This document shows positions 1 through 43,465 of a stretch of DNA of 43,465 nucleotides, one piece after another. The DNA lies in contig NZ_JABRWJ010000022.1 of assembly GCF_013266755.1 (NCBI RefSeq), positions 1 through 43,465 on the forward strand, in the 5' to 3' direction. The translations under genes were made by a program, and so were the position numbers. Position 1 is the stretch's first letter, and each line of letters starts with the position of its first letter. A model generated the notes under the pieces. That model made no database searches. It was not told the DNA's origin and saw nothing but the letters and a program-made list of their open reading frames with translations. This DNA comes from Pseudaquabacterium terrae (GTDB lineage: Bacteria > Pseudomonadota > Gammaproteobacteria > Burkholderiales > Burkholderiaceae_C).

Positions 1-35
1 CAGACTGCCGCCTTCGACCACTTGGCTACGTCGAG
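1..35 (-). tRNA. Partial class-II tRNA (5' end only, runs off the window)
   Basis: On the minus strand a 7-nt acceptor 5' strand (complement of 29-35) is followed by T8-A9 and a D arm of the form GCCAAGTGGTCGAAGGC, which is the D-arm style of class-II tRNAs (Tyr, Ser, Leu). The start of an anticodon stem and the loop bases C32-T33-G34 lie at the window edge, so the anticodon begins with G; Tyr(GTA) or Ser(GGA) are the natural guesses. The rest lies outside the window. It starts only 11 nt after the 3' CCA of the tRNA-Trp, so it is the next member of the same array. Whether it is intact cannot be judged. Confidence 0.55.
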
Positions 36-46
36 CGAGGAAATGG

Positions 47-122
47 TGGCGGGGGTGCACGGACTCGAACCGCGTACCTTCGGTTTTGGAGACCGGCGCT
101 CTGCCTGTTGAGCTACACCCCC
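47..122 (-). tRNA. tRNA-Trp (CCA)
   Basis: A complete 76-nt cloverleaf with encoded CCA (complement of 47-49). The acceptor stem GGGGGTG/CACCCCC is perfect, the discriminator is G73, the D loop carries GG, and the T loop is TTCGAGT. The anticodon loop is CTCCAAA, giving CCA (tryptophan), on a stem CCGGT/ACCGA with one mismatch at 27-43. The canonical tRNA-Trp of this order usually sits in front of secE-nusG. What lies beyond this one is another tRNA, so it may be an extra array copy; that is an inference. Confidence 0.93.
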
Positions 123-726
123 TGTTGGACACGCTGAGCGAACGGCGGACGCGAAAGCCCGGTCATGGCTCGGCTGGATGCGAGTTCACTGCTTCATCAC
201 CCGCGTCATTTGAAACCCATGATCGGCTGTCGTGAAGCTCGGTGTCGAGCTTCACGACAGGCGACCTCGCGATCACTTGCTGTACCGGCTGAGACTACAC
301 CGGTGACCCCAGCACCTGTGTCGGGTTATCCGGACGCTTGCGGCGTCTGTTTCCGACTCGTCCACCATGAACGTCTTGCGACGCTCCGTGGTGTGCTGGC
401 ACGGCGGCCTTTGTTGGAGTGTGGCTGGTCACTCGTCACGCTGCCCCTGCGTGCGGACTTCGATCGATCACCTCCAGCCTTTCGGGCCTCGGGTGACCTC
501 GGTTCGGTCTTTCGACCGCCGAGGCTTACGCCGCTTTCGTGCAGTGTCGGGAACGTCTTTGCGTTTGACTTTGAATCCTCGCTTTCGACGTGTCGCCACG
601 TCTCATCTTGTCGGACCTCAGGCGGCCCGGAACCAAGGTTCGACAAACGCACCCGCTTGCCCGCATGGGGCGGGGACTACGGCGTTCTTGATGCGCTTGT
701 CGAACACGGCTGCAGCGTATTCGGTC
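123..726. other. 604-bp gene-free spacer inside the tRNA array
   Basis: There is no convincing coding region here. The open frames on both strands have random-looking composition and no Shine-Dalgarno signal. The stretch separates tRNA-Trp from tRNA-Arg, while the other members of the array are closely spaced. It contains a perfect long hairpin (227-260) and a second, weaker stem-loop near 500-527 (CCTCGG...CCGAGG with an inner GGTC/GACC). I see no recognisable tRNA remnant in it. It may be the site of lost tRNA genes or carry an unrecognised small RNA; neither is shown by the sequence. Confidence 0.5.
227..260. repeat. Perfect 15-bp inverted repeat with 4-nt loop
   Basis: CTGTCGTGAAGCTCG at 227-241 and its exact complement at 246-260 flank the loop GTGT. 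No run of T follows on either strand, so it is not a normal rho-independent terminator. In a tRNA precursor it would form a very stable stem between tRNA-Arg and tRNA-Trp, possibly a processing signal. It could also be a remnant of a mobile element end. Confidence 0.75.
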
Positions 727-804
727 TGGAGCCTCGTGCACGATTCGAACGTGCGACCTCCGGTTTCGTAGACCGGCGCTCTGGTCCTGCTGAGCTAACG
801 AGGC
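727..804 (-). tRNA. tRNA-Arg (ACG)
   Basis: A complete cloverleaf of about 78 nt with encoded CCA (complement of 727-729). The acceptor stem GCCTCGT/ACGAGGC is perfect with discriminator T. The anticodon stem CCGGT/ACCGG is perfect with loop CTACGAA, giving ACG (arginine). The T loop is TTCGAAT. A34 would be deaminated to inosine by TadA in the usual bacterial way. It lies 61 nt downstream of the Asp-like tRNA and is followed by the 604-bp spacer. Confidence 0.93.
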
Positions 805-865
805 ATGTGATGATGGACGGATGCTGACCGACGGCAGAACCCGGTATGCATCCCGTGCAATGACC

Positions 866-941
866 TGGCGCCCCGTGCGGGAGTCGAACCCGCGGCTTCC
901 GGCTAGACAGGCCGGCACTCTGGCCACTGAGTTAACGGAGC
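866..941 (-). tRNA. tRNA-Asp-like (GTC) with pyrimidine at position 37
   Basis: A 76-nt cloverleaf with encoded CCA (complement of 866-868). Acceptor GCTCCGT/ACGGGGC pairs with one G-U, the D stem is ACTC/GAGT, and the T arm is GCGGG-TTCGACT-CCCGC. The anticodon stem CCGGC/GCCGG encloses the loop CTGTCTA, so positions 34-36 read GTC (Asp). Position 37 is T, although elongator tRNAs almost always have a purine there and bacterial tRNA-Asp normally reads CTGTCAC. The discriminator is G, as expected for Asp. Either this is a divergent array-type Asp tRNA or a decaying, poorly functional one. Confidence 0.75.
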
Positions 942-980
942 ATGGAGACCCGGTGCCCGGTCGGGGCGGGTATTGATGAG

Positions 981-1041
981 TGGTGGGCGTTGATGGATTC
1001 GAACCACAGGCAGCCGCAATCGACCTCTCTGCCAAACGCCC
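981..1041 (-). pseudogene. Truncated 61-nt tRNA lacking an anticodon arm
   Basis: The ends are intact: acceptor GGGCGTT/AACGCCC pairs perfectly, the discriminator is A, CCA is encoded (complement of 981-983), and the T loop is TTCGAAT. A class-II-style D arm (TGGCAGAGAGGTCGATTGC) follows the acceptor. Only about nine bases (GGCTGCCTG) separate the D arm from the T arm, so the anticodon arm and variable arm are gone. A deletion through a class-II (Ser/Tyr/Leu type) tRNA is the simplest explanation. It could still be recognised by CCA-adding or processing enzymes, but it cannot decode a codon. Confidence 0.7.
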
Positions 1042-1048
1042 GGCGACC

Positions 1049-1124
1049 TGGTGGAGATGGTCGGCTTCGAACCGACGACCCTCTGCTTGCAAAGCAGGCG
1101 CTCTTCCATCTGAGCTACACCCCC
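1049..1124 (-). tRNA. tRNA-Ala (TGC)
   Basis: A 76-nt cloverleaf with encoded CCA (complement of 1049-1051). The acceptor is GGGGGTG/CATCTCC with the G3-U70 wobble that is the universal alanine identity element, plus one other G-U pair. The discriminator is A. The anticodon loop TTTGCAA on stem CCTGC/GCAGA gives TGC (alanine). The T arm is intact. It lies 7 nt upstream of the truncated tRNA in the direction of transcription. Confidence 0.93.
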
Positions 1125-1179
1125 TGTGAAGTGTCCGGTGACGGGTTCCGGCGCCGCCCAATCGTTGCGGCCGATTTCC

Positions 1180-1207
1180 GCCCTCGAGGCGCGCGTGCGC
1201 CGAGGGC
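1180..1207. other. Stable stem-loop between tRNA-Glu and tRNA-Ala
   Basis: GCCCTC (1180-1185) pairs with GAGGGC (1202-1207), and GGCGC (1188-1192) pairs with GCGCC (1197-1201), enclosing the loop GCGT with a two-base bulge. There is no T run. In the precursor transcript it sits just after the tRNA-Glu 3' end, so it may guide processing. This is an inference from position only. Confidence 0.45.
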
Positions 1208-1214
1208 TCCTGTC

Positions 1215-1291
1215 TGGCATCCCGTACGGGAGTCGAACCCGTGATCTCCGAGTTGAAAGCCCGGTGTCCTTGACCACTAGACGAACGGGAC
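1215..1291 (-). tRNA. tRNA-Glu (TTC)
   Basis: A 77-nt cloverleaf with encoded CCA (complement of 1215-1217). The acceptor is GTCCCGT/ACGGGAT with a terminal G-U pair, and the discriminator is G. The D arm (CGTCTAGTGGTCAAGGAC) is the typical glutamate form. The anticodon loop CTTTCAA on stem CCGGG/CTCGG gives TTC (glutamate). The T loop is TTCGACT. Confidence 0.93.
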
Positions 1292-1310
1292 ATGCGTTGG
1301 CGGCTGCTGC

Positions 1311-1331
1311 TGCCGGCTGAGCTACGAGGGC
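1311..1331 (-). pseudogene. 5' stub of a tRNA gene
   Basis: The complement of this stretch reads GCCCTCG-TA-GCTCAG-CCGGCA: a 7-nt acceptor 5' strand, T8-A9, the conserved D-stem and D-loop start AGCTCAG, then degeneration into unrelated sequence that runs straight into tRNA-Glu 19 nt later. No matching 3' half is visible. It is best read as a tRNA truncated by deletion and supports the view that the array is decaying. It is short, so a chance match is possible. Confidence 0.5.
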
Positions 1332-1466
1332 AAGAGTGGGATCCATGTCGGCTGTGCCCACACGCGCGGCGCCCAGTGCACCAGGCGCATCGCTGCACGT
1401 GTCCCGCAGCGTGGCCACGCACATGCACGCAGGCGAACCGGCGCTTGTGCACGGACACACCCGACA

Positions 1467-1542
1467 TGGAGCGGACGACGAGTCTCGAACTCGTGGCCTC
1501 GACCCTGGCGAGGTCGCGCTCTGCCAACTGAGCTACATCCGC
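1467..1542 (-). tRNA. tRNA-Gly (GCC) with C at position 33
   Basis: A 76-nt cloverleaf with encoded CCA (complement of 1467-1469). Acceptor GCGGATG/CGTCCGC pairs with one G-U, the discriminator is T, and the T loop is TTCGAGA. The anticodon stem CGACC/GGTCG is that of bacterial tRNA-Gly, but the loop is TCGCCAG instead of TTGCCAA. The anticodon is GCC while the almost invariant U33 is C and position 38 is G. The U-turn would be impaired, so function is doubtful. It is the first tRNA of the array after the leader. Confidence 0.8.
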
Positions 1543-1593
1543 ATGTTGCGAGAACGACCTGCCGGCCAGTACCGGCGGCGCCTCGCTGCAACT

Positions 1594-1605
1594 TGTTAAA
1601 GAGCC
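1594..1605 (-). promoter_or_regulatory. boxA-like antitermination element in the tRNA array leader
   Basis: The minus strand reads GGCTCTTTAACA, which matches the rRNA-operon boxA consensus TGCTCTTTAACA at 11 of 12 positions. In bacteria boxA in rrn leaders binds NusB-NusE(S10) and makes RNA polymerase resistant to Rho. It lies about 50 nt upstream of the first tRNA (Gly) and just downstream of a strong stem-loop, the same order (boxB then boxA) as in rrn leaders. Whether it works here is an inference. Confidence 0.55.
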
Positions 1606-1624
1606 ACCAGCAGCCAACGCGGCG

Positions 1625-1663
1625 GGTGTCGCGGACCAAGCAGCCTCGGTCCGCTGCGACACC
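1625..1663 (-). promoter_or_regulatory. boxB-like leader stem-loop upstream of boxA
   Basis: GGTGTCGCGGACC (1625-1637) pairs with 1648-1663, which carries the complementary sequence with a three-base bulge. This gives a 13-bp stem with a 10-nt loop. It precedes the boxA-like element in the minus-strand transcript and resembles the boxB stem of rrn leaders in position only. It has no following T run, so it is not a normal terminator. Confidence 0.4.
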
Positions 1664-1720
1664 TGCCTGCCCGGCGGGTCGCGGTTGGGTTGATGGCACA
1701 TGGGTAGCGCCAGGAATGAC

Positions 1721-1755
1721 AAAGGCCCGGATCCTTTCGGAATCCGGGCCTCTTT
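1721..1755 (-). terminator. Rho-independent terminator, possibly bidirectional
   Basis: AGGCCCGGAT (1723-1732) and ATCCGGGCCT (1742-1751) form a 10-bp GC-rich stem with a 9-nt loop. The left side is preceded by AAA and the right side is followed by CTTT. On the minus strand the stem ends in a T-rich stretch (TTTGTCATT). It lies just after the putative 69-aa ORF (1791-2000, minus) and before the tRNA leader, so it would separate the two transcripts. Confidence 0.65.
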
Positions 1756-1790
1756 CGAGCCTGCTCTTGCGAGCTGGGAGGGGTGTGCGT

Positions 1791-2000
1791 CTACGCGCTT
1801 CCCTCGCCCGGTTGCATCTGGTCCTCATACGCGGCCAGTTCAAGCCTGGCGGCGACGACGCACGGATGCGGGTTCGTGCACCGATCCAATGCCTTGGCAT
1901 TGACCATGGCCTTCGAGAACCACTGCGAACCGGCGTGCACGGCCGCACCGCAACCCGATGCGGGTCGAATGCTGGTCGTTGCAAATCGGCTGGCGTTCAC
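1791..2000 (-). CDS. Putative small protein, 69 aa, unknown function
   Basis: A GTG start (complement of 1998-2000) is preceded by GAGG about nine bases upstream. The frame runs 69 codons to a TAG and is followed 36 bp later by a good minus-strand terminator. The protein (MNASRFATT...YEDQMQPGEGSA) has four cysteines or paired Cys/Pro sites in its middle part and an acidic tail, but no motif I recognise. It lies between the tRNA array and a divergent regulator gene. The evidence is only the ribosome-binding site, the frame and the terminator, so it could be a chance frame in high-GC DNA. Confidence 0.35.
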   Translation of the reverse strand: MNASRFATTSIRPASGCGAAVHAGSQWFSKAMVNAKALDRCTNPHPCVVAARLELAAYEDQMQPGEGSA

Positions 2001-2104
2001 GGCGTGTCCTCGATGGATCCTGGTGGCTCGGTGGCAGTCGGTTGTTAGGTCCTGGTTCCGTCGGACAAGTCTTTGACCTGACGTCGGGAATCGATGGCTG
2101 AAGT

Positions 2105-2154
2105 GTGAAGACTCTTCACGAGGTCGTCAACCCCTTTCTGTGAAGAATCTTCAC
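2105..2154. promoter_or_regulatory. Two palindromic operator-like sites GTGAAG-N3-CTTCAC
   Basis: Two copies of the same perfect dyad, GTGAAG-ACT-CTTCAC (2105-2119) and GTGAAG-AAT-CTTCAC (2140-2154), lie 35 bp centre to centre in the promoter region of the XRE-like gene. Identical arms with different centres are what a dimeric helix-turn-helix repressor would bind. The adjacent gene encodes such a protein, so autoregulation is the obvious inference. The second site covers a possible GTG start at 2140, which favours the downstream start at 2203. Confidence 0.6.
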
Positions 2155-2202
2155 GTTGATGCGAAAATCCCATCTCCGCTTCCGAAACCGCGCGCTGCTC
2201 CC

Positions 2203-2565
2203 GTGACCGACCCCCACCACATCCGCCGCAACAACGCCCACGCGGCGTTCCAGGCCTTCGCAGAGGAGCGCCTGGCATCTGGCCATGCCCCGAAGGGGCT
2301 CGAGCAGGCGTTCGCCGAGGTGTTGGAGATCAGCCCGGCACTGTGGTCGATGACCAAGTCCGGCTCGCGCCCCATGAGCGACAAGCTCGCTCGCCAGTTC
2401 GAGGTGCGGCTGGGCAAGCCGGTCGGCTGGATGGATGAAGAGCGCGAGCCCCATGGGCTGACGCAGGCGGAGCAGCACACGATGGCACTCGCGCTGGCGG
2501 CGTATCGACGCACCAACGCCGAGGGGCGCCGGCGTCTGCGCGCCTTGCTGAAGGATTTCACTTGA
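2203..2565 (+). CDS. Small XRE/lambda-repressor-like DNA-binding protein
   Basis: About 120 aa from the GTG at 2203; an in-frame GTG at 2140 would give 141 aa but overlaps an operator-like palindrome. Residues 20-75 contain a helix-turn-helix-like segment (LEQAFAEVLEISPALWSMTKSGSRP) followed by the tail DKLARQFEVRLGKPVGWMDEE. I know that tail pattern from small proteobacterial XRE regulators (KLARKIE..LG.P.GWLD). The C-terminal third is helical and basic and has no effector domain. No strong Shine-Dalgarno precedes either start. It probably regulates itself through the two upstream palindromes; other targets are unknown. Confidence 0.7.
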   Translation: MTDPHHIRRNNAHAAFQAFAEERLASGHAPKGLEQAFAEVLEISPALWSMTKSGSRPMSDKLARQFEVRLGKPVGWMDEEREPHGLTQAEQHTMALALAAYRRTNAEGRRRLRALLKDFT

Positions 2566-2723
2566 GCAGCGCGAGGCCGCTCGCATGCACCACCTGCGTG
2601 GTCCGGACGCCGATACGAACGGTCCGCCGCTGAGGCTTGGAACCAGGCTCAGATCACCTCGCCTTTCGGCCCTTCTTCGAGCACCTGCCGAAGCCGGCTG
2701 ACCGCGCTGGACCACCTACCCAA

Positions 2724-3698
2724 TCACGCTATCGCAGCCGTGCGCCGCCGCTCCGCACTCGGCGGGTAGCCGAACATCGCGCGGTAAGCCTTGCTGAAAT
2801 GCGACGACGACTGAAAGCCGCAGGCGATCGTGATCTGCATGATCGGCACGCTGCTCAGCATCAGCAGCTCGCGTGCGCGGCGCAGCCGCAGGTTCATGTA
2901 GTAGTGCGCCGGCTTGGCGCTCAGGTAGCTATGGAACAGCCGCTCGAGCTGGCGCAGCGAGATGTGGATCGCGTCGGCGATCTCCTGCAGCGGCAGCGGC
3001 TCCTCGATGTTGGCCGCCATGATCTCCACCGTTTCGCGCAGGTGCTGGTAGCCCGGCCCCACCCGTTCGGGCATCGGCATGCGCTGGCGGTCGCCCGCCG
3101 CACGCTGGCGCTCGACGATGAACTGCTCGGAAATGTCGCGCGCCAGCGCGGCGCCGTGCTCGGCGCGTATCAGGTGCAGCATCAGGTCGAGCGGTGCGGT
3201 GCCGCCCGAGCAGGTGTAGCGGTCGCGGTCGATGATGAACACTTCCTGCGCGAACGCGACCTTCGGGAACTCCTCGCGGATCGCCGCCAGGTTTTCCCAA
3301 TGGATCGCACAGCGGTAGCCGTCGAGCGCGCCGGCGCTGGCCAGCGCGAACGAGCCGGTGCACAGCGCACCGAGCGGCGTGCGGCGCGCCGCGCACTGGC
3401 GCAGCAGGCGGCGCACGTTGTCGTCGGTGGCGCCACGCACGCTGGTGCCGCCGCAGACGAAAACGATGTCGCAGCGCTCGACGGCGTCGCGCGGCAGCGT
3501 CGGCGCCATCACCAGGCCGTTGCTCGCCATCGATGGCGCGTCGTCGGCGGTGATCACGCTCCACCGGTAGAGCGCACGCCGGCTGATGTAGTTGGCCATG
3601 CGGAAACAGTCGATCGCATTGGCGAAGGCGATCATCGAGTGGTCGCGCAGCAGCACGAAGCCGATGTGGGTCGGTTCTCTGATTCGAGGCAACGTCAT
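2724..3698 (-). CDS. gbdR: GbdR-like regulator of glycine betaine catabolism (GlxA/AraC family)
   Basis: 324 aa. The N-terminal half (about 10-185) is a DJ-1/PfpI-like ligand-sensing domain with the GALCTGSFALASAG nucleophile-elbow region. The C-terminal part (about 220-318) is an AraC-type double helix-turn-helix (ISLRQLERLFHSYL...ITIACGFQSSSHFSKAYRAMFGYPPS). This is the architecture of Pseudomonas GbdR, which senses glycine betaine and dimethylglycine and activates gbc, dgc and sox genes. It lies last in, or just after, the catabolic unit, 81 bp beyond gbcB and separated by a palindromic repeat. Assignment to GbdR rather than a paralogue rests on its neighbours. Confidence 0.85.
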   Translation of the reverse strand: MTLPRIREPTHIGFVLLRDHSMIAFANAIDCFRMANYISRRALYRWSVITADDAPSMASNGLVMAPTLPRDAVERCDIVFVCGGTSVRGATDDNVRRLLRQCAARRTPLGALCTGSFALASAGALDGYRCAIHWENLAAIREEFPKVAFAQEVFIIDRDRYTCSGGTAPLDLMLHLIRAEHGAALARDISEQFIVERQRAAGDRQRMPMPERVGPGYQHLRETVEIMAANIEEPLPLQEIADAIHISLRQLERLFHSYLSAKPAHYYMNLRLRRARELLMLSSVPIMQITIACGFQSSSHFSKAYRAMFGYPPSAERRRTAAIA

Positions 3699-3775
3699 CT
3701 CAGCCTCCGCCGAGCCGCCTCAAGGAGGCTGAGCGCCCCCTCGGGGGGCAGGAGCGTAGCGACGTGGGGGCGCAC
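3699..3775. repeat. Intergenic palindromic repeat between gbcB and gbdR
   Basis: Two nested structures. CTCAGCCTCC (3699-3708) pairs perfectly with GGAGGCTGAG (3724-3733). Next to it lies a GCGCCCCC...GGGGGGC...GGGGGCGC element (about 3733-3772) containing GAGCGTAGCGACGTGG. The second part resembles a REP-like intergenic element common in Comamonadaceae and relatives (GCCCCC-TC-GGGGGGC...GCGA.GTGGGGG). It may reduce read-through from the catabolic operon into gbdR or stabilise the 3' end. Confidence 0.6.
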
Positions 3776-3779
3776 ATTT

Positions 3780-4850
3780 CTAACGGTCCAGCACCACGTC
3801 GGACAGCGGGCGGCTGCAGCAGGGCAGGATGAAACCCTGGTCGATCTCGCGCTGGCGGATGCCGCCGCTGTGGGCCATCACCACCTCGCCCGACAGCTTG
3901 TGGGTCTTGCAGGTGCCGCAGACGCCGCTGCTGCATGAAAACGGCAGGCGCAGGCCGGCACGCTGCGCGGCGCCGAGCAGGCGCTCGTCAGCGCCGCAAC
4001 GGAATTCCTGCCCGATGCGGGCGAGCTTGATGACGAAGTCGGTGGTCGATGCCGGCGTCTCCGCGCTCGACAGTGTTTCGAACGAAAAGCTCTCCTCGCG
4101 ATAGCGCCGCATGTCGTAACCCGCGGCGCCCAGCATTGCGCGCACGGCGGCCATGAAGGGCGCCGGGCCGCAGGTGTAGATGTCGCGCGCCAACAAGTCG
4201 GGCGCGATGTTGTCGAGCAGCGCTTGGCTGATCCGTCCCAGATAGCCTGCATACGCCGATTGCGCGCCACGCTGCTCGCACACCAGCGCCAGGCGAAAGT
4301 GCGGCAGGTTCTTCGCAAGCAGCGCCAGCTCGTCGGCGAACAGCACATCGGCGGGCGTGCGCGCGCAGTGCACGAACACGATGTCGGCGTCGCTCGCCAG
4401 ATCGTGCAGCGCGCGGCTCATCGACATCAACGGCGTGATGCCGCTGCCGCCGGACAGGAACAGGTAACGCTCGGCCGGCTGCGCGAAGCAGCTGAACTGG
4501 CCGGCCGGCCCCATCACGTTCAAGCGGCTGCCGACACGCAGGTGTTCGTGCAGCCAATTCGACACCCGCCCACCGGGCACACGCTTGACGGTGATGCTCA
4601 CGCGGTCCGGCCGCGTCGGTGTGGACGACAAGGTGTAGCAGCGATTCACCCGCTCGCCATCGATGTCGAGCTCGAGCGTGATGAACTGGCCCGGCAGATA
4701 GCGGAAGCTGCGTGCCGACGGCGCCTGCAGCACGAAGGTCTTCACGTCGTGGGTTTCGTCGCGCACCTGCGCACACACGAGCCCACCGTCGTCGTCGGCC
4801 TGCCAGGTCGGCGCGGCGGCGCAGGCGAAGTCGGGAATGCGCGCGTTCAT
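3780..4850 (-). CDS. gbcB: Glycine betaine monooxygenase reductase component GbcB
   Basis: 356 aa. It supplies electrons from NAD(P)H through FAD and a [2Fe-2S] cluster to the Rieske oxygenase GbcA, which demethylates glycine betaine to dimethylglycine and formaldehyde. The flavin-binding motif is RCYTLSS (70-76), the pyridine-nucleotide motif is GGSGITPLMS (134-143), and the C-terminal plant-type ferredoxin cluster is C306-x4-C311-x2-C314 with C344. The chosen ATG lies four bases after the gbcA stop; the longer open frame upstream lies inside gbcA. It is the last enzyme gene of the operon. Confidence 0.93.
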   Translation of the reverse strand: MNARIPDFACAAAPTWQADDDGGLVCAQVRDETHDVKTFVLQAPSARSFRYLPGQFITLELDIDGERVNRCYTLSSTPTRPDRVSITVKRVPGGRVSNWLHEHLRVGSRLNVMGPAGQFSCFAQPAERYLFLSGGSGITPLMSMSRALHDLASDADIVFVHCARTPADVLFADELALLAKNLPHFRLALVCEQRGAQSAYAGYLGRISQALLDNIAPDLLARDIYTCGPAPFMAAVRAMLGAAGYDMRRYREESFSFETLSSAETPASTTDFVIKLARIGQEFRCGADERLLGAAQRAGLRLPFSCSSGVCGTCKTHKLSGEVVMAHSGGIRQREIDQGFILPCCSRPLSDVVLDR

Positions 4851-4854
4851 GGCA

Positions 4855-6099
4855 TCAAAGCGCCAGCGCGCGCATGCGCTGCACGTACCAGTTGCAGAAC
4901 TTCTCGACCAGCTCTTCGGTGTAGGGCGAATAGGGCCCGGGCTCGTAGGCCGCATTCGCGACGCCGATCTGCGACTCTTCGACGAGTCGGCGGTCCTGGT
5001 CGTTGGTGGCGTTCCACACCGCGGTCAGGTTCTTCACGTCGTAGTCCACCCCTTCGACCGCGTCCTTGTGCACACACCAGGTCGTGCGAACGAGGGTGCG
5101 ATCGGCGCTGATCGGCAGCACCGCAAAGCTCACCACGTGGTCGCTCATGAAGTGGTGCCACGAGTTCGGCTGGGTCCAGAACGACAGGCCGCCGAGTGCC
5201 GCGGCGGTGAAACCGCCGAGCAGCTTCTTGCACGCCACCTGCGCGTTCAGCGTCTGCGATTCGCCGGCGCGGTCCAGCGGCAGGCGCTGGGTGCGAAAAC
5301 CCGTCACGCGCTGGTCGAGCGTATCGATCTCGCGCGACGGCAGGCCCATGGCTTCCCAGCGCGCATGGCTTGCCGCCAGCGTGTCCTTGAAGCGCTGGAT
5401 GCCCTCGGCGTTCTGCGGGCTCGGGCGGTAACCGAAGCCGTATTCGTAGAGCGAGACGGTGAGCTCCGGATGGTTGGCCACGCAGTGATAACACTCACGG
5501 TTGTTCTCCAGCGTCAGCTTCCAGTTGCCCTTTTCGATGATGTCGACCTGCGCCGCGACCTTGCAGTCGGCCAGACGGTGCGGCGCGAGGTAGGGCGCCG
5601 TCTCGCGCAGCATCGCATCGATGTCGTCGGGCGCGTCGTCGGCCAGGCAGATGAAGATCAGGCCGGCGAGCGTGCGCACATGCACCGGCTTCAAGCCATG
5701 CCGGCTGCGGTCGAAATCGGCCGGCATGTGGTCGGCGTGGATCAGCGTGCCGGCGAGGTCGTAAGTCCACTGGTGGTAGGGGCAGACGATGTTGCCGACG
5801 GCGCCGTGCTGCGCCGCGCACAGACGCGTGCCGCGGTGCCGGCAGACGTTGTGGAAGGCACGCACCTGCCGGTCGTCGTCGCGCACCAGCAGCACCGAGT
5901 TGCGGCCGATGTCGACGCTCACGTAGTCGCCCGGCTCGGCCAGTTGCGGCTCGACGGCGACGAAGAGCCAGTGCCTGCCGAACACATGCTCCAGGTCGGC
6001 GGCGAACACCGCGTCGCTCAGGTAGAACGGCGCCTCCAGGCTGTGGCCCGGGCGGCGGCGCGCGAGCAGCGCTTGCAGTGACGGTGGGGTGGTGGGCAT
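4855..6099 (-). CDS. gbcA: Glycine betaine monooxygenase oxygenase component GbcA
   Basis: 414 aa. It is a Rieske non-haem iron oxygenase for N-demethylation of glycine betaine. The Rieske cluster ligands are C86-x-H88 (CRHRGTRLC) and C106-x2-H109 (CPYHQW). The mononuclear iron site is in ENNRECYHCVANH, with His205 and His210 as the visible histidine ligands. Length and the N-ECYHC motif fit the GbcA/stachydrine-demethylase group rather than aromatic-ring dioxygenases. It starts one base after the etfB stop and is directly followed by its reductase, so the two are translationally linked. Confidence 0.94.
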   Translation of the reverse strand: MPTTPPSLQALLARRRPGHSLEAPFYLSDAVFAADLEHVFGRHWLFVAVEPQLAEPGDYVSVDIGRNSVLLVRDDDRQVRAFHNVCRHRGTRLCAAQHGAVGNIVCPYHQWTYDLAGTLIHADHMPADFDRSRHGLKPVHVRTLAGLIFICLADDAPDDIDAMLRETAPYLAPHRLADCKVAAQVDIIEKGNWKLTLENNRECYHCVANHPELTVSLYEYGFGYRPSPQNAEGIQRFKDTLAASHARWEAMGLPSREIDTLDQRVTGFRTQRLPLDRAGESQTLNAQVACKKLLGGFTAAALGGLSFWTQPNSWHHFMSDHVVSFAVLPISADRTLVRTTWCVHKDAVEGVDYDVKNLTAVWNATNDQDRRLVEESQIGVANAAYEPGPYSPYTEELVEKFCNWYVQRMRALAL

Positions 6100-6100
6100 C

Positions 6101-6871
6101 TCAGAAACTCAGCAGCGAATGCGTTTGCAGATAGTCGAAAACGGCGCGTGCCTTGGCCTCGGCGCTGCCGTCGCGCAGCAGCGTGCCGGCGGCGCTGCGC
6201 TGCTCGGTGGCGATCGCGTCGCGCATGCGGCTGTGGCCGCTTTGTGCCTGCAGCGCTTGCAGGCGTTGCAGATGTCCGGACGCCGCCACGTATTGCCACG
6301 GTGAGGGTTCGGACTCGGGCCTGCGGACCGTGTGGCGCAGCACGCGGCCCGCCTGCTGGTCGCGGTACGAGTGGCGCAAGGTCACCGGCGCCGCGGGATG
6401 GACGGCGAAGACAGCCGGCGTGGCTACACGCAAGCGGCGCCGTGCGCCCTTGGGCAGGGCCTGCGTGGCGAGCCATGTGCCGGCTTCTTCGTGCAGTGCC
6501 ACCACATCGGGGATCAGCGGGCGCTGCAGTTTCTCTGCGATCGCGTAGGGCAAGGCGCCGGAGCGCAGGCCGCCTTCGGCGCGCGTTCCGGTCAGCACCA
6601 GCGTGCTCGCGCGCAGCGCCGGGGCGAGCAGCGCGACCAAGTCGGCCTGGTGCGACTGCGCTTGCAGGATCTCGATGCAGGGCGCGCCCTGCGCGAGGTA
6701 GTCGCGCGCCACGGCGTCGGGCATGTCACCGCCGCAGAGCACCCGCACGTCGCGTGATGCGGCGACGCGCAGGGCCAGGCCCAATGCAATGGCGTCGCCC
6801 CCATTGCGCACCGGCCGGCCGCTCACTCGATGGGCGTGCCAGCCGACCAGAACCGTGATGGTGTTGTTCAT
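6101..6871 (-). CDS. etfB: Electron transfer flavoprotein beta subunit
   Basis: 256 aa. It is the beta subunit of an ETF heterodimer, here most likely the acceptor for the dimethylglycine dehydrogenase DgcAB or the acyl-CoA dehydrogenase of the locus. The ETF alpha/beta N-terminal fold is recognisable (TITVLVGWHAH..., GGDAIALGLALRVA, LVLTGTRAEGGLRSGALPYAIAEKL...PLIPDVVAL). The start overlaps the etfA stop as ATGA. Sequence and context match the divergent ETF pair next to dgcAB in Pseudomonas (PA5400-PA5401 region). The housekeeping ETF would be elsewhere. Confidence 0.85.
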   Translation of the reverse strand: MNNTITVLVGWHAHRVSGRPVRNGGDAIALGLALRVAASRDVRVLCGGDMPDAVARDYLAQGAPCIEILQAQSHQADLVALLAPALRASTLVLTGTRAEGGLRSGALPYAIAEKLQRPLIPDVVALHEEAGTWLATQALPKGARRRLRVATPAVFAVHPAAPVTLRHSYRDQQAGRVLRHTVRRPESEPSPWQYVAASGHLQRLQALQAQSGHSRMRDAIATEQRSAAGTLLRDGSAEAKARAVFDYLQTHSLLSF

Positions 6872-7977
6872 CGTGTCGCGCGCGCCTTGTGGCGCTGCAC
6901 CAGCGCGAGAAGCGATCGCATCAGCGCGCCGCTGTCTTCGACCGCGCTCAGGTCGGCGCGCCGCACCATCGGTGCCGCGGGGTCGAGGTTGACGGCGATC
7001 ACGTGCCGGCAGTCCTTGATGCCTTGCAGGTGCTGCACGGCGCCCGAGATGCCGATCGCCAGATAACCCGAGGCGCTCACCGTCTTGCCGGTCGCGCCGA
7101 TCTGCTGCTGGCGTTTGAAGGCACCGCTGTCGACCGCCACGCGCGAGGCGCCGACGGCTGCGCCGAGCTCGTTGGCGAGGGCGAGGAAGAGCGGCAGGTC
7201 GGTGACACCCTGGCCGGCGGCGAGGATGAGGTCGGCTTCTTCGAGGGCGATGTCGTCGGCGCGGCCGGGCTCGATGCCCAGGTCTTGCACACCGCTGAGC
7301 GGCAGCGGTGGAAGCTCGGGCGCGGCCTCGCGCTGACCGAGGCCGACGAAGGGCAGGCGCGTGTCGGCGACACCCCGTGCGAGCAGCATCACGGCGGCAT
7401 GCGGGCGCAGCGCGTCGTGTGTCGCGTCGGCACGCACGCGCAGCGTGTCGCGGGTCAGCTCGATCACGTGGCAGGCGAGGCTGGCACCGGCCGCCGCGGC
7501 GTAGCGCCGGCCGAGCTCGCCGTCGGCGTCGCGATCGGCGAGCAGGATGTTTGATGGCTGCAGGCGGCGGGCGAGCTCGTCGAGCCACAGCACGGCTGCC
7601 TGCGGCTGCCAGCGGGTGTCGTCGTGGTGCACGCTGACGAGCATGCGGTCCCCACCCAACGAGGCCGCGTCGGGGTGGCAGGCGCCGAGCACCGCGACGA
7701 TCACTTCGCAGTCGGGTCCGGCGAGCAGTGCGGCTGCGGCAATGACTTCGTGCACATGGCTGTCCAGCGCACCGCGATCGGCATGCGCGGCGACGAGCGT
7801 GCAGGAGCGGAAGGGGCCGGCGCTGCGCAGTGGCTTGACGCTGTCGTGCGCCAGCGTGATGGCGACGCTGCGCTCACCCTGCTCACTGCCGAGCACGATG
7901 CGACGCAGTCCTTGCGGCGCCGACACGGCCGGACGGCGCGGATCGATGCGGCGGATCAGGGGTTCGGCGAGGTTCAT
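6868..7977 (-). CDS. etfA: Electron transfer flavoprotein alpha subunit
   Basis: 369 aa from the ATG that overlaps the dgcB stop (ATGA). The C-terminal FAD-binding domain is clear: the adenine-binding stretch VGASRVAVDSGAFKRQQQIGATGKTV, then SGYLAIGISGAVQHLQGIKD and VIAVNLDPAAPMVRRADL. In ordinary ETF-alpha the phrase is SRAAVDAGY.PN..QVGQTG, so this is the divergent DgcAB-associated type. It probably passes electrons from dimethylglycine (and possibly gamma-butyrobetainyl-CoA) oxidation to the quinone pool. Confidence 0.88.
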   Translation of the reverse strand: MNLAEPLIRRIDPRRPAVSAPQGLRRIVLGSEQGERSVAITLAHDSVKPLRSAGPFRSCTLVAAHADRGALDSHVHEVIAAAALLAGPDCEVIVAVLGACHPDAASLGGDRMLVSVHHDDTRWQPQAAVLWLDELARRLQPSNILLADRDADGELGRRYAAAAGASLACHVIELTRDTLRVRADATHDALRPHAAVMLLARGVADTRLPFVGLGQREAAPELPPLPLSGVQDLGIEPGRADDIALEEADLILAAGQGVTDLPLFLALANELGAAVGASRVAVDSGAFKRQQQIGATGKTVSASGYLAIGISGAVQHLQGIKDCRHVIAVNLDPAAPMVRRADLSAVEDSGALMRSLLALVQRHKARATR

Positions 7978-9797
7978 GTCGCCCCCACCGCGTTGGCCAC
8001 CAACTCCGCCACGTCGAACACCTCCGGCCGCGATCCCACCACCCCTTCGAGCATCGCAGTGCACTGCGGGCACGCCACCGCCACCGCACCCGCGCCCACC
8101 TGACGCGCATCCGCGATGCGGATGTCCGGAATGCGTGTCTTGCCCGGAACATCGGTGTAGGGCGCGCCGCCGCCGCCGCCGCAACAACGACCACGCTCAG
8201 CATGCCGCTCCATCTCGACCAGCGTGATGCCGATGCCCTTCAACACCGCACGCGGCGCATTCACCTCGCGCCCGTAGCGACCGAGATAACACGGATCGTG
8301 GTACGTCATCACCTGAGCTGTCGCCTGCTTGATCGGCTGCAGCGTGCCCCGCGCCAGCAGATCGGCCAACAACTGCGTGTGATGCCAGACCTCGAGATGC
8401 GCCCCGAGTGCCGGGTATTCGTTTTTCAGGCAATGGAACAGGTGCGGGTCGGGGGTCACGATGCGGCGGACGTCGCGCGCGGCCAGCGTGTCGATCAACT
8501 GGCGAGCCAGACGCTGGAATGTCGCCTCGTCGCCGAGCCGGCGCGCCACATCGCCGCAATCCGTTTCTGCCGCGCCGAGCAATGCGAACTGCAGGCCCGC
8601 CTTCTTCAGCGTCTTCACCAGCGCGCGCAGCGTGCGCTGGTAACGCATGTCGAAGCCGCCTTCGCCCACCAGCAGCAGCCATTCGCTGCGCTCGCCCGCG
8701 ACGAGCACCGGCACGTCGAGATCGACCGCCCAGTGGTGGCGTGCCGCCAGCGGATGGCCGCCCTGGGTGTCGGTTTCGCGCAGTTGCTGCAGGACTTCGG
8801 CGCCCTTGTTCGGCACCCTGCCGTCGACGAGCGCCAGGTGGCGGCGCATGCCGACCACCGCATCGACGTGTTCGATCAGCATCGGGCACTCCTGCACACA
8901 GGCGCGGCAGGTGGTGCACGACCACAGCGTGTCGGCGCCGATGCCGTGCGCGACGATCGACTCCTCTGCGCCGCTCTCCATGCCGGCCACCAGGTTCTGG
9001 ATCAGCTGCTTCGGGTTCAGGGGCTGGCCGGCTGCGAGTGCGGGGCAGGCGGCTTCACACTTGCCGCATTGCACGCAGGCGTCGAAGGAGAGCAGCCGGT
9101 TCCACGCGAAGTCGCGTGGCGCCGCGACGCCCAGGTCGTCGGGGCACAGCGACAGCGGCTGCAATGCCGTCGCTGTCGGCGCAGCAGCGAAGCGCTCCGC
9201 GCGCGGATGAAGCCCCAGGTGCAGCAGCCCGGCGACGGCATGTTTCATCGGCCCGCCGAAGCCGATGCCGAGCGTGAGCTCGGCCGCGCCCGCTGCCAGC
9301 GCCAGCACGATCAACCCGGCGAACCACGGCGCGACGGCAGGACCGGCCAGCGCAACACCGATCACCGCGCCGGCAAACAGCATCAAGCTGTACGGCAGCC
9401 TGCTCCACGCACCACGCGACAGCCGCGCCGGCGGACGCCGCCTGCGCCACGCCATCGCTGCCGCACCGGCGAGCATCACCCCGCCGGCCATCAGCAAGCC
9501 CGCGTCGAGCCAGCGCGAGCGCAACAGCAAACCGTAGTTCAGCGCGGCGATCAAGAGCGCCACCACCGCGCCACCGGCCGTCGCGACATGGGCCCGTGCG
9601 ACGAAAGGCTCGCGTGCCACCACGTGGTGCAGGTCGACCAAGTAGCGTTTCGGAATCGCCAACAAGCCCATCCAGTCGACGCTGGCAGCGCGCCCCGCGC
9701 GCCACAGCCGCGAACGCCGCCACAGCCCGAACAGCAGCACCGCGAGCGCACACCAGAACACCACGCCGACGAGTTGGGGCAAGCCGATCGTGCCCAT
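7974..9797 (-). CDS. dgcB: Dimethylglycine catabolism iron-sulfur membrane subunit DgcB
   Basis: 607 aa from the ATG that overlaps the dgcA stop (TGATG). The N-terminal 250 residues hold several hydrophobic membrane segments. Next come two [4Fe-4S] motifs (CVQCGKCEAACP and CTTCRACVQECP). The C-terminal half carries CCG-type cysteine-rich heterodisulfide-reductase-like motifs (HDPCYLGRYG..., GRCCGGGGG, VACPQC). This is the layout of Pseudomonas DgcB, which with DgcA demethylates dimethylglycine to sarcosine and passes electrons on. The longer frame upstream overlaps dgcA coding sequence and was not used. Confidence 0.92.
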   Translation of the reverse strand: MGTIGLPQLVGVVFWCALAVLLFGLWRRSRLWRAGRAASVDWMGLLAIPKRYLVDLHHVVAREPFVARAHVATAGGAVVALLIAALNYGLLLRSRWLDAGLLMAGGVMLAGAAAMAWRRRRPPARLSRGAWSRLPYSLMLFAGAVIGVALAGPAVAPWFAGLIVLALAAGAAELTLGIGFGGPMKHAVAGLLHLGLHPRAERFAAAPTATALQPLSLCPDDLGVAAPRDFAWNRLLSFDACVQCGKCEAACPALAAGQPLNPKQLIQNLVAGMESGAEESIVAHGIGADTLWSCTTCRACVQECPMLIEHVDAVVGMRRHLALVDGRVPNKGAEVLQQLRETDTQGGHPLAARHHWAVDLDVPVLVAGERSEWLLLVGEGGFDMRYQRTLRALVKTLKKAGLQFALLGAAETDCGDVARRLGDEATFQRLARQLIDTLAARDVRRIVTPDPHLFHCLKNEYPALGAHLEVWHHTQLLADLLARGTLQPIKQATAQVMTYHDPCYLGRYGREVNAPRAVLKGIGITLVEMERHAERGRCCGGGGGAPYTDVPGKTRIPDIRIADARQVGAGAVAVACPQCTAMLEGVVGSRPEVFDVAELVANAVGAT

Positions 9798-11857
9798 CAG
9801 AAGTCCTTGCACAGGCGCAGCGCGTCGTAGATCGCCGCGTGGATGTTGTGCATCGAGATGCAGTCGCCAACGCGGAACAGCAGGAACCGGCCGCCACCCG
9901 TCGTCTCGTTCAAACAAGGCTGGGGCTGCGCCGCGAACAAGGCATCGATGTCGACCTGCCCCTTGTTGATCGAGCGCGCCTTCAACTGCCCGTACAGCGC
10001 ATCGTTCGGCCGGGTGCCGTTTTCGACCACCACCTGGTCGACCGCACGTTCTTCGAGCGCATCGGTGTATTCGTTGCGCAGCACCGCGATCAGCTTGTCG
10101 CCTTCACGGTAGACACGGTCGAGCCAGGTGTTGGGGGTCTGGATCACGCCTTGTGCGTACAGGCGCCGGTAGAAGATCGGAAAGGTCGTGCCGCCCGTGT
10201 CGTCGGCCACCTTCACGTCGGGCGTGACGATCTCCACCAGCTTGCCGCGGCTCGCGATGTAGTCGGCCACCCCCGTGCCGGCATGCGTGCTGATCGCGTC
10301 GTAGACCAGCACGTTCTGCAGCGGCGCGACGGCGCCCGACAGGATGTCCCATCCGCTCACCACCAGCCCCTGCGCCGCGCCCCAGCCGGCCACCTGGTCG
10401 GTGTGCGGCAGGCCGCCGGTGGCGAGCACGACGATGTCGGGGCGCTCGTCGAGCAGCATCGACACATCGGCCTCGACACCCAGCCGGCGCTGTACGCCCA
10501 GGCGCTGCGTTTCCATGTCGAACCAGCGCACGATGCCGGCCATCTGCTCGCGCTGCGGCGCCTTGGCCGCCAGGTTGATCTGCCCGCCGACCTGCGCATT
10601 CCTTTCGAACAGCACCACGTCGTGGCCCCGTTCGCGTGCGACTCGCGCCGCCTCCAGACCGGCCGGGCCGGCCCCCACGACCACGACCTTGCGCTTCGGC
10701 CCGCTCGAGCGCTCGAGCACATGCGGCATCGTCTGCTCGCGGCTCGTCGCGGCGTTCTGCACACACAGCACGTCGAGCCCGTTGTACTGCCGGTCGATGC
10801 AATAGTTCGCGCCGACACATTGCTTGATCTCGTCTTCGCGCCCGTCGCGAATCTTGATGACCAGGTGCGGGTCGGCGATCTGCGCACGTGTCATGCCGAC
10901 CATGTCGACCATGCCGGCCGCCAGGATGCGCTCGGCCTGCGATGCGCCGCGGATGCTCTGCGCATGCATCACGGGCACGCGGCTGACGGCCTTGATGCCG
11001 GCCGCAAGGTGCACGAACGGCTCGGGCGGCAGGGCCATCGGCGGCATGCAGTTGGCGAGTGTGTTGTGGGTGTCGGCCCCCGAGCCGACCACGCTGATGA
11101 AGTCGACCAGGCCGCTTTCCGACATCGCTTGCGCGATCTCCTTGGCCATCTCGTGATGGATGCCGTCGTCATGAAACTCGTCGCCGCACATGCGCAAGCC
11201 CACGCAGAAGTCGCGCCCCACTTGCTCGCGGATGGCGTTGAGGACTTCGATGCCGAAGCGCATGCGGTTGGCGAGCGAGCCGCCGTATTCGTCATCGCGC
11301 TGGTTGGTGCGCGGGCTCCAGAACTGGTCGATCAGGTGCTGGTGCGCGGCCGACACTTCGAGCCCGTCCATGCCGGCGGCCTGGACCCGTTTCGCGGCCT
11401 GGGCGTAGTCGGCCACGATGCGGCGAATCTCCTCGACCTCGATGGTCTTCGCGTTGCCGCGGTGCACCGGCTCGCGCACGCCCGAAGGGCTGACGAGGTG
11501 CGGCCAGTTCTCGCCATGCCAGGCGTTGCGCCGGCCCATGTGGGTGGCCTGGATCATGATCTTGGCGCCGTGCCGGTGCATCGTCGATGCCAGCCGGTTC
11601 AGCGGCTCGATCACCGCATCGGTCGACAGGTTGACCGAGCTCCACCACGACCACGGGCTGTCCTTGGCGACCGGGCTCGACCCGCCGCAGATCGCCAGGC
11701 CGACGCCGCCCCTGGCCTTTTCTTCGTAGTAGCGGATGTAGCGCTCGCCGGGCAATCCGCCTTCGGCGTAGACCTCGGCGTGCGCGGTGCTGACGATGCG
11801 GTTGCGCACCGTCAACTGGTTCAGCCGCATCGGCTCGAACAGGTGGGGGTAGCGCAC
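9797..11857 (-). CDS. dgcA: Dimethylglycine demethylase subunit DgcA (TMADH/old-yellow-enzyme family)
   Basis: 686 aa, GTG start with GAGGGG upstream. Residues 1-345 are an FMN-binding barrel (MRYPHLFEPMRL...NRIVSTAH, ATHMGRRNAW, YGGSLANRMRF). An iron-sulfur segment follows (C347, C353, C365), then an FAD/NAD domain beginning VVVVGAGPAGLEAAR (391). Trimethylamine dehydrogenase uses C-x2-C-x3-C-x12-C; here the second position is Ala350, so only three of the four cysteines are seen in this segment. Whether that is normal for DgcA must be checked. It converts dimethylglycine to sarcosine plus formaldehyde. Confidence 0.92.
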   Translation of the reverse strand: MRYPHLFEPMRLNQLTVRNRIVSTAHAEVYAEGGLPGERYIRYYEEKARGGVGLAICGGSSPVAKDSPWSWWSSVNLSTDAVIEPLNRLASTMHRHGAKIMIQATHMGRRNAWHGENWPHLVSPSGVREPVHRGNAKTIEVEEIRRIVADYAQAAKRVQAAGMDGLEVSAAHQHLIDQFWSPRTNQRDDEYGGSLANRMRFGIEVLNAIREQVGRDFCVGLRMCGDEFHDDGIHHEMAKEIAQAMSESGLVDFISVVGSGADTHNTLANCMPPMALPPEPFVHLAAGIKAVSRVPVMHAQSIRGASQAERILAAGMVDMVGMTRAQIADPHLVIKIRDGREDEIKQCVGANYCIDRQYNGLDVLCVQNAATSREQTMPHVLERSSGPKRKVVVVGAGPAGLEAARVARERGHDVVLFERNAQVGGQINLAAKAPQREQMAGIVRWFDMETQRLGVQRRLGVEADVSMLLDERPDIVVLATGGLPHTDQVAGWGAAQGLVVSGWDILSGAVAPLQNVLVYDAISTHAGTGVADYIASRGKLVEIVTPDVKVADDTGGTTFPIFYRRLYAQGVIQTPNTWLDRVYREGDKLIAVLRNEYTDALEERAVDQVVVENGTRPNDALYGQLKARSINKGQVDIDALFAAQPQPCLNETTGGGRFLLFRVGDCISMHNIHAAIYDALRLCKDF

Positions 11858-11869
11858 GTTCGTCGCCCC

Positions 11870-12409
11870 TCAAGCGTCCAGCGGGCTCACGCTGAACACG
11901 CAGTGCGAATGCCCTTCGGCGGCGCACTGCGTTTCTGCGCTCAGCGTGCGGTAGCGTGCGCCGGTGTCTTCACCCACCCAGTCCATCGCGCCGGCAAACC
12001 AGCCGGCGAACAGGTAGCAGAGCTTGTCGTGCCGCACCGGCACGCCGGCGATGCCTTGCGCCAGCACGAACACTGAGTGGGTCAAGGCGATCTGCGCGTG
12101 GCCGCTGCGGGCGTCGGCGGCGATGAATTCGAACTGGCCCCAGCCGCGTTGCGACAGGCGTTGCAGATAGTGCTCGGCAACGGCGAGCCCCGACAAACGA
12201 TGGGTCTGCGATTCCTGCGCACACCAGAAATGGGCCGAGCGATACCCCGCCGTGTACAGGCTCTGCGCGTACGCCGCGCGGCCGAGCGCCTTCTCGACCT
12301 CGACGTGGTTGTTGACGAAGAAGTGGCGCGGCAGATAGATCATCGGCAGGCCATCGGTGCGCCATACACCGGTGCTCGCATCCACGTCGATGGGCAACTG
12401 CGGTGTCAT
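11870..12409 (-). CDS. DUF5943 / 4-vinyl-reductase-like small protein of the betaine cluster
   Basis: 179 aa from the ATG that overlaps the dipeptidase stop by one base (TGATG). The protein (VDASTGVWRTDGLPMIYLPRHFFVNNHVEVEKALG...LFAGWFAGAMDW...CAAEGHSHCVFSVSP) resembles the conserved protein found beside dgcA in Pseudomonas (PA5397 type), annotated as DUF5943. The C-terminal C-x6-C (CAAEGHSHC) and the W-rich middle recall the V4R ligand-binding fold. Its role is not known to me. Strict conservation in dgc loci suggests a part in dimethylglycine oxidation, for example cofactor handling for DgcAB. Confidence 0.8.
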   Translation of the reverse strand: MTPQLPIDVDASTGVWRTDGLPMIYLPRHFFVNNHVEVEKALGRAAYAQSLYTAGYRSAHFWCAQESQTHRLSGLAVAEHYLQRLSQRGWGQFEFIAADARSGHAQIALTHSVFVLAQGIAGVPVRHDKLCYLFAGWFAGAMDWVGEDTGARYRTLSAETQCAAEGHSHCVFSVSPLDA

Positions 12410-13380
12410 CAGGCGCCCCACACCTGCTTGAACAAACGCAGCCAGTTGCCGCCGATCACCTTCTCGATGCGGCTCGGTTTCCACCCGGCACGTTCCATCG
12501 CCGCCGTCAGGTTGGGCAACTCGCCGATCGTGCGAATGCCCAGCGGGTTGCGCACCGTGCCGAACTGCGTGAGCCGGCGGTGCCGCCCCTTGTCGTGGGT
12601 CAGCCACTCGAAGAACTCGTGCCCATGGCCTTGGGTGTGGTCGGTGCCGATGCCGACACAGTCTTCGCCGATGCGCTCGATCACGTAGCCGATCGCTTCG
12701 ACATAGTCGTCGACCGTTGCATCGATGCCGCGCTTCAGGAACGGCGGGAACATCGTGACGCCGACGAAGCCGCCGCGGTCGGCGATGAACTTCAGTTGCT
12801 CGTCGCTCTTGTTGCGGGGGTGCTGCTTCAGCCCCGCCGGCAGGCAATGCGTGTAGGCGACAGGCTGCTTCGATTCGAGGATGGTCTCTTCGGACGTCCT
12901 GGCGCCGACATGCGACAGGTCGATCAGCATGCCGAGCCGGTTCATCTCGGCGATCACCTCGCGGCCGTAGTCGGACAGCCCGCCGTCGCGTTCGTAGCAG
13001 CCGGTGCCGATGAGATTCTGCGTGTTGTAGCAAAGCTGGACCACCCGCACGCCCATGTCGTGGAAGGCCTCGATGTGGCCGAGGTGGTCTTCGAAGGCAT
13101 GGGCGTTCTGGAAGCCGAGGACGATGCCGGTCTTGTTGTCGCGCTGCGCCTGCAGGATGTCGCCGGTGCTGCGCACCAGGCTCGCGAGCTCGCTGTTCTC
13201 GCGGATCAGCGACTTCATCCGCGCGATGTTCTGCACGGTGGTCTTGAAGTCTTCCCAGACCGAGACCGTGCAGTTGGCGGCGGCAAGGCCGGCGCGGCGC
13301 ATGTCTTCGAAGACCGCGCGGTCGAACTTCGCGATGATGAGCCCGTCGATGACGAGCGATTCCTGGTGCAGCGTGTGCAT
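12409..13380 (-). CDS. Membrane-dipeptidase-like M19 metallohydrolase
   Basis: 323 aa. It belongs to the renal-dipeptidase (M19) family: VIDGLIIAKFD, GFQNAHAFEDHL, NTQNLIGTGCYE, GMLIDLSHVG, VAYTHCLPAGL, GIGTDHTQGHG. The usual zinc-binding HxD after the first strand is here DGL-IAK, so the classical first metal ligand pair appears altered, as I recall for the dipeptidase of dgc clusters (PA5396). The natural substrate in betaine catabolism is unknown. It lies 12 bp after glyA with a GAAAGG ribosome-binding site, inside the operon. Confidence 0.85.
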   Translation of the reverse strand: MHTLHQESLVIDGLIIAKFDRAVFEDMRRAGLAAANCTVSVWEDFKTTVQNIARMKSLIRENSELASLVRSTGDILQAQRDNKTGIVLGFQNAHAFEDHLGHIEAFHDMGVRVVQLCYNTQNLIGTGCYERDGGLSDYGREVIAEMNRLGMLIDLSHVGARTSEETILESKQPVAYTHCLPAGLKQHPRNKSDEQLKFIADRGGFVGVTMFPPFLKRGIDATVDDYVEAIGYVIERIGEDCVGIGTDHTQGHGHEFFEWLTHDKGRHRRLTQFGTVRNPLGIRTIGELPNLTAAMERAGWKPSRIEKVIGGNWLRLFKQVWGA

Positions 13381-13392
13381 CGTCGCAACCTT

Positions 13393-14661
13393 TCAGGCGT
13401 AGATCGGAAAGCGCGCGGTCAATCCCTTCACCCGCTCATTGACCGATGCTTCGACATCCGCATCACCGTCGGGCCGTTGCCGCAGTGCATGCAGCACCTC
13501 GAGCATCAGCCCGGCGACTTCGCGGAACTCGCCTTCGCCGAAACCGCGTGTCGTGCACGCGGCGGTGCCCACACGAATGCCCGAGGTGACGGTCGGCTTC
13601 TCGGTGTCGAACGGAATGCCGTTCTTGTTGCAGGTGATGCCGGCACGTTCCAGCGCCACTTCGACCTGGTTGCCCTTCAAGCCCAGCGGCCGCAGGTCGA
13701 CGAGCAGCAGGTGGTTGTCGGTGCCGCCGGTGGCGAGCGCCAGTCCGCCGGCTGCGAGCTCTTCCCCGAAGGCGCGTGCGTTGGCTACCACCTGTTGCGC
13801 ATAGCGCTTGAAGCTCGGCTGCAGCGCTTCGGCAAAGGCCACCGCCTTCGCCGCGATCACATGCATCAACGGCCCGCCCTGTGCGCCCGGAAAGACAGCA
13901 GAGTTGATCTTCTTCGCAATCGCTTCGTCGTCGGTCAGGATCACGCCGCCGCGCGGGCCGCGCAGCGTCTTGTGGGTGGTCGAGGTCGTCACATGGGCAT
14001 GCGGCAGCGGGCTCGGGTAGACGCCGGCGGCGACAAGCCCGGCCACATGGGCCATGTCGACCATCAAGGTCGCACCGACCTGGTCGGCGATGCGCCGAAA
14101 ACGGGCCCAGTCGACCACCCGTGGGTAGGCCGAGAAGCCCGCGATGATCAGCTTCGGCCGGTGCTCCAGCGCCAGCCGTTCGACCTCGTCGTAGTCAATC
14201 AATGAATCCTCGCGCCGCACGCCGTACTGGACGGCGTTGAACCACTTGCCCGACAGCGCAGGCTTCGCGCCATGGGTCAGGTGTCCGCCGGCTGCCAGCG
14301 CCATGCCGAGCACCGTGTCGCCCGGCTGCAGCAGCGCCAGCATCACGGCGGTGTTGGCCTGCGCGCCCGAGTGCGGCTGCACGTTGGCGAACCTCGCGCC
14401 GAACAACTCGCACAGCCGTGTGATCGCCAGGCTTTCCACCACGTCGGCGTGTTCGCAGCCGCCGTAGTAGCGCTTGCCCGGGTAACCCTCGGCGTACTTG
14501 TTGGTGAAGGCGCAGCCTTGCGCTTCCAGCACCGCCCGCGAGACGATGTTCTCGGAGGCGATCAGCTCGACCTGCTGGCGCTGGCGCTGCACTTCGTTGC
14601 GGATGGTGCGCGAGACACCCGGGTCAACGTCGACCAGCGCAGCGGAGAAGAAAGGGCTCAT
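13393..14661 (-). CDS. glyA: Serine hydroxymethyltransferase (operon copy)
   Basis: 422 aa from the ATG overlapping the soxG stop (ATGA). It converts glycine plus 5,10-methylene-THF to serine, which ties directly to the products of SoxBDAG. Visible motifs: [16 protein letters not shown] near the N-terminus, [20 protein letters not shown], and the PLP-lysine motif [15 protein letters not shown]. Length matches bacterial GlyA. A housekeeping glyA is expected elsewhere; this copy is dedicated to betaine carbon by its place in the operon. The open frame extends upstream into soxG and was not used. Confidence 0.95.
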
Positions 14662-15326
14662 GCGGCCTCCAGAAGGGGTGCGAACAGGGGATCGGCGCAG
14701 TGCTGCGGCGTGACGACACACAGGCCATACGGCCGCGCCGCACGTTCGACCAGGCGCCAGACGTAGTCGGCAAAGCTGCGCCGGAAGACGAGCAGCACGC
14801 CGGCCGCGTCGGCGCGAACGACGCTGACCGTCGCCTTCGAGAACACCGTGCCGACGCAGCGGCCGATCTGCAGCCGCTCGAAGTCGTACGGGCCCAGGTG
14901 GCGCAGCAGCCGAACGTGGTCCTTGCCCGCGAGGCGAAGCGTCGTGAAGCCGCCGCTCACGTCGACCACTTGCGCGAAGACGCCGGCCAACGCAGCGTTC
15001 AGCGATCCGACCCAACCGTCGCGCGCCGCGCGCGGGCAGACCAGCATCCATTCATCGGGCGACAGCCACAACGCCGCGCCATGGGACCAGCGCGCGAAGC
15101 TTGTCGGCCCCGTCGGCAACGGACTGCCGAGCACGCTGCCCACACGCTCGAGGAAATCCGCATCATCCGCACGACCGCGCACGATCACATAGCCCAGGTG
15201 CGCCAGCTCACAGGCGAGCACCCCATCGGCCGCGCCCGGCGCACGCGCGAGGGACTGCCAATCGAAACCTTGCAAGGGCGATTGCAGAAACGCGTTCAGC
15301 GGCGCATCGGTCGAAGCTCTAGACAT
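14658..15326 (-). CDS. soxG: Sarcosine oxidase gamma subunit
   Basis: 222 aa. It is the gamma subunit of heterotetrameric sarcosine oxidase (GcvT-like fold): [89 protein letters not shown]. The family is poorly conserved, but these phrases (LSPDEWL, DVS.GRT..RL.G, S.A.Y.W..L) are typical. It overlaps soxA by eight bases. The complex oxidises sarcosine to glycine, H2O2 and methylene-THF. Confidence 0.88.
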
Positions 15327-18321
15327 TCTGGTGCTCCCCTTTCGGATCGACGAACACGCTCGAAGCCACCGTCACCGGCGTCAGCTTCCCGCGGGCACAG
15401 GCATACAAGGTCTGGCCCGTGCGCTGGGCACCCCCTGCCACCAGCGCCATTGCAAACGAGCGCCCGAGAAACGCGCTGTGGTAGCTGGAGCTCACATGCC
15501 CCAGCATCGCGGCGGGTGCATCGGTGTGCGGCGTTTCGAGGATCTGTGCGCCTTCGGCCAGCACCTCGTTCGCGTCGACCGGCAGCAGCCCGACGAGCTG
15601 TTTGCGGTCCGCACGCGCCGTGTCGCTGCGCGCCAGCGAGCGTTTGCCCAGGAAGCTGAACGGCTTCTTCATGCCCACCGCCCAGCCCATGCCCAGATCG
15701 ATCGGCGACACCGAACCGTCGGTGTCCTGGCCGACGATGATGAAACCCTTCTCGGCCCGCAGCACGTGCATCGTCTCCGTCCCGTAGGGCGTGATGCCGA
15801 ACTCGGCGCCGGCCGTCATCACCGCTTCCCACAGGTAGTGGCCGAAGCCCGACTCGACGTTGATCTCGTAGGCCAGCTCACCCGAGAAGCTGATGCGGAA
15901 GATGCGTGCCGCAAGGCCTGCCGCCGTGCCGCGGCGCCAGTCCATGAACTTGAACGCTTCGGCCGACAGGTCGACATCGCTCACCAGCCTGGCCAGTACC
16001 GCACGCGCCTTCGGCCCGACCACCGCGACGGTCGACCAGTGGTCGGTCACCGAAGTCATCCACACGCGCAGCTCCGGCCACTCGGTCTGGTGCCAGCGCT
16101 CCAGCCACGCCAGCACCCGCGCCGCGCCGCCGGTGGTGGTGGTCATGTAGAACTGGGTGTCGTGGATGCAGGCGGTGACGCCGTCGTCCATCACCATGCC
16201 GTTCTCGTCGAGCATCAGGCCGTAGCGGCACTTGCCGGGCGCGAGCTGGCTCCAGGCATTGGCGTAGATGCGGTTGAGGAACTCGCGCGCATCGGGCCCG
16301 TCGATCTGGATCTTGCCGAGCGTCGACGCGTCCATCACCGCGACACCTTGCCGCGCCGCGCGGCATTCGCGTGCGACGGCGGTGTGGATAGCCTCGCCGG
16401 GCTGCGGAAAGTACCAGGGGCGCAGCCACTGGCCCACCGGCTCGAACTCGGCACCGCGCGCGACATGCGCCGCGTGGATCGCCGTCGTGCGGCGGGGGTC
16501 GAAGGTGTCGCCCTGCATCGCGCCGGCCAGCGCCCCCAGCGTCACCGGCGTGTAGGCCGGTCGATAGGTGGTGGTGCCGACCTCGGCCACCGGCCGCCGC
16601 AGCGTGCGTGCGGTGATCGCGACACCGTTGATGTTGGACAGCTTGCCCTGGTCGGTGCCGAAACCGAGCGCCGTGTAGCGTTTCACATGCTCGATCGACT
16701 GCCAGTTCTCGCGCACCGCGAGCACGATGTCGGCGGCCGTGACGTCGTTCTGATAATCGACAAAGGCCGTGGCCCCGGCGCCTTCCGCCTTGCCGTCGGG
16801 CAGGCGAAACATCGGACGCGCCGGCTGGCGCGGGCGGCGCGTGGCGTGCGGCGACACCAGCACGTCGGGACGCTCGAGGTCGTGGATCACGCGTTGCATC
16901 GCTTCGGTGGTCTGTGCCAGTGCATCGGCCAGCTCGAAGGCGCCGGTGACCGCACCGGCGCAGGCCACGCCCTCGCGGCCCTCGCGCGGTGCGACAAAGG
17001 CCGCCACGGCTTCGTCCCAGCGCGGGCGGCTGCCGTCGTGGCAGAACAGGTGCACGGTGGGCGACAGGCCGCCCGAGCTCAGCACGACGTCGCACTCGAC
17101 GAGCGGCCCATCGCCGATCACGTCGTCGCGCTCGTGATGCAGCCGCACGAGCCGCGCAGCGCGCACCTCGCCGCGGCCGGTGACCTCGGCGATGCCGTGG
17201 CCGGCCAGCACGCGCAGCCCCGCGACCGGCCGCGGCGCGCGGGACAGCGGCCGCACGTCGGCCACCGTCACGCGCGCGCCCGCCGCCACCAGCAGCTCGG
17301 CCGCGTCGTAGACCAGGTCGCTGCTGCCGCAGATCAGCACCCGCTCGCCAACGCGCACGCCATAGCGCTGCAGATAGGTCTGCGCGGCCGACACCGTCAT
17401 CACGCCCGGCCGGTCGTTGTTGCCGAACACGAGCGGACGCTCGATCGCGCCCGTGGCCAGCACGACCTGCTTCGCGCGGATCTTGTGCAGCCGTTGCCGC
17501 GGCAGCGCGGCATTGCGCTGCGCCGGTGCCAGGTGGTCCTGCACCAGCTCGACCGCCTGCACGAGGTTCTGGTCGTACAGGCCGAAGGCCGTCGTACGTG
17601 CCAGGCAGCTCACCTGCGGCATGGCAGACAACGCGGCCAGCGAGGCGCGGATGAACGCTGCGCCATCGCGGCCTTCGATCTGCGCGTAGGGGTCCGACAG
17701 CAGCCAGCCGCCGAATTCGGCCTGCTCGTCGACCAGCAGCGTCTTCAGCCCGGCGCGCCCGGCCTGCAGCGCGGCCAGCAGCCCGCAGGCGCCACCGCCG
17801 ACCACCAGCACGTCGACATGGTGGTGAAGGTGATCGTAGTGTTCGGGGTCCGGCAGCTCGGGCGCGCGGCCGAAGCCGGCCAGCTTTCGGATCACCGCCT
17901 CGTAGGCCGGCCACAGCGCGCGCGGCCACTTGAAGGTCTTGCTGTAGAAGCCGGCCGGCATGAAGCGCCCGGCGATGCCGAGCGCCGCCTTCCAGTCGAA
18001 CGCGAGCGACGGCCAACCGGAGGTCGGCTGCGCCACGAAGCCTTCGTACAGCTCGGCCTGCGTCGCCTTGACGTTGGGCACGGTCCAGGCGCCGACGCCG
18101 GCCTGCACCAGCGCGTTCGGCTCTTCCGACCCGGCGCCGACGATGCCGCGCGGCCGGCCGTATTTGAAGCTGCGCGCCAGCCGCCGCACGCCGTTGGCGA
18201 GCAGCGCGGAGGCGAGCGTGTCGCCGGGGTGGGCGGCGTAGTCGCGGCCGTCGAATCGGAAGTGGATCGTGCGTGACGTGTCGATGCGCGCGCCGGGCAC
18301 CGGAACCCGCTGGCCGCTCAC
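15319..18321 (-). CDS. soxA: Sarcosine oxidase alpha subunit
   Basis: 1000 aa from the GTG overlapping the soxD stop (GTGA). The N-terminal 60 residues (FDGRDYAAHPGDTLASALLANGV, then SFKYGRPRG) are the 2Fe-2S-like cap of the family. The NAD/FAD domain begins HVDVLVVGGGACGLLAALQ (about 169-187). The C-terminal 380 residues are a GcvT-type aminomethyltransferase domain that binds THF (DGVTACIHDTQFYMTTTTGGA, ISFSGELAYEINVESGFG, KGFIIVGQDTDGSVSPIDLGM). Length is normal for SoxA. The frame is open far upstream but overlaps soxD and soxB there, so the internal start was chosen. Confidence 0.95.
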   Translation of the reverse strand: MSGQRVPVPGARIDTSRTIHFRFDGRDYAAHPGDTLASALLANGVRRLARSFKYGRPRGIVGAGSEEPNALVQAGVGAWTVPNVKATQAELYEGFVAQPTSGWPSLAFDWKAALGIAGRFMPAGFYSKTFKWPRALWPAYEAVIRKLAGFGRAPELPDPEHYDHLHHHVDVLVVGGGACGLLAALQAGRAGLKTLLVDEQAEFGGWLLSDPYAQIEGRDGAAFIRASLAALSAMPQVSCLARTTAFGLYDQNLVQAVELVQDHLAPAQRNAALPRQRLHKIRAKQVVLATGAIERPLVFGNNDRPGVMTVSAAQTYLQRYGVRVGERVLICGSSDLVYDAAELLVAAGARVTVADVRPLSRAPRPVAGLRVLAGHGIAEVTGRGEVRAARLVRLHHERDDVIGDGPLVECDVVLSSGGLSPTVHLFCHDGSRPRWDEAVAAFVAPREGREGVACAGAVTGAFELADALAQTTEAMQRVIHDLERPDVLVSPHATRRPRQPARPMFRLPDGKAEGAGATAFVDYQNDVTAADIVLAVRENWQSIEHVKRYTALGFGTDQGKLSNINGVAITARTLRRPVAEVGTTTYRPAYTPVTLGALAGAMQGDTFDPRRTTAIHAAHVARGAEFEPVGQWLRPWYFPQPGEAIHTAVARECRAARQGVAVMDASTLGKIQIDGPDAREFLNRIYANAWSQLAPGKCRYGLMLDENGMVMDDGVTACIHDTQFYMTTTTGGAARVLAWLERWHQTEWPELRVWMTSVTDHWSTVAVVGPKARAVLARLVSDVDLSAEAFKFMDWRRGTAAGLAARIFRISFSGELAYEINVESGFGHYLWEAVMTAGAEFGITPYGTETMHVLRAEKGFIIVGQDTDGSVSPIDLGMGWAVGMKKPFSFLGKRSLARSDTARADRKQLVGLLPVDANEVLAEGAQILETPHTDAPAAMLGHVSSSYHSAFLGRSFAMALVAGGAQRTGQTLYACARGKLTPVTVASSVFVDPKGEHQNV

Positions 18322-18617
18322 GATGCCGCCTCCTCGGCCAGGAACTTTTCCTTGCCCTCGGCCAGCGTCCAGCTGCCGGCGATTGCATAACTGCCGGTGT
18401 GCCGCTTCACCGCGAACACCTTGCGGCAGCCGCTGCTGTGCATCCATTGCTCCCAGAACCAGCCGCGGGTATTGCGGCGCATGAAGAGGTAATCGCCCCA
18501 GGCGGCGTCGTCGACCGTGTCGGGCGCAGCGGGGCGCGCGATGTAGGCCTCGCCGGCGTAGCTGAACTCCTCTTCGTCGCGCAGCTCGCGGCAATGGGGG
18601 CAGTGCAGTTGGAACAT
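18318..18617 (-). CDS. soxD: Sarcosine oxidase delta subunit
   Basis: 99 aa. It is the zinc-binding delta subunit: CPHC near the N-terminus (about 6-9), EEFSYAGEAYI, and the conserved block DDAAWGDYLFMRRNTRGWFWEQWMHSSGCRKVFAVKRHT. It starts nine bases after soxB with GAGGG as ribosome-binding site. It bridges the alpha and beta subunits in the complex. Confidence 0.93.
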   Translation of the reverse strand: MFQLHCPHCRELRDEEEFSYAGEAYIARPAAPDTVDDAAWGDYLFMRRNTRGWFWEQWMHSSGCRKVFAVKRHTGSYAIAGSWTLAEGKEKFLAEEAAS

Positions 18618-18626
18618 TGCTGACCC

Positions 18627-19883
18627 TCAATGTGCGACGGCTGCCGCGCCGTGTTCGTCGATCAGCCGCCCGCTCGCAAAACGTTCGAGGCTGAACGCCT
18701 CGGCCAGCGGATGCGGCCGGTCGTGCGCGATCGTGTGCGCGAACACGTGGCCGGATCCCGGCGTGGCCTTGAAGCCGCCCGTCCCCCAGCCGCAGTTGAA
18801 GTACAGGCCTTGCACGGCGGTCTTGCCGATGATCGGGCAGGCATCGGGCGACACGTCGACGATGCCGCCCCACTGGCGGTTCATGCGCACGCGCGAGAAC
18901 TGCGGGAACAGCTCGATCACCGCCGCGGCCGTGTGGTCGATCACGTGCGGGCTGCCGCGCTGGCCATAGCCGAGGTAGCTGTCGATGCCGGCGCCGATCA
19001 CCAGCTCGCCCTTGTCCGACTGGCTCAGGTAGCCGTGCACCGCGTTCGACATGATCACCGTGTCGATCACGCGCTGCATCGATTCCGACACGAAGGCCTG
19101 CAGCGGATGGCTCTGCAGCGGCAGCCGGATGCCCGCCATGCGCGCCAGCATCGACGAATGCCCCGAGGCGACACAGCCCACGCGATCGGCCTTCACCGCG
19201 CCCAGCGTCGTCTGCAGCCCCTTGATGCGGCCACCCTCGACCTCCAGGCCCGTCACTTCGCAGCCTTCGATCAGGTGCACGCCGAGCCGGCTCGCGGCGC
19301 GTGCAAAGCCGCGCGCCACCGCATCGTGGTGCGCCACGCCGGCGCGCGGCTGCCAGCTGGCGCCCAGCACCGGGTAGCGGCGGCTGCGGCTCGCGTCGAG
19401 CTGCGGGATCCTGTGCTTCACCTCGGCGGCCGTCAGCACCTGTGCGTCGATGCCTTGCAGGTTGTTGGCGTTGACGCGGCGCTCGATGTCGCGCATGTCC
19501 TGCAGCGTGTGGCCCAGGTTGAATACGCCGCGCTGGCTGAACATCACGTTGAAATTCAGCTCGGCAGACAGGCGTTCCCACAGTTTCAGCGCGTGCTCGT
19601 ACAGCAGTGCCGCTTCGTCCCACAGGTAATTGGAGCGCACGATCGTCGTATTGCGCGCGGTATTGCCGCCGCCGAGCCAGCCCTTCTCGAGCACCGCGAT
19701 GCGGCCGACGCGATGCGCCTTCGCCAGGTAGTAGGCGGTGGCCAGCCCATGCCCGCCGCCGCCGACGATCACCACGTCATAACTCGGCGCCAGCGTGGCC
19801 CGCTTCCACGCCGGTTCCCACGTGCGATGCTGCCGAAGGCCATGCTTCAACAGGCTCCACAGTGAGTAGTTCTGGCCGGACAT
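18627..19883 (-). CDS. soxB: Sarcosine oxidase beta subunit
   Basis: 418 aa. It is the catalytic flavin subunit (DAO family, FAD plus covalent FMN at the alpha/beta interface) that oxidises sarcosine. The FAD motif is [21 protein letters not shown] (about 35-54), followed by [20 protein letters not shown] with the region of the covalent FMN histidine. [16 protein letters not shown] and [16 protein letters not shown] close the substrate-binding fold. It is the first gene of the 16-kb catabolic unit; a promoter is expected in 19884-20136, the likely place for GbdR binding. Confidence 0.95.
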
Positions 19884-20136
19884 TGGCTGCTCTGCTTGGG
19901 GTGTGAACGAGTGGATTCATTGTTCGGCGCGCGCTCGCCCAGGCCTTGCATGAGGGGGACCTGGACTTGTCCGAATGCGACATCGCGGCGGCCGGCGAGC
20001 GCCGCCGCCCGCGGCGCGGGCGCGACTTGTCTTGCCGCGACGCCGCCTTGTCCGCGGCCGCCGGCGCACGACACGGCGCGCGCGCTTTCGCGTTCAATGC
20101 ACGCCCCAATCATCCGAAGCCGAAGGAGCGCCAACG
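19884..20136. promoter_or_regulatory. Divergent promoter region between soxB and a binding-protein gene
   Basis: This 253-bp spacer separates the start of the whole betaine catabolic unit (minus) from the periplasmic binding protein gene (plus). It must hold the main promoter of the operon, unless internal promoters exist, and is the natural site for GbdR. I do not see an unambiguous -35/-10 pair or a clear dyad. A GAAGGAG ribosome-binding site for the plus-strand gene lies at 20121-20127. Confidence 0.5.
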
Positions 20137-21246
20137 ATGTTCAACCTGAAATCAATCGCCTGGCTCGGTCTTGCGCAGCTGCTGCTGGCGCCGCTGTCGC
20201 AGGCGCAGATCCTGGTCGGACAGACGGCGGCCTTCAATGGCCCCGACAGCGCCTATGTGCGCGAGGCGCGCACCGGCGCCACGCTGTACTTCGACGCCGT
20301 CAACGAGCAGGGCGGCGTGCACGGCCAGAAGATCGAGCTGGTGTCGATCGACGACGGCGACGACCCGCAGCGCGCCGCGCACAACGTGCGGGCCTTGATG
20401 GCCGGGTGGAACACGCTGGCGCTGTTCATGTCGCACGGCACCTCGACCAGCCAGGCCGCGGCCGCCGTGTTGCCGGCGTACCGCGCGCCGCTGGTCGGCC
20501 CGTCGTCGGGCGCGCAGAGCCTGCGCCAGCCGGTGCACCCTTATGTCTTCAACGTGCGCGCGAGCTACCGGCGCGAGGTGCAGCAGGCGGTGCAGGCGAT
20601 GCAGCGGCTGGGCCTGGAGCGGCTGGCCGTGGTGCAGGTGGGCAATGCCTTCGGCGACGACGCGGCGGTGGGCGTGGTCGATGCGGTGCCGGCGGTGCGG
20701 CCGGTGCTGAGCGAGACATTCGACCCCGAGCGCCCCGACTTCGACGCCATCGGCGCGCGGGTGGCGAAGTCGAATGCGCAGCTCGTGCTCTTCATCGCCG
20801 ACAGCGCCGCGGTGGCCGCCGGCGTGCGCGCGCTGCGCGACGCCGGCTCACGGGCCCAGGTGATCACGCTGTCGAACAACGCGTCGCCGGCCTTCATCCA
20901 GCGGCTGGGGCCGCTGGCGCGCGGCGTCATCGTCACCCAGGTCTTTCCGTACGAGCGCTCGATGGTGTCGCCGCTGGTCAAGCGCGCGATGGACGTCGGC
21001 CGCACGCGCGGCATCCACGAGCTGACGCAGCCGCTGATGGAAGGCTTCGCCGCGGCGCAGGTGCTGGTGGAAGGGCTGCGGCGCGCGGGGCCGAAACCGA
21101 CGCGCGAGAAGCTGGTGACGGCGCTGAATGGGATCGCGCGCCTGAACATCGGCGGCGTGATGATCGACTACAGCCCGACCGACCATACGGGCACGACGTA
21201 TGCGGACATGGCGGTGATTTCGGAGCTGGGGCGGTTTCAGCGCTGA
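20137..21246 (+). CDS. ABC transporter substrate-binding protein, branched-chain amino acid type
   Basis: 369 aa with a signal peptide (about 1-23, LAQLLLAPLSQAQ) and GAAGGAG before the ATG. It belongs to the LivJ-like periplasmic-binding-protein type 1 family: ILVGQTAAFNGPD, GATLYFDAVNEQGGVHGQKIELVSIDDGDDP, PLVGPSSGAQSLRQPVHPYVFNVRASY, ITLSNNASPAFIQRLGP. Such proteins near two-component or oxidoreductase genes can act as sensors as well as transport components; no liv permease or ATPase is nearby. Its divergent position next to soxB suggests a link to betaine metabolism, but the ligand cannot be read. Confidence 0.88.
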   Translation: MFNLKSIAWLGLAQLLLAPLSQAQILVGQTAAFNGPDSAYVREARTGATLYFDAVNEQGGVHGQKIELVSIDDGDDPQRAAHNVRALMAGWNTLALFMSHGTSTSQAAAAVLPAYRAPLVGPSSGAQSLRQPVHPYVFNVRASYRREVQQAVQAMQRLGLERLAVVQVGNAFGDDAAVGVVDAVPAVRPVLSETFDPERPDFDAIGARVAKSNAQLVLFIADSAAVAAGVRALRDAGSRAQVITLSNNASPAFIQRLGPLARGVIVTQVFPYERSMVSPLVKRAMDVGRTRGIHELTQPLMEGFAAAQVLVEGLRRAGPKPTREKLVTALNGIARLNIGGVMIDYSPTDHTGTTYADMAVISELGRFQR

Positions 21247-21285
21247 GCGGCCGGCGCCTGTTGATGGGTGTCGGGACCGGCGCCA

Positions 21286-21444
21286 CTCCTCGTCGTGCGA
21301 GGCCACGATCAACGCGCCCTCGAAGCCTTGCAGCGCCTCCTGCAGCCCCGTGGTATCCAGATCGAGGTGATTCGTCGGCTCATGGTTGGCGATCAACAGT
21401 CCTGCGTAGAAGCGAGGCGACCGTTCAAGACTGAACTGAGACAG
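21286..21444 (-). pseudogene. Remnant of an ABC-F type ATPase gene
   Basis: On the minus strand a short stretch (21286-21444) reads LSQFSLERSPRFYAG-LLIANHEPTNHLDL, then DTTGLQEALQGFEGALIVASHDE. This corresponds to the second-half signature, Walker B and H-loop of ABC-F proteins (LSGG...LLLLDEPTNHLDL...EALQ.Y.GALLVVSHDE). The LSGGE signature is corrupted, LLDEP has become ANHEP, and nothing else of the roughly 530-aa protein remains. It marks the left edge of the accessory island and is the scar of a deletion or insertion event. Confidence 0.7.
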
Positions 21445-21555
21445 TCGCCCCCGGGGCTTCGATCGACCGCTGCCGGCCAGCAGGGGTCGCTCGCCGCTGT
21501 CTGCTTCCGGACTTCGCTCACGAGGAGCCGTGGCGCGATCCACGGCTGTTGCAAT

Positions 21556-21732
21556 ATGCCAAGCAAGCCAAAGCCACCGCCGGCGCCAAGCCCACCGCTC
21601 GACGACCCGCAGCAATCAAAGCAGTTCGAAGACGCGGCGCGCGAGTTAGAAGCGGATGGGAATGAAAGTGCGTTTCACCGCGCTCTAGACGCCGTAGTCC
21701 CGCCCGCGAATAGGAAGGATCGCAAGTCATAA
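21556..21732 (+). CDS. Small proline-rich/acidic protein, 58 aa, unknown
   Basis: MPSKPKPPPAPSPPLDDPQQSKQ..., then FEDAARELEADGNESAFHRALDAVVPP and a basic tail. The pattern 'DP.QSK.F...A.E..AD....AF..A...VVP' resembles a group of small conserved proteins often seen in accessory regions, as far as I remember; I cannot name a family. No clear Shine-Dalgarno. It ends in convergent overlap of six bases with the DUF3800 gene. It may be a small partner of the neighbouring DUF3800 protein. Confidence 0.55.
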   Translation: MPSKPKPPPAPSPPLDDPQQSKQFEDAARELEADGNESAFHRALDAVVPPANRKDRKS

Positions 21733-22620
21733 GGGCGGCAATTCTCCTGTGGCTACGGCCTGCTCAATCCAATTCAGAGCCTGAGAGGATGGTCTATCAC
21801 TCAGTAGCTCAAACTGGGCCACTCTGGCGTAGTAGCGCTCCAAAACTGGCCCCGTCACATGCCAACCACGTCGGATTCGCGAGGCGATGTTTGTTCCGCT
21901 GGTTTTTCGTAGGTTGTCGCCAAGTAGCGCACGCAAAGAGCCGCGCAGTCTGGTTTCCCCCTTTTCGTCGATAGGAAACTTTGCGGCGTCCCGCTCGACA
22001 TGTTTGGCCCATTCCCAAGCATATATGTCTGCCATCTCGAATAGCCTCGAATCTGCTGCATCCAAGATCGCATATGAGCGCATTCCGTATAGCTGTTGAG
22101 CCATACCTCGATGGGACCGAATGTGGTTGGTGAAGGCCGCGGAGTCGCCCTGATCCCCGTCACCGAACTCGAAGAAGTATGCAATGTCAGCGTTGCGGGT
22201 CAAGCTGCGCATGGCAGCCATAGCAAGATGGCAGCACACCGCATACGGAGTCCTTAGGCCGCCCAAGATCACTTTGGAGTCTGTATCGGCTGCTGCTGGC
22301 GCCAATGCTGCGAGCTCGGCCGCAGTCACCGAAACGGCAACACCGAACGAAGCCCAGCGATTGATGATCGGGACCGAGGCCTCAATGTGCGCTTTGGTCT
22401 TTGTGCTCGACCAGCCCTTGAAGTCGCCTTGTGGTGGGTTTGCGCTGAGGTCGGTCATGTGACATTGCGTCTCACCCCAGACGCGCTTCCAATCTCGTGT
22501 AGCCTTTTTGGCGGCAACAGACCCAAACGCGAACCCGGCCACGCAGAAACTTCCACCGTCCCTCTTGCTGGCATCGAAGTAGGCTTCAAGCACGACTGCG
22601 TAACCTCCGTCCCACGGCAT
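21727..22620 (-). CDS. DUF3800 protein (predicted RNase-H-fold nuclease-like)
   Basis: About 297 aa from the ATG at 22620; an upstream ATG at 22692 would add 24 hydrophobic residues. It begins VVLEAYFDASKRDGGSFCVAGFAF, the first strand with the conserved acidic residue of DUF3800. Later motifs are CHMTDLSAN, AYFFEFGDGDQGD and the family's end motif ADSRLFEMADIYAWEWAKHVE. DUF3800 proteins have a RNase-H-like fold and are common in phage-defence and mobile regions; biochemical function is mostly unknown. Base composition is plainly less GC-rich than the flanking catabolic genes. It is divergent from the Cap15-like gene. Confidence 0.82.
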   Translation of the reverse strand: MPWDGGYAVVLEAYFDASKRDGGSFCVAGFAFGSVAAKKATRDWKRVWGETQCHMTDLSANPPQGDFKGWSSTKTKAHIEASVPIINRWASFGVAVSVTAAELAALAPAAADTDSKVILGGLRTPYAVCCHLAMAAMRSLTRNADIAYFFEFGDGDQGDSAAFTNHIRSHRGMAQQLYGMRSYAILDAADSRLFEMADIYAWEWAKHVERDAAKFPIDEKGETRLRGSLRALLGDNLRKTSGTNIASRIRRGWHVTGPVLERYYARVAQFELLSDRPSSQALNWIEQAVATGELPPL

Positions 22621-22766
22621 CACGCGGTCTAGTAGCCAGCAGAAGTGCAGAAGAGTCCGCCTCATCAACCAGATCGGGGTCGCAAGGAGCAATCACAGCC
22701 TACTCCTTGGGTACGCAAAGTACAATATGCTCAAACTTTAGCGGTCATCATTTAAGGGGCGCACCG
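22621..22766. promoter_or_regulatory. Divergent promoter region DUF3800 / Cap15-like
   Basis: A 146-bp AT-richer spacer between the two divergent genes. TACAAT at 22721-22726 is a good -10 candidate for the plus-strand Cap15-like gene; I see no strong -35 at the right distance. AAGGGG (22754-22759) is the ribosome-binding site before the ATG at 22767. Confidence 0.4.
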
Positions 22767-23441
22767 ATGACTCCAGTCCAGGACACGAAGCGATTCAACA
22801 TCTACCTCTACGGCAGCATCGTAGTGGCTGTGTGGTTCGCGGTCGTCGCCTCCAACGCGCACCTGGCGTTTCCGGACCCGGTAGTAGCCCTTAGAGGTCT
22901 CACCCTCGGCGGAGCGGTCGCGTACCTCCTGTCCATCGCAATGGATCGTTGGCTGTGGCGACTGCCTCTCTTGCAAAGAATCAATGGCGTTCCGGACATC
23001 TCTGGCCGATGGGAGGGCTGGTTCTGGAATACCCTCGGGCAACAGTGGCTTCCAAATGCCCAGGAAATTACACAACACTCATGGCGCGTCTCGTTCCATT
23101 CGTGGGGTCCTGTTAACGAGTCGTCAACCATCAGTGCTGCGCTTTTAACAGATGGAACCGGGAAGATAAAGCTCGCATCTGTATATTCGACAGAGGTCAT
23201 TTCCGGCGCTTCCGAGCCACACATGGGAGCCTCTCACCTGTCGCTGTCTAGTATGGGTCAAGTGACTCGCCTTTTTGGAACGTATTGGACAAACCGGCGA
23301 CGTGACGATGGAACGAGGGGGCAGTACGGATACATAAGGCTGATGCGTACCGACAAGAAGGCACTCGGCGGCCTCAGTTTCGATGAAAAGAACTGGGCAA
23401 TGCCGAAGCCGATCGAGCCGCCCGAACCAATGCGCAGCTAG
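22767..23441 (+). CDS. Cap15-like two-TM beta-barrel protein (orphan CBASS-type effector)
   Basis: 224 aa. Two hydrophobic segments (about 12-29 and 37-58) are followed by a beta-rich domain (77-195): PDISGRWEGWF, AQEITQHSWRVSFHSWG, ESSTISAALL, HMGASHLSLSSMGQVTRLFGTYWTNRR, GYIRLMR. This is the pattern of the SMODS-associated 2TM beta-strand effector, Cap15 (G.W.G, Q.W..I, S.S, H.GT..L, L.G.Y.T.R, G.I.L.R), which in CBASS binds a cyclic dinucleotide and disrupts the inner membrane. No CD-NTase or other CBASS gene is in the island, so the trigger is unknown. The ATG at 22767 has AAGGGG in front. Composition suggests transfer. Confidence 0.78.
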   Translation: MTPVQDTKRFNIYLYGSIVVAVWFAVVASNAHLAFPDPVVALRGLTLGGAVAYLLSIAMDRWLWRLPLLQRINGVPDISGRWEGWFWNTLGQQWLPNAQEITQHSWRVSFHSWGPVNESSTISAALLTDGTGKIKLASVYSTEVISGASEPHMGASHLSLSSMGQVTRLFGTYWTNRRRDDGTRGQYGYIRLMRTDKKALGGLSFDEKNWAMPKPIEPPEPMRS

Positions 23442-23773
23442 CTGGCGCGTTTTCATAAGACGGCGATGGCGTCTAAGCTCTCAGGCACGGGACGTCTCGC
23501 GGCAAGCCGCCCTTACCTCGAACGTTGAGCGTCTGCTTGATGGCGCCGCATTTGGTCGCGGGTATGACCGCAACGGGTCGAAAGCGGAAGTTGGCGGGCA
23601 TCGGCTGAAGGACCCCAACCGCTGCAAACGGGCCCTTCGGCTCTTGCGGGATCGCCTTCCTAGGGAAGACCCTATCAACACGCTTGGTGAGCCATCAACA
23701 CCACGTTCGCAAGCCTGGCCTTGCGCCACAAGGAAGGCAGAGGCATACAGTACTTGCCTACCGGGGGTAGATC
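23442..23773. other. 332-bp intergenic stretch between Cap15-like and TIR genes
   Basis: No gene is supported. It holds degenerate sequence, including a short motif around 23565-23600 (GGTATGACCGCAACGGGTCG followed by AAAGCGGAAGTTGGCG) that resembles a widely scattered non-coding proteobacterial sequence (ATGACCGCTT.GGGTCGAAAGC.GAAGTT). I cannot assign that to a named repeat. A ribosome-binding site-like GGGGGTAG precedes the TIR gene. Confidence 0.35.
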
Positions 23774-25312
23774 ATGGCGATCGAGAACGCGCAGCGGCAT
23801 CTTCACCTCAAGCGCGCAAGTGCGCGGGCCCAGCGGCTTGACCTTGAACAACGCGTCTTGCGCGCGCTGGCCGAAGCGCTGAAGGCGAGGTTCGGCAGCA
23901 CGTTCGCGCAGCAGTTGCAGCATCAGCAGCGAATTCAGCTGCAGCAAGTCAGGCACCCCCTGCAGCTGTTCGACGAACTCTCCGTGAACTGGCCGAAGGC
24001 CCTGCGGGACTACCTGCTGGAGAACTGGCAGGCCTTTGCCGACGTGCAGCAGCAACAACAGCAACAGCAACAGGAGCAGCAGCAGCAACAACAGCAGCAG
24101 CAGCAGGAGGAGGAGGAAGAAGAGGAGGAGCTGCGAAGCCACCGACAGCGCCGGCATGAGCATGGGCACCAGCGTCAGCAGCAACAGGAGCAACAACAGC
24201 AACCGCAGCAACGGCAGCAACCGCGGCAACTGCAGCGGCAGGAGCCCCAAGCGCCGCGGGAAAGTGAATCGGAATTGGCGCGAATCGCTCTCGAAAGGAT
24301 TCTGAATCGAGAGCTCGAGCTCTCGAGAATGCTAGTTCAAGCGAACGACGACGTGGAAGCGCTTGCCGCAGACGTCGAGTCCAAGTCGGAACCTGTGCGC
24401 CAATCGGATCAGCCGGCAGTCCTCGAAGAACACCTTCAATTCTCCCTGTGGAGCCCCCACGCTGTCGCAGTCGGTCAAACGTTTGTGCTCGACTTTTGGG
24501 TGCATACGGCGTCACAGGCTACAAAGGTGCAGGCCCTCATGAATCGCATGGGGCAATCGGCAGTCGGCAAGCCTTGCGACAGCGTGACATCGCGTGCGGC
24601 AGCGCTGACAGTTCGCTTGCTGTGTCCGGCGCTCGTGATCGAGCAGGACTTGCAACTGCTGACCTGGACCGGGACGGAGAACTCGGCGTCGTTCACCTGC
24701 CGAGCCGATTCCGGTTCATGGGGGGGCACCGTGCAAGGCTACTTCGACGTACGCGCAGGCGGCCTCAGCTTGAGCCGACTTCCCTTTGAACTGAAACTCA
24801 CGGCAGGGCCGCAATTGCAGCAGCAGCAGCAAGTGCCGTGGCAGCAGCAGCAACAACAACAGCAGCAGTTTCAAAAGATGTCGTGGACGAGCTTCGCACG
24901 CGGAACGGCTTTCGCTTCTTACTCCAGCGAAGACCGAATCGATGTGCTGCGCTGCACAGAGGGTCTAAAGAAGGGGGCTCCGTTCATGGATGTATATCTC
25001 GATATTGTCAAGCTCCGGTCCGGCGACGACTGGGAACGCACCTTGATGGCCTACATCCGGACAAGCGACGTCTTCTATCTCTTTTGGTCTCCTTCCGCAG
25101 CCAAGTCGAATTGGGTCGATCGCGAGTGGCGGTACGCGTACCAAGAGCGTGGTCTCGACTTCATCGATCCGTTCCCGTTGGAAGACCCTCGGCTCGTTCC
25201 TCCGCCCACGGAACTGGAAAGACTCCATTTCAATAGCGCATATCTCAGCCACATCAATGCAGAGAAGTACATCAAGGAACGTATGCGCGCGATTCCCCAA
25301 ACTGGTCACTGA
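23774..25312 (+). CDS. TIR-domain protein with polyglutamine/polyglutamate tracts
   Basis: 512 aa. Order: helical Gln/Arg-rich N-terminus (1-90); Q92-100, E101, Q102-111, then E112-119; a second Q-rich stretch (135-156); a helical linker; a beta-sandwich-like domain (220-342, FSLWSPHAVAVGQTFVLDFWVH ... GGLSLSRLPFELKL); a third Q tract (about 348-365); and a C-terminal TIR domain (376-495). TIR motifs: AFASYSSEDR, VYLDIVKLRSGDDW, SDVFYLFWSPSAAKSNWVDREWR, DPFPLEDPRLVPPP. Glu451 in the W-V-x-x-E motif is the likely NADase glutamate. The beta-sandwich/TIR combination is known in bacteria; the polyQ tracts are not usual. Probably an abortive-infection NADase; the trigger is unknown. Confidence 0.82.
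   Translation: MAIENAQRHLHLKRASARAQRLDLEQRVLRALAEALKARFGSTFAQQLQHQQRIQLQQVRHPLQLFDELSVNWPKALRDYLLENWQAFADVQQQQQQQQQEQQQQQQQQQQEEEEEEEELRSHRQRRHEHGHQRQQQQEQQQQPQQRQQPRQLQRQEPQAPRESESELARIALERILNRELELSRMLVQANDDVEALAADVESKSEPVRQSDQPAVLEEHLQFSLWSPHAVAVGQTFVLDFWVHTASQATKVQALMNRMGQSAVGKPCDSVTSRAAALTVRLLCPALVIEQDLQLLTWTGTENSASFTCRADSGSWGGTVQGYFDVRAGGLSLSRLPFELKLTAGPQLQQQQQVPWQQQQQQQQQFQKMSWTSFARGTAFASYSSEDRIDVLRCTEGLKKGAPFMDVYLDIVKLRSGDDWERTLMAYIRTSDVFYLFWSPSAAKSNWVDREWRYAYQERGLDFIDPFPLEDPRLVPPPTELERLHFNSAYLSHINAEKYIKERMRAIPQTGH
24047..24130 (+). repeat. CAG/CAA then GAG/GAA trinucleotide tract
   Basis: Nineteen glutamine codons interrupted by one Glu codon are followed by eight Glu codons, all as mixed CAG/CAA and GAG/GAA triplets. 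Similar Q-rich stretches follow at about 24176-24241 and 24815-24868 in the same gene. Because the unit is three bases, length changes would alter the protein but not the frame. Mixed codons argue that slippage has been limited or that the tract is selected at protein level. Confidence 0.85.
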
Positions 25313-25478
25313 GGGACCCAACCGTACAACGGCAACTCAGGGCCGATTGCGTCGGGCGCGGTCGGTCGGCAGTGATCTGGTCGTCGGGGCCGAGCACCCG
25401 AGGGTCGCAAGCAGGCCACCCGGCCCACCAACCGTTTCACCCCCGCGCCGCACGTCATCGACCACGCCCCCCGCGCCC

Positions 25479-26684
25479 TCAACCCGCCCCCACCACCACC
25501 CCATGCGGATCAATGACGAACTTCTTCGCCACCCCCGCATCGAATTCCGCATACCCCTGCGGCGCGTCATCCAGCGAAATCACCTGCACCCCCACCGTCT
25601 TCGCAATCGCGATGCGGTCCCACAGGATGGCCTGCATCAGCGCGCGGTTGTACTTCATCACCGGCGTCTGACCGGTGAAGAAGCTGTGCGATTTGGCCCA
25701 GCCGAGGCCGAGGCGGATGCTCAATGCGCCGCGCTTCGCCGCCGAATCTTCCGCCCCCGGATCGTCGGTCACGTACAGCCCCGGAATGCCGATCTTGCCC
25801 GCCGCGCGCGTCACTTCCATCAGCGAGTTCAGCACCGTGGCCGGCGCTTCGTGCTGCGCGCCTTCGTGGCCATGGCCGCGCGCTTCGAAGCCCACTGCGT
25901 CGACGGCGCAATCGACCTCAGGCGTGCCGAGGATCTGCGCGATCTGCTCGGCGAGCGTGGCATCGAGCGAGAGGTTCACGGTCTGGAAGCCGACCTGGCG
26001 TGCATGCTCCAGCCGCTTTGCATTGACGTCGCCGACGATGATCACCGCGGCGCCCAGCAGTTGTGCCGATGCCGCGGCCGCCAGGCCCACCGGCCCGGCG
26101 CCGGCCACGTAGACCGTGCTGCCCGGCCCCACGCCCGCGCTCACCGCGCCGTGGTAGCCGGTGGGCAGGATGTCGGACAGGCAGGTCAAGTCGCGGATCT
26201 TCTCCATCGCCTGCGCCCGATCGGGAAACTTCAGCAGGTTGAAGTCGGCGTACGGCACCGTCACGTATTCGGCCTGGCCGCCGATCCAGCCGCCCATGTC
26301 CACGTAGCCGTAGGCGCCGCCGGCGCGCGCGGGGTTCACCGTCAGGCACACGCCGGTGTGCTGCTCCTTGCAGCTGCGGCAGCGGCCGCAGGCCACGTTG
26401 AAGGGCACCGAGACGATGTCGCCCTTCTTCAATGACTCCACGTCGCGCCCGAGCTCCAGCACCTCGCCGGTGATCTCGTGGCCGAGGATCAGCCCGGCCG
26501 GCGCCGTGGTGCGGCCGCGCACCATGTGCTGGTCGGAGCCGCAGATGTTGGTGGTGATCACCTTCAGGATCACGCCATGCTCGATGCGCCGCCCGCGCGG
26601 ATCGGCCAGCGTGGGGAACGGGATGCCCTGCACCTCGACGACGTTCTGCCTGATGTAGGCCACGCCCCGGTTGTCGCTGCTCAT
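25479..26684 (-). CDS. fdhA: Glutathione-independent formaldehyde dehydrogenase
   Basis: 401 aa. It is a zinc-dependent medium-chain dehydrogenase that oxidises formaldehyde with bound NAD, without glutathione. Catalytic zinc residues lie in C48-G-S-D-QH and GHE (68-70). The structural zinc is C99-x2-C102-x2-C105-x7-C113. The dinucleotide motif is VAGAGPVGLAA, and VDCAVDAVGFEARGHG is typical of FdhA (Pseudomonas PA5421 type). It detoxifies formaldehyde released by GbcAB, DgcAB and SoxBDAG, so its place fits. It lies 33 bp after choX with GAAGGAG before the ATG. Confidence 0.95.
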   Translation of the reverse strand: MSSDNRGVAYIRQNVVEVQGIPFPTLADPRGRRIEHGVILKVITTNICGSDQHMVRGRTTAPAGLILGHEITGEVLELGRDVESLKKGDIVSVPFNVACGRCRSCKEQHTGVCLTVNPARAGGAYGYVDMGGWIGGQAEYVTVPYADFNLLKFPDRAQAMEKIRDLTCLSDILPTGYHGAVSAGVGPGSTVYVAGAGPVGLAAAASAQLLGAAVIIVGDVNAKRLEHARQVGFQTVNLSLDATLAEQIAQILGTPEVDCAVDAVGFEARGHGHEGAQHEAPATVLNSLMEVTRAAGKIGIPGLYVTDDPGAEDSAAKRGALSIRLGLGWAKSHSFFTGQTPVMKYNRALMQAILWDRIAIAKTVGVQVISLDDAPQGYAEFDAGVAKKFVIDPHGVVVGAG

Positions 26685-26717
26685 GCCTTCTCTCCTTCGT
26701 TCAGCATTCGATGAGGT

Positions 26718-27668
26718 TCACGGCGCGCCGAGCAGCGCCTTGCGCACGGCGGCCAGTCCGTCCTCGCCGCCGAAGCTGCGCACGCCGCGCAGCCACGTCG
26801 CCAGCACCTCGGGGTTCTTGCGCAGCCAGTCGCGCGCGGCCTGCACGGGGCTCGTCTTCTCGACGATCGCGGCCATCACCTGGTTCTCGATGTCCGTCGT
26901 GAACTGCAGGTTGGCGAGCAGCGCACCGACATTCGGGCAGCGCCGCCCGTAGCCGGCCTGCACGGCGGTGTAGATGCTGGACTCGCCGAAATTCGGGCCG
27001 AACACCGCATCGCCGCCTTCCAGGTAGCGGATGCGGAACTGCACGTTCATCGGGTGCGGTTCCCAGCCGAGGAAGACGATGGGCCGGCGGTCTTTCACGG
27101 CACGCTGCACCTCGGTGAGCATGCCGCTCTCGGACGACTCCATGCGCCTGAAGTTCGCCACGCCGAATTCGTTCTTCTCGATCATTCGCTGGATCAGCGC
27201 ATTGCTGCCGGTGCCCGGCTCGATGCCGAAGATGCGGCCATCGAGCGCCTTCTCGAAGCGATGGATGTCGGCAAACCTTTTCAGGCCCTGGGCGTGCAGG
27301 TAGTCCGGCACCGCCAGCGTGGCCTTCGCGCCGGTCAGGTTGGGCTGCTCCAGCACCTGGATCTGCCCGGCTTTCACGAAGGGCTCGATGCGCGGGCTCA
27401 TCACCGGCTTCCAGTAGCCGAGAAAGGCGTCGACGTTGCGCGCCGCCATGCCGGCGAAGGCCACGCGCACCGAGGCGTAGGTGATGCTCGGCCGGTAGTC
27501 CAGGCCCTCCAGCACCACGGCGGCCAGGCCGGTGGTGGCGGCGTTGTCGCTCCAGCCGACGTCGACCAGCCGCACGTCGCGGCAGGCCGGTGGGTCCTGC
27601 AGCGGCGCGGCGGCGGCGCCGCAGGCCAGCAGCGCGAGCGCCCACGGGGTTGTGCTGGCAAGGGACAC
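26718..27668 (-). CDS. choX: Choline (quaternary amine) ABC transporter binding protein ChoX/CbcX-like
   Basis: 316 aa, GTG start, N-terminal export signal (ALALLACGAAAAP). OpuAC/ChoX family: VRLVDVGWSDNAATTGLAAVVLEGL, YWKPVMSP, PNLTGAKATLAVPDYLHAQGLKRF, FGIEPGTGSNALIQRMI, VFLGWEPHPMN. The W-rich GWSDN, YWKP and GWEPH motifs are the aromatic box that binds trimethylammonium groups. It is divergent from the choV ATPase gene and upstream of fdhA. In Pseudomonas several binding proteins (CbcX, CaiX, BetX) share one CbcWV core, and the arrangement here suggests the same. Confidence 0.9.
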   Translation of the reverse strand: MSLASTTPWALALLACGAAAAPLQDPPACRDVRLVDVGWSDNAATTGLAAVVLEGLDYRPSITYASVRVAFAGMAARNVDAFLGYWKPVMSPRIEPFVKAGQIQVLEQPNLTGAKATLAVPDYLHAQGLKRFADIHRFEKALDGRIFGIEPGTGSNALIQRMIEKNEFGVANFRRMESSESGMLTEVQRAVKDRRPIVFLGWEPHPMNVQFRIRYLEGGDAVFGPNFGESSIYTAVQAGYGRRCPNVGALLANLQFTTDIENQVMAAIVEKTSPVQAARDWLRKNPEVLATWLRGVRSFGGEDGLAAVRKALLGAP

Positions 27669-27893
27669 GGTGGCACTCCGGCAATGGCTTCAAACGCCCG
27701 ATTGGAGACACAAGCGCCCGCCCGCTCAGGTCGTTTTTCGACATGCCCCAGCACGCACCCGACATCGGGGGTAATCCCCGGTGCAGTCAGCGCGCCGAAA
27801 GTCGCGGCAGTCCAAATCCTGGTCGCGGCACGAACAGGGCGGTGGGGGTCCTGCCGGATAAATTTCCGCTGCCACCGAAGGAATCATTGGGAT
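27669..27893. promoter_or_regulatory. Divergent promoter region choX-fdhA / choVW
   Basis: A 225-bp spacer between the two halves of the transport locus. It contains a small stem-loop CGGGG-GTAAT-CCCCG around 27766-27780 and a GAAGGA ribosome-binding site before choV. No clear sigma-70 boxes could be fixed. It is a probable target of GbdR or a BetI-type repressor, by analogy only. Confidence 0.4.
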
Positions 27894-28751
27894 ATGCCGC
27901 ACGCATCGGTCATCGAAGTCGAATGCCGCAACGTCTGGAAGGTGTTCGGCCAGCGCCACCGCGAAGCGCTGGAAGCCGCGCGCAGCCGCGGGCTCGACCG
28001 CAGCGAGGTGCAGCGCCAGTACGACTGCACGCTGGCCATCGCCGATGTGAACCTGCAGGTGATGAAGGGCGAGATCTTCTGCATCATCGGCCTGTCGGGC
28101 AGCGGCAAGTCCACGCTGGTGCGCCACGTCAACCGCCTGATCGAGCCCAGCGCCGGCGAGATCCGCGTCGGCGGGCAGGACATCGGCAAGCTCAACCAGA
28201 AGGCGCTGCGCCAGCTGCGCGCGCGCTCGATCGGCATGGTGTTCCAGAACATGGCGCTGCTGCCGCACCGCACGGTGCGCGACAACGTGGCGCTGGGCCT
28301 GGAGCTGCGCGGCATGCCGCGCGACCAGCGCTACGAGATGGCCGAGGAGAAGCTGCGCATGGTCAACCTCGAAGCCTGGGCCGACCACATGCCCTACGAG
28401 CTGTCCGGCGGCATGCAGCAGCGCGTGGGCCTGGCGCGGGCGCTGGCGGCCGACCCCTCGGTGCTGCTGATGGACGAGCCTTTCTCGGCGCTCGACCCGC
28501 TGATCCGCCGCCAGCTGCAGGAGCAGTTCATCGAGCTCTCGGCGCAGATGCACAAGACCACGCTGTTCATCACCCACGACATCGACGAGGCGATCCGCAT
28601 CGGCCACCGCATCGCGATCATGCGCGACGGTGTCATCGTGCAGACCGGCAGCGCCGAGCAGGTGGTGGGCCATCCGGCGGACGACTACGTCGCCCGGTTC
28701 GTACAAGGGATCTCGCTCGCCGCCGTGAAGGCCAAGGGAGCGCTGTCGTGA
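27894..28751 (+). CDS. choV: Choline/glycine betaine ABC transporter ATP-binding protein
   Basis: 285 aa. It is an ABC ATPase of the OpuAA/ChoV type. Walker A is GLSGSGKST (66-74), the Q loop is FQNMALLPHRTV, the signature is LSGGMQQR (170-177), Walker B is LLMDEP (191-196), and the H loop is ITHD. The N-terminal NVWKVFGQRHREALEAARSRGLDR is a feature of betaine/choline importers. It lacks the C-terminal CBS pair of OpuAA/ProV, as ChoV/CbcV-type ATPases do. It overlaps the permease start (GTGA). Confidence 0.93.
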   Translation: MPHASVIEVECRNVWKVFGQRHREALEAARSRGLDRSEVQRQYDCTLAIADVNLQVMKGEIFCIIGLSGSGKSTLVRHVNRLIEPSAGEIRVGGQDIGKLNQKALRQLRARSIGMVFQNMALLPHRTVRDNVALGLELRGMPRDQRYEMAEEKLRMVNLEAWADHMPYELSGGMQQRVGLARALAADPSVLLMDEPFSALDPLIRRQLQEQFIELSAQMHKTTLFITHDIDEAIRIGHRIAIMRDGVIVQTGSAEQVVGHPADDYVARFVQGISLAAVKAKGALS

Positions 28752-30106
28752 ACGCGCCCAGCGAGCGCGGGCTGATCAACAGCGTCAGCACCAAGCTGCG
28801 GCTGGAGCACGTGCGCCACTTCAGCGGGCTGAGTGCGCCGCACTACCTGGCGGTGTTCGAGCGCCTGGCCGGTGCGCAGCGTTCGCGCGTCAAGCTCAGT
28901 TGGGCGGCGCTGCTGGGCGGGCCGTACTGGGCCGCCGCACGCGGCCTCTGGGGGCTGTTCTGGCTGTCGCTGGTGCTCGACACGGTGGGCGCCTGCTGGG
29001 CCTTCAGCGAGTGGCGGTCGACGGCGCCGGCCGAGGGCATTCTGGTGCTCGCCTTCGGCCGGCTGCTCGTCGGCTTTGCCGGCAACTGGGCCTATTGGCA
29101 GGCCTTCTGCACGTGGCGGGTCGGGTCGAAGTCGAGCCATCGCTTCGACGCCTGGCGGCTGCTGCTGGCGGCGGGCATGGCGCTGCCGGCCTTCGCGCTG
29201 ATCGTGCTGCAGACGGCGGGTTATCCGCTGCCCGAGCTGGTGCGCAGCTTCCCCGTGGCGCGCACGATCAGCATCGCCACGCAGAACGGCATCAACCAGA
29301 CGGTGCACTGGCTCACGGTGAGCTGCGGGCCGTTCTTCGATGCGATCACGCTGGCCGTGCGCGGCGTGCTCGATGCGATCGAGCGGGTGCTGCTGGCGAT
29401 GCCCTGGCCCGCGCAGGTGCTGGTGCTGCTGCTGCTCGCCTGGCGCGCCGGCGGCGTGCGCGCGCTGCTGTTCGCGGCCGGCATCCTGGCCTACCTGGGT
29501 CTCTTCGGTTTCTGGGAGAAGGCGATCTCGACGATGTCGCTGGTGGCCGCGGCGGTGCTGATCTGCGTGCTGTTCGGCGTGCCGCTGGGCATCCTGTGCG
29601 CCAAGTACCGCATGCTGAACCGCATCGCCAATCCGGTGATGGACTTCATGCAGACGATGCCGAGCTTCGTCTACCTGCTGCCGGCGATCGCCTTCTTCTC
29701 GATCGGCAAGCCGCCGGCCGTGCTGGCGACGGTGGTGTTCGCGATGCCGCCGGTCATCAAGCTCACCGCGCTGGGCATCCAGGGCGTGCCGCGCGACGTG
29801 AAGGAGGCGATGCTCGCCTTCGGCGCGAGCCCGCTGCAATTGCTCGTCAAGGCGGAGCTGCCGATGGCCATCGACTCGATCATGACCGGCATCAACCAGA
29901 GCATCATGATGAGCCTGTCGATGGTCGTCATCTCGGCGCTGATCGGCGCGGGCGGCCTCGGTTTCGACGTGCTGTCTGCACTGCAGCAGATGGAGAACGG
30001 TGCGGGCCTGCTGGCAGGCCTGGCGATCGTGCTGTGCGCGATGTTGCTGGACCGCCTGGTCCAGGGACGCAACGGCGCCGGCGATAAACACAAGGGGAAG
30101 GAGTGA
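28748..30106 (+). CDS. choW: Choline/glycine betaine ABC permease with N-terminal DUF2628-like domain
   Basis: 452 aa from the GTG overlapping the choV stop. The C-terminal half (about 240-440) is a normal BPD_transp permease: TMSLVAAAVLICVLFGVPLGIL, NPVMDFMQTMPSFVYLLPAIAFF, GVPRDVKEAMLAFGASPLQLLVKAELPMA (EAA loop), MVVISALIGAGGLG. The first 150 residues are extra. HYLAVFERLAGA..SRVKLSWAALLGGPYWAAARGLWGLFWLSLVLD looks like DUF2628, a small membrane domain normally found as a separate protein. The usual ChoW/OpuAB has about 280 residues, so this is a fusion. The role of the added domain is unknown. Confidence 0.9.
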   Translation: MNAPSERGLINSVSTKLRLEHVRHFSGLSAPHYLAVFERLAGAQRSRVKLSWAALLGGPYWAAARGLWGLFWLSLVLDTVGACWAFSEWRSTAPAEGILVLAFGRLLVGFAGNWAYWQAFCTWRVGSKSSHRFDAWRLLLAAGMALPAFALIVLQTAGYPLPELVRSFPVARTISIATQNGINQTVHWLTVSCGPFFDAITLAVRGVLDAIERVLLAMPWPAQVLVLLLLAWRAGGVRALLFAAGILAYLGLFGFWEKAISTMSLVAAAVLICVLFGVPLGILCAKYRMLNRIANPVMDFMQTMPSFVYLLPAIAFFSIGKPPAVLATVVFAMPPVIKLTALGIQGVPRDVKEAMLAFGASPLQLLVKAELPMAIDSIMTGINQSIMMSLSMVVISALIGAGGLGFDVLSALQQMENGAGLLAGLAIVLCAMLLDRLVQGRNGAGDKHKGKE

Positions 30107-30117
30107 GGCGTTTTCGG

Positions 30118-30136
30118 CGCGGGCTGGCCACCCGCG
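30118..30136 (+). other. Small intergenic stem-loop before the second binding-protein gene
   Basis: CGCGGG (30118-30123) and CCCGCG (30131-30136) enclose the loop CTGGCCA in the 76-bp gap after the permease gene. No T run follows. Such a hairpin can protect the downstream mRNA for the binding protein, which is needed in excess over the permease. This is an inference. Confidence 0.35.
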
Positions 30137-30182
30137 TCGAAGGCGTGCTCGTGGTGCTGGAAATCCAACTTTGGAGTACGCA

Positions 30183-31163
30183 GTGAAACGGTTTCAACAC
30201 GCCCTCATGGCCGCCTGGGCAGCGGCTTTCCTCGGCGCTAGCGCCACGGCCATGGCCAAGGAAACCATCGTCATCGGCGACGTCAGCTGGGAGGCATCGC
30301 ATGCCGTCAGCAACGTGCTGAAGGTGATCATCGAAAGCCGGCTCGGTGCCGACGTCAAGATCATCCCCGCCGACCAGGCGGCGATCTTCGCGGCGATGGA
30401 CAAGGGCGACGGCAGCATCGACGTGCATCCCGAGCTGTGGCTGCCGGCGCAGGCCGATCGCCATGCCAAGTTCGTCGCCGCGGGCTCGAAGGAGACGGTG
30501 CTGGTCAACGACAAGCCCTACACCGGCAGCGACGGTCTGTTCGTGCCCGGCTTCGTGCAGGACAAGTACGGCGTCAAATCGGTGCAGCAGCTCGCCGACC
30601 CGAAGATCGCCAAGCTGTTCGACACCGACGGTTCGGGCAAGGGCTCGTACTGGCCCGGCGCACCGGGCTGGAACGGCACCAACATCGAGCTGATGCGCGC
30701 CAAGGGCTACGGCTACGACAAGACGATGAAGCCCTTCATCGTTTCCGACGCGGTGATGCGCGCCGAGCTGGCCAAGGCGGTGTCGGCGCAGAAGCCCTTC
30801 GTGCTGTACTTCTGGGAGCCCGAGGGCCTGTTCAAGAAGTTCGACCTGCGCAAGCTGGAGCAGCCGGCGCACAACGAGAGCTGCCACAAGATGGTGCAGC
30901 CGCAGGAGGCGCCCGATTGGCAGGACAAGGCCAGGATCGCCTGCGCATCACCGGCCAGCACGATTCACGTGGCCTATTCCAAGTCGCTGCACAAGCGCGC
31001 GCCCAAGGTCGCGCAGTTCCTCAAGCAGGTCAGCTTCGACGTGCCGACGATGAACGAATGGATCCTGCGGATCACCGACAAGACCGACCCGGCGGCGCTG
31101 GCCAAGGAATGGGTGGCGGCCAACCCGGACAAGGTCAATGCCTGGCTGGCGGGGGTGAAGTAG
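30183..31163 (+). CDS. Glycine betaine/carnitine-type ABC substrate-binding protein
   Basis: 326 aa, GTG start with GGAG upstream, signal peptide ending near TAMAKE (about 1-26). OpuAC/ProX family: ETIVIGDVSWEASHAVSNVL, SIDVHPELWLPAQADRH, DGLFVPGFVQDKYGVKSVQQL, GKGSYWPGAPGWNGTNIELM, FVLYFWEPEGLF. The Trp residues of SWE, LWLP, YWPGAPGW and YFWEP are candidates for the trimethylammonium cage. The ligand could be glycine betaine (BetX-like) or carnitine (CaiX-like); closeness to the cdh genes slightly favours carnitine. It is the third gene of the ABC operon. Confidence 0.9.
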   Translation: MKRFQHALMAAWAAAFLGASATAMAKETIVIGDVSWEASHAVSNVLKVIIESRLGADVKIIPADQAAIFAAMDKGDGSIDVHPELWLPAQADRHAKFVAAGSKETVLVNDKPYTGSDGLFVPGFVQDKYGVKSVQQLADPKIAKLFDTDGSGKGSYWPGAPGWNGTNIELMRAKGYGYDKTMKPFIVSDAVMRAELAKAVSAQKPFVLYFWEPEGLFKKFDLRKLEQPAHNESCHKMVQPQEAPDWQDKARIACASPASTIHVAYSKSLHKRAPKVAQFLKQVSFDVPTMNEWILRITDKTDPAALAKEWVAANPDKVNAWLAGVK

Positions 31164-31214
31164 TCAACGGCGCTGCGCGCACTGGTCCGGCGCGGCGCCT
31201 CTGCGGCGTCGCGA

Positions 31215-31535
31215 TCAGGCGGCTTCTGCGTGCAGGCGGACACCCAGTGCCCGGGCGACCTTGAGCACGGTGGCGAAGCTAGGGTTTCCGTTTTCGCTGA
31301 GCGCCTTGTAGAGGCTCTCGCGGCTGAGTCCCGCATCGCGAGCCACCTGCGACATTCCTTTTGCGCGCGCGATGTCGCCAAGCGCTCGAGCGATGCCTGC
31401 GGCGTCGTCGGGGGCCTCCGCAAGCCAGGCATCGAGATAGGCCGCCATCTCTTCTGGCGTGCGCAGCTGCTCGGCGACGTCGTAGGGAACGGTCTTGGTC
31501 TTCGCGGCTGATTTCTTGAGCGACCCCTTGGGCAT
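31215..31535 (-). CDS. HigA-like antitoxin (HI1420 type)
   Basis: 106 aa. An N-terminal acidic/basic segment (PYDVAEQLRTPEEMAAYLDAWLAEAPDD) is followed by an XRE-type helix-turn-helix (about 45-98: IARALGDIARAKGMSQVARDAGLSRESLYKALSENGNPSFATVLKVARALG). This is the pattern of 'addiction module antidote protein, HI1420 family'. It lies six bases after the toxin gene in the toxin-first order usual for this family. It would neutralise the toxin and repress the pair's promoter. Confidence 0.9.
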   Translation of the reverse strand: MPKGSLKKSAAKTKTVPYDVAEQLRTPEEMAAYLDAWLAEAPDDAAGIARALGDIARAKGMSQVARDAGLSRESLYKALSENGNPSFATVLKVARALGVRLHAEAA

Positions 31536-31541
31536 GACGAA

Positions 31542-31835
31542 CTACTCCTGCAAATTCCGGGCAAGCGCGATGGCTCGCTTGATGTCCTGTTGCTGGCTCG
31601 ACTTGTCGCCGCCGGCGAGCAGAACGATGAGCTCACCACCTCGCTCGGTGTAGTAGACGCGGTAGCCGGGACCGAAGTCGACCTTCAACTCCGACACACC
31701 ATCCGTGAGATTGCGGTACTGGCCAGGGTTCCCGTGAACAAGTCGATCGACACGAACCTGGATGCGCGCGCGACCGGCCTGATCCTTGAGAGCATTGATC
31801 CAATCACGATAGACCGCTGTCACCTGCACGCGCAT
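31542..31835 (-). CDS. HigB/RelE-like toxin (HI1419 type)
   Basis: 97 aa from the ATG at 31835; a longer frame starting at 31862 is possible. RelE-superfamily killer protein: VQVTAVYRDWINALKDQAGRARIQVRVDRL, NPGQYRNLTDGVSELKVDFGPGYRVYYTERGGELIVLLAGGDKSSQQQDI. The strings G..R.L..GV.ELR.D.GPGYR.YY and LL.GGDKS.Q..DI are the hallmark of the HI1419/Gp49-like family of ribosome-dependent mRNA interferases. It lies between the ABC operon and cdhR, so this pair was probably inserted into the amine locus. Confidence 0.9.
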   Translation of the reverse strand: MRVQVTAVYRDWINALKDQAGRARIQVRVDRLVHGNPGQYRNLTDGVSELKVDFGPGYRVYYTERGGELIVLLAGGDKSSQQQDIKRAIALARNLQE

Positions 31836-31879
31836 CGCTACATCGTATCCCATGGGATACACATGTCAAGCGTCAAGCG

Positions 31880-32911
31880 TCAAGCATCGAGCGGATGTTG
31901 AGGCCGGCGTTCGGTCTGAATCGCGTCTCTTACGCCCACGCCCGGCAGCGTCACCTTCGCCACCCGATCCCCGCTGGGCGCCAGCTTGAAGCGCGTGCGG
32001 TACGCGCGCGAGAAGTACGACGCCGACTCGAATCCGCAGGCCACGCTGACCTCGACGATGCTCATCTGCGTCTGCTGCAGCAGGCGCCGCGCCTGGTCGA
32101 GCCGCAGCCGCAGGTAGAAGTTCGACGGCGTGTCGCCCAGGTGCAGCTTGAACAGCCGCTCGAGCTGCCGCCGCGTCACGCACACCGTGCTCGCCAGCTC
32201 GTCCACCGACATCGGCGCCTCGGTGTGCTGCTCCATGATGTTCAGCACCTGCGTGATCTTCTTGTTGCACACGCCGTAGCGCATGCCGATCTGCATGCGC
32301 TGGTGGTCCGAGCGCTGGCGGATGCGGCCCTGCACGAACTGCTCGCTCACCTGCACCGCCAGCTCGCTGCCGTGCTTGCGCGCGATCAGGTCCAGCATCA
32401 TGTCGATCGACGCGGTGCCGCCGGCGCAGGTGATGCGCCGGTCGCTGATCTCGAACAGCTCCTGCGTGACGACGGGGCCGGGATAACACTCGATGAACGC
32501 GGGGATCGCCTCCCAGTGCATCGTGATGCGCTCGCGCTTGAGCAGGCCCGCGGCGGCCAGGTTGAAGCAGCCGCTGTCGATGGCGCCCAGCGTGGCGCGC
32601 CGCTGGTCCAGCCACTGCAGCCAGGCCGAGAGCTCGGTGGTGTGCTCGTCCAGCGGGCTGAAGCCGGCGACCACGAACACGCAGGACGCGTCGGTCACTT
32701 CGGCGATGGCGTGGTCGGCCATCAGCGCGATGCCGTCGCTCGCCGCCACCGGCCCGCCGTTCACGCTGAGGATGTGCCAGCGATACGAGTTCGGGCGAAA
32801 GCGGTTGGCCACGCGCAGCGGCTCGAGCGCCGAGACGAATCCCAGCATCGAGAACTTCGGCAGCAGCAGGAAGTGAACGTCTTCCGCGGCATCCGTCGGG
32901 CGAAGGTTCAT
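31880..32911 (-). CDS. cdhR: CdhR-like regulator of carnitine catabolism (GlxA/AraC family)
   Basis: 343 aa. The N-terminal DJ-1/PfpI-like sensing domain (about 10-190; [40 protein letters not shown]) is followed by an AraC helix-turn-helix (about 225-320; [29 protein letters not shown]...[19 protein letters not shown]). The same family as gbdR but clearly a paralogue. Divergent orientation to the carnitine operon is that of Pseudomonas cdhR (PA5389), which activates caiX-cdhCAB in response to carnitine. The stop codon lies within three tandem copies of GTCAAGC (31865-31885). Confidence 0.82.
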
Positions 32912-33092
32912 GCGCGAATCCTCGGTGGCGGTCTCGGCCGCAGCAATCCCCGGGGCCCGGGGCCGGGAAGACGCCAGGCGCGGGCGTCGCGGCAAGGCAA
33001 TCTTGTGTCGCCGGAAGGCGCGGGGTCCAGGGGGCAAGTGGCTATCGTTTTCACGTAGACCGCGGCACGACAACCCCGCCCGAAGGAGCCCT
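32912..33092. promoter_or_regulatory. Divergent promoter region cdhR / cdhC operon
   Basis: A 181-bp GC-rich spacer between the regulator and the operon it should control. GAAGGAG (33081-33087) is the cdhC ribosome-binding site. Short GC palindromes (CCCCGGGG near 32953) occur, but no operator can be assigned by eye. Confidence 0.4.
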
Positions 33093-33983
33093 GTGAACAA
33101 CGAAGTGATCGTGACCTGCGCCGTCACCGGTGCCGGCGACACGGTGGGCAAACACCCCGCCATCCCCGTCACCCCGCGCCAGATCGCCGATGCCGCGATC
33201 GAGGCCGCGAAGGCCGGCGCCACCGTCGTGCACTGCCATGTGCGCGACCCGCACACCGGAAAAGGCAGCCGCGACCCGGCGCTGTACCGCGCGCTGGTCG
33301 ACCACATCCGCTCGTCGGGTGTCGACGTGATCATCAATCTCACCGCCGGCATGGGCGGCGACCTGCAGGTCGGCGCGGGCGAGTCGCCGCTGGCCTTCGG
33401 CGAGGGCACCGACCTGGTCGGCGGCCTGACCCGGCTGCTGCACGTGGAGGAGCTGCGCCCCGAGATCTGCACGCTCGACTGCGGCACGCTGAACTTCGGC
33501 GACGGCGATTTCATCTACGTCTCCACGCCCAACCAGCTGCGTGCCGGCGCCCAGCGCATCCGCGAGCTCGGCGTGAAGCCCGAGCTCGAGGTGTTCGACA
33601 CCGGCCACCTGTGGTTCGCCAAGCAGCTGCTGGCCGAAGGCCTGCTCGACGCGCCGCCGCTGTTCCAGCTGTGCCTGGGCATCCCGTGGGGCGCGCCGGC
33701 CGACACGACAACGATGAAGGCGATGGTCGACAGCCTGCCGCCGGGCGCGATCTGGGCCGGCTTCGGCATCGGCCGCATGCAGATGCCGATGGTGGCGCAG
33801 GCGGTGCTGCTGGGCGGCCATGTGCGGGTGGGCCTGGAGGACAACCTGTGGCTCGACCGCGGCGTGCCGGCGAGCAACGGCGCGCTGGTCGAGCGCGCGA
33901 TCGAGCTGATCACGCGCATGGGGGCGCGGCCGCTGACGCCGGCCGAAGGGCGCGCCAAGCTCGGCCTGGCCAAGCGGGGTTGA
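33093..33983 (+). CDS. cdhC: 3-dehydrocarnitine cleavage enzyme (BKACE/DUF849)
   Basis: 296 aa, GTG start with GAAGGAG seven bases upstream. Beta-keto acid cleavage enzyme family: [52 protein letters not shown] carries the zinc-binding His47 and His49, with [26 protein letters not shown] and [14 protein letters not shown] completing the active site. In the carnitine pathway the enzyme converts 3-dehydrocarnitine plus acetyl-CoA to acetoacetate plus betainyl-CoA. The function is strongly supported by the next gene, carnitine dehydrogenase. The open frame continues upstream without a ribosome-binding site. Confidence 0.92.
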
Positions 33984-33990
33984 GCGCGCG

Positions 33991-34956
33991 ATGGACTTCA
34001 TCACTTCGATCAAGACTTTCGCGGCGGTCGGCACCGGCGTGATCGGCGGCGGCTGGGTGGCGCGCGCGCTGGCCAACGGGCTCGACGTCATCGCCTGCGA
34101 TCCGGCAGCGGGCGCCGAGCGGTCGCTGCGCGAGACGGTGGACAACGCCTGGCCGGCGCTGGTGAAGCTCGGGCTGGCACCCGGTGCATCGCCGTCGCGG
34201 CTGCGCTTCGTCGACAGCATCGAGGCCTGTGTCGCCGAGGCCGACTTCATCCAGGAGAGCGCGCCCGAGCGCGAGGACCTGAAGCTGCAGCTGCACGCGC
34301 AGATCAGCGCCGCGGCCCGGCCCGATGCGCTCATCGCGTCGTCGACGTCCGGGCTGCTGCCGTCGCACTTCCATGCCGATGCCCGGCACCCCGAGCGTTG
34401 CCTGGTCGGGCATCCGTTCAACCCGGTCTACCTGCTGCCGCTGGTCGAGCTGGTCGGCGGCAAGAACACCGCGCCCGCGGCGTTGGCCGCCGCCGCGCAG
34501 GTCTACAGCGCGCTCGGCATGCGCCCGCTGCTGGTGCGCAAGGAGGTGCCCGGCTTCATCGCCGATCGCCTGCTCGAAGCGCTGTGGCGCGAGGCGCTGC
34601 ACCTGGTCAACGACGGCGTCGCCAGCACCGGCGAGATCGACGATGCGATCCGCTTCGGCGCCGGCATCCGCTGGTCGTTCATGGGCAGCTTCCTGACCTA
34701 CACGCTGGCCGGCGGCGAGCTGGGCATGCGGCACTTCATGTCGCAGTTCGGGCCGGCGCTGAAGCTGCCGTGGACGCAGCTGGTCGCGCCGGAGCTGACC
34801 GAGGCGCTGATCGATCGGGTGGTCGACGGCACGGCCGCGCAGCAGGGGGCGCGATCGATCCGCGCGCTGGAGCGCTATCGGGACGATTGCATCCTGGGGG
34901 TGCTGGCGGCGGTGCGGGAGGCGAAGGCGCGGCATGGTTTCAACGTCGAGGACTGA
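33991..34956 (+). CDS. cdhA: L-carnitine 3-dehydrogenase
   Basis: 321 aa. 3-hydroxyacyl-CoA dehydrogenase family: Rossmann motif [12 protein letters not shown] (11-22), [40 protein letters not shown] (catalytic His), [27 protein letters not shown]. These are typical of L-carnitine dehydrogenase rather than HBDH. It oxidises L-carnitine to 3-dehydrocarnitine with NAD+. It starts seven bases after cdhC and overlaps the next gene by 23 bp, so it is in the same operon. The Pseudomonas order is also cdhC-cdhA-cdhB. Confidence 0.93.
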
Positions 34957-35338
34957 GGTGCAAGCCGAGTGGGTCGACTACAACGGCCACTTGCGCGATG
35001 CCTATTACGCGCTGGTCTTCAGCCACGCGGTCGACGCGCTGATGGACCAGATCGGCCTCGATGCCGCCGGCCGCGCGCGGCATCGCAGCAGCCTCTACAC
35101 GGTGGAGACGCAGATCCGCTACCTGCGCGAAGTGCGCGAGGGCCAGGCGCTGCGTGTCGAGACGCGGCGCATGACCCACGATGCGAAGCGCCTGCGTCTG
35201 CAGCAGACGATGTTCGTCGAGGACGGTGCGGAACCCGTCGCGACGGCCGAGCAGCTGCTGCTGCATGTCGACACCGACGGCCCGCGCGCCGCGCCGTTTC
35301 CCGAGCCCGTGCTCGAACGCATCCGGGAGCTGCCATGA
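34934..35338 (+). CDS. cdhB: Betainyl-CoA thioesterase (hotdog fold)
   Basis: 134 aa. 4HBT-type thioesterase: [74 protein letters not shown]. In the carnitine pathway it releases glycine betaine from betainyl-CoA, delivering the substrate of GbcAB. In some genomes cdhA and cdhB are fused; here cdhB begins inside the end of cdhA (23-bp overlap). A second similar gene follows directly. Confidence 0.88.
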
Positions 35339-35901
35339 GAGACCTGCAGGGCCCGCACGGGGTGATCACACCCTACGAGGGCAATCCGCACCGCGATTGG
35401 GATTCCGACGCGACCATTCCCGCGCCGCTGCGCGTCCACCAGACCCCGGTCAAGCCCGAATGGGTGGACTACAACAAGCACATGAGCGAGTCGTGTTACC
35501 TGCTCGTCTTCGGCGACAACTCCGATGCCTTCTTCCGTTATGTCGGCATCGACGAGGCCTACCGCGCGAGCGGACTATCGTTCTACACCGTCGAGACGCA
35601 CATCCATTACCTGCGCGAGGCGATGGAAGGCGAGCCGCTGCGGCTGAGCTACCAGCTGCTGGACCTGGACCGCAAGCGCGCCCATGTGTTCCAGGCGATG
35701 CATCACGGCGGCAGCGGCGCGCTGCTGGCCACCGCCGAGCAGCTGCTGGTGCATGTGGACCTGCACACCGGCCGCTCGGCACCGCTGCCGGGCGAGCTCT
35801 ACGAACGCCTGCTCGCGATCCGCGCCGCGCACGCGCTGCTGCCGACGCCCGAGCAGGCCGGCCACACCATCGGCATCCGCCGCCCCAGGGACACGCCATG
35901 A
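35335..35901 (+). CDS. Second hotdog thioesterase of the carnitine operon
   Basis: 188 aa, a paralogue of the previous gene: VKPEWVDYNKHMSESCYLLVFGDNSDAFFRYVGIDEAYRASGLSFYTVETHIHYLREAMEGEPLRLSYQLLD, LLATAEQLLVHVDLHTG. The Asn/Asp-His (YNKH) replaces YNGH of cdhB. It carries an N-terminal extension of about 35 residues and starts in ATGA overlap. It may be the true betainyl-CoA thioesterase, with the other acting on carnitinyl- or butyrobetainyl-CoA; the sequence cannot decide. Tandem duplication followed by divergence is likely. Confidence 0.85.
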   Translation: MRDLQGPHGVITPYEGNPHRDWDSDATIPAPLRVHQTPVKPEWVDYNKHMSESCYLLVFGDNSDAFFRYVGIDEAYRASGLSFYTVETHIHYLREAMEGEPLRLSYQLLDLDRKRAHVFQAMHHGGSGALLATAEQLLVHVDLHTGRSAPLPGELYERLLAIRAAHALLPTPEQAGHTIGIRRPRDTP

Positions 35902-37058
35902 ACTTCGCCCTCGGCGACGAGCAGCAGATGATCGTCGACACCGTTCGCCGCTTCGTCGAGCACGAGCTGATGCCGCATGAAGCGCTGGTCGAGCGGCTCG
36001 ACGAGGTGCCGCCCGAGCTGGCGCGCGAGATCCAGGCCAAGGCCATCGCCGCCGGCCTCTACGCCGCCAACATGCCCGAGCCGCTGGGCGGCGGCGGGCT
36101 CGACCACCTGGCGATGACGCTGATGGAGCGCGAGCTCGGCCGCACCTCGTTTGCGCTGCAGATGCTGGTGGCGCGGCCCAGCAACATTCTGCAGGCCTGT
36201 AACCCGGCGCAGGCCGCCGTGTACCTGCTGCCGGCGATCCGCGGCGAGCGCCACGACTGCCTGGCGATGACCGAGCCCAACGCCGGCTCCGACGTGCGTG
36301 CGATGCAGACCCGGGCCGTGCGCGACGGCGAGCACTACGTCATCAGCGGCAGCAAGCACTTCATCAGCCATGCCGACAGCGCCGACTTCGTGATCCTGTT
36401 CGCCGCCACCGGCAGCGAAGAGACGCCGCGCGGCACGAAGAAGCTGATCACCGCCTTCCTGGTCGACAAGGACACGCCCGGCCTCACGGTGCGGCGCGGT
36501 TCGGCTTGCGTGTCGCACCGCGGCTACCACCAGTGCGAGCTGTTCTTCGACCACTGCCGCGTGCCGCTGGCGCAGCGGCTCGGCGAGGAGGGGCAAGGCT
36601 TCGCGTTGATGGGGCAATGGCTGGGCGCGAGCCGGCTCACGGTGGCGGCCACCAGCGTCGGCCGGGCGCGGCGTGTGCTGGAGATGACGACGGAGTGGGC
36701 GGCCACGCGCAGGCAGTTCGGCCAGCCGATCGGGCAGTTCCAGGGCACCGGCTTCAAGCTCGCCGACATGGCGACCGAGCTCGAGGCCGCGGAGCTGCTG
36801 ACCTTGCAGGCCGCGTGGAAGCTCGACCAGGGCCGCATGACCGACCCCGACGCCGCGATGGCCAAGCTCTTCGCCACCGAGGCCCTGGCGCGCATCACCG
36901 ACCACGCGGTGCAGATCTACGGCGGCATGGGGCTGATGAGCGAGCTGCCGATCGAGCGCTTCTGGCGCGACGCGCGGGTCGAGCGCATCTGGGACGGCAC
37001 CAGCGAGATCCAGCGGCACATCATTTCGCGTGCGCTGCTGCGCTCGCATGGCGCATGA
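35898..37058 (+). CDS. Acyl-CoA dehydrogenase, probable gamma-butyrobetainyl-CoA dehydrogenase
   Basis: 386 aa. Acyl-CoA dehydrogenase fold: N-terminal helices (DEQQMIVDTVRRFVEHEL), CLAMTEPNAGSDVRAMQTRA (FAD/substrate), RQFGQPIGQFQGTGFKLADM, ALARITDHAVQIYGGMGLMSELPIERFWRDARVERIWDGTSEIQRH. At the position of the MCAD catalytic Glu (YEGTSQIQ) there is Asp (IWDGTSEIQ). ATGA overlap with the previous gene. Its place with a CoA ligase and a CaiD-like hydratase suggests oxidation of gamma-butyrobetainyl-CoA to crotonobetainyl-CoA. An unrelated acyl-CoA is possible. Confidence 0.85.
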   Translation: MNFALGDEQQMIVDTVRRFVEHELMPHEALVERLDEVPPELAREIQAKAIAAGLYAANMPEPLGGGGLDHLAMTLMERELGRTSFALQMLVARPSNILQACNPAQAAVYLLPAIRGERHDCLAMTEPNAGSDVRAMQTRAVRDGEHYVISGSKHFISHADSADFVILFAATGSEETPRGTKKLITAFLVDKDTPGLTVRRGSACVSHRGYHQCELFFDHCRVPLAQRLGEEGQGFALMGQWLGASRLTVAATSVGRARRVLEMTTEWAATRRQFGQPIGQFQGTGFKLADMATELEAAELLTLQAAWKLDQGRMTDPDAAMAKLFATEALARITDHAVQIYGGMGLMSELPIERFWRDARVERIWDGTSEIQRHIISRALLRSHGA

Positions 37059-39124
37059 ATCCGCTGCAACGCGAGAACCTGCACCGGCTGCTGAAGCCGC
37101 GCCACGTCGCGGTGTTCGGCGGCCGGCCCGCGGCGGAGGTGGTGCGCCAATGCCGGCGCATCGGCTTTGCCGGCGAGATCTGGCCGGTGCATCCGCGGCA
37201 CGTCGACGTCGAAGGGCTGCGCTGCTTTCGTTCGGTGGCGGACTTGCCGCAAGCACCCGACGCGAGCTTCATCGCCTTGCCGCGCGAGTCGAGCATCGAG
37301 GTCGTCGCCGCGCTCGCCGCGCGCGGTGCCGGCGGGGCCGTGTGTTATGCCTCGGGCTTCGCCGAGGTCGGCGCCGAAGGGGCGGTGCTGCAGGCCCGGC
37401 TGGTGAGTGCGGCGCAGCCGATGGCGCTGATCGGCCCCAACTGCTACGGCGTGCTGAACCTGCTCGACGGTGCCGCCCTGTGGCCCGACCAGCATGGCGC
37501 ACGGCGGGTCGAGCGCGGCGTTGCGATCGTCGCGCAAAGCGGCAACATCGGCATCAATGTGACGATGCAGCGGCGCGGCCTGCCGATCGCCTACCTGATC
37601 ACGCTCGGCAACCAGGCCGGCACGGGGCTCGCCGACGCGATCGACGGTCTGCTCGACGATCCCCGCGTGACCGCGATCGGCCTGCACATCGAAGGCCTGG
37701 GCGATGCCGCCGCGTTCTCGCGTGTCGCACTGCGTGCGCTGGAGCGTGGCGTGCCGCTGGTGGCGCTGAAGTGCGGCGGCTCGGCGGTGGGCGCACAGAT
37801 CGCGCTCAGCCACACCAGCTCGCTGGCCGGCGCGGATGCCTTGTGCGACGCGTTCTTCAGGCGCTTCGGCATCGCCCGTGTGCACGAGCCGGTGGCGCTG
37901 GTCGAGACGCTGAAGCTGCTGCATGTGCATGGCGCGCTGCCGGGCCGGCGCATCGCGTCGGCCAGTTGCTCCGGCGGCGAGGCCGCGCTGGTGGCCGACC
38001 TCGCCGAGCCGCGTGGCCTGCAGATGCCTGCCTTGCCGGCAGCGCCGCGCGAGCGCCTGCAGGCGCTGCTAGGCGACAAAGTGAACGTCACCAACCCGCT
38101 CGACTATCACACCTACATCTGGGGTGATCTGGCCGCGCAGACCGACTGCTTCGCGGCGCTGATGGACTGTCGCTTCGACCTGCATCTGCTGCTGCTCGAC
38201 CTGCCGCGGGCCGACCGCTGCAGCGCCGGCGACTGGCAGACGGCGCTGGATGCGTTCATTGCCGCGCAGCAGCGCACCGGCGCGGCGTCGGCGGTGGTCA
38301 GCTCGCTGCCCGAAGGGTTGCCGGAGCCCATCGCCGAGCGGCTGGTGAGTCTGGGCATCGCGCCACTGCAAGGCGAGGCCGATGCGCTCGACGCGGTGGC
38401 CGCGTCGGCCGCGATCGGGGAGGGTCGCCGCCGGCGCGGCGAGCTGCTGCCGATCGACCCACCCCCGTCGATCGGCGCTGACGCGCAACTGCTCGACGAG
38501 TGGGCCAGCAAGCAGGCGCTCGCGCGCTTCGGCGTGCCGATTCCGCGCGGCGAAGCGGTCGCGGCTGAAGAGGCGCTCGCCTGCGCCGAGGCCATCGGCT
38601 ATCCGGTGGTGATCAAGGCGGTGTCGCCGGCGCTCGCCCACAAGACCGAAGCGGGTGCGGTGTGCCTGAACCTGCAGGATGCTGGCGCGGTGCGCGAGGC
38701 GGTCGAACGCTTGAGCGCTCTGTCCAAACGCCTGCTCGTCGAAACCATGCAGCGGGGCGCGGTCGCCGAGCTGATCGTCGGCGTGAACCACGACCCGCAG
38801 TTCGGCCTGGCGCTGACCCTCGGCGCGGGCGGCGTGCTGGTCGAGCTGCTGAAGGACAGCGCCACGCTGCTGCTGCCGGCGACGCGCGAACACATCCGCC
38901 GGGCGCTGATGTCGCTGCGAATCTGGCCGCTGCTCGTGGGCTACCGCGGGCGCGCCGTGGGTGACATCGATGCCACGCTCAATGCCATCGAAGCCGTCAT
39001 TTCGTTCGCGCAGCACCACGCCCATCGCCTGCACGAGCTCGACGTCAATCCGCTGCTGGTGCTGCCGCAGGGGCGCGGTGTGGTTGCCGTCGACGCGCTG
39101 ATTCGCTTGTCCAGGGAACCATGA
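37055..39124 (+). CDS. NDP-forming acyl-CoA synthetase (acetate-CoA ligase family)
   Basis: 689 aa, ATGA overlap with the acyl-CoA dehydrogenase. Order: CoA-binding domain ([36 protein letters not shown]), succinyl-CoA-ligase-like domain ([52 protein letters not shown]), then an ATP-grasp domain ([54 protein letters not shown]). [10 protein letters not shown] holds the phospho-histidine region. In context it could activate gamma-butyrobetaine, crotonobetaine or carnitine to the CoA thioester. E. coli uses the unrelated CaiC for this, so the assignment is an inference. Confidence 0.88.
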
Positions 39125-39897
39125 CTGTCCACACCACTGTCGACAACGGCATCCTGACGATCACGCTCGACCGTCCCAAGGCCAATGCGATCGACGTGCC
39201 GACCAGCCGCGCGCTGCATGCCGCTTTCGCGCGGCTGCACGACGACGCATCGTTGCGCGTGGCCGTCGTCACCGCGGCCGGCGAACGTTTTTTCTCGGCC
39301 GGCTGGGACCTGAACGGCGCGGTCAACGGTGAGGCCATCGACGCCGACCACGGCCCCGGCGGTTTCGCCGGGCTGACCGAATTCTTCGCGCTCGACAAGC
39401 CGGTGATCGCCGCGGTGAACGGCCTGGCGATCGGCGGCGGCTTCGAGCTCGCGCTGGCGGCCGACCTGATCGTCGCGGCCGAACATGCCGAGTTCGCCTT
39501 GCCTGAAGTGCTGCGCGGCATGGTGGCCGATTCGGGCGGCGTGCTGCGCCTGCCGCGACGGCTGCCGCGCGCGATCGCGATGGAATTGCTGCTGACCGGC
39601 CGTCGCCTCGGCGCGGCCGAAGCGCTCGCGCATGGGCTCGTCAACCAGGTCGTCGATGGCAGCCAGCTGCTCGATGCGGCGATGTCGACGGCACGCGCGA
39701 TCGTCGCGGCCGCGCCGCTGGCCGTGCGGGCGATCAAGGAGGTGATGCGCGCGACCGAAGAGCAGGACCTGGCAGCCGCGTACCGGACGATGCGCAGCGG
39801 CTCGCCCGCCTATCGCGAGATGCTGGTCTCGCAAGACGCGCAGGAAGGCCCACGCGCGTTCGTCGAGAAGCGTGCTCCGGTCTGGCGCGGCCGCTGA
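39121..39897 (+). CDS. CaiD-like crotonobetainyl-CoA hydratase (enoyl-CoA hydratase family)
   Basis: 258 aa. Crotonase fold: [116 protein letters not shown]. The stretch [30 protein letters not shown] is very close to what I remember of E. coli CaiD ([17 protein letters not shown]). It would hydrate crotonobetainyl-CoA to carnitinyl-CoA. It is the last gene of the operon and starts in ATGA overlap with the CoA synthetase gene. Confidence 0.87.
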
Positions 39898-39901
39898 CCA
39901 C

Positions 39902-40519
39902 TCAAGCGGCGTTGTCCGCAAACCACCACGCAGGCCAGCGCTGCACCAGCGACGCCATCAGCTCGTAACCGAGCGCGCCGGGATGACAGCCGTCGCTGGC
40001 GGCGACATCGCCGCGCCAGCGTTGGTTGCTCATCAGCGTGCGCACGATGGGGAGGTAGGGCAGCTGCAACTGCTGTGCGCTGGCTTCGTAGCGCCGGCAC
40101 AGCGCGACGATGCGCTCGTCCTGTTCCGGCTCGTTCACCGGACTCGGGCCGACGACGAGCACGGCGTGGCGCTGGCGCGCCGCCACCACCATCGCCTGCA
40201 GGTTGGCCACGCTCTCGTCGTAGCCCACACGCAAGGCACCGTCCTGCAGCGTCATGTCGTTGGCACCGAAGGAGAACAGCACGTGGGTCGCGCACGGTAC
40301 GGTGAAGCGGACGGCACACTCGGCTTCCCAGCGCTGGCGCACATCGCGGCTGGTGTCGCCCCGTACGCCCAGGTTGAAGCACGTCACGTCGATGCCGCGG
40401 ACGCGCGCCGCTTCGCACACCCGTCCCACCCAACCGCGGCACTGCGGGTCGGCGGTGCCCTGCGTCATCGAATCGCCGAAGAAGCAGATGCGGTGATCCG
40501 CGGTCGGAGGGGTGTCCAT
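39902..40519 (-). CDS. SGNH/GDSL hydrolase, probably cytoplasmic
   Basis: 205 aa. SGNH-hydrolase blocks: I GDSMTQG (Ser17), II Gly in NLGVRGDTSRDVRQR, III GAND (85-88), V DGCHP with Asp176 and His179. No signal peptide. It starts three bases after the porin stop, so porin and hydrolase form a small operon convergent with the carnitine genes. In Pseudomonas an unrelated hydrolase (HocS) splits short-chain acylcarnitines next to cdh genes; this esterase could do a similar job, but that is only a positional guess. Confidence 0.85.
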   Translation of the reverse strand: MDTPPTADHRICFFGDSMTQGTADPQCRGWVGRVCEAARVRGIDVTCFNLGVRGDTSRDVRQRWEAECAVRFTVPCATHVLFSFGANDMTLQDGALRVGYDESVANLQAMVVAARQRHAVLVVGPSPVNEPEQDERIVALCRRYEASAQQLQLPYLPIVRTLMSNQRWRGDVAASDGCHPGALGYELMASLVQRWPAWWFADNAA

Positions 40520-40522
40520 GGG

Positions 40523-41641
40523 TCAGAACGAGTGCGTGATGCCGAGGTCCATGCCGGTGACCCCGCGGCGGCCGTTGTCATCGACGAAGGCCCAGCGCAC
40601 GCGTGCGACATCGGTGAACACGCTGGTGCGCTTGGACAGGTTGTACAGGTAGCCGGCGCTGATCATCGTCGACGGCCCGGAGTATCCGGTGCCGGCGTTG
40701 GCGAAGGTCGCGCCCACATAGTTGAAGTAGCTCGTCGAGCCCTGGAAGTCCTTGCCCCAGCCGGCGCGCACGCTGCCCAGCCCGATGCTGTAGCTGGCAT
40801 TGATCGCCGCAGCGCTGCGCTTGGTGGTCGGGTTCGACGCGCCGGCCCAGTTGGTCCACGCGGGGCCATAAACCGCGCCCGCCGGATTCAGCTTGCCGTG
40901 GCTGTACCAGGCGCCGAGCCCGAGCTTGTCGAGCTGATAGGCACCGCCCAGGTAGTAGACCTTGTCCTTCTGGCTGTTCTGTTCGGCGACTGCAAAGAGG
41001 TTCAGCGACCCCTGGTCGTACTTCAGGATGCCGCCGAAGTTGCGCGTTAGGTCGCCTTGGCGTTTTTCGATCGCGCCGGCCAGGTGAACGCGGAAGCCGC
41101 CCAGCGTCGGCGAGTCGTAGAACACGCCGTTGTTGATGCGCGCATAGTCGCCGCCGAGCCCGCCGCCCGGTCCCTGGCCGGCCATCGGGTCCGACAGGTA
41201 GTCGGGCGCGAGCAGCCACCATTGCTGCGACGCGACGCGGTTGAAGCCGTACCACGGGTCCGGAGTCCACGTGTGGGCCCACAGCGGCGTCAGCGCCCGC
41301 CCGAAGCGGATCGCGCCGAAGCTGCCCTTCAAGCCGACCGTCGATTCGCCTTTCCAGAACGGGCGGATCGTGTCGCCGGCTTCGACGGTGCCGGTGTCCA
41401 GGTCGAAGCGGTGGCTGAGCCGGAAGGTGGCCGCCAGGCCGCCGCCCAGGTCCTCGGTGCCGGAGAACACGAGGCTGCTGCGCTCGATCGTGCTGAGCTG
41501 CGTCGGCCCGCCCGTCTTGTGGATGACGCCCAGGCTCAGGTAGCCGCTGACGTTCACGCTCGACTGGGCCCAGGCGGCCCCGGTCGCGAGGCTCAGCGCC
41601 ATCGCGGTGGCCGCATGCAGCGGCAGTTGTCTCGGTCTCAT
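40523..41641 (-). CDS. General outer-membrane porin (porin_4 family)
   Basis: 372 aa. Signal peptide (about 1-25, ALSLATGAAWAQS), then a 16-strand beta-barrel porin pattern: SSVNVSGYLSLGVIHKTGG, ERSSLVFSGTEDLGGGLAATFRLSHRFDLDTG, GLKGSFGAIRFGRALTPLW, with YxxxSKRTSVFTDVARVRW and the C-terminal Phe (TGMDLGITHSF) required for Bam recognition. Typical of Betaproteobacteria. It may admit quaternary amines, given its neighbours. The Shine-Dalgarno GGAGGGGG lies in a strong inverted repeat (41646-41692), which suggests translational control. Confidence 0.93.
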   Translation of the reverse strand: MRPRQLPLHAATAMALSLATGAAWAQSSVNVSGYLSLGVIHKTGGPTQLSTIERSSLVFSGTEDLGGGLAATFRLSHRFDLDTGTVEAGDTIRPFWKGESTVGLKGSFGAIRFGRALTPLWAHTWTPDPWYGFNRVASQQWWLLAPDYLSDPMAGQGPGGGLGGDYARINNGVFYDSPTLGGFRVHLAGAIEKRQGDLTRNFGGILKYDQGSLNLFAVAEQNSQKDKVYYLGGAYQLDKLGLGAWYSHGKLNPAGAVYGPAWTNWAGASNPTTKRSAAAINASYSIGLGSVRAGWGKDFQGSTSYFNYVGATFANAGTGYSGPSTMISAGYLYNLSKRTSVFTDVARVRWAFVDDNGRRGVTGMDLGITHSF

Positions 41642-41645
41642 CGGT

Positions 41646-41692
41646 CCCCCTCCTACGGGTTGGTGGTGCTCGCCTTCATCGTAGGAAGGGGG
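41646..41692 (-). promoter_or_regulatory. Hairpin sequestering the porin Shine-Dalgarno
   Basis: In the porin leader (minus strand) CCCCCTTCCTACG (41680-41692) is complementary to CGTAGGAGGGGG (41646-41657), with one bulged base and a 22-nt loop. The second arm contains AGGAGGGGG, the porin ribosome-binding site, just ahead of the ATG at 41641. The loop itself encodes ATG followed by seven codons and a TAG (41679-41653) ending in the ribosome-binding site. This looks like a translational switch (temperature, small RNA or upstream-ORF control). Confidence 0.6.
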
Positions 41693-42168
41693 CCGTGTGT
41701 GGCCTCGTACTGAAGCGACACAAACTGGAGATGGGGCGACGAGCGGCGGCTAAAGGGGTCGATCTGCTGGCACTGCGTGTCGCCACCCCGGGACTCGATT
41801 CACCTTCACGAACGGGCCGTGGGGCTGGGCCGCCAGGCGCTTTACCAAGTTCTGCGAAAATGTCGAGCTTTTTGACAGTGAGCGAGCCCCAGGTCGAATC
41901 AACCGCGCCAAGCCTTGCTCGGCGCGAATCTTGCCCTCGTCGGTGGCTGGCTGCACGGACCGGATGAACGCTTCCTCGCTTGCGGAGATTCGCCGACTTC
42001 GGTAAAAACACGTCGGATTTCTGGGGATAACGCTGTGGGGAATCAGTTGACAGAGGTTCGACCGTGAGCGCTTGGCGCTCTCATGAAGAGCGCGAAGCCA
42101 TGGTCGCCCGTTGTCCGGACCGTGATTTGCCTGGCAGCCCCGTGCCTCAGTGCCATCCGGAGATCCCC
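41693..42168. other. Gene-free spacer between the porin and the right-hand accessory genes
   Basis: About 476 bp without a convincing gene on either strand. The left end must hold the porin promoter on the minus strand. TTGACA at 42047-42052 is a possible -35 for the plus-strand genes, but I see no matching -10. Composition shifts away from the flanking high-GC catabolic genes from about 41850 on. No repeat or tRNA is seen. Confidence 0.4.
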
Positions 42169-42420
42169 ATGACTGAAGTCGACACAGCACTGCAGACGAA
42201 TCTTGAGGAATTCAGGCGTCGCCTCGGAGGTCTGCTCAAAAGCTCCCCAGGCCAATACGCGATCTTCGCGGGTGGTGACCTGGTCAAGGTGTTGGCGACA
42301 TACGAGGCCGCACTGACGTACGGCTACGAGCACTACTCTGACGAGCAGCATTACCTGTTGCAGAAGATCGCGCCCATCCCCGAGCAGCTCGACTTCCATG
42401 TCGCATGCCGGGGCAGCTAG
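42169..42420 (+). CDS. Small DUF5678-like protein, 83 aa
   Basis: MTEVDTALQTNLEEFRRRLGGLL, then SSPGQYAIFAGGDLVKVLATYEAALTYGYEHYSDEQHYLLQKI. The pattern 'G.yA.i....v...f.tYeeAl..GYe.fgd..flvqkI' is that of small bacterial proteins (DUF5678 type) commonly encoded directly before a retropepsin-like protease. GGAG (42159-42162) six bases upstream supports the start. The 3' end overlaps the protease gene by 16 bp. Function unknown; perhaps the protease's substrate or inhibitor. Confidence 0.75.
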   Translation: MTEVDTALQTNLEEFRRRLGGLLKSSPGQYAIFAGGDLVKVLATYEAALTYGYEHYSDEQHYLLQKIAPIPEQLDFHVACRGS

Positions 42421-42851
42421 CGTTCAAAATCGTCGGTGATCGACCTCTCGTCAGCGTTGAGGTCAAACCAAGTCTTCCGCGGCAGGAATACCTGAACCGC
42501 AGCACGCTACCTATCCCGTCGGACACCGTGCCGTTCCTCATCGACACCGGCTCGCCGTACTGCGTGATCGACGAGAGCGTGATCGCGACTTGGCGCTTAC
42601 GGATGAACAACCCCGTGACGATTCAAACTGGACTTCAGCAGGTCGTGAATCGGTGGCACTTTGACCTGTCGCTTCGCCTGCATGTCCATCCAAGCAGCGA
42701 CAGTTGGCTGCATGGAAGCGAATCGGTGATGTCAGTACCCGCTGGACACTTCGCGCCCGAAGGACACAAGGGCATCATCGGTATGAGCATCCTCTGCAAG
42801 GGGAGGCTCACCTTCGACGGGCACACCGGAGTCGTGACGCTGGATTGGTAG
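42405..42851 (+). CDS. Retropepsin-like aspartyl protease, 148 aa
   Basis: The active-site motif FLIDTGSPYCVID has the catalytic Asp47-Thr-Gly-Ser, and the C-terminal part has the flap/psi-loop partner GIIGMSIL followed by RLTFDGHTGVVTL. One D-T-G motif and about 150 residues fit a homodimeric retroviral-type protease. It starts within the end of the small upstream ORF and is probably translationally coupled. Such two-gene modules are widespread in bacterial genomes, with no known function that I can cite. Confidence 0.8.
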   Translation: MPGQLAFKIVGDRPLVSVEVKPSLPRQEYLNRSTLPIPSDTVPFLIDTGSPYCVIDESVIATWRLRMNNPVTIQTGLQQVVNRWHFDLSLRLHVHPSSDSWLHGSESVMSVPAGHFAPEGHKGIIGMSILCKGRLTFDGHTGVVTLDW

Positions 42852-43018
42852 CGCCGGTCGGGTCGGTCGCTTTGGGCGCTTCGCCAGCAGGAACATCGGC
42901 GGACAACACCGCCGCCGAATCTTCAATGCCCCGGGGGCGAGCAACCACCGCCGGGCCTTCAGTCAAATCCTCTCGTGCACCTATGGCATGGACGGGCGCT
43001 GGTTCCGGCACTACGCGA

Positions 43019-43465
43019 CTACGCGAACACCTTGTTGAAGTCGATCGTCATGCCGCTCGCCTTCATTTCCCTGGCGAGCTCCCCCTTCCATGCTCCTCGC
43101 TCGTCGAAGGCGAGATACAGCACGCCGACGTAGTCGGAAGGTAGCTCCACGTTGCCTTTGTGAAGGACGCATACCTTCTTGCGTCCGAGAGCGCCGATGA
43201 AGTAGCCGAGTTCGAGGATTACGTTCTGGCGAGCACGAGGCCGCACCTCATCCTCGTGCCCAGCGCGGTGGCCCACGTCGTCCGGGCTGAGTAGAACGAT
43301 GGCGAAATCGACGTCAGGCGCGTGCGCTTCGAACTTCTCGATGGCTCTTCGTCGTTTCGTGTGGAACGGGCAACCGGCGTTCAGTGAGCGTACGCGCCTG
43401 AAGTACGCGGCATAGCCGCGGCGAACGGGGAGACCGGCAGATGCGTCAGCTTGCCCAGCCGCAGG
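43019..43465 (-). CDS. C-terminal part of a TIR-like (PF10137) nucleotide-binding protein, runs off the window
   Basis: The frame is open from the window edge to the stop. The last ~115 residues are clear: RAIEKFEAHAPDVDFAIVLLSPDDVGHRAG, then RPRARQNVILELGYFIGALGRKKVCVLHKGNVELPSDYVGVLYLAFDERGAWKGELAREMKASGMTIDFNK. This is the TIR-like domain of Pycsar/CBASS-type effectors and of stand-alone predicted nucleotide-binding proteins; ELGYFIGALGR is its hallmark. Upstream of RAIEKFE the frame no longer reads like the family (expected ...ILHEQP..GRTIIEKFE), while another frame reads LPVPHET, so a frameshift near 43330-43360 is possible. It may be a pseudogene. Confidence 0.7.
   Translation of the reverse strand, partial: PAAGQADASAGLPVRRGYAAYFRRVRSLNAGCPFHTKRRRAIEKFEAHAPDVDFAIVLLSPDDVGHRAGHEDEVRPRARQNVILELGYFIGALGRKKVCVLHKGNVELPSDYVGVLYLAFDERGAWKGELAREMKASGMTIDFNKVFA

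What the first reader, a model, noticed from the sequence alone, without database searches (positions are those of the whole stretch)
23774..25312. TIR protein with polyglutamine and polyglutamate tracts
Nineteen Gln interrupted by one Glu, followed by eight Glu, plus two further Q-rich stretches surround a beta-sandwich domain and a C-terminal TIR with a candidate catalytic Glu451. PolyQ of this length is rare in bacteria. PolyQ promotes coiled-coil or condensate assembly, and TIR NADases are activated by self-assembly. The tract may set the threshold for oligomerisation, a control principle not described for bacterial TIR defence as far as I know.
Basis: partly seen in the sequence, partly recalled or inferred. 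Interest (0 to 1): 0.75.

Follow-up and report, generated by a model that had tools for sequence, protein, structure and literature searches.

The report
Bacterial TIR immune protein with polyglutamine
A bacterial protein of the immune TIR kind, probably acquired from elsewhere, carries long glutamine runs that its closest known relatives in other bacteria also have, in varying length, which hints that the runs help it assemble, although no function has been tested.

Summary
Window 23774-25312 (+) encodes 512 aa with Q9-E-Q10-E8 (residues 92-119), two more Q-rich stretches, a beta-sandwich and a C-terminal TIR. Glu451 is invariant in 56 of 56 aligned proteins (window plus 55 of 80 loci). The window and its three nearest relatives found (L014 SAR324, L015 Bryobacterales, L017 an unnamed MAG) form a 100/100 clade, and all four have Q tracts (longest run 10, 7, 28; L015 at least 7 beside an assembly gap). 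Three members of a distant clade with the same cassette have 14, 41 and 14 Q before the beta-sandwich; sisters do not. In 80 loci (840 kb) all 8 (CAR)>=6 runs lie in TIR genes of 6 loci; 74 loci have none. AlphaFold puts the main tract in one 57-residue helix. Most likely: a stand-alone TIR NADase-type effector whose N-terminal helices and Q-rich region serve self-association or spacing. NADase activity, assembly and defence are inferred; a length-set threshold is untested; a tolerated linker repeat is a serious rival.

The parts
23774..25312 (+). Q-rich beta-sandwich-TIR protein, 512 aa (P0001)
   Evidence: GC3 0.70 against 0.90 in two flanking host genes
23774..24043 (+). N-terminal helical domain (aa 1-90), shared with L014, L017 and (first 44 aa) L015
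23990..24046 (+). WP-containing Leu/aromatic helix (aa 73-91) before the Q tract; WP to first Q run: 19 residues in the window and in L017; in L014 a Q3 at 24 and its Q7 at 48; not readable in L015
24047..24106 (+). main polyQ tract Q9-E-Q10 (aa 92-111), mixed codons (13 CAG, 6 CAA)
24107..24130 (+). polyE run (aa 112-119), absent from L014 and L017
24170..24241 (+). second Q-rich stretch (aa 133-156)
24260..24385 (+). predicted helix aa 163-204
   Evidence: block pLDDT 63-76
24425..24802 (+). beta-sandwich domain aa 218-343, no Pfam family
   Evidence: isolated model pLDDT 94, pTM 0.87
24818..24868 (+). third Q-rich stretch (aa 349-365) between beta-sandwich and TIR; not in L014 or L017
24905..25291 (+). 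TIR domain aa 378-506
25124..25126 (+). codon of Glu451, candidate catalytic Glu
   Evidence: (56 of 56)
22707..23441 (+). neighbour, not shown to be part of the system: Cap15-like two-TM protein (likely start ATG 22767)
   Evidence: (30.7 bits, just under the cut-off of 31.2)

Best explanation
A probably horizontally acquired, stand-alone TIR effector of the NADase kind, most likely an abortive-infection protein. Shown by sequence or model: N-terminal helical domain, Q-rich region, beta-sandwich, C-terminal TIR with the conserved Glu. Inferred: on an unknown trigger the N-terminal part brings subunits together, the TIRs pair head to tail, the composite active site forms and NAD+ is cleaved. 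The polyQ tract, which in the window and L017 starts 19 residues after a conserved WP in a Leu/aromatic helix, most likely prolongs that helix and contributes to self-association or adjustable spacing; its length is free to vary. That length tunes a threshold is a hypothesis.
For: TIR_2 match and Glu451 invariant in 56 of 56. Four of four members of the 100/100 clade have Q tracts, though L014 and L017 are only 42% and 38% identical to the window protein. Same distance from WP in the window and L017. Q tracts also in three members of a distant clade, directly before the same cassette. All 8 (CAR)>=6 runs in 840 kb fall in TIR genes. Mixed CAG/CAA codons argue against a fresh slippage product. 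AlphaFold: one helix 85-141, block pLDDT 87-94 over 91-130. The androgen receptor's polyQ forms a helix whose helicity grows with length (PMC6497633, abstract). TIR activation by clustering (PMC12847820, Discussion).
Against: No activity, assembly or defence data exist for this protein. AlphaFold tends to draw polyQ as helix (recalled), and only three rows cover the tract. L014 has only Q3 near the WP helix, its Q7 lies 48 residues on, with prolines between. 74 of 80 cassette loci have no CAR run of 6 or more (four of the 80 genes are cut at the 5' end). No shared neighbour was seen around L014, L015 and L017 by reading the ORF lists, without a family search.
Confidence: 0.4

Rival explanations
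1. The Q tracts are tolerated repeat expansions in unconstrained linkers; the TIR effector works the same without them.
For: Relatives of L050, L066 and L068 have Q-free, Pro-rich linkers in the same place. Longest runs vary from 7 to 41. The window's polyE and third Q stretch are not in L014 or L017, and L014's Q7 is not at the same distance from the WP helix. The same host genome has a Q8 run in another gene, a DnaE2-like polymerase by my reading.
Against: Presence in 4 of 4 diverged members, mixed codons, and no CAR run of 6 or more in the flanking DNA of the 80 loci.
Confidence: 0.36
2. The Q/E/R-rich region is a stiff single alpha-helix that keeps the N-terminal domain and the TIR at a set distance; it does not self-associate.
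For: One 57-residue helix predicted; E8 is followed by an Arg/His-rich stretch that could pair with it, and no hydrophobic heptads are visible in 92-141 (by eye).
Against: E8 is not in L014 or L017, and L014 has prolines there.
Confidence: 0.15
3. The TIR makes a nucleotide signal for the upstream Cap15-like membrane protein, a Thoeris-like pair.
For: Same strand, 332 bp apart, both in the low-GC stretch; no SMODS CD-NTase match in the genome to serve the Cap15-like protein.
Against: No tblastn hit of the Cap15-like protein in L014, L015, L017 or the other loci then held (a single diverged query). No operon-tight spacing.
Confidence: 0.05

Closest known systems
Bacterial TIR NADase effectors activated by clustering (SpbK of Bacillus subtilis, TIR-STING, TIR-SAVED)
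   Same: C-terminal TIR with the catalytic-type Glu after an N-terminal part that could oligomerise
   Different: beta-sandwich instead of STING, SAVED or the SpbK N-domain; polyQ tracts; trigger unknown
CHAT/TPR-S proteins with the same beta-sandwich-TIR (L066; close kin L068, L050)
   Same: same cassette; polyQ in the linker before the beta-sandwich
   Different: up to about 2,180 aa; CHAT and TPR-S shown by Pfam for L066 and L051 only; the window's N-terminal domain was not found there by tblastn (which also missed L017); sister proteins lack polyQ
Eukaryotic polyQ proteins (androgen receptor, huntingtin)
   Same: Q tract directly after a Leu-rich helix, length variable (the eukaryotic side recalled, and PMC6497633 abstract)
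   Different: bacterial, interrupted by Glu, coupled to a TIR; resemblance only
ZU5-UPA proteins (UNC5b, ankyrin-B)
   Same: best Foldseek hit of the full model is UNC5b (3g5b, E 2.8e-6); ankyrin-B 4d8o is fourth
   Different: weak (TM 0.22/0.29, rmsd 10.3), aligned range not reported, glycosidase chains rank second and third, no Pfam ZU5 or UPA match

Membership tests
TIR domain (PF13676) | score above the curated cut-off | tested here: met
   45.8 against 28 bits; 56 of 56 family members scanned match at E <= 0.001
TIR NADase | conserved catalytic Glu in helix C | tested here: met
   Glu451 invariant in 56 of 56; the assignment to the catalytic Glu is by recalled motif
TIR NADase | NAD+ cleavage | not testable with these tools
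   needs enzyme assay
TIR NADase | activation by self-association | not testable with these tools
   needs biophysics
Thoeris (ThsB) | ThsB_TIR model PF08937 above cut-off | tested here: not met
   14.6 against 21.2 bits; PADLOC ThsB model gives a weak 18.5 bits, E 2.7e-4
Thoeris (ThsB) | adjacent ThsA effector (SIR2 or macro) | tested here: not met
   none among the other 6 ORFs scanned
CBASS (through the Cap15-like neighbour) | CD-NTase in the genome | tested here: not met
   PF18144 0 matches in G000; other CD-NTase models not tried
ZU5/UPA domain | Pfam match | tested here: not met
   not among the 21 families listed for 44 members of A5 at E <= 1
ZU5/UPA domain | same fold, searched with the isolated domain | not tested
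   fold search machine busy

The most novel reading that the evidence does not exclude
Bacterial TIR immune effectors have recruited, perhaps more than once, length-variable polyglutamine tracts next to a beta-sandwich-TIR cassette as a nucleation or spacing element, so that repeat number, a fast-mutating quantity, adjusts how readily the death enzyme assembles.
Probability: 0.22. Interest if true: 0.85.

Novelty: new variant of a known kind. Interest (0 to 1): 0.55.

Why it matters
PolyQ is studied mostly as a eukaryotic and disease feature. A bacterial TIR family in which Q runs of 7 to 41 recur beside the effector cassette gives a simple, genetically tractable system to ask whether polyQ helps or hinders ordered assembly of an enzyme whose activity needs clustering. 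It also points to a widespread beta-sandwich-TIR cassette, whose beta-sandwich has no Pfam family, fused in various bacteria to kinases, LRR, HEAT, CHAT/TPR-S, CARDB and other domains.

Tried and rejected
Chance or frame artefact: rejected. Fresh pure-CAG slippage: not favoured, codons are mixed. Phage or plasmid carriage: viral-contig scans found no relative, phages none, plasmids one record, matching residues 208-494 only. Strain comparison of tract length: no close strain held; the genus search (9 of 21 genomes matched) gave one other full cassette, the FHA-beta-sandwich-TIR protein of G143, and otherwise TIR-only matches. The sampled family search gave 7 of 399 genomes, own included.

More members of the Q clade: 398 genomes of the window's phylum, 347 of the phylum and 257 of the order of the Bryobacterales genome, 52 of the phylum of the SAR324 genome and 347 of the order of the NGEE_A genome were searched; the sets overlap in part. 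Besides the known members, six genomes matched at E <= 1e-30 (G680, G1492, G1703, G1625, G1624, G1706), all in the cassette part of the profile only, and none of their six loci has a CAR run of 6 or more. Empty insertion site: among the listed matches of the 7.8 kb stretch no other genus member showed both flanks together (list cut). Promoter and terminator scan at chance level; no Rfam match. Fisher tests (p about 1e-6) treat related loci as independent and use a rough gene number, so I lean on the tree.

Rows dropped or corrected: L021 was read in the wrong frame by my script and left out of alignments; six ORFs misread there were redone; alignments A4 and A6 hold 55 of the 80 loci each. One search labelled the L015 tract 'elsewhere' because my ORF began after the assembly gap; searches show it in frame with the TIR gene, so I count it in.

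Full report
Observation. The ORF at 23774-25312 (+) is real and reads as described: Q9-E-Q10-E8 at residues 92-119, further Q-rich stretches at 133-156 and 349-365, a predicted beta-sandwich at 218-343 and a TIR at 378-506. Its TIR scores 45.8 bits against a cut-off of 28. In 20,000 shuffles of the protein no Q run of 9 arose. Three of the four separate (CAR)>=8 tracts of the 8.04 Mb genome are in this gene.

Setting. The gene lies in a stretch of about 57-61% GC, while the host DNA on either side is mostly 67-73%. Its GC3 is 0.70 against 0.90 in the flanking binding-protein and dehydrogenase genes; Q codons are 31 CAA and 48 CAG here, 2 and 22, and 1 and 15, in those two genes. Acquisition from elsewhere is inferred from this and from the sporadic distribution. 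The gene has no tight operon partner. The upstream same-strand gene resembles Cap15-type two-TM CBASS effectors (Pfam just under its cut-off, PADLOC E 5.9e-18), but the genome has no SMODS match, and tblastn with that protein hit none of the other loci then held.

Family. A profile scan of named genome contigs matched 148 stretches, 98 of them confirmed, and the best 80 were kept as loci; its two peptide patterns came from the TIR, not from Q tracts. The cassette of beta-sandwich plus TIR occurs in many phyla. Of 56 proteins scanned (P0001 and the longest ORFs of 55 of the 80 loci), all 56 match TIR_2; 4 match a kinase, 3 LRR, 2 CHAT, 2 TPR-S, 2 HEAT, single ones CoaE, CARDB, patatin, RyR and others (25 of 36 families are shown). 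FHA fusions were seen by eye in L028 and L011. The beta-sandwich has no convincing Pfam match in 44 members (best E 0.0019 for one member), and the best sequence match to solved structures was E 0.016. Glu451, Trp438, Ser439, Ser445 and Val448 are invariant in 56 of 56.

Q tracts in the family. In the 80 loci (839,698 bp, about 164 kb of it in the TIR genes) the 8 (CAR)>=6 runs are all in the TIR genes of six loci: L014, L015, L017, L050, L066, L068; 74 of 80 loci have none, four of the 80 genes being cut at the 5' end. Six further cassette loci from other searches, and the six longer loci from the window's own family, have none either. The tree of 60 cassettes puts the window with L014, L015 and L017 in a 100/100 clade, all four with Q tracts, and the other three in a distant clade; at least 3 gains or losses are needed, which may be one gain and two losses.

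In the first clade the longest runs are 10 (window), 7 (L014) and 28 (L017), and in L015 seven Q remain beside an assembly gap that falls at the tract. The tract starts 19 residues after the WP of a preceding helix in the window and in L017; in L014 only a Q3 lies near (24 residues) and the Q7 is 48 residues away; in L015 this cannot be read. In the distant clade runs of 14, 41 and 14 sit in the linker just before the beta-sandwich, where sister proteins have Q-free, Pro-rich sequence. CHAT and TPR-S were shown by Pfam for L066 and L051 of that clade.

Against a strong claim: the polyE run and the third Q stretch are in neither of the two relatives readable there (L014, L017), most cassette proteins have no Q tract, and the same genome has an unrelated Q8 run in what reads as a DnaE2-like polymerase. 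Of the other (CAR)>=8 tracts that I looked at in the genus, several are not in the Q frame of an evident gene (judged by eye).

Structure. AlphaFold with 56 rows (mean pLDDT 82, pTM 0.56) draws residues 85-141 as one helix, with block means of 87-94 over 91-130, and the beta-sandwich and most of the TIR with high confidence. Only three rows cover the tract, so its helix is weak evidence. The isolated beta-sandwich models well (pLDDT 94, pTM 0.87). Foldseek with the full model ranks UNC5b (ZU5-UPA-death domain) first and ankyrin-B fourth, with low TM scores and no aligned range; glycosidases rank second and third, and CARDB, sialidase and SPARTA TIR chains also appear. I treat the ZU5/UPA resemblance as a lead only; the search with the isolated domain could not be run.

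Mechanism. TIR NADases are active when TIR domains associate, and extra domains usually drive this (PMC12847820, Discussion read; passages). The androgen receptor's Q tract forms a helix whose helicity grows with length (PMC6497633, abstract). Putting these beside the anatomy, I think a role of the Q-rich region in self-association or spacing most likely, at about 0.40, with a tolerated linker repeat at about 0.36. Nucleation barriers in bacterial death-fold domains have been measured by DAmFRET (PMC10055258, passages), which offers a direct assay.

Literature. Low-complexity regions are described as not common in bacteria (PMC8004648, passages). Searches for polyglutamine with TIR domain, bacteria and NADase, poly-glutamine with TIR, condensate and phage defense and polyglutamine with anti-phage returned no paper on this subject, judged by title and abstract beginning, in the open-licence library. 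The passages seen of the two conflict-system papers (PMC7159879, PMC8195603) do not describe this architecture; I did not read them in full.

Noticed in passing
22707-23441 (+): Cap15-like two-TM protein without any SMODS match in the genome.
   Followed up: partly
21285-21381: Short remnant with 80-81% identity to a place in the own genome and one in G143; by my reading an ABC-F ATPase fragment.
   Followed up: partly
21727-22692 (-): 321-aa ORF in the low-GC stretch without Pfam, PADLOC, NCBIfam or PHROG match; DUF3800-like by eye only.
   Followed up: no
L159 (G000:C34:1500-6500), tract at about 2392: DnaE2-like polymerase (by eye) with an in-frame Q3-E-Q8 stretch in the same host genome.
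   Followed up: partly
L066:283-6822: 2,180-aa protein with DUF7379, an LCAT/hydrolase-like region, CHAT, TPR-S, Q41, beta-sandwich and TIR.
   Followed up: partly
L015:3132-3144: Run of N (assembly gap) at the Q tract, as repeats can cause.
   Followed up: yes
G000, seven further places: Seven other matches at E <= 1e-5 in the host genome, aligned to the TIR part of the profile only.
   Followed up: no
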